A stretch of DNA of 64,000 nt from Centroberyx gerrardi (taxonomy: Eukaryota; Chordata; Actinopteri; Beryciformes; Berycidae): positions 15,971,656-16,035,655 of the forward strand of contig NC_135998.1 in assembly GCF_048128805.1 (NCBI RefSeq), written 5' to 3'. The notes below the pieces were generated by a model, which was given only the letters and a program-made list of their open reading frames with translations, was not told where the DNA came from and searched no databases. A program made the translations under genes and the position numbers. This document shows, in pieces, positions 1 through 64,000 of the stretch (positions within the stretch are counted from its first letter, which is position 1; every line of letters starts with the position of its first letter).

Positions 1-89
1 ATATGTTTATGGACTATTTCCCAAAGGTTGTTGCTACGCCTCCATCCTCCCCTCTCTTACCTGAGTTATTGCCCTCCTTCTTCCCACAG

Positions 90-249
90 AGATCCGTGAG
101 GCGTTCAAAGTGTTTGACCGAGATGGGAATGGGTTCATCTCAAAGCAGGAGCTGGGGGTGGCCATGCGGTCGCTGGGATACATGCCCAATGAGGTGGAGC
201 TGGAGGTCATCATCCAAAGACTTGACATGGACGGTAAGTTAGCATCTTT

Positions 250-316
<67 letters not shown>

Positions 317-383
317 GTCTCTCTCTCTCTTTCTCACCCTCTCTCTCTCTGTGGGTCAACAAGCTCACACAGTGCACAAGCAG

Positions 384-419
<36 letters not shown>

Positions 420-1557
420 CCTTGACTACATGGCTGATGTCAGAACACCTACTATGAATGTTTTGTCTGGTTGTTGAAAGTAATCTAATATACGAACTAT
501 ACAGTGACATGTTTGTATCTCTGCCTGCTTTATCAGGTGATGGTCAGGTTGACTTTGAAGAATTTGTCACATTACTTGGGCCAAAACTTGTTGCCGCTGG
601 AATGCCTGATAAGTTCCATGGAGCAGACTTTGATTCTGTGTTTTGGAAGGTATATATCATCAATCATCATCATTGTCATCATTATCAGTCAAGTCTATAC
701 CTCTTTCCTTTATCAGAGTTAACTACTTCCATTATCTTTCCTTTTTGAGCAAGATGATTTTCCTGAGGGCTTTTATGACATTTTGTGATAATCAGCCAAG
801 TATTGTAATTAAAATTACCATGCAAACATAATAGAAGTGAAATAGTCATTTAAGCAACAGAACAATCATGCATTATATTCAAAATTGCTTCTCTGCGTTT
901 TCCTAACACATTAAAGTTCTCTTTTTTTAAAATAGCCATGAGAGAGCACACCAGTGTTCTGATCACTATGAAACACTTTGCTCTAACGGTATCTTCATTA
1001 CTTAGCTACATGTAATGTATGTATGCTGTTTTTAATCAATGGCCAGCTGAATACTCACACACCATATAGCCTATTGCTGACCTGTGGTTTATGTGCCTTA
1101 CTAAGGGACACTTGAACAGTAGTTGTCGTGGTGCTCATGAGATTTTTCTTGGTGTTTTCTGATATCCCAGTGTGACATGCAGAAGTTGACTGTGGATGAG
1201 CTTAAGAGCCTGCTTTACGACACCTTCTGTGACCACCTCACTATGAAAGACATTGAGAATATCATTATGACTGAGGAGAGCCACCTGAACAGTCCGGAGT
1301 GCCAAGTGGATATTGATAGTATGTTTCATAAAATATTTTGTTCAAAACATTATTCAGAAACTATTCAAACTTTATTAAAATACTCACATTACTGTATATT
1401 TTAATATGTTTCTCTAAATCTCTCCACAGCAAGCCCAACACAACAGGTGAAACACACATGCGTGCGGAAAAGCCTGATTTGTGCCTTCGCCATTGCATTT
1501 ATCATCAGCGTAATGCTCATTGCAGCAAATCAGATGCTGCGCAGAGGAATGAAGTAA
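90..1557 (+). CDS. cabp7: Calcium-binding protein 7 (calneuron-like), 3' part
   Basis: Four coding exons join in frame: 90-233, 537-649, 1171-1318 and 1430-1557 (TAA at 1555-1557), giving the last 176 residues; the first exon(s) lie left of the window. Every junction has an AG acceptor and GT donor. The product has two canonical EF-hands (loops [12 protein letters not shown] and [12 protein letters not shown]), degenerate C-terminal EF-hands ([12 protein letters not shown] onwards) and a C-terminal hydrophobic anchor ([20 protein letters not shown]) followed by a short basic tail. This layout is known for CABP7/calneuron proteins, tail-anchored Golgi/TGN calcium sensors that inhibit phosphatidylinositol 4-kinase III-beta. 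The EF-hand residues VFDRDG and PNEVELEVI, and [11 protein letters not shown], fit CABP7 better than CALN1. Whether this is the a or b teleost paralogue cannot be decided here. The first intron shown carries long CT and CA microsatellites. Family assignment is very secure. Confidence 0.95.
244..414. repeat. CT- and CA-dinucleotide microsatellites in cabp7 intron
   Basis: A (CT)n tract at about 249-349 with small interruptions is followed by a (CA)n tract at 385-416, both in the intron that starts 10 bases after the exon end at 233. The apparent open frames through this stretch are simple-sequence artefacts. Confidence 0.95.
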
Positions 1558-1856
1558 AGAATGGTCCCAGCACAGTTTCCAGCTGGTTACAAAAAGGATA
1601 TAATGATGGAGACTGAGAAGCAAACCTTAACAAAATATCTTGCCGTCTTTGGTTTTCAATAAGTTTTCAATAACCATTTTGGCCCAAGATCCAGTTGACT
1701 CACAATGACCAGACACTATAACACATTCTCTCTATAATGGACAAATGGTTGTAAAGTCTGTTGTTCCATGTGAACCACTAAACATAGTATACCATATTGT
1801 TAGGAAAAAATGTTGTTGGTGTGCAACAGAAATAATAAAAGAAAGAAAGAAAGCGA

Positions 1857-1889
<33 letters not shown>

Positions 1890-4800
1890 GTTTTAAGGGC
1901 TGATAAGTATCCAAAACTAGTAATGTCCCATTATATAATATTAAAATTGTTTTCTAAGATATTAGATAGTAAGGCAGACTGTAGATGATGGCAATGTATG
2001 TACTGTATTAATAGTTATACTGTTTCTAATGTATCAAAATAATCAATGGTATGTGGCATCAAATCAGTACAATGCCATTTGGAAGGCACCCAATAATAAT
2101 GTAAGTAATAGTAATGAAAAAAACAGACTTTGTGAACTAAAATGTTGATTGACTACATATCAAATTCAATGGACCGCATTAAATGTATCTATACCCTAAG
2201 CATTTGCGGTAGTAGATTTCAGTGCATAAATTAACATTCACATTTTGAAAAAAACACGAAAAATGAATGGGCTATCCAAAGCCTGTATGCCTTTATAGTC
2301 TCTCTGCTTATTTAGTGAAGATTTGTTGTCAGCACAATTTCACATCCAGTTCACAACAGGCTCGATTCAGACCTTGACTTTAGCACCCAAAGCCCTGCAA
2401 TATGTCTGCCGCTCATACTGTTTTCCTGATGCAAAACAAGACATCTGCATTCTAATAAACACCAAAGACATCAAATAGGATATGAATTGTTGAGTCACAA
2501 AAAATGTATTAGGCTGTACAACACTGTGCAATTTGACAACTCTCCACAGCATAAGTATCAAGATGTGTAAGATGTGCGCTCGAGCATTTACGTGCTCGAG
2601 TTTTTAAGGAATCATAAAAAGAGACAACATCACCAGGGCACAGGGCAGGTGCCATGAAATCATGTAAATGTGCTGAGTGCACTGACTTTCCCTGATTTCT
2701 TACAAGCAAAAAAAGGCCTAAATCATTTCGGATTTTGTAAAGAATAAAGTTCTTATCCAGTTAAATTTCCTAAGAGCATGTTGCCAGTTCAGTCTTTGTG
2801 CACCATCATCCTAAATGACCAAAACTGATCGGATCTCAATCCACGTGAGACCCATGTAACTTTAGGGTGTCTGTATTGGGCCTAGCATGATTTGCACTGA
2901 AGACATTCGATTTACAAAATTGATGCTTCAGAGGACTTAAACAAAGCCACCCAGTAGCAATTTGATAAACATATTCAAGGGCAGCAGGGTTTTGCGCTGT
3001 ACTGACCTTAGAATCCAGTATCCTAGAGCCAGCTTTCTATTTGTAACACTAGATTCTATGGAGAGTGCATTTTCCCTTGCTAACTTTGGTGCAATATTCA
3101 CCTTCTCAAATGCTGTATGAAGGAATTACTTGAAGGCAAAAATTTCAAGTTTACTTTTCATTTTGGCCAGTTTTGCAGAGAAGGTATGATAATCATTGGA
3201 CATTACACTGTGGAAAATCACAAGAAAAATGGAAGAGAGAGAAGAGATGACATGCAGAGACAGGCTAAGACCCATGAACACATGCTGTGCACCCTAGTGA
3301 GCTGATCCAGAGAACCCACACAGTTAATTTGTAAAGATGTCATTGTTTTCTAAAACTTAGTTTTTGGTTTAGGTTTGTTTTGATGCCCTTAGTGGGCTTT
3401 TTTACCTGAGCGTGTTGGGATCATTTTGTAAATCAAACAGATTCAATGCAATTCCTGTGTTTCCATGGTGCAAGCTGAACTGAAAACAAGATGAAAACAA
3501 GGTTTGAGAATAAAGCCAAAGTGCACAGTGAACAAATAAAATAGGGAAATCAGAATATTAAGATATAATCGCTGCAAGAAGTATCAGGTAAGAATCTGCG
3601 CCTCAACGGTATTTATGCAACAAGCCCAGAATTCAACTCAAATGTTGGCTTTCTCTTGACCATTACATATCTGGCAAAACCATGTCATGTTGCATATTCA
3701 CAATCTACCTGAGATACACGCACAATTTTGGTTCATAATACAGACTTGTGCATGCATAACAGGCGCCAGCACCTGATAAGTCATAAAACAGTGAAAGACA
3801 ATTTTTGACCAGGTGTAAGATCTGAGCTGACAACTGTGACTAAATTCAAACACCAATAACAAGCTTAGAACAACAAACATAGTATCTGTACTATACATAG
3901 CCAGTGAAAATGTCACTGGCAATTCATCCTATCTAAAAACGCACAACACACTTGCATGTACAGTAAATTAGAAATAAATGTGTGTACTATATGTGAGATC
4001 AAATTTTGAATTCTGATGTATGTTAAAATGATTATGCAAATTGTATAGTGATCATTGCAAAACAAATCTCAGTATTTGATATTTTTCTGTAAATGTCTAA
4101 TTTTATGTGGATGTGCAGACTCTATATTTTGTGCAGACACAAAATACTCTAAGTACTCTTCAGTATGCTGTGAACGACAACAACATATCATGAACAATGT
4201 TGTTTTTTGGCTTTTACATGGACCACCAAAACAACATAATATTACTATTGTTTAAACTATGACATGGTTATATTTTCTTACTTGGAAAAGTGACACATTA
4301 AATCGAAGTGATTTTATTATGAATGTAAGCATAATATTTTGTAAAAAACAAAACAAAAAAACAATCAGGTTTCTGATGTATAATTTCCAGGTAAACTGGA
4401 GTTGGATGGACATTCAGATACAGTTACTGTGCTTTAAGGCCATGTACTTACATTAACTTTTCCTCTTCTGTCGAAGATTTATTTTTTAGAATCTCTTTTC
4501 TTTACAAATGTTTGTCGAATTAAGAAACTTTTACAAAATGCTATATATTTTTTCTTGCTCTTTTCTTGAAGTTTATCAGAACTATACCATTACAGAGAAA
4601 AAAGAAACTGTGTGAAAGAATTATTCTGGCAATACTCTAAATAAAATGGATATTTTATCTAGTACCTGTTTATATGTGAGAACTACTCATATGACATTAC
4701 CTCTCCATGTCATCCATCTAGGGTATGGCTTTTGTGTGAATGTAAAATATAGTTATTGTATCAAATAATAGACTGTCTTAAATAGACATTGAAGCAAATA

Positions 4801-5430
4801 TTGTGACCTATTCTGTATGTTAGTGTTTAATGAGGTTTATATACAGTTTGTTGACAGATTATCTGGTCTATATATTATTTCATGAATCTGATTTGGACTG
4901 TAGATGTCTTCTGTTCTGTGCTTATGTAATTTGCAGTATTATGGTCAAAAACTGTGAGCTCTGTAACTATTTAAAGTTTTAGAAAGATGGGAAATCCATT
5001 TTAGGAAAATGGACTCTTTTGGCAGAAAATAACCTGATTCTAAATGTATTTTTGAATTGAAATGACTCATAAATACTGTAAGTACTAATAAATATTTATG
5101 CAATATCTACTTACAAAAGGAATGGAAAATCTGTCTCCCCTGTAATTGATAAAAGTTCTTCTCACTTTCAATGGTTAATTTTTGTTGTACCATCCTACAG
5201 TGTGGCTTTATTTTTAACCTCTAGAGTGAGAGTATCCTGTTGCGTTATTTTTGTATGTACTGTAACTGCACATATACTGGTTACTGCATCAATTATACAC
5301 TTATGTAAGTGGTGTCTAGATGCATGTAGTCCAATAAACATGAAGGCATTAACTTTGGGCCAGCTGGTTGGTTTTCATTTGTTAGGTTTACAAATGTGAC
5401 TGTTGCTTACAAATTAAAGCACTGTGTGAC
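1558..5430 (+). other. Probable cabp7 3' UTR and downstream flank
   Basis: No coding exon is recognisable. The stretch is AT-rich and mostly single-copy in appearance. AATAAA hexamers occur at 1834-1839 and again several times further on (for example near 2744, 3513 and 4638), so the true transcript end cannot be fixed. A GAAA-repeat lies at about 1838-1889, and a short perfect hairpin at 2579-2600. Family 3' UTRs are often long, so part of this stretch is probably transcribed; that is inference. Confidence 0.4.
1838..1889. repeat. GAAA tetranucleotide microsatellite
   Basis: Repeated GAAA units, with one GCGA interruption, directly follow an AATAAA hexamer in the cabp7 3' flank. Confidence 0.9.
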
Positions 5431-5464
5431 GCATCTTGTTAAAAGAACATATGTCATGTACATT

Positions 5465-5540
5465 TATATTACTATTACATTTTAGGTATTTAGCTGACAC
5501 TTTAATCCAGAGCAATTTACAACAAGTGTTAGAAGGAGAA
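5465..5540. repeat. Dispersed fish repeat (TTTAGCTGACRCTTTWATCCA type)
   Basis: The stretch reads like a widespread fish interspersed repeat recalled as containing 'TTTAGCTGACGCTTTTATCC..AGCGACTTACA'. Here it carries TTTAGCTGACACTTTAATCC followed by AGAGCAATTTACAA. A weaker relative occurs at about 44060-44115. Family identity is from memory and needs a repeat library. Confidence 0.5.
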
Positions 5541-6609
5541 GGGATAATAGGAACAAGATGAGGTGTGAGAAGAGAAGATTGGGTGCTTTTCAGGGTGCAA
5601 AGGGAAACAGGGTGAGATTCAGAATCCCTGACTGACTCATTGCACCATTTCAGATCCAGAAGGGAGAGGAGTAAAGACCTGGTGGTGTGATGGGACGGGC
5701 ATGCTAACACCCATTAATAGCAGAGCAAAGCACACCGTTGTGTCTCCCAAGTATAAAACCTCTATGTGAGTCACAGAGCTGCATTTGCGGATTTGTCAGT
5801 CTCATCCTGTGGATACAAACCGATACGGAGACACAAATCTTTTTTGCACAGTTATTCCGTGGGAAGTGGAGGGAAATCCACGTGCACCCAAAAATCTTAT
5901 ATAGTTTTATAAAGGTCTTAAGTCTTAAACTTAACTTACAGAAACCTGTAGTCCCCCTGTTTATGGTTTGGACGTTTGGTTTGTTTTCCCTCAGTCATCA
6001 TCTTTATTCAGATTTTGCTCAAAATATCCTGATAATATCAAACCGTGAATCCAACTGTGAATTACATTTCTTATTGTAATGTGGCACAAAACAAAGAATA
6101 TTTGTTGTTGGAACGTTACCCTCTTACCAAGCTTACCCTCCAAAAGTGATGTTGACTTCAATATAAAACAATGAATAATAAGATACATTACTGTTGTTTT
6201 CTACAAGTGCATTGAGTAGCCAGCTAAAGAGATAAAGTATAACCACCTAGCTCCCACAGGGAGGGAAGGTTATTGGATGAATACGCTCTGTTTGTTGTCT
6301 TTTAATGAATTCTGACACATTGATTCCATTCAAAATACACATGTTAATTATTGAGTATTTTAGTGTTTACCTCAAAACCTGTATGATTTACTTTCCAATT
6401 GAATTATAAGTTGTGGTGTTGAGCATTGCTAAGTGACTACAGTTGGTATCAGATAGATGAATACAGTACAGGCATTACACTACAGTAGTTAGATGAAATC
6501 CTCCATCTCAGAAGACAGATTTAATGTAAACTATGCTGCTTTTACCACCAAACTGGAACACAGTATGTAACAACTAAACAAAAAGTTGACTATCTGCACT
6601 ATCTACAGT

Positions 6610-6650
<41 letters not shown>

Positions 6651-7194
6651 GTTTCTCTCTCTGTTGGGCAGACAACACAGCTTACCTGTGATTTAATTTC
6701 AATATACCACGGCCTGTTGACGGTTATATTAATTAATCATCGTTGTCAATTGTCAGTGGAGCGTGTCGAGTCGATTCAAACTGGTGAGTATAGATAATGT
6801 GCCAGTCTGTGGGTGGCATTGCATCCATGTTCATGTTATATCCTAGTACATCTAATTTTACATATTTCTGATAACAAAAAGAACAGCACAGAAGCGAGTC
6901 ATTTGGGGCCAGGGTAATATGAATTGTGCAAATCCGTTTAATGTTGTTTACTGTTGTTGTTTCTATTCTTTTGTTTTAGTTATCTGACTATGGGCCGGGG
7001 CAATTTGAGCCGGCTGGAAAGGAGTCAGTAATCAGTAAACAGTTATTTAGATACAGTTATCTGGAATTAAACGGGATAGGCTTGGTATGTTGGATGGTAA
7101 GTGATCTGTAGATCAGTCAAATGATGCAAATGACGCCTTCACTTTTTGTTCGTCTCGTGTGTGAGTTGCCCGCTCACAAATCCTAAATTTAGAG
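5541..7194. other. Intergenic spacer
   Basis: No coding exon or RNA gene was recognised. The only clear structure is a CT microsatellite at about 6613-6663. Open frames here are short and lack a recognisable domain. Confidence 0.5.
6613..6663. repeat. CT microsatellite
   Basis: About 20 CT units, interrupted by GTCTCTCTGTTT. Confidence 0.9.
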
Positions 7195-7285
7195 ACGGTG
7201 CTTATCCAAAGTCAAACGATGGACGTCCCTAAACTTCCTGCTCCTCAATGCCAGCAAAACAGAGATGCTGGTCTAACCAGAAAAA
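7195..7285 (+). mobile_element. LINE (L2-like) reverse-transcriptase fragment
   Basis: One frame reads NFLLLNASKTEMLV followed by a stop, the piece of reverse transcriptase around the 'LLLN..KTE' block typical of L2/CR1-type non-LTR retrotransposons in fish. Only about 90 bases are recognisable and there is no open reading frame around them, so this is a dead fragment. Confidence 0.65.
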
Positions 7286-7562
7286 GCACTGTAAGTGAAA
7301 GTACAAGTCAAACGAGGAAAATAAACTGGCTGCAGAGAAGAAAACAAAGGCTGTTCAATTTGTGTGAGAGATGAGAACAGCCGACTGTTTCCAGGCAAAA
7401 AAAACACTAACAAAGGGAAAAGAGAGAGTACAAGTAAGAGTCCATCTAAAACCTTTGAAGAAAATTCATAAGCGGTAGTAAGGTGAAGAGGTGGGGAAGA
7501 CAATATCACTAGACCATGACAAAACCTTAAACAACTGATCAGAACACTTGTGCTTATATACA

Positions 7563-7965
7563 CTGTTGGGGACTGAATACCCAGGGTTTTTGTTTTGTTT
7601 TGGTTTTTTTCGTCCAGAAGCAGACTGGACAGTAACTGTGATTTATGGAATTTATTAAAGAAAAGCTCTCAAGATCTTGAGGGAGAGAGGAAAAAGCTGT
7701 AACACTGTGAAACTGTCCTCCTTATATTCCCCTCTGACCTGCTGATAAGGTCTCTCCTATCAGCCAGCTGCAGCCATAGAACCACGCGTCCTGTGGGATG
7801 GAAAATTCCTGTGATTTGCCCATCAGTCAAAACACCAATGGCATCTGACCATCAACTGCGAGTCAAAATGTCTCACATCTATGTACGGCGTCGCTGCACT
7901 GGCATTTGACCAAAAGTGGCTTCAAACAAAAGCCCAAAAAGTTCAATCCCCAACACAGACCATGA
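7563..7965. mobile_element. Short element with inverted ends (solo LTR or MITE)
   Basis: The stretch starts TGTTGGGGACTGAA and ends TTCAATCCCCAACA, near-perfect inverted ends about 400 bases apart. TG...CA termini of this size would fit a solo LTR; a hAT-like MITE is the alternative. No convincing target-site duplication was found. It contains no gene. Confidence 0.5.
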
Positions 7966-8324
7966 GAATGTCAAGCACCTTGCAAACAAATTAAACCAGA
8001 GTGATTTCCTGAGATCATCAAGGATATCAGAGCTTCTAACGCCCTAACTGACGATGAAACATGAACTACAACTACATGGCAGCAGTGGGAACAAGAGTGC
8101 ACACCAAATAGTGAAAAGGAGTTCAGAAATTTTGTGAATTAGACGGTGACAAACATGGAGGGAACACTGAGGTAGCTGTTCAAATCAACTTTTCAGAAAA
8201 CTATGGTTGAAAGAACTGAGGTTCAGGCTACCATATGCTACTATTTTGGATAGCCTCTGCCATGAAGAAGGGGACAGTTCTGCAGAAGGTCAGGGAGGAA
8301 AATACCTCTGTAACCACTCAATTT

Positions 8325-8475
8325 TATCAGTGAAACTGCTCAGTGAAGTCCCATTGTAAAGGCGCTCCTGATAGAGTCGGTGGAGCAATCAAACGTGCTG
8401 CTGATGACATTGTCGAAAAGGGAAGAGATATCCAGACTCCAAAGGATCTCTGCTGTGCACTACAGGAGAACACAC
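8325..8475 (+). pseudogene. Decayed transposase-like fragment
   Basis: A frame open for about 40 codons contains CKGAPDRVGGAIKRAADDIV, resembling a GKGAPDG-x-GG block recalled from uncharacterised transposon-derived proteins of fish and invertebrates. A stop codon (TGA) interrupts the frame just upstream, and flanking frames are broken. The family name is not known to me with certainty; the open stretch and motif are seen directly. Confidence 0.4.
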
Positions 8476-9297
8476 ATCTGGCTGTTTTGTGCTTCTGGAT
8501 ATCTTAAGATGTGTCCAGATATGTTGATGCGTGGCTAAGTCAGTTGCCATTTGTTTAAGGAACTATATGAAAATACATCAGGCTACACTGCATACCCCAG
8601 GGAATGTAAGGCACAGAAAGTTGTCCTGCTTTTACAGCCCAGAAAAGTCCAATCAAGGATCCACAACCACCTCCACATAATCAAACTCAACATTGCAGCC
8701 CACAAAACAACACACAAGATTTAGTCTGGAAATTTGTTGTTGTAAAATAACATGGCTAACCCTTTGTTGGCCATGTTCTTCAGCTGGTGGAGAATGACGC
8801 TGAAGTGAGCTGCATAAGACAAACTGTCATTACAGTACATCTGATGTCATCTTTTACTACATTTCCCATGTGCAAGCAGTCAATATTTCAAAGCCAATGT
8901 GATCCATCAATCAAAGATGAAAACTATGCAGCCCAGACTGGGAAAGATTCAATGCAATGGGGTAACTCAAATATCCAACTCTACTCATAATATGTGGAGA
9001 TCTCAACTCTAGCTGGGATACTTTGAAGTTCATCTTTTCATCTTTTCATCTTTCAGCATCTGTGTCCAAAATATTACTGACTTGATATTGACTTCATGTC
9101 AATAATTAATTACATTATTGTCTGTGTGTGTCAGACAAGTTTAATGTGCAAGACGTTTTTAGCTGCAACCGGCTAGTATAAGTCGCTGTGTCGGTCAGTA
9201 GGGTTGGTCGGTCCAAAAATTCCAACAAACCCCATAGTGAATGTACAACAACGGGATACAGAGCTACACCTGTACTTTTCTCAGGTAGCCACACTGG

Positions 9298-9550
9298 TGC
9301 TTCATCTCATTTGGTAGGGCAGCGGACTTTCATGTGATGTCCCGGATTTGGTAAATGTAGATTTTGTATTTGGTTTCGCAGAGCCAAATAGGTCGCAGGT
9401 TATCATGAATTACGTGGGGTTTTTTAAATGTTCATTCATTCATATGGTATGGCTCGAATCCGGCCCGGGGCCTTTGCTGCATGTCATCCCGTCTTTCGTG
9501 TCTCCCTCCACTGTTACTCTCTAATAAAGCAGAAATACCTAAAATAAATC
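9298..9550 (+). mobile_element. tRNA-derived SINE, diverged copy
   Basis: A pol III A-box-like start (CTCATTTGGTAGGGCAGCG) and a B-box-like GGCTCGAATCCGG, followed by the body CCTTTGCTGCATGTCATCCC and an AATAAAGCAGAAAT tail. The same B-box, GCATGTCATC and AATAAAGC blocks recur at 19560-19735 and, reversed, at about 27450-27590. The extra spacing between A and B boxes suggests an internal insertion. Confidence 0.6.
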
Positions 9551-10697
9551 TTATGGTATGTCAGTCATTCCGAGTAATGATGCAACAGTCAGGCAAGGTA
9601 ACACATTTTTCAAGTTAAATTACATTATCCATTTTCAGTGACTTCAAGATGCAACTATCCTTCCCCATTTTCTATGTGGCATATTCAGACAATTTTGAAC
9701 ATTTTTCACTTCAAGTTTTTGTGTGATGAGCTTCAAAAAATGGACCAGTGTCAGTGGAGAAGCTGTAATTTGTGAAATTGTTGCACAATTTTGATTTCTT
9801 GAGAAATACATAACTTAAGATAAAACTTGTAATGTCTATTAACTGTTATAAGCTAATAACTCTAATTATTTTTAAGTTAATCACTGTTATCAGGTATGGC
9901 ATTTTAATAGAAGAAACCATTTGATTTATAATTAAAATGTACAGGAGACAGTGGAGTCAACCTCATTTCCCCAACAAGATTGCAGTAGGCCTACTCTTTA
10001 GAAGATTGAGTGAGCAAGTGATGAACTTTGACTTACACTTCACTACATTTTTACATATAGAGTACTTACACCACAAATTTTGTGGGCTCTCCATGACATT
10101 GCATCAGAACCAGGGCAATCATAAATTGAAACTGCAATTGCATCTTACGCAAGCATGTGGATGTAACTGTAAAACTAATGCTCAAATTCATCCATGATGG
10201 TGGCTTAGTTAACATTAACCAGAAGACATTCATCCAGCTACAGTGTTATTGGTTTGCATTTGTTGTTTAACTAGCTTGCTAACCTTGCTATCTAGTTGTA
10301 GAGCTGATCAAGAAACATCAATGTAATGCAAGTGCAAGAACATTATTGAATAATGAGGGGCATTTAGAGTGTTTTTTTTTTGTTTTTTTTTAAATTACAG
10401 CTCAAATAATAAGCAGTGCATTTATAATGCGACAGTGCATTTATACAGAGTAAACTATTATCAAAGTTGACAACACAGCTATGGGAGGAGTTAATGCTCA
10501 CGCTCTACATCCCACAGCTCGTGGCCATTTTAAGTAACTCTTGTTTCCGATCAGCTACTTTTTACTTTAACTCATGTAGATTTTTGCACAAGCAATTTTA
10601 GTTAGTAAAAATGGAACCAATAGTGCTTCTACATCAAACAAACATCACCTGCAAAAACAAACTCTACTAGAATGCAGAAAAAGATTATTTTAAAGTT
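9551..10697. other. Intergenic spacer
   Basis: AT-rich sequence with homopolymer runs; no gene, RNA gene or clear repeat family recognised. Confidence 0.4.
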
Positions 10698-10703
10698 TTT
10701 ATT
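10698..10703 (-). terminator. Probable zmat5 polyadenylation signal
   Basis: TTTATT on the + strand is AATAAA on the - strand, about 175 bases past the zmat5 stop codon. Confidence 0.6.
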
Positions 10704-10878
10704 CTTAAAAATGAGAAATTGCAACAATCAGGTTCTGGTATTAAATGAAAGTGTTAAATTGACAAATCTGGCCACTTAAAACATGTATGTCACATTAACA
10801 TTTCTTAAGGAAAATGGTATTATGTGATATTCCTCTTTCGATGCAATATAATGATCTGAATGGGATAGTGAATATCCT

Positions 10879-12206
10879 TCAACCCCATTCAGTGTTCAGT
10901 CTGACTTTCCACCCGTCCGGGGGAGGGGGCAGCAGTGAGGGTGGCAGGTTGGGAATGGAGAGGAGCTGTAGAGGAATGTCACTTTCCGTTTGGCTTCCTT
11001 CATCGTCTTCCTTATCTTTCTGAACTCTGTAGAAATAAAGAATTGACGAGTTGAATTCTAGATCAATAGGAATAACCATTAGCCATGCAAACCACGTATG
11101 AATAAGTGTTGAAAGCATAATGAACATTCATACCCTTTGCTACCGAGGGCAACTCTTTTCTTCTCCCGTCTAGTGAGCCAGTCTTCTATGCTTCGCTCTG
11201 GGGTTCTGCCCCAACGGCCGTCCCTGTGCTGTCGTTCATCTGAAAGAAAAAATAAATCTTACTCCTCACAATATGGAGCTATTCAACAGTCACCTTGATA
11301 TCTATTGCATTCAATTACAACTCATTGTGCATCTGTCATGGACATTTACACTCTTCTCTTGTGCAATCAAACACTTGAAATATGCTTTTACAGATGAGAA
11401 AATTATTTACAATGACTATAATATTATGATCTATTAGATCTGTGGTATCTTGCTCTCACAATCCCATGTGATGCATCACAACTTTGAGAAGCCTCAGTCA
11501 CATGGTAGACAGCACCACCTTATGGTTACAGGCAGCTCACCTTCAATCTGCATTTTTAGGTTCGTCAAATCCTCTTCGGACATGTGAGAAAACCTGCAGT
11601 TGGGGCCAAAACCACAAATTCCTAATACAGGAACACCAGAAAAAAAAGATATATCATTACACATAGTCATTTGATATCATTCCCTCTTCAATGACAGAAT
11701 GTAGAACTTGACTGTGCTACCTTTTTGGAGAAACTTCCTGCAGGGTTTCTTGGCTTGCTCATCATACAGAATGGCTGCAGAGTCTGCAACATGATGAGCA
11801 AAATGTAAGCATGTTAGACAGACAGACAGATTTTTACTCATGACCCTTTATGTCACCTTCTGCTCTAAAGTAAGTAGTTTAATAGCCAATATGGCAAGCT
11901 GGAGTGTAAGCTTGCTTAAATCTCTAATCTGGATCTAATAAATAGGCTTACAACTTGCTTGGTATTTTCGATTGGAATGTACAGGATCACTACTAAAAAT
12001 CACACTAGCACATCATCTTATATCATTTAATTGGATTATAACCACATCTCTGAGGTCTGAGAAGAACTGCAAGTCTTACCTCTAAAGTGATCAAACCAGG
12101 CCTTTTTTGCTCTGTGATGCTGAACGCCATTCAGGTGTTTTTTCCTGTTGTGCATGTTGTCCTGAAAGGACCGGTCACAGTAGTCACAGTAATACCGCTT
12201 CCCCAT
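10879..12206 (-). CDS. zmat5: Zinc finger matrin-type protein 5 (U11/U12 snRNP 20 kDa)
   Basis: Five exons on the minus strand join in frame: 12080-12206 (ATG at 12204-12206), 11721-11783, 11541-11621, 11134-11239 and 10879-11026 (TGA), 525 nt for 174 residues against about 170 in human. The N-terminus [20 protein letters not shown] carries a matrin/U1-C-type C2H2 zinc finger. A CCCH finger follows at about residues 55-77 ([20 protein letters not shown]). The tail is proline-rich and ends [13 protein letters not shown]5 is a component of the U11/U12 di-snRNP of the minor spliceosome, in the nucleus. All introns have GT and AG ends. The gene is divergent from uqcr10, a neighbour in human as well. 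Assignment is very secure. Confidence 0.95.
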
Positions 12207-12651
12207 GGCTCAGGTCATGTGTTCAAGCCACACAGCAAGGTGTCAACTTTCAAATGTCTGAAACACAGTGAACAGCAACACGACCGTCGTTAAGTAACGT
12301 TTCTGACATATAGAGTTCATAACAGTGCTAATTTTTGGAAGTTGTTACTGATATCATTTCCAGTATTTCTCTAAATTCTGGATGGACCTTGCCATGTTAT
12401 CCACTGCTAGATATGAACACAAAGCTCCTTCCCTACAAAAGGGAATCCCCAGAGTTTCCACAAATAGACAAATGTTATTCCTGTGATTTTGGACTGGGAT
12501 TTCCCCACAACTGCTGATTCCTACTTTCTACTGCTGCAGCAAGCAGAATTACCCCACCCCACCCCCACCGACAGTCTCCACAGTAGAGTATCTGCCTAAT
12601 GTAAAGGCCTGATCCTTACTATCAAGAACACCAAAACTAATACTGAAGAAG

Positions 12652-12717
12652 GACAAGAACAAGAACAAGAACAAGAAGAACAACAACAATAACAACAACA
12701 ACAACAACAACAACCGC
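12652..12717. repeat. AACAAG / AAC microsatellite
   Basis: AACAAG units grade into AAC units; simple sequence only. Confidence 0.9.
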
Positions 12718-13742
12718 CACCACTAGGACGAAGTGGTAGCCTACTTGTACTGCCCTCTAATGGTGTATTAAAGGAAGTGCATCGGTGAAACCACTTTTAT
12801 TTTGAAATTGTCAAGGTAGGAACCACATACAAATGCATTGCTTCCGGTTCACAATAAAGAAAACATTGTTTACATTTCGATTAGTGTTTTGAGAATAGGG
12901 ATACAAACAGACAAAAGTCTGAACGTAAAAAAATTAATCTGTAAACCTATGAATGGAGATGTAAAATGATAACCGAAGGCATGGATAGTTATTCGTTGTT
13001 GTAACGTGGATTTAATGAGCAAAACGTGTGTTACAATCCTGTTTATAGATGTACAGAACCTTAACGTTTCTTTGGCTTTGCGAATCACTTTTTTAAGCTT
13101 ACGAACCGATGTTGAGTTTACCGGCCAGTGTGTTGCGGGGTAAATACATCGGGCTAACGTCGAGCGTAATATTCACAACTATTAGTCAGTGTGATATTAT
13201 GCTGGCTAAGTCCACCTTAACCCTGTTGAAATCGAACGTTTAACGTTAGTGGTACGACAACTAAGTAAGGTGGACTGATTTCAGTCATATGCATTAACTG
13301 ATAATTCATCAAAATTCAGTATGTGTTAGGGGTAAAAGTACAACCTAACTGACCATTGGCGAGATATTGCTGTCCTCTTCGTTGATATTTGCTTTGAAAT
13401 GCGACGCTACACTCAGTAGGAAATGACCTTTTTACCGTTTCCTTATTGTGCGTTCAAGTGCTGGTGAAAAAGTCCGATACCCGGGACTTCCAAGTTGGCT
13501 GCTAAGTACACAGCGTTGCGTTCATGAATTATTTTGTGGGAAAATCAAACCCGGAAGATATGTGCTAATTCAGAAACGTAAAATGCATTCTTTAAATTAA
13601 TTCGACAATTTAATGCCAACCCACACGTTATCGGTAGCCTATCATGAAATAATTACTGCACCAGTACAACAAAATATTAGTATTTCACAAAAACAACACG
13701 ATTATTTGGCATTCAAAACAGGAGCGATCTGGTCAGCCCAAG

Positions 13743-13750
13743 CCGGAAGT
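13743..13750 (+). promoter_or_regulatory. ETS/GABP-type site near uqcr10 start
   Basis: CCGGAAGT lies 57 bases upstream of the uqcr10 ATG, where the 5' end of the transcript is expected. Confidence 0.5.
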
Positions 13751-13806
13751 GAGCGCAGGGTTTCGCTCTTGTCTCAACCTCTTCCGTAGCTCACTGCACC
13801 GTCGTC

Positions 13807-14201
13807 ATGGCGCTGGCAAAGTCTGTCTATAATCTGCTCTTCAAGAGAACGTCTACTTTCGCTGTAACCATTATGGTTGGAGCAGTCTTATTTGAACGAA
13901 TGTTTGACCAAGGGGGCGATGCTATTTTCGAGCAACTGAATCGGGGGGTAAGTGTGTCCCTTGATGTTTTACTGCCCGTTTTACCCTGACCTTGTAAGTA
14001 GAGGACGTACCAGCGTTAGCTAACACTTAAGCTAACGTAGCTTGTTCGCTAGCGGGTGATAGCGGGTGCTGTTTGCGTTTACCGGTGTAGTGCTGTATGT
14101 TGGAATCAGATGGTTCTTTTGTGTAACTCTTAATTCTGGGTTTATTACAGAAACTCTGGAAACACATCAAACACAATTACGAGAACAAAGACGAGGAATA
14201 G
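13807..14201 (+). CDS. uqcr10: Cytochrome b-c1 complex subunit 9 (complex III, subunit X)
   Basis: Two exons: 13807-13947 and 14151-14201 (TAG), together 63 residues, the normal family size. The intron is 203 bases with GT and AG ends. The protein starts MALAKSVYNLLFKRTSTFAV, continues through one membrane segment (about residues 17-35, TFAVTIMVGAVLFERMF) and ends KLWKHIKHNYENKDEE. This matches UQCR10/QCR9, a single-pass subunit of ubiquinol-cytochrome c reductase in the inner mitochondrial membrane that contacts the Rieske protein and cytochrome c1. The start codon context (GTCGTCATGG) is good. ETS-type sites upstream fit a respiratory gene. The longer open frame past the donor is intron read-through. 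Assignment is very secure. Confidence 0.97.
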
Positions 14202-14479
14202 GATGCGGCCCGAAGTTGCGACAGAAACGAAGTAATTCTCACACTTCCATGTTCCATTCTTCTTGGATTCCACACCTGAATCACAATCAACATGGACTAT
14301 GTTCTGAAAGTCATGCCCAGGCTGGCTTCAGGCTACCAGAAACCCCGTGGGAGTTAAAAGACTGGTCAGAGCATCATGGAGATGGAGTAATGGTTCCTGT
14401 CAACTCGTCAACTCGTCCTCTCCCTTGTCATTGCTTGTGATGCCTTCCTTTCCCTCACAACTTGTAAATGGCTTGTTAA

Positions 14480-14485
14480 ATTAAA
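14480..14485 (+). terminator. Probable uqcr10 polyadenylation signal
   Basis: ATTAAA about 280 bases after the stop codon; no canonical AATAAA is closer. Confidence 0.4.
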
Positions 14486-17400
14486 CAGATGTGTTAAATG
14501 TCATACAGCGTTCACAATGTTTTGATTTGTTGATGCACAAACATTATGTATACATAACAATACTTACATGTCTTTGCACCAATCAATGTTGGGGCCATTC
14601 ATTCATTGAATTTAGAATGCATGGTAAATTCCAATTCACTTCCTGGAGTTATAACACTGTGTAATCTCAGATGTGGTAAGAAAAAAACAGAAAACATGGA
14701 ATCTTTCAGAATATAATTGAATTAAATTAAGTTTTCTGAAATTCCAATTAAATTCCAGTTCTGTTTCCTGTAGGTTTTTTCAAATAACAATTACACTTCC
14801 TCATTTGAATTGGAATTGAGTTCATTCTTGAATTGACCTCAACCCTGGTACCAATACAAGTATTGAATATGCCCATTGATTATATTCTTTCTACCATGTT
14901 TTTTCTCAAGTGATATCTCATAATGCCTATTGAAGAGCATAGCATACATCACAGACACATTATGTTATCTGAAATTTTGTTCATAATAGGTAAAGACATA
15001 CAGATATGTTTCCACTTAGGGCCTCTGTTTTATAGCAACACTGATCATGATACTGATGGCTGGTTTGCTAACTGCATGTTTGCAAGCTGTGTCTAAATAT
15101 AAGATGAATACTTGCATCCTATTCATAGGTCAGTAGCTCAAAGGTTTGGACAATGATGACAACTTTTTTAGCATGCCACAAGTGTAGGGCCTTGTGTCGG
15201 GATAACTGCATGTAGTTAAGTCACTTAAATGCTTCTTCCCCTCTTTATGTGCTTAAGTAATGCTTGGGTATTTCTTCAAAGGGATTAGAAGGTAACAAGG
15301 TTTCCAAGCCATGATAAGACAACTAGTCTGTCAATACCAACTCATAATGAACAGTTGCTTGCTCACATGACAGTAATGCAATTTGATAAAGCACCTTGGA
15401 TGATGTGTTTCACATGGGGTCAGCCTTGTAATATTATCACTGATTTGAAAGAATCCTATTTTGCCCAGCAGGTGGAGCAGCCAGCAGGTTTTGTGTTCAA
15501 AAGCTTGCAGACCGATACAACCTTTGCATCAATAGCGACTTTAAACTCTGTTTTCACTGGACATGAACATGCATTTTAGGAATAAACTTTCTCTCCAGCA
15601 AGAATCTTAATTGCTTATTACATTGCACATTCGTTGCATCGAAGATACATTGAAGAAAGCTACCTGTTTGGCTGATGAGAAGGAGCTGCTCAGAGACATA
15701 GTCATGCACAGGTGGGGTGCAGGGGGGCGATGGCCCCTGTCCTTTTTATCCTAGGCGACCTTTTCAAATTGAAATACCAAGATTGAGTTTCTAATGGAAT
15801 GTTGCTAAAACTGATCACCTGAGGAGCTATAAGCTAAAAGGGGCATAACCAGTATGAAGGGCATTTTTTTAACACTACTACCTGCCTAAATATGGTCCTA
15901 GGCCATGCCTTAAAACTTCTTACAGACTGGCAGCTAATTCCTTATGATCCAACCAGTAGGTCTGTGCTACTCATTTAGGCCCGGCCCTATCAGGAAATAG
16001 CCCATGCTACAAAAGGCCAACTAATTTATATTACAGTGACAAAGAAATGTGTGTGGCCATCTCTTCCTATGTGAAGATGGCATGAATCAATTTCCTAAGA
16101 TGGGTAGGGGAGAGGGGTAAGTGTGTTCCTCTTGCTGTTTTTCTTCAAACTTACCTTCCTTTATTGCAATGACAGACCTTGGCAAGCTTGTTAATGAGGC
16201 TAATTACTGCTATTTGAGTCATTTCAGGCAGTCAGTTAGCTAACATACGTCACCTAACCTAATGTTAAGTCACCTAGCTAACTTTCATTCTTGCCTACCA
16301 TTCTGCCCATAAATGAATAAAAAGTGGTATTGAGTTTTTGAAAGACAAACTATTGAATGTGATGTCATAACCTTACGCCATGTTCTCACCTTACATCATT
16401 TCGATTGTTGTCATCAACTGGAGATGTAACACACATTTGAAGCACTGCTCACATTCTCAAACCATGATCCCCTCTTCCACTTTCCTCCCTCTAATGCAAA
16501 TAGATGCACTAACAAGACAAAGATCACATCCTTACATTTTATTATCCTTCATGTAAAAGTCCAATACACACGTTATTATACCTGCATACAGTAAAACAGT
16601 GTAGGTTAATTTAGGCTGTCTCTACATGCATGCATTCACGCAAACAAATTTTGTAAAATGACTTTTGCATGGCCACGCAAACAATAAACTTTATTTATAG
16701 CTATAGCACTTTTCCAAACAACCGTTGCAAAGTGCTTTACAAAACAAAATAAGATAAATGAATAAATACAAGAAAAGAATACATAACAGAGGAAAGGGAC
16801 AAATGAGAATAAAATAAAAAAGGACAAAATTACTACAGGGATGAAACTACATAAAAATGAATATTATAAAAAGGCTTTCAATTAACAAATACAACAATCT
16901 CAGATTTAGGAAATTTTGGGACATCCAGCACTTAAAGCGTAACTAAACCCCAAACCCAAATCTGTGTAAAGCACCTGTTGTGTTGAAGTTGACATCACCT
17001 GGCACCAAAGATCAGATAATCTGTATTTAACAAACAACAACCAGATGTTATGTAACCATAACATTACCAAAACCATAAATATAGGCTTTTATAAACATAG
17101 CCATACAAAAAACATAGCCATAAACAATTATAAACAGGAAACAAATATCCACCCTGAACATATTTGATGCTAGTAAGAACTGCATGAATAATCTGCATAT
17201 ATATGAATTCCAAAAGAATATATTGAGTAATGTGAGAGGAGCATATGAGCATTGAGCAGTATTTTGTATCTCAACAGCATCTCAAGTAAAAGAAAACTGG
17301 GCAGTCACCCTCTAGACAGTCTAGCTCAGGATTTGCCAATAAATCTTCCCAGAGAGACAGAAGTTCAGGGAAGTTTGCCTCATTTGCAGAATATTGCTAA

Positions 17401-18087
17401 TTGAGGTACAGGTGTTTAAAAGGATAAAAAGAGGATTATTGGGCCACAATACAACCTATTTTAAAGAGTGCATAAACACACTGTTTTCAGCCAGTCTCCA
17501 ACTCCAACTCTCTCAATGGATCACCCATCTCTACTTGGGAGCGTTAAAAATTTTCTGATCGTACAGCATTTGATGCTGCCAAAAATGAAATACCTGGCTT
17601 GACATCACTCACTGAGGTGTGGCCAGAAGTGAAACACAGTTGAAAGTTTCAGCACATAGAGCAGTGCATTTTGAGATTTTCTGCCCCTAGAAGCAGATGC
17701 AGGACTTAATTTGAAATTTGCTATTCACCATGTTTACAGATCAAAAAACGTGATTTAGTGCTGATTCGGTCTTTAATGAGCATCGATCCAGATAACAAAT
17801 GTGACTGAACACTATCAAAGTAATTCATGTATCTGCTTAAAGACATATTCAGGGGATGAAAATGTGCAAAGGATGCTAAAATAAAAGGAGAGACTGTGAT
17901 AAAGAGTTGGAGTTGGAGTGTTAGTGACAGATTTGTTGTGTGTTAGTGTCACACACACATGCACGCACATACTCAAGCACACACACAATGTAATGTTACA
18001 GTATACATTTACTCAGAAATATTTCTTTCATCCCAGTCAAACTTAGAAGAGATCCTGTCTCAAATTTCTCAGTGCATGTCTCAATAT
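14486..18087. other. Intergenic spacer between uqcr10 and gal3st1
   Basis: AT-rich sequence without recognisable exons. It includes part of the gal3st1 3' UTR at the right end, a 'TTTATAGCTATAGCACTTTT' repeat at 16683-16760, and a CA-rich patch at about 17948-17988. Open frames here are short and domain-free. Confidence 0.5.
16683..16760. repeat. Interspersed repeat (TTTATATAGCACTTTT type), copy 1
   Basis: ACTTTATTTATAGCTATAGC followed by ACTTTTCC and later TGCAAAGTGCTTTACA. A second copy is at 63667-63715 (ACTTTATTTATATAGCAC, then GTTACAAAGTGC). The shared blocks have the same order and spacing, so these are two insertions of one dispersed family. Confidence 0.65.
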
Positions 18088-19453
18088 TCAGTAAATAGCA
18101 TCTTTTAACCAACCCCATAATCTTGTGAGCCACAGGCTTACCCCTAGGTCTGATAAGTACTGTATTTCAGGTGTGAGCATTTTTCGACAGAGTGTTCTGA
18201 ATTTGGGGTCAACATCTTTCTTCATGTTGTATCCCAGGATGGAAGACTCTCCAACTGGCTGCCAGGGCAGCAAGCTACTATCCTGAATCATCCTGGCTTC
18301 GACTGCGTCCCCACCCTCAATACAGATGGCCTTCATTTCAGCGTTCCTCTTCCTCAGCTCACTTACCTCCTGTTTCATTCTTTTTTTCCCGTAAGCCTCC
18401 ACTCTGGCCCAGAATGTAGAATTAAAGTGCTGATAGAGTCTCCAGTCCACCGCGTTCCACTCTAAGGCTTTGGCTCTCAACTCAGGAGTCAGTCGAGACA
18501 CAGATGAGCCCTTGCGTGCATTGAGCTTAAAAAACAGCAGGTCCTCCATGGTCCAACAGAGCGTGTCCTTGAGCAGGATAAGAGACTCCTCGAAGTATTC
18601 TGCTATGAGGACCAGATGGAAATGTTTAGACAGGGTATGAATATCGCTCACAACACGGGGATCATCAGCCTCGAGGTTATTGTCAAAACCAAAGTCAAAA
18701 AAGAGCAGATTTTTCAGATAGAATGAATTGTAAGCCTCTGGGGTGTAGAAGGCCCGAGGACGGTGCAGAAACTCTGCCAGTTTGTCGTCTCCACTGATCC
18801 TCCATGTGAGGGGAACGGCTCGGTGATAGTAATGGAAGGAAGACTCAAAGAGCTCCACCGGGTCACGTAAGATGGTTATGTACACAGCGTCTGGAGGCAG
18901 AAGCTTGGCGACCTCTTGAGCAGCAAAGCGCATATGGTTACAAACAATGTTGAAACAGTCTCCAGGCTGGTAGTCCTTGACTTGGGAGCACAGGAAAGGT
19001 GATGGGTAGAAAAAGTCATTGCGTCCATCAGGGAAGGCAAACTTCAACTTGTGCTTTTCTCCAAATCGGAAGAGGATGTTGAGTATTGTGCTGCTAGCAG
19101 TTTTGTGGGTCTTCATGAACATGATGTTCACCTTGGGAGAGCATTCTTCTGACTTGGTTTTTGTGCCTTGAGAGTGGACGGTCAAATTCTTCTGCCATGA
19201 TTTTGACATGCTAAGAGCACAAGAGCGTTCATGGGAGCCCCTGTGAATAAAGTATATGGGTAAGTAAAGACTGAAACTCAGACTCCTTTGATTTATCTCA
19301 ATAAAATAATGCTTTCTTTGTAAATATTTACCTACTCTCAACTTGAGTTGGGTTAGATAAGCTGTACAGTACCAGCATGACGGTGGTCAATAAAGCCCAG
19401 AGAACCAGCCCTCCTATTATTGATTTGGGCTTCCTTCCTTTAATACCAAACAT
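18088..19453 (-). CDS. gal3st1: Galactosylceramide sulfotransferase (galactose-3-O-sulfotransferase 1)
   Basis: Two coding exons on the minus strand: 19332-19453 (ATG at 19451-19453) and 18088-19240 (TGA), 1275 nt for 424 residues against 423 in human. The first exon encodes a short cytoplasmic tail and a signal-anchor (about residues 12-32, SIIGGLVLWALLTTVMLVLY), as expected for a type II Golgi enzyme. The second carries the 5'-phosphosulfate loop (KTHKTASST, about residue 84), the 3'-phosphate motif (ITILRDPVELFESSFHYY) and the C-terminus MLTPEIQYLSDLG. It transfers sulfate from PAPS to galactosylceramide to make sulfatide of myelin and kidney. NLT and NST sequons are present. The in-phase donor is AG|GTAAAT; using the earlier GTAGGT would break the frame. 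Teleosts have gal3st1 paralogues and the copy is not resolved here. Confidence 0.95.
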
Positions 19454-20745
19454 ATTTCAAATTCAAAGGGGAACCTGAAAGGACAAATTAGAGAGAATAC
19501 ATGTATACAGGAAAAATGTTAAAGAGAAAAGACCAAAAAAGCTTAAAATTTTGGTTGACAGGCGTCCTGGTGGTTCAGTTGGCTAAGGTGCGTACCGTAT
19601 AACTCTGGCGTCCTGGGTTCAAATCCGGCATGGGACCTTTGTTGCATGTCATCTCCCTCTCTCTCCCCACTTTCCTCTGTGTCTCCACTGTCCTGTCAAA
19701 TAAAGCAAAAATGTCATAAAAATAATAATAAAAAAGATTTTGATTGACATGACCGTCTGAATTCTGTTGTGTGGCTGTTATGGGTATTCTCATATGAGTT
19801 CTTTGTCTTTCTGGCACAACTTCATGTCCCAATGCAAACACCTGCCACAGTTCTTACACACAGACCTGCCAGTCACCCCTGACTGCAGCTACAATGGAGT
19901 GACCATAAAAGACACATGCTTTATGATAGTGGCTACCCATGAAACAGCTAAGCTTGACTTATTTAAATTAAATGTAAGCTATACTTTAGTATTTATCACT
20001 AATAGGGGGAAAAAAAGGCCAAAAGAAGACTTATAGACTGAGAAATTAGATAATATCTGATAAGGAAGAAAACTGCTGCATCATTCTTTTTTCCAAATAA
20101 AACACAGAGCCCCCATGTTTGCACACCAAACATGTTTACGGTTCTAAAATTACCTTTTCAACAAACAGCAGAAATGAAGGGAGAAAAGAGCCTGCAAGAA
20201 TGACATGGACAACCACAATTTAAGTATAAGCAGCCATATAGCATACTGCTCACTTCAGTAAATGACTAATAATTTTCGTCTGATTTTAAAGTGAAACTGT
20301 TTTTATCAAATTCATAATCTCAGCTAAAAACCTAACTAATGTGATCTTTGCAAAATATAATTTTTTTTTTTTTTATCAAAATAGAAGCCCACCTCTGACA
20401 CTGAACAAACGCCTAGTCTTCATGAAAGAATAATTTCCACATTCATTCAAGTGAATGCTGTCTTGTAAAAAAGTGCATCCCTTTGTATACCTCCTCAGGT
20501 GGTTTTCTTGAACATTCAAAACATGATATCATCAAAACAGCCACAGAATAGAAATAAAGTGGTAAATTAGGAAGGAATGAGTGCAAATCAGTGTAAAACA
20601 AGTTAAAGGCTTGATTTACCTGTAGAGACAACAGCATCAATGGCGTCAGAGTGAAGATTGAAGAAGGTTTTCTACAGAGTGAAAAGAAACCCCTATTCCC
20701 GACCAAGCTGTACACACTCCCTGAAGTCACATCTCATTGGTTGTG
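19454..20745 (-). other. Probable gal3st1 5' UTR exons and promoter
   Basis: A good acceptor (CCTTTCAG on the minus strand) ends at 19475, so 5' UTR probably reaches 19474. A matching donor (CTCTACAG|GTAAAT) bounds a possible non-coding first exon at about 20620-20745. A tRNA-derived SINE lies in the intron between them. Transcript evidence is needed to fix the start. Confidence 0.4.
19560..19735 (+). mobile_element. tRNA-derived SINE
   Basis: The 5' part is tRNA-like, with an A box (TGGTTCAGTTGGCTAAGG) and B box (GGGTTCAAATCCGG) at normal tRNA spacing. The body (TTGTTGCATGTCATCTCCCT) and A-rich tail (TCAAATAAAGCAAAAATG) follow. It is the best preserved of three related copies in the window and sits in the presumed 5' UTR intron of gal3st1. 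It is a SINE, not a tRNA gene: no acceptor stem pairs. Confidence 0.8.
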
Positions 20746-21640
20746 AGAACTGAGAGAGGTCAGATATAAATTCCCCTCCCACATTGTCTAGAATTGCTGA
20801 TCTGTTACATGTAATGTCCTCTGTTATTGGTGTCCTGTTGGACTCCTAAACCTCAAGAGTGAAATGCCAAATGCTGATCAAACTGATCCATCTGCTGAGA
20901 TTTATATTTTGACAAATTAGTTACAATATTGTTTTTAGGCTCAAAATCCAAATTATATCCACACTGGTTGTTATCTTAACTATACTTTTATTAAACACAG
21001 GCATTTAAGTTTAATTTAGTTTTTTCTTTTTTCAGTCTTGGAGAGTTGTTCACATCAGGAAAAATGAGAGCACCATAAAGGCATCTCTGGGAAAAGGCTC
21101 TCCCTCCACACAGACAAATTTGGGAATTTTGCATATACTATTCTATAGTGGAATAGTGGAGTTATGGGCAATTGAGTGTTATCAGCAGCATGTAAACTCA
21201 AAAATGGAATATGGAATTTGTAACAGACCAGATAGCAAAATGATCTTGCATTTGTAGTGTTTCTTTTAATGTTACCCAAGTAGTCAAATGCAGTTAACAT
21301 AATGAGATTGACTCAGCATCTCAGTATTTCCATCTCCCATTGCTGTGTTTGTCCAGAGTTATTTTAGCTGAGATGGGCCTGTTGGTAGTTGTTGAACCAG
21401 AGAAGGCAGGGAAGAAGTGTGAAAACCTAAAGGCCAGTTACAAGTAAGGTCTTTGCCAAGTGCTATGTTTACCATTTACTTTTTAAATGTTGACATTATT
21501 TGAAGTGTAACAAAATATCAATAAACAAGCACTGTCGGATATTCTAAGAATAGAACCGAACATATAGCATTTCATGTTTTCAGGAGCTGAAGAAACCACC
21601 ATCAAGGGTAGGCACAGTCAGGACAGGAGGTGGCAGGGAC
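20746..21640. other. Intergenic spacer
   Basis: AT-rich sequence with no recognised gene. An ATG-led stretch at about 21374 reads MGLLVVVEPEKAGKKCENLK and is followed by a good donor (ACAA|GTAAGG), but joining it to the next possible exon gives a stop, so no gene is called. Confidence 0.35.
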
Positions 21641-21645
21641 CTGGA

Positions 21646-21691
21646 AATGGCCCTGGCTTAATGGATGAGGGTTTTGGGGGAAACCCCATCC
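21646..21691. repeat. Inverted repeat beside the EP-repeat
   Basis: CTTAATGGATGAGGG at 21656-21670 pairs with CCCCATCCATTAAG at 21683-21696 (11 bp perfect, then one bulge), around a G-rich/A-rich loop. Confidence 0.6.
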
Positions 21692-21712
21692 ATTAAGCCG
21701 CAGGCAGGAGAG

Positions 21713-21715
21713 GAG

Positions 21716-21758
<43 letters not shown>

Positions 21759-21787
21759 CAGAACCAGAACCAGAACCAGAGCAAGAG

Positions 21788-21824
<37 letters not shown>

Positions 21825-21838
21825 CAGAACCAGAGGCA
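21713..21838. repeat. GAGCCA hexanucleotide minisatellite
   Basis: About 20 near-identical GAGCCA units (some GAACCA or GAGCAA). Plus-strand translation is (Glu-Pro)n, minus is (Ala-Leu)n or (Trp-Leu)n depending on frame. Being open in several frames at once is what a stop-free hexamer repeat does, so the open frames are not evidence of a gene. Confidence 0.9.
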
Positions 21839-22227
21839 GTGCAGGGCCAGGGAAAGGCAGAGAAGAGCAGAGTGAGTGATGGAGAAATTGTAGAATACAG
21901 AGTTTGGTTGTTTGTTTGAACAATGTCCTATGTTTTATATACTGTTGAATATAACACTAAACCTTAGGTAAAATATAATTTTAGGTTCAAACTCTATTAG
22001 TACACACGTTACAGAAAATGATTGACAATCTGTTTTTAATACTGCTAAGTATATTATTAATGGTAAAATGTCAGTGTATAAACGGTATTAGCACACAGAG
22101 AGCAAACTTAAAGCAAATTTACAATCTCATTTGTTTGGTTATACTGTTAAATATATCACTATAATTTATTTACAAAACAAACACTTTTAGAATAATGCAT
22201 GAAATGGTTCTAGAACTGTAACACTGA

Positions 22228-22452
22228 ACTATAGTCATGATCTCTGAAACACGGGCGGCAGGTGCAGGTGCAGAGGGCAGCAGCAAGGCGGTTCCAGGGG
22301 ATTTCCCCTCACTGCTGGTCACCGTATTCCTGTGGTGCACAGCCATGGTTGGCGGGCTCCACTGGTGCTTCAGCTGTCTCAAACATGTCACCGTTAGTGA
22401 AACAGATGATGTGCAGGATGATGCAACAGATAACAACCGTACAGACAAATGA
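22228..22452 (+). CDS. Possible last exon of a small membrane protein (unrecognised)
   Basis: An open frame ends in TGA at 22450-22452 and could start at the ATG at 22237 or at an acceptor (GGCGGCAG or GTGCAG, about 22255-22270). It encodes a Gly/Ala/Ser-rich segment, one strong hydrophobic stretch (PSLLVTVFLWCTAMVGGLHW) and an acidic, polar tail (SETDDVQDDATDNNRTDK). Codon third positions look less AT-biased than the flanks. I do not recognise the protein. The upstream GAGCCA repeat lies on the same strand and could belong to the same transcript, but no complete exon chain could be built. It may be a lineage-specific gene or chance. Confidence 0.25.
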   Translation, partial: TIVMISETRAAGAGAEGSSKAVPGDFPSLLVTVFLWCTAMVGGLHWCFSCLKHVTVSETDDVQDDATDNNRTDK

Positions 22453-22719
22453 AGGGTGAATTCCAGGGCCTTTAAAAAGATGCCAGTGTATTTTAAAACC
22501 CTGGACAAAACCCATGTATCCAACAAATACATGAACAACTTTTTCAGTGTGGTCACACACTGCTTGTGATTGTATTGAGTAGAATATATTTTTCTGTAGT
22601 AACACTGTTTGTCAGCAGATGGGGCCTTAATCCTGACCTAACAGCCATCAATGCTACCTGCCACCGTGTTGAAGGCTGAAAAACCTGGTTTGTTTCCCAA
22701 CCCAAGATGAAGTTGAAGT

Positions 22720-23800
22720 TGTTGGTGCTGGTTTTGAATGCAAAATCAAAAAGTGTTAAAAATGGTGAACAGTGTCAAATAAATTCCAAAAAAGGTGCTC
22801 TTTGGTTTGGAGTATGAAACTGAATGAAGCAAAAGTCCAAGGCACTCTTCTTTGAAAAATTTAAAAAAGCCTTTATTTCATGGGCTCATCTAGGGACACT
22901 AAAAACACTTACAACACTCCAACGCATTTGGCGTTTGGCATTGGCCTTCATCAGGGAGCTTCAAACATTTCATGTTCAAAAATGTACTGTAACCTGTTGG
23001 AAAACATGTCATTACATCCCTGTTTTGGAGAAGAGTCTTCAAGCTAAGAAGCTGTAAAGGCTTCATTGACTCAATTTGATGTCGAGAGCATACTTACTAA
23101 AAAAGGAAAATTGTTTCTACCTGGACAGAATAACAAACCTACGGAAGAGGATTAAGGCCACATGTGTATTTGAAGTCAGAATTCTGAGAATAAAGTCAGA
23201 ATTCTGACTTAAAACAGATTAAAGCCATTGTTATACTATATAACACAGGTAAAACTGAATAGATTTAATCAACCTCAACCTTCAACAGAATAAGAATTCC
23301 CATCGTAATTAATAAATGGTTCAAAGGAAATAGGTAACATCAAAAGCAGAAACAGTGCCACAACCACGGTCTCTAACTACCACTGCCTGAAAGAGCTATA
23401 AGTCTGACCCCATAGCCCTCTGCTATGGACTCCCGCAGCAGCTTGTGTAACAGTGCAGGTGTGAGTAGTTGGGTGCATTGCCTGCCAGCAAATCACAGCG
23501 GTAAAAACAATACTGATGTGCTTTGGAACATTTTGTAACATTAGAGTGCCGTAATAGGTTCCTGTGTATTGCTTGTACCATCTGCTGCTCTGTCACTGTC
23601 TATGTTTGATGAGCATAAGACTGTTTGTTGCCACAATGAAATTTGAAGACAAGAACATCTGTCAAACTGAAAGTGTGAAAGCACACTCAGCTTGTGTTAG
23701 CCTAACACACCAAAACAAGGACACTTTTCCAAATATATCATATATGGAACATTTTAACTCTCTAGCTGGTTCAGTTCTACAGGGTTATTATTGAAAGCAT
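22720..23800. other. Intergenic spacer with decayed repeats
   Basis: A stretch at about 22895-22965 (CTCCAACGCATTTGGCGTTT, then GGCCTTCATCAGGGAG) resembles a dispersed vertebrate repeat known to me by its 'CCAACGCGTTTCGG...CTTCATCAGGG' core. An AAGTCAGAATTCTGA inverted repeat lies at 23174-23211. No gene was recognised. Confidence 0.4.
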
Positions 23801-24110
23801 TCTCACATCCTCCATAACTGTCTGGCAGAAAAGCAGACAAGATTGTGCACCTCAAACTTCCATCTATCCAGGACCTGTATGTTTCTAGGGTGAAGAAGTG
23901 GGCAGAAAACATCATAAAGGTCCACATTCACCCTGGAAACCACCTCTTTCAGCTACCACCCTCTGGAAAACACTACAGGTCATTGAAAGCAAGAACTACC
24001 AATGATACCAGTGATATAAACACTTCTCACACTGTATAGGCACCTTGCACTTTCTGTGCTATGTGGTGTGATTTCGTGTGTTGTTTCTGCTTTAGTTGAT
24101 GTTGTTATTG
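23800..24110 (+). mobile_element. LINE 3'-end fragment
   Basis: One frame gives IKVHIHPGNHLFQLPPSGKH followed by YRSLKARTT, the 'HP....LF.LLPSG.RYR....RT' tail that closes the reverse-transcriptase ORF of many fish non-LTR retrotransposons. Upstream frames are broken, so it is a 5'-truncated, decayed copy. Confidence 0.6.
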
Positions 24111-25138
24111 ATGTTATTGTTGTCATCGTTCTGATTCTACTACACAGTTGACACTAAAAACACTTAATTACTGTAATTGGGTTTTTTGTTAGCAGAAGTC
24201 TTCAATGCACTACATACCTGATAATAACAATATTAACAATGTTTAAATGGCTTTTAGGTTGGGTATAATATGCAACTCTTTGGTGGTGTTGAGAATGATC
24301 TTAAGGTGGTAAGCTACAGTGGAATTGATGTGACAATGTCAACATTTAATTGAGAGCAGAAATCACTATTTTGTGTACTGATACAATTCTCTAGATAGGT
24401 CAGTGAGAATACTTGCAACTTTGTGTGCTTATCCTTCAGTTCACATACAACAGGTGAAAAATGGTGAGAGATTCCGTGTCTTACTTCCACAGGGCAGAAA
24501 TTTGGGGTCATGGGAGATGAAACAGGGGACCATCTGGTTTGTGATAGTATATTTACATCTTTAATGGCCAACAGATTAGGAATAGATCCAGGAATACAAA
24601 TAAAAGGGTTAGGGTTTCTATACAAGTATATAATATGACAAATAAAATAAAATATTTTTTAAGCAACCAACAACATTGAGCAGCATAATAATTGCTATCT
24701 CACAAATTATTTGTTCACAGACAAAAAAGTGAATCAAGACACTGACATAAAATCATCAATCAACATGCTAAAATACTCAACAATCCCCTTTGAGGAGTGT
24801 ATCAGAAACAACTAGTTGGTGCTAATTGCTTCCAGTTAAAGTAATGCGAAAACATTCATAAGGCACTTTCACAGCAAGAGCTGCTTTAGATAGATTTCAC
24901 ATTAAACAAAACATAAAAGAGTGACTTTTTTAGCATGAAAAAGCACTTTCCTACAAATAAGGCACTTAAGGTAACAATATTAAAAACAATATTGACTTGG
25001 TAAGACAATATTTTATAGGCATAAACATGCAAGGGAAGGGCATTAACCTTCCTGTACAAAGAGCGCCTGGTAGAGGAACAGTGAAGATGATGGAATGCTT
25101 TAGTTACTGCGGACAGTGTGTGTGAACCTAGTTGAGAC
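24111..25138. other. Spacer and probable prodh 3' UTR
   Basis: AT-rich sequence downstream of the prodh stop codon. Minus-strand ATTAAA hexamers occur near 24557 and 24344 but no single polyadenylation site stands out. No other gene recognised. Confidence 0.4.
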
Positions 25139-35132
<9,994 letters not shown>

Positions 35133-35330
35133 TAGTGCAGATATGCCTATACGACTTAATTTCTCCTGTAGTTAAGCAATTTTCTTGTGTCCGGGGAACG
35201 CAGAATACACAACCCTCGCAGATGACCGGGATGTGTGTTAGGTGGTACATGCGTTTCAGGCGGGCGAGGGATACTTATAAGGCCATGTCGCTCGGGGGCG
35301 CGGCTTGTTACGTCACACTGAGTGGTGAGT
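35133..35330 (-). promoter_or_regulatory. Putative prodh promoter
   Basis: Upstream of the prodh ATG the minus strand has a TATA-like CCTTATAAG (+ strand 35274-35282), about 145 bases before the start codon. A further 30-40 bases upstream is a CRE-like TTACGTCAC (+ strand 35308-35316) next to a GC-rich CTCGGGGGCGCGG patch. The element order fits a minus-strand start near 35245. This is inferred from motifs only. Confidence 0.45.
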
Positions 35331-37970
35331 GCAAGACAAACCTCCGTGCAAACTCAAACATGAGGTTCTGGATTTTGACTTTTAGTGTCGTATGTCATCA
35401 CAAATTAATATTTTTACTTGCAAATATATCAAACAGAATAGTAACGTCTTTGATTTACTCTTATTTAGTCAGAACAATGTGTACATGGTATACTTTGAAC
35501 TTGGTGTAGCGCCGATACGAACTAGGCTACAAACTATTCAAAAATCTAGCAATTTAATGTGGCCTGGTTTATCGGCAAAAGCACATATTCGGTAGTAGCT
35601 ACATGGCTTAAAGTATCTTACGAATCTCTAGGAACCACTTCTCAATTCGGCATCCACCCAATCCACCAAGCAGCTCGTTTCAATAAAGTCTCTCGCTACC
35701 GGTCCTCCATGGCGCATAGTTGGAAGGCGAACCATTGTCAAAGTTGAAGATTTATAGGAGCAAGTAGCCTGCTTGGTGGGTGGTATGATATCTATGCCGA
35801 ATTTGTATAGCGGCTTCAAAGTCATTTTTTTAAAGTCTTGCGTCCTACTTTATGGGGTAGGCTACGTGCCTTTTCTGATAAGCAAGGTACAGCCAGTGCC
35901 AGATTTTTAAAATGGAGATTTGCCTAACGTTCTCCCCATATGATAAAACCGAAAGTATCGGTGCTAAACTCAGTTCAGCCTGTCTGTTTGACAGGTAATG
36001 AATGTGCCACGCTCACAGTTGCAAGTTTAGTTTTTTTCTACATTTAAATTTGGAAGGAATCCCTATAGGCTACCGTTAGGCCTATAGCTATTTGATTTTA
36101 TATAGCCTATCGGATGTTTATGTTCCAGAAAACTGAGTACTGTCGCTTGGAACAAAGTTGGAACGAGTTGTGCAGAGCTTGATGTACCGCTGTGTGCATG
36201 CCCTGCAAAACATCTCCAGCCCCAACCCCCTTTGGCGTCATATCTGTCATTGCAGGGGTTTGTGCGAGCGCTAACGCGGCCTCTGTTTTACACAGTGTTT
36301 ACTTAAAGTTTGTTACTCATTTATTCAAAGTAGAAACTCATGTCAGAAAATTTGAATCTACCGTAGGAGCTCCATTTTAATGAAATGGCTTAAAAAGTAG
36401 ATATAATAACAATTACATTAATTATATTTTTTCATCATCATTAAAAGGGGGATTATTAAACATAGGACGCTATGTCATTCTTTTACACTAGCCTATTAGT
36501 TTATTTATTTATTTTTGCCAATGTGCATTTCAAGGTCTAGTTGTAATTCATGACATGTCACATGGACACATTAAAAAATAAAATGTTGTATAGTTCCCCT
36601 CCAGACATTCACAAAAAGAGCATTGCTACTTACAGATGGGACGTTTTTACAAATAGAAGCATTTGCTGGATAGCATTTCTGTACAATTTCCACACTTCTT
36701 AACATTGTTGGGGACTATATTTCTGAGGCAAAGAGAATACAAGGTTCCACTGTCTTTTATTAACATAAGGTCATTTATATTTACATGCAGGTATGGTAGT
36801 GGGTTCAAGAGTTTCTAATGAATGAGTTGTTACACTTTTTATCTAGGATACACACACCACTAATGGCAATAGAGTGACTGTCTAATAAAATGTCAGTTAC
36901 AGCAGATGCCTTGTGCTAAAGACAGGCCTACCAGGTACTGCTTTGACCATCATACTATAGCCTACTCTTTATGTGTGACTGGAACATTGTATTTTTCAAT
37001 AAAATCCTCATAAATATATAGAGAGCCATCACTATTAATGAATTGGCTTACATATAATATGTTATTATCAAAATATTTCTATAAAAACAGTGTTTTGTTT
37101 CTGAATAATATGTAGGTATTATTCCACAAAATTAAATTATGAGGAGAGTAGTTGTGTTTATAGAAGGGCACAACACAAAGCTTGTTTAGGAAAACTGGCA
37201 AGTTTCACTGGAAGTTTTCCAACAGAAAAGGAAAAACATGCTGTTAAAAATGAGTTACTTGGAGTGCAATCACAACTACACTTTGTTTTCTTTGGTCCGA
37301 ACCATAGTTCAAAAGTTTACTTTGTTACATTTCTGTATTTGATTTGTTAAGGTTCAATATACAACAACAATATAAAACCATATGTTTTGGAGTCTTTCCT
37401 GTAGTTGGCACGTTTATGTTCTCACTCCTTATGAACTGCACCACAGTTCGCTTGGAGGAGGACCCAGACCCGCACTGGCAGGTGGTCTTGGTGTGGTTAC
37501 TTGGTGCGCACAGAATGTCAAATGGCATCATTCTCACCTGCCCAAATAAACCAAACTTAAGGAATAAACCCTCCAGAGTTCAATTAAACCGCTCAAAACA
37601 TGCTTAGTGTGAACACATAAGTCCTAACAGGGAGAACAGTCACCTATACTGCACCCTGATGTGCAGAAAATACCAGCTGCTCCAATTCAAATGAGGCAAA
37701 CCTGTTGAGTGGAGGCATTCCAGGGAGCGTGTCAGTCGAAAATTGCAAACTGGATTTTAGGAATTGTTTAGATGAATTGTTTAAATGAAAATGGTCTGAC
37801 CGGTATGACCGATCTTTAGAGTTCCAAAAATAACCATAAAATTACTCCATACAGCTTGTGCAGCATAATCCAAGTCTTCTGACGCCATACGATCGCTCTG
37901 TGAGTGGAAAAAAAAGAAATGTTATCCATTATTATGCAAATCGAGTCTTTCTTCATTGTATTTAGCTTCC
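35331..37970. other. Intergenic spacer left of the GC hairpin
   Basis: No exon or RNA gene recognised. A weak inverted repeat lies at about 35645-35675 versus 35768-35803. The remainder is AT-rich. Confidence 0.4.
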
Positions 37971-37975
37971 GCATT

Positions 37976-38045
37976 ACCAAACCTCGCGAGATCGAGGTCG
38001 CGCACACTAACCTTGCGCGGCCACAGTGGCCTCGCGAGGTTTGGT
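37976..38045. repeat. GC-rich perfect hairpin with CTCGCGAG arms
   Basis: ACCAAACCTCGCGAG (37976-37990) and CTCGCGAGGTTTGGT (38031-38045) are exact reverse complements. Within the 40-base loop, GGTCGCGC and GCGCGGCC pair again (7 of 8). The surroundings are AT-rich, so the island stands out. Confidence 0.8.
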
Positions 38046-38093
38046 ATAAGCAGTCATTTTCACCCTGCCTTGATAGTAAAACAGTAAAATAAT

Positions 38094-38322
38094 CGCTGAG
38101 ATTTAAAAAAATCCTCATTTAAAAACAGTTTTTGTTGTGTGCGACCCCATCATTTCAACTAGATGTTTTGATTACTAGGATCACGCACTAACTCGTCCGA
38201 GTACAGTGGTTTTTCCTAACTCAGATATCGATTCACCCATTTTGTTGTTTTTTAAACACTGAGATAAAAAAAATCCTCATTTAAAAACTATTTTTGTTGT
38301 GTTCGCCCCATCATTTCAATTT
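38094..38322 (+). repeat. Two direct repeats of about 65 bp
   Basis: AAAAAATCCTCATTTAAAAA with downstream TTTTTGTTGTGT and CCCATCATTTCAA occurs at 38094-38160 and again at 38258-38322, about 164 bases apart. Confidence 0.8.
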
Positions 38323-38664
38323 AAAATGGGTTATATAATCTAAGTAGAAATTACATATGACAAAGTTATTACATATTTTCACACATTTTATATATATATA
38401 TATTTTTTGCTAACAATGGATTTGATGTTGCGTCATCCTTGCGTCACAAAGCCATGAAATGCTGGAATGCTAAGTACAGCTAGCGATTTATCCCATATTA
38501 GCATTGGACATAGTATTTACACCCCTATTCATTTTCACGTTTGAGTGAAAGGGGGCGGTATCCGGAATCCCTTATTTGGGCCTGTCACTCTTGAGAGTAC
38601 AATAAGTTACAGTGTTTCCCATAGGGCTCATCTGTATGTATAAAATGTATAAAAATGTATTGAA

Positions 38665-39393
38665 ATAGAGAGCCTAAGTCCCTCCCCTTCCGGTGGACCA
38701 CCATGGGACCTTATTTCGGAAAAAATATGTACGGTAGTCAACGGCGAGAGACAAATAATTGTTTGATCCCGTTTGAATTGTGCCATGAATTACACATATG
38801 ATGTTTTGTCAATTTAAATGATAATTTTGCAAGTCAAGAAAGTCGCAGTTTGTCGTAAAACTGTTGAACTATAAGACTGTAAAAATACGTAATTAGAAAG
38901 ACTACACACCCAAAAGTCGCGCAAGTGACGTAACTTCCTCTCTCCACAAGCTACCCAGAGCCGCTGAAGCTAAGTCCCTCTCAGATAGCAGGAGTATTAT
39001 ACACAACCTGGAAGGTAGACAGTAAGAATGGATTTAAACTGGTTTAGGATAGTTTTAGTACAGTGGGGGCTAACGTTAACGCGATGCCTGTGTGTTTCCT
39101 ATGTTTCGTTCCATGTTGGTGTTGGTGACGTATATTGTGCGAGACGAGAGATGTAGTTCACTGAGCGGTTTCACACAAAACTAAACGTTACTGTACTGTT
39201 TTACAACAAACTGCGACTTTCTTGACTTGCAAAATTATCTTTTAAATTGACAAAACATCATATGTGTAAGTCATGGCACAATTCAAACGGGATCAAACAA
39301 ATATTTGTCTCTCGCCGTTGACTACCGTACATATTTTTTCCGAAATAAGGTCCCATGGGGGACAGCGGAAGGGGAGGGACTTAGGCTCTCTAT
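38665..39393. mobile_element. MITE-like element with about 200-bp terminal inverted repeats
   Basis: The left end runs ATAGAGAGCCTAAGTCCCTC..., through CCATGGGACCTTATTTCGGA and TTTGATCCCGTTTGAATTGT to AGAAAGTCGCAGTTTGT. The same blocks return in reverse order and complement from 39195 to 39393, ending GGACTTAGGCTCTCTAT. Arms are about 200 bases and highly similar; the middle (about 330 bases) has no ORF of note. Long arms and no coding capacity suggest a non-autonomous foldback or Mutator-like DNA transposon. The target-site duplication is unclear. Confidence 0.85.
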
Positions 39394-40870
39394 AGATTTG
39401 TAATGCTGCTCCTAGAGGTGCGCATCACCTCATGTTCTCCGTCTCCTAATCTCGCGAGCCTGGGGCGCTCACCCCGCTGTTGCTTGTATACACATCGCAC
39501 GCACATGTCTGTTTTCCTCACCAAGGTGTAGTTCTCAGACATCACCTGCTAGACAGACAAGGGCACAGTCTGACCTCCAAAAAAGCTGTGTCCAGTGTGG
39601 AGAGTCTGACAAAGACCTGAAATCGACAGAGTCCGAACCTGAGGTAGATGCAAAACATGAGAATGGGAAAGCATTGAAAAATTTGGTGCCACTTGTCCTT
39701 CACATTTCTATTTACACATGAATATCGTTTAGGTATTCGTTAGATCTACACTGTCAGAAAAAAGGTCACTGGGACTGTATCTCTCTGAGAGTGTATGTCA
39801 TATTGGTCAGCTTTGGCTCCTGTGCTGGCTGTGCACACGCAGAAAAACCTCCATGTCATCGTGCTAATGTTTAGGTTGGCGAGCATCTGGGGATTGGAAT
39901 GTTAAAAGCAGCGAAACAAACTCTGTTTTCCTATAGCGTAGACTGTCGATCAAATGTGAAAACTGCATTAAATCGTCGATGGTTGCGCTGATGTTTCAAT
40001 ATCTATTCAGAAAATGCTGAATCCTGTTAGACACTCCCTACCAGACAAAGAAAGAACAGCACGTAACGGGGCCACATTTGCACTGGCAACCTAGATAATT
40101 AAGAGTGCAACGACAATGCAATATGAAAAATGCCCATAAAGCTATCATAAACTAAAACAATTACATAACTAAACATGAGATGGTGTGGCAAAATAGTCAC
40201 TGATCATAATGCATTACAGTTTTAATGTTAAAAGACATTATTTCCGATAAAAACAGAGAAACATAAGGAAAGAGTTACGGACACCGTCTAGCTGCAGAGA
40301 AGCATGACTGCAGAGGTACGGCAACAGCACTTGGACAAAGCGCATTACGAAATGAGGCAAACTGCCTTTCTAAAGGAGGCTCCAGACCTAACATGGGCTG
40401 CTCCAGCCTCTCGCACTGATAACTACAGTTATCACATCGTTACACAGCCCCCTCCAATGTCTAATGTCATAATTGCATTGGTGATTTGTTAAGTTATTGT
40501 TAACAACAGATGCTCCAGGTGGTAGTCCTTCAAGTCAGGCTCAGTTTCCTTCTGTTCATTAACTTCTGCATCCACACTTTAGAACATTCATGGTAACCCA
40601 AATTTAGCCCATTGAAATAGGCAAAACAAAGAAAAGCCTCTAAGCTTGACAAAGAAAAAATGTTGAGTGGCCAATAGATGAAAACTCTGCATTTAGCCTA
40701 TATCGGGCATACAAGACTAACTAGTAGCCTACTGTATTGTAAAGAAACTCGATCCTAATGCAATGTGGGGAGGTATTTTGAAGTCAGTGGGGAATACAGA
40801 TAAGAGAGAAAACCCTAATGTGAGCCTAAAGGGTGCTGTATTTATACATCTGTGTCCCAGTTCCTAAGTG
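39394..40870. other. Intergenic spacer
   Basis: No gene recognised. A TCTCGCGAG core occurs at 39449-39457, like those in the hairpin at 37976-38045. Confidence 0.35.
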
Positions 40871-40969
40871 AGTCCGCGCTGATAAACACAAATCGTAACG
40901 AAAAGTAATATCATGAAATTGAAGACTAGTTGGGAGCCAGAGATCCCTGATAGACGCTCCCGACCTGTT

Positions 40970-41150
40970 GGGGCGGTAATGGGACACCCAGTTGTTTGCC
41001 GAACGCCACAAAAAGGAAGAGGAGGAAGAAGTATAAGCCGCCGCCGAGCCCCTTGCTAACTAGCGCGGAGGGGGCTCTCAAGGCACAGCGTGCGAATTGC
41101 TAACATTAGCATCTATAAAAGAAGGCACCCTTGCTTCTAAAAAAGGTAAT
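40970..41150 (+). promoter_or_regulatory. Likely srsf9 promoter / non-coding first exon
   Basis: A CpG-rich patch (GCCGCCGCCGAGCCCC, CTAGCGCGGAGGGGGC) is followed by TATAAAA at 41114-41120 and a good donor (AAAAAG|GTAATC, exon end 41145). A matching acceptor (CTAAATTAAG, ending 43048) lies 145 bases upstream of the srsf9 ATG. Either a spliced 5' UTR or two separate start regions would fit. Confidence 0.4.
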
Positions 41151-43048
41151 CCTACAATGTTGTTACTCATTTGCGGGTGCTGTTTACTGCATGCCTTCAA
41201 TTTGCACTAATTACATATTCGAGTCAAAGTGTGATTAATATTGGTCCGTTGAGTAACTAACGCTTGTTAGCTATGTTAGCTAACCATAGATTATCAACAA
41301 AGAGATTGAGTTGGTTTTGTCTAGTTGCTGGAGTGAAGATTGTGTCATAATTTGGCGTTCACTTTAAGCCACAAATGTCAGGCTGACATGTCTGGTTAAA
41401 ATATTTATTTTTCAATGGCATTGGGGGTCGTTTGTCAAGGATTGATGGAGGTGGCTGTCTTAATTGTAACGCTAGCAACCCGCCTTGTTCAGCAAACGTT
41501 ACCTAGCCAGACAGCTGCTTGCTTGTTTGGTCTGAGCACTGCAGCTATCTGGATGGCTAACTAGGCCTACGGCTATCGCGGCAAACGGAAAAGGCTTTGC
41601 TACCAAGCTAGTATTGGCTATATTCAACGAATTAAATAATTAACCAACAAACCTAATGGCATTCGCGTCGTTCGAATCGATTATTAAAGCCCGTCTCCCC
41701 AGCCAACCTTAGTTGTTCGGTAGCAAACAGTTTAGTTTGATTTACGAGTTGTTATTAAAATTGTGCTAGCGTTACCGTATCTAGCTAATTTTAAGGCCCG
41801 GAATACGTCTTGAGGTTCAGACTATTTTTTGGAAACGAAATCCTTAAAGAAATCCCTCAGTTGTCTTGGTCTAGTGAAATGCGGTTGCGTGTTAACCACG
41901 ACCATTTAACGTTACTCCTAGCTAGTTTATGGCACAAGCGTTTGTATGGATTTATTAACATGTTTTTGGCTTCGCCTTGGCTAAATAAGGTTTCAGTTTA
42001 CGAGCTAACAGCAATCATATTATCACAGCTTATGTACTGCAGGAAATGGTACCTGCAAACCCAAACGTGTATGTTGAAAGCATTGCAAAGCAGCCGCCTG
42101 TGTGTAATCATGTTTTTAATACAAAGGACAGACCAACTGGTATTGTAATAAGAAACTTTCTCTTGAAACGAAACTAATGGAGGCAACTCGGCACATTAAG
42201 AAGTTGCCCACCAAGTTATTCCATGGCCCGCTGTAGTTTTAAGCTTGTATTTAAGTCAGATGGAGATAATGTACTTAAAAAAACTGGATACAGTTGGTGA
42301 ATATTGTTAATTGTTTTAAGGACAGAAGAGACTCGATTTGTAATCCTGTGTCATCAAGAATTGTTTAATCAAAGCTTGTGCTCGCATATCCATCCAAGGC
42401 TGAATGACATCCTTGTATTGTTATTTTTTTTTTTTTGCATATTACTAAATGGAAAATAACACCTGCAGATAATCATTTTTCTGTGACTAACGACAAACTT
42501 TACATGACAAAATGGATTAGTCCAATGCAACATGAAGCTGAAGTAGGCTTAATTGCAGCTATCATGATGATATCTTATAAGTGACTACCAACTCCACAAC
42601 TGTAAATTTCATTTAAGAGGTGATCTTTTTTTCAGTTTAGCATTATGCTACAAGTTTTCTACTGAAAATTGAGCAGATCTTTATGGAAACGTATAGTTTC
42701 CCATTATGCTTGCTTACACATAACCTTACTGGAATACTATTTGCTTTTTAATCTTTTCAATAATGCTGCTTGTATGGAATATGCTGTGTACATACTGGAA
42801 AAAAGTAGTTTATGTGTACATGAAGTGTATTGATCTGGGCCCATTTTCACTAGATTATTGTCACTCTGTACCCTTAAAATCAACCAGCATAATACTGTAA
42901 CCATTGTTAAGGGTGTAAGTCATTCATTACCCTGTGTTTTAAAGCTTTCAGGCTTGGATCCGAGGTCCTGTGCTGTTTGTCTTGAACTCATCATTTACTA
43001 CTATGGCTGCATCCCTGGTTTTAGAGTTTTATTTTTGTCTAAATTAAG
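41151..43048 (+). other. Probable 5' UTR intron of srsf9
   Basis: No coding exon recognised; AT-rich with a T-run near 42422. It would be the first intron if the donor at 41146 joins the acceptor ending at 43048. Confidence 0.35.
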
Positions 43049-43193
43049 GAATTGGAGGCGGATGGACTAAGTTTTGGATTGGAACTAGGATTAGGATAAG
43101 GACCGCTTCTACAGCTATTTGTGAGAACAAGAAGTGATCTTAAAGCCTGCAGGTGCCTCCATTCTGTGTTAGCAGAGCCAGTCCTCAACCACC

Positions 43194-44789
43194 ATGGCGG
43201 ATGGACGGATCTATGTGGGGAATCTTCCAATGGAAGTCCAGGAGAGGGACATAGAGGATCTCTTCTTCAAATATGGAAAAATCCGGGACATCGAATTGAA
43301 GAACAATAGAGGCACTATCCCTTTTGCCTTCGTCCGATTTGAAGACCCACGGTGAGTTTCTGGGATGGTCTTTGGCAAGTCGAATCACATTCCTCTTGTT
43401 GGAAACGTAAAAATCTTGCTTTAATAACGTCGACTGGAAGCAGGGAATGGATGGAGAAGGATTTGCCAGGTGTAGCCTATATCCCTTAGTGAAACAGGCG
43501 TGCTTTAGTAAGGAGTTCTGTGCTCTCTTCTCTTAGGGATGCCGATGATGCGGTCTATGGAAGGAATGGATATGGATATGGGGACTCCAAGCTGCGTGTG
43601 GAGTACCCTCGCTCCTCTGGTGCTAAATTTGGTGGTCCTATGGGAGGAGGTGGAGGTGGAGGTGGAGGAGGAGGAGGAGGAGGAGGAGGAGGTGGAGGAG
43701 GACCTAGGGGAAGGTTTGGACCCCCAACTCGAAGATCAGAATTCCGGGTCATAGTGACTGGTAGGTGGACGTTATGAGTCGTAGGCAGTTATGTTTCTCT
43801 CTCTCTCATGGCGGACTGGAGGTCAAGGGGACTAAATGGATGAGGTCAAGTCAGCTGCTTAAGTCATGAAAAGCAAAACGGTAAACTCAAATGGTCATGT
43901 TGGCTGCATAACCCCAAACACCGGCCATAGTGACTGGTAGGTGTATTTTTGTTTTTGGTTCATTTGTTTACTTGTGTGCTACATGTCCCTCTGGTCCCAC
44001 ATAATTACACATGCTCTCAGAACTGGACTGCTTATCTAAGACTACCACTGTCACTTGGTGTTTAGCTGACACTTAACCAAAGTGACTTTTATATCAGTAG
44101 AATAAGTGTAAATTGATTGCCCCCAAGGGTTAAAGCTACAGATCTAACTGTGTCCCTTCAATGATGATTCAGATTTAAAGTGCCAAGTAAATCGAAGCAA
44201 GGTAGTAAGAATTTTTTTTTTTTTTCCCACCGTCATGTTTGGTATTCCATTCCAGGATTACCCCCAACTGGCAGCTGGCAGGATCTAAAGGACCATATGC
44301 GTGAGGCAGGAGATGTTTGTTTTGCTGACGTGCAGCGAGATGGCGAAGGAGTGGTCGAATTTCTTCGCAGAGAGGACATGGAGTATGCTTTGCGTAGATT
44401 GGACAGGACTGAGTTCCGTTCCCATCAAGTGAGTACCAATGTCTCGCATGGTGAGCTGTAATTATTCTGCAAAACCACAGGATAAAAGGAAATGACGGTG
44501 TGCAGCTGAAAAGGAGCTCATCTACTTTTTTTTTTTTTTTTTTTTCCCTCCGTTTTTGTAGGGCGAGACTGCATACATCCGTGTCTATGAGGAAAGGGGT
44601 ACTCCTAGCTGGGGTCGATCACGTTCCCGCTCCAGATCCAGAGGGCGCTATTCTCCTCCCTACCAGAACAGAGGGTCACCCCCTCAACGCTACCAGTCGC
44701 CCCCACGTCATGCTATGTCCCGCCATAGTCCACCATCAAGGAGACATCCTCCACAGCACCATAGCCCACCACCACGCCACTATCGGTAG
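43194..44789 (+). CDS. srsf9: Serine/arginine-rich splicing factor 9
   Basis: Four coding exons: 43194-43351, 43537-43760, 44256-44428 and 44562-44789 (TAG), 783 nt for 260 residues, longer than the 221-residue human protein. RRM1 starts at residue 5 with RNP2 IYVGNL and RNP1 PFAFVRF. A linker contains 20 consecutive glycines (43643-43702). The second, pseudo-RRM carries [20 protein letters not shown]. The RS tail is short ([16 protein letters not shown]) and then rich in His, Pro and Arg. The start [12 protein letters not shown] and short RS tail favour SRSF9 over SRSF1. It binds exonic enhancers and steers splice-site choice in the nucleus. The start codon lies in ACCATGG. The Gly tract is the main length oddity. 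Confidence 0.94.
43643..43702 (+). repeat. In-frame GGA/GGT microsatellite encoding polyglycine
   Basis: Twenty GGA or GGT codons in a row inside srsf9 exon 2, between RRM1 and RRM2. Confidence 0.95.
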
Positions 44790-45556
44790 AAGGGTCGCCA
44801 TTCATACAGGAGTAGGGGCAAATGTTTTGTAATTCAAACCCCCCCCCCTTTTTTTTTTTTCAACCCGCCTCCTCATAGGATGCACCCTTTTACCCATTCT
44901 TGCTTGCAATTTACATTCCATGATCAGGATCCCCTGAACTCCCCGCCCCTCCCCTCAGCCTTAAATTTTTGTTGTTTTTTTATTGTTTTTATTTTTATTT
45001 TATTTTTTTCAGCCACGTCCCCAGGGATTCGATGGAAGCAGAATTGATTTTAGCAAGATATCTGTGTGTGTGAGACCATTGTATTAAATAGTTTCTTTTA
45101 TAAAGAAATCCTGGGTTTTGTAATGTCGAACTTCACAAGAACCAATACACAGGTATAATTTGACATTGTCCAAAACGAATTGCACAATTCTACAGCTATC
45201 AGGCTAACTGTAATACTGCTTCTTAAAATACCCTAGTGCTTGACAAAATCTTCCATTGTGTGTCACATTGCTGTAGCCTTGTAAGTTCTAAAGTGTGGTG
45301 AGGCCATTTTTTTGGAACAGAGCCAATCTAAGCTGAGAAACGAATCAATATCTTCCTCTTATTAAAAAAAAAACAACAAAAAAAACATGTAAAATGAGTG
45401 ACCTTTTAGAATAGTGACACACGTTGACTGTGAGCCTCACTTCAGATTTTTTTTTTTTTTTTTTTAAATGATGTGTGGACCTCTGACCGAGTTGGCCTGT
45501 AGGTGGACTATGATTTGTATGCATCTTAATATTATTTTGTTTTTGTTTTTTCTTTA

Positions 45557-45562
45557 AATAAA
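45557..45562 (+). terminator. srsf9 polyadenylation signal
   Basis: AATAAA 768 bases past the stop codon, after a T-rich 3' UTR and followed by a GT-rich stretch (TTCTTGTGTC) about 30 bases on. Confidence 0.7.
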
Positions 45563-45599
45563 AATGTAAACTTTTGCTTTAGTTTTTCATTCTTGTGTC

Positions 45600-47235
45600 T
45601 TAAAACTTGTTTCCTTGTGGTTGCAGTAGTTGGAGCTTTGGTAAATATGTCAGACCTGTTTGTCTTCATTGAAGCCTGACTATTTCACAACTGCTGCAAC
45701 CTGTTCCTCTAGAAGAAAAGAAAAGAAAATTCATAGGGTGGCTGTTTAATTTCCAAATGGTGGTTGTAGTAGTAGTAGTGAGAACGGTCTGAGCAGACAC
45801 TTAACTAATTCATAGTATTCCCATGATGTCACATGCATTTCCTACCAATATGGCGCTTTACAATACACACAGCTCATTGGTTGTGGCTGTCATTTGATTG
45901 TAATCACCTGCTATTTTCCTACCAAGATGGCCGTGTGCTGATTGAACAGAGTACTATGAATAGTATGGATTTGGACCTAACAATCAGTGTGCCAGGCTGG
46001 GACATTTCTGGGGATACCCCCCACCCCTAATGCCTCATATAATACACAATTGTAACTCAATACTCATTGCCACCTTACTCCAAATGGATGAATCTCATCC
46101 TACCTAGTTTGGCTTTCTCACCTCAGCTGCAATGCCTCTAGCCTAGCCACCTCCACTTATTTAGTCATTTGCAAGACATGACCTCTTTCTGTAATGTTAA
46201 ACACAAGTTGATGAGGTTAATTTCCAGTGCCAAAAAAAGTAGTGAAAACATTTACAAGTGTTATCCAAGGGTGTCTGTACACCTTGAGACAAGTTAGTCA
46301 AAGTTACAGATGTAGTCCTGTCTTCACTGATGCGCATCATCCTTGCTGTTTTGTAAGTCAAATGCAGTTCTTTCACAGTAGCAGCAAGGGTCACAGCTTA
46401 GACAAAATGGATTCTGCGTAGGTTTCATGGCCCTTTCAGAGAATCACAAGGGTGGACTTCTAGAGAAATCTATTAGTATCGGTTCACCTGCTTCCTGGCA
46501 TATCTGTTCAGCTACATAGGTTACACTCATTGAGGATGTCGATATTTATTGATAGCCTTCTATAAAACAACTGCAGTAACAAGTTGTTATGTGAAAGTCC
46601 CACATAAGTTTAGATGATGAGGATTAAGTCTTCCCTTAGTTTTTTTACAGTCAGTGTTTCAGTTCTGGCCCTGAAACACTGACTGGCATCTCGGGTGCCA
46701 GATGGTCGTGGTTATTAAACTGAAGTGGTTCAAGCGCTCAGGAAATGATGAGGGAGAGGTGCACCCCAAATGGATGAACTGGGTACCAGGACTAACTAAA
46801 CATCCTCGCTGGTCGTTGGAAGATGTGACGGAGCGAGCAAAAGGATACATGTGTGGTAAGCCGAGCGTGCTGTTCACGATATAGGTCACCGGCAGTAAAT
46901 GAAATGAGGGACTGCCCCTGGCACGGCGCAAAACCATGCGCTGATATAGCAAATGGCGACAGTCTAGCTCGAGTTCTGGGTTGGCGGGTACGCATGCGCG
47001 ACTGTCTAACTATTGCCGTAAATATTACAGTTTCTCTGGGTGCGATGCACCCACCTAAACCTATCACCTATTTCAGAAAAGAAGTTAATGGTTTAGGAAC
47101 AAGAAGGAAAACAATAAGTGCGGATTTTGGGTTTCTGTTGTACGTCTACAACAAGTGCCCAATTGCAACCCATTCATATCATGGAGCCGTGACCAGGTCA
47201 CTGAGCACAATTTTGACACCGCGGTCAAGCTAGCC
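45600..47235. other. Repeat-rich spacer
   Basis: No gene recognised. It contains two direct YY1-like blocks near 45838 and 45915, a perfect hairpin at 46648-46685 and an unassigned open frame at 46702-46884 with no domain. Confidence 0.4.
46648..46685. repeat. Perfect 15-bp hairpin
   Basis: CAGTCAGTGTTTCAG (46648-46662) and CTGAAACACTGACTG (46671-46685) are exact reverse complements with an 8-base loop TTCTGGCC. Confidence 0.85.
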
Positions 47236-50200
47236 GCCCCTAAATTTGGAGTGCACGCGTATTCTCACCTTTATGGCAAATGCATTGAAACGGCCCAGAG
47301 CGAGCTGACAGGGAGAGTTAGCGACTTTATTCTGTCAGGTTTCTCACTTGCCAAAGACAAGTGTTGCAGTATGAAACTCTTACCTGAAGTGAGGCTATGA
47401 CATGTTTATTCTACCCGAGCACACCAAATACAATTTATCAAATTGCGTCGCACTTGGCGCAAGGATACACATGTGACTACGTTCGGTTTTCAAAATAAGG
47501 TGTTAACACAGGGTATATACAAAAAACATATATGGAAATTAGATTAATTGGATTATATTCACAGGAAGCATAAAGCATGTTATCAGTGTCCCTTGTAAAT
47601 TAAAACATCCCACTAAATTGTGAGGGGCATTACTTTATTCTTTGATTTTGGGTTGCAAGAAAAAATAATCCTGACAATGACTGATTTGAGTTCAGGACAA
47701 CCCTGCCTGCATACTAACTCAAAATCAAGCATTTTTACTGTATCATTTTAGAGAATTTCAAAGTTAAAGTCCCACATTTGTACCTTCAAATGGCTTCCTT
47801 TCTAAAACTTGGGGTGCTGTAAAAACACATTGCTCCTAAGTTCTGACAAAGACTGATATATTTGAGATCAGGACAACTCTGACTACACACCAACTCAAAA
47901 TCAAGCATTTTTACTGTATCAATTTAGAGAATTTCAAAGTTAAAGTCTCACATTTGTATGTTGAAATGACTTTATGTCTGAAACTTGGGGTGCTGTGAAC
48001 ACACATTGCTCCATAATTTCTGACAATGACTGATATATTTGTGTTCAGGATAACCCTGACTATACACTAACCCAAAATCAAGCATTTTCACTGTATCATT
48101 TTAGAGAATTTACAAATTAAAAGTCCCACATTTGTACATTGAAATGGCTTCCTTTCTGAAACTGAGGTGCTGTAAAACCAAATTGCGCCATAAGTTCTGA
48201 CAGTGGCTGATATATTTGTGTTCAGGATAACCCTGACTACACACTAACCCAAAATCAAGCATTTTTATCATTTTAGAGAATTTCAAAGTTAAAGTCCCAC
48301 ATTTGTACATTGAAATGGCTTCCTTTCTGAAACTTGAGGTGGTGTAAAAACACATTGCTCCATAAGTTCTGACAATGACTGATATATTTGAGTTCAGGAA
48401 AGCAAAAGAAAACCAAAATAAATAAATAAATAAATAACCAAAACAAAAAATAATAATAAAAAGAATACATACTCCAAATCAAGCATTTTTACTCTAACCC
48501 TAACCATTAGATCAAACTGTGAAATGCTACTGTCTGCCATTGTCTGTCTTAATATAAAAAAAAGTAAAGTGTATCAAAGCCATCAGACACAGAGAGAGCT
48601 GGACCACCTGCGGGGAAAAACACGTTTAGATTGCTAGCCTTAACAAATGGAGCAATGTGTTTTTAAAGCACCCCAAGTTTCAGACTTAAAGCCATTTCAA
48701 CGTACAAATGTGGGACTTTAACTTTGAAATTCTCTAAAATGATACAGTAAAAATGCTTGATTTTGGGTAAGTGTGTAGTCAGAGTTGTCCTGAATACAAC
48801 CATATCAGTCATTGTCAGAACTTATGGAGCAATGTGCTTTTACAGCACCCCAAGTTTCAGACATTAAGTCATTTCAATGTAAAAATGTGAGACTTTGAAA
48901 TTCTCTAAAATGATACAGTAAAAATGCTTGATTTTGGGTTAGTGTATAGTCAGGGTTATCCTGAACTCAAATATATCAGTCATTGTCAGAACTAATGGAG
49001 CAATGTGTTTTTACAGCACCTCCAGTTTCAGAAAGGAAGCCATTTCAATGTACAAATGTGTGACTTTAACTTTGAAATTCTCTAAAATGATACAGTAAAA
49101 ATGCTTGATTTTGGGTTAGTGTGTAGTCAGGGTTATCCTGAACACAAATATATCAGCCACTGTCAGAACTTATGGAGCAATTTGGTTTTACAGCACCTCA
49201 GTTTCAGAAAGGAAGCCATTTCAAGGTACAAATGTGGGACTTTTAATTTGTAAATTCTCTAAAATGATACAGTGAAAATGCTTGATTTTGGGTTAGTGTA
49301 TAGTCAGGGTTATCCTGAACACAAATATATCAGTCATTGTCAGAAATTATGGAGCAATGTGTGTTCACAGCACAGACATAAAGTCATTTCAATGTACAAA
49401 TGTGAGACAAAAGTTGAGATGAAACGGCATTTCGAGAGTATCTAACTTCCGTATCGTGACGTATTTCCGAGTGAAACAGGAAAGACAGGCGGGACATAAC
49501 GTTGGGAGGAATTTGATTTGAACGTTGAAAAGTGGGTGTGTCATAACACCCGAAGACACACCGAAGTACCGTGCTGTTGCTAGCTAGCTAACTAATGAAT
49601 CTTAGCCTCTTAGCTCTGTGTGCTAAAAGTTGAAGATTGATTGATGGGTGGATGTCATGATATTATTGGTTGAAATTAGTTACGGGCATGCTTACGTAAG
49701 CACACGGCATATTTTGTTTTACAGGAAGAAAACATGATTGAATTTTGATATAAGAATACAATGAAATTGATTTTTGGTATTTTTTTTGGCATATATTGTT
49801 AAATAGGTGCACAGTATGACCGGGGATGTGATCTAAAAGGGTTAAAAAGGCATTTTTCATTTCATCTCGTCTTTAACTTTGAAATTCTCTAAATTGATAC
49901 AGTAAAAATGCTTGATTTTGAGTTGGTGTGTAGTCAGAGTTGTCCTGATCTCAAATATATCAGTCTTTGTCAGAACTTAGGAGCAATGTGTTTTTACAGC
50001 ACCCCAAGTTTTAGAAAGGAAGCCATTTGAAGGTACAAATGTGGGACTTTAACTTTGAAATTCTCTAAAATGATACAGTAAAAATGCTTGATTTTGAGTT
50101 AGTATGCAGGCAGGGTTGTCCTGAACTCAAATCAGTCATTGTCAGGATTATTTTTTCTTGCAACCCAAAATCAAAGAATAAAAAAATTGTATAAAATAAA

Positions 50201-50405
50201 TTGTATTTGGTGTGCTCGGGTAGAATAAAGATGTCATAGCCTCACTTCAGGTAAGAGTTTCATACTGCAACACTTGTCTTTGGCAAGTGAGAAATCTGAC
50301 AGAATAAAGTCGCTAACTCTCCCTGTCAGCTCGCTCTGGGCCGTTTCAATGCATTTGCCATAAAGGTGAGAATACGCGTGCACTCCAAATTTAGGGACGG
50401 CTGGT
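47236..50405. mobile_element. Large foldback structure: inverted 176-bp satellite with inverted ends
   Basis: The ends are inverted copies of about 165 bp: 47236-47400 (starting CCTAAATTTGGAGTGCACGC, ending ACCTGAAGTGAGGCTATGAC) and its complement at about 50235-50397. Between them are tandem units of about 176 bp. Forward units have their ATCAAGCATTTTTACTG anchor near 47721, 47896, 48073 and 48251, with a partial unit near 48475. Reverse-complement units have the anchor near 48753, 48923, 49101, 49277, 49907 and 50083. A spacer at about 48490-48640 separates the arms. The right arm is interrupted at 49409-49871 by another element. No transposase was recognised. Confidence 0.85.
49409..49871. 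mobile_element. Insertion of about 463 bp in the satellite array
   Basis: The anchor spacing jumps from 176 to 630 bases here, and the satellite sequence breaks at TGTGAGAC|... and resumes at |TTTAACTTTG. The insert has weak inverted ends (GAGATGAAACGGCATTT against AAATGAAATGAGATG-type complement) and no recognisable ORF, as for a MITE. Confidence 0.7.
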
Positions 50406-52200
50406 TTGACCACGGAGTTGCGAGTGACAGCTAGTTTGACCGCAGTAATTTTGACGCGACTTGATTCAGTGCGATTACACAAATGGGATTTACTGCAAAT
50501 CATTTGCACGACGTTGCGGCTGATGCTGATGTTCTTTCTGTTCAGGCTCTGTGATTTAACTGAACATAATGCCGACAGGTTATTTCTTGAACGATCTAAG
50601 CATTGATCACGTTAACACCAGAGAACACTTTCCCTCCTACACTATTCATCTCAATGTAAGACTTGTCAAACCAGATTTTCTTCCTCTGACTTTCTATGAT
50701 TTGCGTATTAGCAGCCTGGCGGGCGGTCTGGCGAGATAAAGCTTTAGTATCAAGCTACAAATTATTACAAAGAACTTATTAAAGTGAATAATTCTGAATT
50801 CCTTCTTCACCATTTTGGCCAATAATTTAGGAAAGTATAAAGTTTGAAAATCTCTGAAAAGATGCACAAGGCACATGGACTGCAAAATATATTGTTTAAT
50901 ACACAGTAAATTAATTATACCAGTTGACAATTTCAGAAGACACTGAAAAAAATAAAAAATATATTTATTTCCATTGGCTCATTTTCATCTGTCTATTTCT
51001 GTCTGTTATAATCAGATAAGGCCCATTTACAGACTATGTATTGCATTTCATAAATATGTACTAGCGTAGTTTATTTGTACAATGAATTTGTTCCTTTTTA
51101 ACACTGTGTACACAGTAAATCTCTTGACAGCAAACACATCACAAACAGCAATACACAGACATGTATCAGAAGGTAATATGGAGACACATGTTAGCACTGA
51201 TATCAAAACACTGGAATTTAAGCCACAGTGAACCAAACTTAATGGATGTATGCTGGCTATTTTGCAACTGTGAATGGTCCCATCTAAAGAATGAAAACTG
51301 TGATGGATCTAATGGATCTAGTGGCCCTTCCTAGTCTATGGAACCCTGCTGTCTATTGTTGAGGACTTTGAGAAGAAGATCAGATTCTGTAAGTGGCTGA
51401 AACTATGACAAAGCCTGAGCAGCATTGTAGTATATAGTACTGTACCCATGTAAGAGGAATACTTAAGGAGGTCTGGTGCATCCTGATCTCCTGAAATTTT
51501 ATGGAATGAGCATGTCTTAAAATGCAAATATGTGCTCTGTGCACAAAAAAATTTCAAACCATCAAAGGATTATGTGATAGAGGCATAATTAGAAACAGGT
51601 AGTAGTCTGACATTGCAATAGCGCAGTGGAAAGTGAGGGTGTGGAGGTCAGGGTGGTGGCATAAACATTTCCCTTCAACTCTGACACGGCAGGTTCGATT
51701 CCCAACTCATAGCAAGAAGATTTCTACTTTGAGTGAAGTTTTTCTTATTTAACGATGACCAAAGCCTTTCCCTAACCTTAACCAAATTGTTTTTGTTGCC
51801 TAAACCTACACTCTTAAAAGTAACACAAGTGTGTGTAGTCCCAAAGAAGACACACAGATATGTTAAAAATTACACATCCTTTCTAAGAGTGTAACTCTAA
51901 CCTTAACCCTAACCTTAAATTTGGTTGGTTTAGTTGTGCAACCTTAACAATAACCTTAACCAAAGTTGTTTTACTTGCCTAAAGTTAACCATTAGCTAAC
52001 CTTTTCAAGTGATGAACAGGGGAAATGCTGTCTCCAATTTGTGCGATTGTCGCATAATCCAATTTGTGGTGTAGGAACGCAATCTTCACATAATTCGTGT
52101 CCACAACGCATAGTCTGCATTTCAGACTTAATAGTCAGTTTCAATTCAGTTTGACGTTTCTCTGGCTGGCATACAAGCAAGCTCTGTGAGGACCTGGAGG
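50406..52200. other. Spacer with SINE-like and CTAACCTTAACC-type repeats
   Basis: No gene recognised. At 51600-51720 a B-box-like GCAGGTTCGATTCCC suggests a tRNA-derived repeat. Degenerate CCTAACCTTAACC strings follow at about 51770-51990 and resemble a common fish repeat tail. Confidence 0.45.
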
Positions 52201-53925
52201 TTATTCAGTTGAGCAGGCTGAGTTACAGCCGTGTTGCAGTGTCTTGGTGGAGCCAATGGCATCCAGGGGGGCAGGACTTGGCTGTATTGCAACATCTCGT
52301 TAGTACAGGGCTGAAGGCAAAGACTGTACCAATTGATCTAGTTGGATGTCCAAATACAGGTGGAGGAATTACACGCTGTTGGATGATGGGGATGTGGCAG
52401 CAAGAAACGTTGACGAAATTGGAGTCAACAATGAACAATTAATCTGACAAATTAATCTGAACTCTTGCAGGCCAAGACTCAGCATATCAAGTTCAAGAGA
52501 TCCTCTACAGCCCATTGATGCTCTTCTGCTGGAGCACCAAGTGCCTCAAGAGAGGTATACTGGAGCACATCCTCAGCTGTTGCTTGAGTTCATTGCTCAT
52601 TCAAACAATTAGATGAAGGAAGCCAAGGACGTGGACAAGTATAGACAGTGTGTTCCTATCAGGGTGGGATGCCAGGTCTCTCTTGTAAAATGGATTTTTA
52701 ATCTCAGTGAGACTCCCTGGTTAACTAAATGATAAATAAAATGCAGAGGGTTTGCAGGCCAGTCTGCAGGGCATACAATCACCTGGACATCAACGATATG
52801 AACAAGAGGCAAGCAGTCAAAACCACTACAGAGGCTGCACAGAGGGACATATCAACCCCAGCTGTCTTACCTGGGTATGGATGACTGAGGTTGAATGATC
52901 CAAAACACCCAGTGACTCTAGATTACATTGATGTGCCCAAGTACATCAGAGCTCACCAACAGCTCAAAATCAACCATCCCTCCATAAGAGCTACAGCAAT
53001 GCAGCAAGGGAGCAGGACCCGGGGCACTGTACTGTCTTGAGAGGAACCATCAACACCCACTACTGAGTTCAACAGCAAGGAGTCCCATTGATGGATGTTA
53101 ATGGAGGGTGGCAGTATTCCCAAGGACTTCTCAAGAAGCATTTCTGTGCTCAGTACTGAAGGAATATTTGACAGTATTGTTGCCCAACGCTTGACGGGTA
53201 CCTCTGGAACTACCTGTAGAAGTCTTAAATTGACTTCAGTGCAGAAGGGTGGAATCCAAAATGACCCTGGATACATTGCACACAGCACGCAGCAATGATC
53301 ACATCATCTAATGAGGGGTACACGGGAAACAAGGGAAACCTGATCATGCTGTCTCTCAGACTAACCAGCCTATACACAGTGTTAGATTAGCATTATGGTC
53401 AGACTTCAGACTTTACAAGTCTGACATCTGACAGTCCTACCAGAGCCTTTACGGTTAACCTACCATTAACATCTACATCAGTGGTACATTAGAGATGGAC
53501 CCTCCTAGACCTTGAGAGGCACATTACCTGGACACAGATATGCTTCAACCCAGCAAAATCAAGGTTGCTTCTTCTAGGAGGTACTCTCATTCCATCCATC
53601 ACAGAGAAACTATGTCATGACTCTCCTAAAGACCTTTAACTGCACCCTGAAGGACATTATGCCGTATCTATCCTGTTTAGTATTCAGGAGCTAGAGTCTT
53701 GGCTGGTGGAAGTGGACAGATCAGAGCTGCCAAACAAGTTTGAAGTCTAGATTTACAAACTACTGGTCTATGAAGTCCCACTGTCGTGCTTCGAGAGGAA
53801 GATCTGCCACTAGCAGGTGGCTGGGCCTACCACACAGCTTGAGCAGCATTGTGTTTTTGCCGGGCCTCTGGGACCAGCCTAGAAGAGTGAAAGTAGCAGA
53901 CTGACTGACTGACTGACTGACTGAC
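52200..53925 (+). mobile_element. Decayed non-LTR retrotransposon, reverse-transcriptase part
   Basis: Broken plus-strand frames read FDSIVAQRLTG, LTSVQKGGIQNDPG, SWLVEVDRSELPNKF and LLVYEVPLSCFERKI in that order. These match my memory of a fish LINE-type reverse-transcriptase ORF (VAQRL..SVQKGGIPG..., TWLA.VDKSGLPGKFK, LLVYEVPM). Many stops and frameshifts show it is dead. Its 5' start shares about 40 bases (GCAGGCTGAGTYACAGC) with the next fragment. Confidence 0.65.
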
Positions 53926-53946
53926 TAACTAACTAACTAACTAACT
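53892..53946. repeat. GACT / AACT tetranucleotide microsatellite
   Basis: ACTG units change to AACT units at the right edge of the retrotransposon fragment. Confidence 0.9.
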
Positions 53947-55030
53947 ACTCATTGTTGAAAGTTGCGCGAGAAGTGGCGTTGTTTGCACTGTCATGGTGTG
54001 TTTCTGCCCCCGGATTTCAAACTGGAAAAACATGGCGGCTCATTTGGAAACTTTCTCTTATATTACGAAAATGGTTCACCAAAATGTGTTTCTGAAAACA
54101 TTTGAGGCGAGAAATCAGCCATGAATGAATCTGTCTTCATTTTACATCGACAACGGCTAGTTTAAAAGTTTGTACACGAGTTTCGGGAGTTTCCAGAGGC
54201 GGCGAGTCACGCTACTTCAAATCCTGAATGGACATCTGCATAGTAACAGGTGTGTCATCGTTCACTTTATTGTCCAATCAAAGATAATGTTTCTTCTGTA
54301 GTTGTCAGGCATCGCAACCTGAGAGAGCGAGAGAGCGAGAGAAACCGAATCGAGAGAAATTGAATTGAAATCAGTGACAGACTATTACAGACTGAAATTA
54401 TTACTATTGAACAACATAGAAATTAATTCCCGGCAGAAATATCTCAAATATTAAACTCCATCTCGCCGCGACTGAGGCTCAGTGGACTGACTTCATTTCA
54501 GGCTATAGTCTACTTTCTAACTCCGGTGCCAGTGAATGTGTGAATGTGTGTGTGTGCATGTCTGTGTGTGTATGGGCACTCAAGACTGGAAATTCAATGT
54601 TAGTATGTTATGTTATGTTTGAATGATATCTCTAATATATTTGAATGAATGTCTCAAAATAGACTGCAAACTTTGAGGCCCTTTTTCTCAAAAAAAAAGT
54701 TTGGTAACAGTCAAGACATAAAGGGGCATAAATCCAATCCTCTGTCCAACATTGTATTAAACTCAAAATGTCTCCACGTGTCAATGTGGCTGAAAATTAT
54801 AGAGCAGGTCACAGGCAGTACAGAATACGTATTATACTAGGGTGTGAAGGCCAAGAGGAGGCCCGGCTTGCACTAGGTCTACCTAGTCTTGTTTAAATGC
54901 AGAAGTAGAAGCTGAATTTCTGCATCAACTGCTGCTGGAGTTTATAATGTCATGCAATACTGTCAGCGCAGGGAATCCACTGACCCTGAAGTCTCACTGG
55001 TGTGCATAGGAGCAAGGACTGGGAGCAAAT
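53947..55030. other. Spacer between retrotransposon fragments
   Basis: No gene recognised. It contains GAGAGCGA repeats near 54321-54345 and a TG patch near 54537-54572. Confidence 0.35.
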
Positions 55031-55800
55031 AGAGGGCAAATGATGCAGTTAAGCAGGCTGAGTCACAGCTGTATCATGGCATCTTAGCATCAGCTTGGGC
55101 AAGTGACAATGTGATGAGCTAGACTTGGTAGCTTTCACATAACTCACTATGACGGGACCCAAGGCAAGGACTGAGCCAACTGGTCCATGAGGAAGTGTGA
55201 GCTGGGGTTGTGGAGTTGCGTTATGGGATGCAGGCAAAGACCACAAGATCTCATGGAGAGAGACCCTATTATTGGCACCACAACCAGTTGCTGCAGGCTG
55301 CAGTGGACATCGTCTCCAACCAGCAATGCATTGTGCTTGTCAAAGACGAGAAACCACAGCCTGAGTCAAAAGTGTCAGTTGGAACAGCACAGGACTAGCA
55401 GAGAACTGACCTAGGGTGAAAGCTCCAATTCTCAGAAATCCTTGCTTGTCCACACCTAGGCCAAAAATTGTGCCGCTATCTGAAAAATTGAGAAATGTGG
55501 TCATGTTTGAGCACACGGTTCCGCAGAAGGATTGGATGGAAGAGGCCAACGAAAGGAGGAGCACAAAATATGAGAACTTGGTGGATTACCAGAGGAAAGG
55601 GTGTACTGCACTGTGTTCATAGGTAGTCTCTCTGCATGGCCTACAATCACTTGTGCATCATAGGCAAGCACAAGAGGAGAAAAACATCAAACCTCCAGAG
55701 AGGCTGCAGAGGGGTCCTCACAATAGCTATAGAGGAGCAATCCATGGAATACAGATGCTACTTGGACACAAGCAGGGACTGAACTTCTTGGTCGCCGGGT
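55030..55800 (+). mobile_element. Decayed non-LTR retrotransposon, C-terminal part
   Basis: Frames include HHNQLLQAAVDIV, VMFEHTVPQKDWMEEANERR and STKYENLVDYQRKG. They correspond to the recalled 'RHNQVLKALADTI...VELTVPWEERMEEAKERK..KYQELV' end of the same fish reverse-transcriptase ORF family. Frameshifts and stops show decay. Together with 52200-53925 it may be one old copy split by about 1.1 kb. Confidence 0.65.
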
Positions 55801-56335
55801 TAGTGCCTCTGATTTTTAAAGACTCAAAACATCCAGTAAGCCCAAATAATATTACTGACAATATGTCCAAGTGTATCACAAGATGTATGCATAAACATGA
55901 TACTTCTTACAATATTAATCTTAATTCTAACAAAATTAGCCTAGTAGAACAACAATACAATTAATAATTTGGTTGTTGTATCCCTGAAAAAATAGCAAAA
56001 TTTAAGGCAAAATAAATAACATCCTGAAGCAGTTTTAACAAGGATACATTCACTAACAATAATACTTATACCGGTAAATACATTTTCTGGCAATAATTGT
56101 ATTACCTGGAAATAGGAAGGAGCAATTAGAAACAAGTTGTTAAACAACTATTTTTGAATAATCAGTTGTAGTTTTAATGGCCAGTCCCCTCATCAGTACT
56201 TAACCAATTACTGTATTTCATTAACAATGGGTTCTTTCCCCTAGAATACGTGGATATTATGTGGCTGTGTCACTACTTTTTTTTTTGACAATTTAGCACA
56301 TAGAATCAATGGCAATAAAACAGCAGCATGTTGGA
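55801..56335. other. Spacer and probable sgsm1 3' UTR
   Basis: AT-rich sequence. A minus-strand ATTAAA (TTTAAT at 56173-56178) lies about 160 bases past the sgsm1 stop and could serve as its polyadenylation signal. Confidence 0.35.
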
Positions 56336-59300
56336 TCACTTGTTTTCTATGAGTGTCTGCACTTTGTGGACCAAGTCTCGAGCCATCATCAGGACCTGTG
56401 GGACGTTGTGTCGCTCTGCCATTTCTGAGAAGAGAATTTCAAAAGCAAAAAAAAGAGGTAAATTGCTTTGTAAATGGATTATGCTATAATAATTTTAATT
56501 TTTTAGCACAAATGAGATCAATATGTAATTTGGAGGAGAAAATGTAAACCTCTGAATTTTTTTAGTTTATTGTATCCTCGATACTGAATAAATAAAACTC
56601 CCCAAGAGGAAAACTGGATGCAATTTTTTAAGCTATTTTGCAGTGGTCCTACCTTATCACCACACAAGGATTATCTTCATTGACTTCAATTGATTATTAA
56701 AATGTTGTATTTGTTTAATGTAATTATTAATAAGCTCTGGCAATTACCAATTGTTATTGCACAGCATTTCCACCATATTGCAACATTGGCCTTCATAGCC
56801 TTACCATTGAAGAACTTGATGATGTCAGTAAAGTCCATATTATTCTCGAGGATGATGTCTCTATACATCTCGACAAGCGCCAGAGCAATGAAGAGCACAA
56901 AGTGATCAGAGGAGGTATACTTGGCTGCCCAAATGGTTTCCCACACGGAAAACACATCGTCATACACCATCTCTGTTTGGAAAACAGCAAAATAGGCAGA
57001 GTCATTATTAAAAGGGCATTCAAGCAATTTGTGGGTTAACTGGATATGGGTAGTGATAATCATAAAACAAATATTGTGATGCCTGCATATCCCATCACCT
57101 CTTTTGAAGTCCAATAGAAACCACCGATAACAGAAGTAGAAATGGGTGTAGTCTCCATTCTGCTGCATCAGTTCAAACAGCTCAGAATCCAGGATCTAGT
57201 GAGTACAAGAAAAGTACAAAGTGATGTCATCATTACACTGCAGCCCACGTGTGCGTATGTTTGTGTCTGTACCACATAGTGAAGGAGAGTGCAAAATATG
57301 ACATAATTTGTGTGTGTGAGAGAGAGAGAGACAGAGAGTGTGTGTGAGCATGTGTGTGTTTGCATGCACTAAGGTGTATGTCTGTGTCCATCACACCTGG
57401 ATAAGGGAGCGCATATTGGCAAAGTGAGAGTCCATGGCACCGCCATGAGGAAAATTCTGGTTCATCCTCTTCATCAGCTCAGTGAAACAGCTAAACGCCA
57501 TGACCTCTGGGAAGCAAACATACAGATAATACAGAATTACTCATCAAGCTATTCATGTGCATTTAGGCAAGAAAGAAAAAGTTCATATTGATACAATTTT
57601 CATTTAAAAGCCATTCACTGACCATCGTCCAGAATAACCAGAAGGGGAGCCAGCAGATCACACATGCCTTGGACATAACCAGTTTCCAGATGTTGCCACA
57701 CATAACTACAAAGAAAACCACATATTTGCCACTGTGCCGTTTTCTTAAAACATTTTTGGGTTGAAATAAACCGAAGAAACATTTGGCAGAGTGGCACATT
57801 TATTTCAACAATAACTGCCTCCTTGAGTTAAACTGAACTCAGTTACTGTACCTTTGTGACACATGTCAAACCTATTTACCTGCACATGATGTTACGGAGC
57901 TTCTCCAGGTTAGCAGGACTGAAGTACCAATATGTTCTGTCACACCGTCTGACATCCTTATCAATGCGATGTAAATTGATCAAGTACATGTCCAATTGTT
58001 CTTGCTACAAAAACAAACAGCAAATTCTATTAGTGCATGTATATGATAGGAAAACAAAGTATGTTTAGGGTCTTTCGTTGTTATGCTTACAGAATAGGTT
58101 TGTTCTTCTGAGGATTCACCATGGTTGGCGTCTCCTCCCACCTCTACAGACTCTGGTCTAGGCAGCACACTCTCCATCTCTGGCTCCTCTTCAGAAAGGC
58201 CCAGGTCTGTTCCCTCAGGGCTGGTGTTACAGGCTGTGTCCAGGTGGTGATCTAGGACAAGGTCCTCTGGTCCAACCCTCTCTCTCAAGGCCAATGAGAT
58301 TGAAGGTGCAGCAAGACCTGCCAGTGGCCTAGCCCTAAAATCCTCAGTGGTCAAACATGTTATCCCTGTGGGAATGTCCTCCATTTCCAAGGCAGATTGA
58401 GAGTCATCTGAGTCTGCTGTGTCTGGAGACTGCTTAGAGTGGGATGATAAGGAAATGCTTCCCCTTGACGCTGATTGGAGAGCATTCAGTACTTGTCTGA
58501 CAGGTGAATTTGAACCAGGTTTCTCATATGGAATTTCTGCAGCTTTGTCTTTTCTGGTTTCAGCCACTTCAGAAACTTTTGCTCCAGCGTCCTTTCTCTC
58601 TGGCTCAGTAGCACAGGCCTTGTTAATTTGCAAGGTGATTTTGTCAGAATTTGTCTCAACTTTCTCAGAAGTCTCAGGCTTTTTCTCAATTGGTGGATAT
58701 TTGTGTTTGTCTGCTGTAGGCAAACATAATGGCTCCAATTCCAGATCTTTGCTCTTGTGTGCATGAATAATTAAGGTCTGGCCGAGAGGGGGGGCTTGGA
58801 AATATTCATTATAAACCTCCGTTTCTAGCCGTAGAACATTAGTGTTCTCTGGTGCTGTTCTCACAGGGACATTTGTGTCTACTGCAATTAAAACTTTAGA
58901 TAGCTCATGTGTAGTAACGTCTTTTTCTTCCAATTCAGGTTTTCTCAAAGATTGCATGGCTTCTCTGTCAGCATCTTCAACTTCAGATGTCTCCCGTGTC
59001 TCTCTGGTTCCTGAAAACTCAGAGCCCTCAACCACTTCAGTTTCTGACACCTTGGACTCCTCTGTCATTGGAACCTTGTCCTTGGATACTGGGTGCATTA
59101 CATCCTCCCCTCCTGATTCACAGACAGTGCGCTGACTCCTCATTGGCTGTGATCCAGCCTTATTCTCCTCACTGAAGCCTTCTCCTGGCAGCCCTGCTGA
59201 TTCTGCTGACATCTGAGAGACTGTAGATCCAACAACTGAATCAACAAGAGGACTATTGTCTGAACCTGGACGCTGATCTGACAGACCTGGGGAAGAGAGG

Positions 59301-62300
59301 TTGCAGGAGGGAAGCTGTGGAGGGTCTAGGGTACCATTCGGGATGTCCTTAACTGGGCTACTGGGCAGCGCTTCACCTTTCTCAGGCCTAGGCTCAGACT
59401 CAATCTGATCCACTGCCTCAGTTGATCCAAATACCTGAGAACCAAAGGAAAGTGATGAACATGCAATACATAAAGCCACTCAAGATCATTGTTGCTGTGA
59501 TACTCAGGAAGTAATGAGAATCTACCTGTGTGCTACTGCTGGAGTCACTTTGCGATTGGGCGTTCTGATGCTCTGAGCTGCTACTTAGAGATGACTGGAG
59601 TAGGGAAAAGCCAAACAACAAACAAGAGACAAAAAAACAGTTGTAATGAGACATATTGCTTTGAGGTGTCCTCAGAATATGAATGGTTCTCTGATGTCCT
59701 TTTGCTGTTGTAATGATGTAAATGTATGTAGCGTGATGATGTAGCATATTCTCATGTTTTGCCATCATCAGCTAAAAGGGGAAACTTGCATCAGTACTGA
59801 TGGTGGAGTCTCGCTGCACTGGTCCTCTTTCCACACTGGCCCCTGAGGAACATCTGGCAAGGGCCTCAGCATGTTTCTCTCTTTCCCTCTGACGGACAAT
59901 GGCCTCACAACCCTGCCACTCTCTCATAGTCTGTTCATAAGTGGTCCGCATCTGCTCATCAATCTAAAAACAGAAACCATGTGTACACTAAGATTGTAAC
60001 ATGCTCATGGTGTGTGTGTGTCCATCTTGTTAGGTACACACAATGACAGTTATACTTTAGCGATCTGACAGCATATAGAATCTACCTCCAGCCTGCATTT
60101 CTCAGTCATGGTGAAGTGGTAGTGTCCCAAAAGGAAGGGCCAGACCTCTTTGCGTAGTGTAGGCGCCACACCACCAAAATACACAAGCCTCTGAATCTCA
60201 TGTTCCTCATAGGCCTGAACAAGGGAAATATTAGTTCATCAACTCACACTGAAATCACATCCTAACTGGTTAAAACATTCAACAGTAATAGCCCCAGGTT
60301 ATTATACATTTCTAGCTTATTTTGTGCTCTTTTCTTTTTGTTCTTTTAATGAATTAAATCCAAAAACCTATGTGTTGAATGAACAAGTTATCCTCTGTCA
60401 AAGTGTGAACTACAGTTTAGGCTTGCTGTTCAGGTGTGGATCTTACAGAGCAGTCCTGGAGGAAACTGCCCCAGACCTCCACAGAGAGTCCTCCCCGGGC
60501 ATCATGGGGCACATCAGGGTCAACTATAGTGGGGTTGACCAGAGCAGAAAGGTGGGTGCGGACTGTGGACAGATGGCGGCAGTATGCTAGCCCTAGAGAG
60601 GAAAGAAAAGAGTTTTCTTATTCACTGTTGCATTATTTTATTGAATGATTGATCTAGGAGAATTGGTTTCACAAAAGAACCTTCAACTTGAATAAAAATG
60701 ATTCCCAAATTAATCAAAGCTGAATCACAGTTATTTGTACTCACATCCATAGAAAGCACGGGAAATTATCTGGTACTTCATGGTGTCGCAAAGGAGCTTC
60801 AGGGGAGCCCTGATAGAGTAAACAAATGCCAAACTTAGTCAACTGAAATAATTTAAATATACACTCACTGGCCAAAATAATTGGAACACCACTTTTCCAT
60901 AAAACATAAAAGAGCTGTCACATGTTTGTTAAGCATGTTTGTTAATCTGATTATATACGCTGATTATATACGCTGTTTGTGTTTGTGTTTTGTGTCAATT
61001 CATGTGCAACTTTTAGATTATGGCTCAATTTTTAATGAGTCATCAATCATAATTAACTATTAGCCATATTATTATAAAATAATAATAATTTGTGAATCAA
61101 ACATTGCTATCATCTCAGTAATAACTGAGCACAATCTCCAGGTAATACAGTGAGCATTTGGTCCTTGAAGAGTGGAGTTGTACCTCTGCTCAGTATGGAT
61201 TCCCCTGAGTGGAGAGTCACAAACATTATCTTTTTTTAGTTCAGTTTTTAACTTCTCACTCACTGGAATCCATATGGAGCAGAGGTCCACAGTGGTCCAA
61301 AGTGTTCGCTAGGTTTGTCCTACATTAGCTGAAGAGTACATACTACTGGCAAAATATCAGCATTTGATTAATAAATTATTATTATTTGATAACAATATGA
61401 TTACCAGTTAATTATGATTCAATGCTCATTTAAAAACCCGAGCCATAATCTAAAAGTTGTACATGAATTGAAAGTCACAAAACAGTGCAGATAATCAGAT
61501 TAAGAACAGAGGAAGCAGGTTTTGCTTAACAAACATATGACAGCTCTTTAAAAACATAGATTTGGGCCTGACCCGAGGGATTACTTGCCTGTCTTGATTA
61601 CAGCCATTAGGCAAAGAGCCATCAGATGAGCCATTCTGTGAGCAGGAAGAACAAGAAGACTTTCTGGGGATGGGTTGCCACATGTTCACTCCCTGGTCCA
61701 TCAGCTCTGGAGCAACTGCACGCCATAACAACGCTTGTTATCCTTCATTACTGTTGCTGTTATCACCATCATTATCATCAACATCTTCATCAACATAAGT
61801 AAAAACACGATGACATTCCAACACAGTAGAGGCTGAACGTGTGTCTGTGTGAAAATAATAAGCAAATGTACAAATTAAAAAACATGGAGAACAACAAACC
61901 AAGTCAGAGGATGGAGATGTGGTAGACAAGTTATGTCCATGCAAAGTCTCCTTATTGTCGACAGGGCTATAACATGACACAAAGGGACTAGATAGGCAGG
62001 AAAAAGATGGGGAATATGACAATTCAACAGAGAAAAATTAATTAGAAGTACATTCAATATCTTAACACAAAACGGATAATACCTCTACCTCAAAACAGAT
62101 TTATCATAACTGATCATCTCTAATGTGTAAATAATACAGAGTGTAATATTTTTATGATACCATCACAGATGATGCTTTACTAGATTGGGACAGAGAGGCA
62201 GAACAGGGAGATTAAAGAGACATACCAAACTCCATCTGAGTGCCAGGAAAGAGGATCCGAAACACGTAATCTGTGGCTTCATCATCCTCCTTATCTGATA

Positions 62301-62355
62301 CGGAGTCACATGAGCCCTGTGGACTCCTTTTCCGCAGTTTGGGGAAAACCTTTCC
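56336..62355 (-). CDS. sgsm1: Small G protein signaling modulator 1 (RUN/TBC protein), 3' part
   Basis: Fourteen minus-strand exons join in frame: 62226-62355, 61589-61715, 60745-60809, 60447-60592, 60086-60214, 59790-59963, 59526-59594, 58091-59434, 57880-58004, 57623-57705, 57397-57506, 57099-57195, 56805-56972 and 56336-56424 (TGA). They give the last 951 residues; the RUN-domain exons lie right of the window. The TBC domain is split: [14 protein letters not shown] comes early, and after a long insert follow the arginine-finger region [11 protein letters not shown] and the glutamine finger [11 protein letters not shown]. Known TBC proteins of this type act on Rab/Rap small GTPases at endosomal and Golgi membranes. 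[20 protein letters not shown] and FNEMAERHN favour SGSM1 over SGSM2. The insert exon (1344 nt, 448 residues, Ser/Glu-rich) is unusually large. Two introns appear to use GC donors. Confidence 0.93.
60880..61560. mobile_element. Foldback MITE in sgsm1 intron
   Basis: AAAGAGCTGTCACATGTTTG and later CAACTTTTAGATTATGGCTC at the left return as complement at the right (GAGCCATAATCTAAAAGTTG near 61439 and ATGACAGCTCTTT near 61537). Arms are about 160 bases, imperfect, with about 330 bases between. The left flank TACACTCACTGGCCAAAAT resembles Tc1/mariner-type ends. The right arm stops about 30 bases from exon 61589-61715. Confidence 0.75.
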
Positions 62356-63613
62356 CTGTGAATGGACAGGTAATGCTTTATACATCTTAGCTTGATATCA
62401 TTACTACAGATGAGCTGTGAGATAAATATCCTTTTATTGCAACAATCCGGCAGGCAAAGGCTGAAGTGAGACTGTATTTCACAGCAATATCTTCCTACTT
62501 TCCTTGTAAATGTCCTTCATTTTCCCCATAGAATGCATTAAGGGGGCAGTAACACCTCAATTAGCTGAGAAAATCAAGATTTTATAAGGCCTTGTGCCCA
62601 GCAGCGTTATTTGTTACCCTCAAAAAACAAAAATTACAGTGACAATTTACTTTACATGAAAATATTGGGTAAATACTTAAATGAAACTATAGTTAATGTA
62701 TTTCTTAGTATAAAAACACAATGTAAGTACAAATTGAAAGTGAATTTAGTATTCTATATTTGCCTAGGCCTTAGTCCACCTTGACCATCTGTGAAAAAAC
62801 AAAGTTTCCCTGTGCCTGGTGTTGCCATTGCCTTGTACTAAAATAAAATACACCAAAGCAGAATTTGGAGTGTGGAGTGTCTGTTTACACATGCAATACA
62901 GATGTAAAGTACTAAATTAAATCATGACAGAAAGAGTTCTAGTGCCTGATTTGCAATACGTTTTGCTGAGCGATGTTTAATGTTTCCTGTGCATTTCTGT
63001 AGTGATTGGAGCTCTAATGTGATAGATTGAAAAACATGAGTCCAAGTGTTTCCTGAGTTATACCGTGTGTTCACGTTATGATTAAAGTTTGGGCAGTTGT
63101 CATTGTCTTCGAAAACAAGGTGATTCTTGAGGTTAAGTGGTGAAAACTTACACCTTTCATAAAGTTTACAGTGCGATGGAAGTCTTTTTTTCGTAATACC
63201 TTTCATACAATTTGAATTCATTATTAAAGTAAATACAAAAAATGCATTATATTGTTTGTACATTTCATGTGTTATTGTTACTCACCGATGTAATGTAATG
63301 TAATGTAGTAATAGTGGTCAAATAATCCACATGATTCATGCTGTTTTTTGGACTAGAAGCTGTGTGGAGCATGTGCACTGGGGTTTTCCCTGTCTGCAGT
63401 GGGACCAGCACTACACAGGCCCAACTGATATAGCACACAGACACAGACTGGCTTGTGTATATATAAGAGAATAAAAATAAAGGTACATTATCTTTGTGTT
63501 AATAAATGCATAAATTTAGAATATTAGGACAAACCTATCCCTTCCATAGGCATTTTAATCAAATATATAGGCCTAAATGGTGTTGTGATCAAGCTTTAGA
63601 TTCTTCTGTACCA

Positions 63614-63629
63614 CAGCGCCATCTGGTGG
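63614..63629 (-). promoter_or_regulatory. CTCF-like motif
   Basis: The minus strand reads CCACCAGATGGCGCTG, which fits the CTCF core (CCASYAGRKGGCRC) almost without mismatch. Similar but weaker matches lie at 12750-12766 (minus, CCATTAGAGGGCAG) and in a prodh intron near 33604 (minus, CCAACAGATGGCAA). Confidence 0.5.
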
Positions 63630-63666
63630 GGCCATACCCCACTCTCCCCTAATGCTGAGATTAATT

Positions 63667-63715
63667 AATACTTTATTTATATAGCACTTATCAAAATAAA
63701 TGTTACAAAGTGCAG
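63667..63715. repeat. Interspersed repeat (TTTATATAGCACTTTT type), copy 2
   Basis: ACTTTATTTATATAGCACTT then GTTACAAAGTGC, the same blocks and order as at 16683-16760. Confidence 0.65.
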
Positions 63716-64000
63716 AGATGCCACTAATTAGTGCAAAGGAGGATGGAGGTGATTTGAGAGTTGCCTGGAGTTAGGTAGGAAGCACTTTGTTACCAGGACC
63801 TCAAATGAGGAGACGCCATGCCCAGTTTTGCATATAAGACTTAAGTTAAATTCATATATCAGGACTACATACACACCTTTCTTTAACTCTCAGAACATGA
63901 AAGTACAAAAACCCAGGGTGTCGTGGCTCATTTAAAGGATTTTTTTTTGTGATTACCAGTTCAATAAAAAGATAAGCCTTGAGTGAGAATGATGTTATGT

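Follow-up and report, generated by a model that had tools for sequence, protein, structure and literature searches.

A probable foldback-type DNA transposon with tandem arrays in its arms in the genome of Centroberyx gerrardi

A stretch of 64,000 nucleotides of Centroberyx gerrardi, here called the window, contains two arrays of one repeat unit that run head-to-head. The locus raises the question of whether this structure is a satellite, an inverted duplication or a mobile element, and, if it is mobile, what moves it. To answer this question, we evaluated the ends of the structure, the likeness of its two arms and its other copies in the genome, and compared it with known systems.

Extent and layout of the element

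We found a single element of 3229 bp (47218-50446), bracketed by a perfect 9-bp target-site duplication whose sequence occurs twice in the 64 kb with both strands counted (Table 1). The inverted ends are alike at 11/13 bases, and the inverted repeat extends over 223 bp at 97% identity (47216-47438 / 50196-50418), which is longer than the 165 bp or so of the original prediction. In a scan for 9-bp repeats adjoining inverted 13-mers, which covered left ends between 44010 and 48000 and right ends between 49901 and about 53000, this element was the only match with at least 8/13 bases alike. The end scan at K=9 recovered the window element and missed the copy at C1, which has a 2-base gap in its left end. 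At K=8 both elements were missed, and inner inverted matches were returned instead. For the copies in the window and at C1, a reading with an 8-bp duplication and CACTG ends was rejected: the 9-bp match is exact there, and the base that precedes the A varies among copies.

The element ends begin with ACTG or ACCG, and the end sequence compared with those of the P elements (below) is ACTGCGGTCAAGC. In the left end of the window element, about 30 bp are missing between two GGTCAA motifs; the right end retains them. The CpG observed/expected ratio was 0.76 in the left terminal domain (47218-47440), 0.05 in the left array (47681-48400) and 0.38 in the flanks.

Table 1. Features of the element and its borders, in window coordinates
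Feature	Position	Strand	Description	Evidence
Left target-site duplication	47209-47217	+	AATTTTGAC, 9 bp	flank reading, end scan
Left terminal domain	47218-47438	+	first bases ACCGCGGTCAAGC	inverted-repeat alignment
Subterminal segment	47439-47628	+	gone from the window's right arm, in both C1 arms	
Left array	47674-48399	+	four full units, then about 30 bp of a fifth	
Unit L1	47674-47844	+		
Unit L2	47845-48021	+		
Unit L3	48022-48198	+		
Unit L4	48199-48370	+		
Unit L5	to 48399	+	partial	
Central spacer	48400-48646	.	247 bp; other copies have short matches only	
Right array	48647-50142	-	six units, including the split R2	
Unit R6	48647-48816	-		
Unit R5	48817-48987	-		
Unit R4	48988-49164	-		
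Unit R3	49165-49341	-		
Unit R2, inner part	49342-49408	-		
Nested insertion	49409-49870	.	462 bp, splits R2; ends GAGATGAAA..TTTCATCTC	
Unit R2, outer part	49871-49971	-		
Unit R1	49972-50142	-		
Right terminal domain	50196-50446	-	from outside ACTGCGGTCAAAC	inverted-repeat alignment
Right target-site duplication	50447-50455	+	AATTTTGAC, 9 bp	flank reading, end scan

From each end inward, the element consists of a terminal domain, a subterminal segment, which the right arm has lost, and an array. The unit counts of the original prediction, four to five forward and six reverse, agree with the layout that we obtained, and the spacer measured clearly more than the predicted 150 bp or so. Counted from outside, the second right unit is the one interrupted by the nested insertion. 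No clear duplication was seen at the borders of this insertion, and partial weak matches to it in loci L020 and L034 suggest a dispersed repeat.

The arms are complementary in sequence, as the double-stranded RNA of the original prediction would require. The single-strand fold of the left array had a z of -2.49 against 20 shuffles and was given no weight. Neither the Rfam nor the tRNA scan gave a match in the window. Elsewhere in the window (38665-39393), two inverted repeats of 200 bp are 95.5% alike (38665-38864 / 39195-39393) and have ends AGAGAGCCTAAGTCCCTCCCC; the pair looks like another small inverted-repeat element. As for gene content, we noted matches to galactose-3-O-sulfotransferase, RRM and EF-hand.

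Further copies in the genome

Genome searches were conducted in the 779-Mb assembly that contains the window, whose contigs are of chromosome size. The genome-wide search with the unit and the ends, proposed along with the original prediction, revealed further family copies at unlinked loci, and at least five of these belong to the subfamily of the window. The unit search gave at least 22 matches at no fewer than five loci (the window, C1, C5, and C19 at 2.11 Mb and 27.79 Mb), and every match listed was a copy of the element family. The repeats had been called a satellite; this term is not supported, since long unidirectional arrays at many sites were not found among the matches listed. The terminal-domain search gave 7 matches at 5 loci, namely two in the window, two at C1, and the others at both C19 loci and C79. 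The C5 copy has the array and the inner part, and gave no terminal-domain match.

About 1.2 kb of other sequence lies at the centre of the C1 palindrome, which has a 9-bp duplication of its own, GCTTGAGAG; the copy at C19 27.79 Mb is a small head-to-head one. One arm or less is retained at C5, C19 2.11 Mb and C79, and the C19 2.11 Mb copy has a 14-base second end with unmatched flanks (GGCGAGAGC/GACCAAACT). The other copies have 1-3 units per arm, partial units included; in the window the complete units number 4 on the left and 6 on the right.

A second set of copies was revealed by a search with the pattern ACTGCGGTCAAGCTAG. With one mismatch allowed, the pattern gave 16 matches versus 4 for a reversed control, and the matches included inverted pairs ending in ACTGCGGTCAAGCCAG. 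The terminal 206 bp of one such pair, used as a query, gave 16 matches at 9 loci. At 7 of the 9 loci the inverted ends lie about 1.1-2.5 kb apart (C3, C7, C8, C17 and three on C13; the C17 pair, C17:26340960-26343423, spans 2.5 kb), and C4 and C9 have a single end. The three copies on C13 (C13:11619167, 11679844 and 11819192) lie within about 0.2 Mb, have similar end spacing and are perhaps a segmental duplication.

Five of the nine loci of this sister subfamily were read (C3, C8, C4, C9 and C7), and the units are 157-168 bp long. The C8 copy has arms that are 89.6% alike and a perfect 8-bp duplication, CGAGATTT; its five direct units (157-168 bp) and part of a sixth are faced by one partial unit in reverse. 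The C7 copy has units in both directions and has lost its right terminus. The C3 copy has two direct units only, with a duplication, CCGAATCC/CCGAATTC, that contains one mismatch. A change in unit direction is found not only in the window but also in the copies at C1, C19 27.79 Mb, C7 and C8. Over about 85 bp, the ends of one subfamily can be aligned with those of the other, and two GGTCAA motifs are common to both. The left end in the window, the right end at C3 and the end at C9 lack the 30 bp between these motifs. Homology between the 177-bp and 168-bp units was considered and found to be unsupported; the local score of 43 was matched by 118/2000 shuffles, and the opposite strand scored 57. 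The exact end motif had 2 matches in viral contigs, taken as chance.

Five of the copies read have both ends, and duplications were found at four of them: 9 bp in the window, 9 bp at C1, 8 bp at C8, and 8 bp with one mismatch at C3. The fifth, C19 2.11 Mb, has no matching duplication. Long inverted arms together with a target-site duplication, tandem units in variable number within the arms, and copies at unlinked loci are the structural features of foldback elements, and all of them were found here.

Likeness of the two arms and nature of the element

The near-palindrome of head-to-head arrays is real, because 312 consecutive bases are identical between the arms, far above chance. The units were compared in mirrored pairs counted from the ends, and L1/R1, L2/R2, L3/R3 and L4/R4 were 100, 98.8, 98.9 and 97.7% identical. 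Outside its own pair, none of these eight units had a match above 97.1% (L1 and R1 versus the first C1 unit), and the others reached at most 95.4%. The mirrored pairing of units 1-4 was the top one of 24 possible pairings. Arrays amplified separately would not yield such mirror likeness, which argues that the array of one arm in the window copy was copied from the other.

The differences between the arms, 13 counted substitutions in addition to private indels (190 bp and 462 bp) and smaller gaps, are unequally distributed, with 5/215, 0/312 and 8/444 aligned bases in successive segments (Fisher p 0.013). The difference-free 312-bp piece lies exactly between the 190-bp loss and the 462-bp insertion of the right arm. 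This inequality, from one post-hoc Fisher test, is a hint of conversion between the arms; the piece may be a conversion tract that was halted by heterology at the right-arm indels.

Among the head-to-head copies of the first subfamily, mirror-copied arrays are found in the window copy only. The right unit of C1 is 89% like its left units and closer to R4 of the window (93.5%), and the facing units of C19 27.79 Mb are 89% alike. In both copies the facing units are less like each other than like some window units. Differences in the terminal domains were 6/209 between window left and right, 6/244 between window right and C1 right, 5/242 between C1 left and right, and 4/243 between C1 right and C19 2.11 Mb, and the tree of terminal domains did not group the arms of the same element. 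Since these arms are no closer within an element than between copies, arm copying holds for the window array alone. Homogenisation of the arms as a trait of the family, which we had considered, was withdrawn, as the units of C1 and C19 27.79 Mb and the terminal-domain tree do not bear it out.

Taken together, this element is very probably a single insertion of a non-autonomous foldback-type DNA transposon. The ends, the duplications and the unlinked copies show that the structure is mobile as a whole, and they support the original prediction of a composite foldback element whose arms contain repeats. That prediction had also offered an inverted duplication. This part stands insofar as the window arrays are near-identical in mirrored order, and fails insofar as the locus is a member of a mobile family and not a one-off event. 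A single inverted duplication of an immobile, satellite-bearing locus would explain the mirrored, near-identical arrays of the window copy, a likeness that C1 and C19 27.79 Mb do not show, but target-site duplications on four copies and the same ends with similar architecture at unlinked loci make it very improbable. An assembly artefact by a false inverted join, which the difficulty of assembling palindromes might suggest, is probably to be discarded and is the least credible explanation of all, given that the arms differ by their indels, gaps and substitutions, that a duplication brackets the element, and that other palindromic copies exist, with C1 having its own duplication.

Across the 11 copies read, we identified 127 stop-to-stop frames of at least 40 aa, the longest of 122 aa. 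No match to Pfam families was obtained for the 10/127 frames scanned (ten among the longest). Since no transposase was recognised in the scanned frames, a cut-and-paste transposase encoded elsewhere would bind the ends and act in trans. The GGTCAA motifs, one or two at each end and about 30 bp apart, are candidates for its binding. Insertion would proceed through an 8-9-bp staggered cut, and the arrays might lengthen or shorten via slippage or unequal exchange. In the window copy, the array of one arm could have been carried to the other by gene conversion or by an inverted duplication made while a break was repaired.

Superfamily and comparison with known systems

Which superfamily supplies the transposase? 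From the length of the duplications and the anatomy of the arms, a Mutator-like/Foldback origin is the most likely answer, and we propose it tentatively. Duplications of 9, 9, 8 and 8 bp modestly favour Mutator-like elements; as 8-9-bp duplications are common to other superfamilies, they are a weak criterion. In PMC6446971 (in excerpt), Phantom duplications are given as 8-10 bp and those of Rehavkus as 9 bp, the evidence for Mutator in chordates is described as limited, and vertebrate reports are doubted. We found 4 MULE domain matches in the genome, 2 of them with an adjacent FLYWCH domain. These two loci, L047 (C16:1407123 region) and L050 (C9:32894756 region), are 72% alike at the DNA level; they merit attention, since the existence of Mutator elements in vertebrates is contested. 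No ends of the element were present in the 5378 and 3153 bp read at them, and no transposase-bearing copy with the element's ends was found among the copies and the MULE and P loci examined.

Less probable is that a hAT, Merlin or other superfamily with 8-9-bp duplications moves the element. hAT elements make duplications of 8 bp. Those of Merlin are likewise 8-9 bp, but Merlin ends begin with GG (both from the excerpted text of PMC8101967), whereas those of the element begin with AC.

That the element is a P-superfamily foldback, equivalent in vertebrates to Galileo and mobilised by a THAP9-like transposase, is unlikely, and this first guess was weakened by the different ends of the genome's own P elements. 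The genome has 18 P-type transposase domain matches, in elements with 8-bp duplications, and 2/4 duplications of the element family are 8 bp. The ends of zebrafish Pdre2, CATACCTGTCAAC, have GTCAA in common with the element (PMC10983969, in excerpt), and Galileo is a precedent for tandem repeats within P-type arms. However, a strict scan gave ends for 4/14 P loci, CATAGAGATATAA, CAGAGCCATATAG (2 loci) and CAAGGAAACTATA, none of which is like the end of the element. With at most 4 mismatches, the 17-base end had one match in the 14 loci, unpaired and at 14/17 bases, and the window and C1 duplications are 9 bp. The first 12 bases of the end, with at most 2 mismatches, gave 11 matches in 7/14 P loci; 2/14 contain N runs. 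An end match near a P locus, L037, was taken as chance, having neither a partner nor a duplication. P-type transposase domains lie in 931-aa open frames at L021/L033 (C23:1013192) and L023 (C23:1064479), 51 kb apart, and other P loci also have long frames.

If the Mutator-like assignment is extended to a vertebrate foldback lineage whose transposase is of the Mutator type (possibly FLYWCH/Phantom-like), with two subfamilies that have the same ends and independently gained arm arrays of similar unit length (157-177 bp), and with one arm occasionally copied to the other, the complete proposal is doubtful and quite unlikely to hold in every part. If true, it would argue for selection on arm arrays, in vertebrates and flies alike, for instance as platforms for pairing or for transposase binding. 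As vertebrate Mutator reports are doubted (PMC6446971, in excerpt), a fish foldback of the Mutator type would be noteworthy, provided that its link to the transposase were demonstrated. The family is low in copy number, with two subfamilies, intact duplications and countable unit pairs, and it allows the building and homogenising of arms to be studied.

The original prediction held that simple foldback transposons carry no tandem arrays in their arms. This premise has to be given up, because Tetris, the Galileo F group and Tm1 all have such arrays, and the layout has been described in flies and nematodes; the plan itself is not new. Tetris of Drosophila virilis has, like our element, long inverted arms, an outer flanking domain and tandem units (PMC4079207, in excerpt). 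Its units are about 220 bp long and variable in number, its middle is non-coding and its duplications are 8-10 bp, and an autonomous copy was not found (PMC4079207). The likeness is one by description. Tetris units also build kb-size satellite arrays, unseen for our element (PMC4079207, in excerpt). The Galileo F group of Drosophila mojavensis, of the P superfamily, likewise has tandem repeats of about 210 bp in long arms, unit numbers that are unequal between arms, and chimeric copies with unmatched flanks, as in our family (PMC3573991 and PMC3688188, in excerpt). It differs in its 7-bp duplications and known P transposase (same excerpts), compared with 8-9 bp and no recognised transposase here, and the ends of our element are unlike those found for the P elements of this genome.

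Tm1, a Mutator/Foldback element of root-knot nematodes, shares composite arms with tandem repeats and duplications of mostly 9 bp (8-10), and differs in its units of about 14 bp and in that some copies encode a putative transposase (PMC3169594, in excerpt). Drosophila FB4 is similar in that its duplications are 9-10 bp and its arms are about 700 bp long (PMC8277862, in excerpt). In flies, foldbacks with arm arrays have been connected with inversions and with the origin of satellites (PMC4079207 and PMC3573991, in excerpt). No vertebrate foldback with arm arrays was found in titles and abstract openings, mainly outside the subscription literature. Compared by description with these known systems, what may be new is the host group, together with the occurrence of two subfamilies whose units look unrelated.
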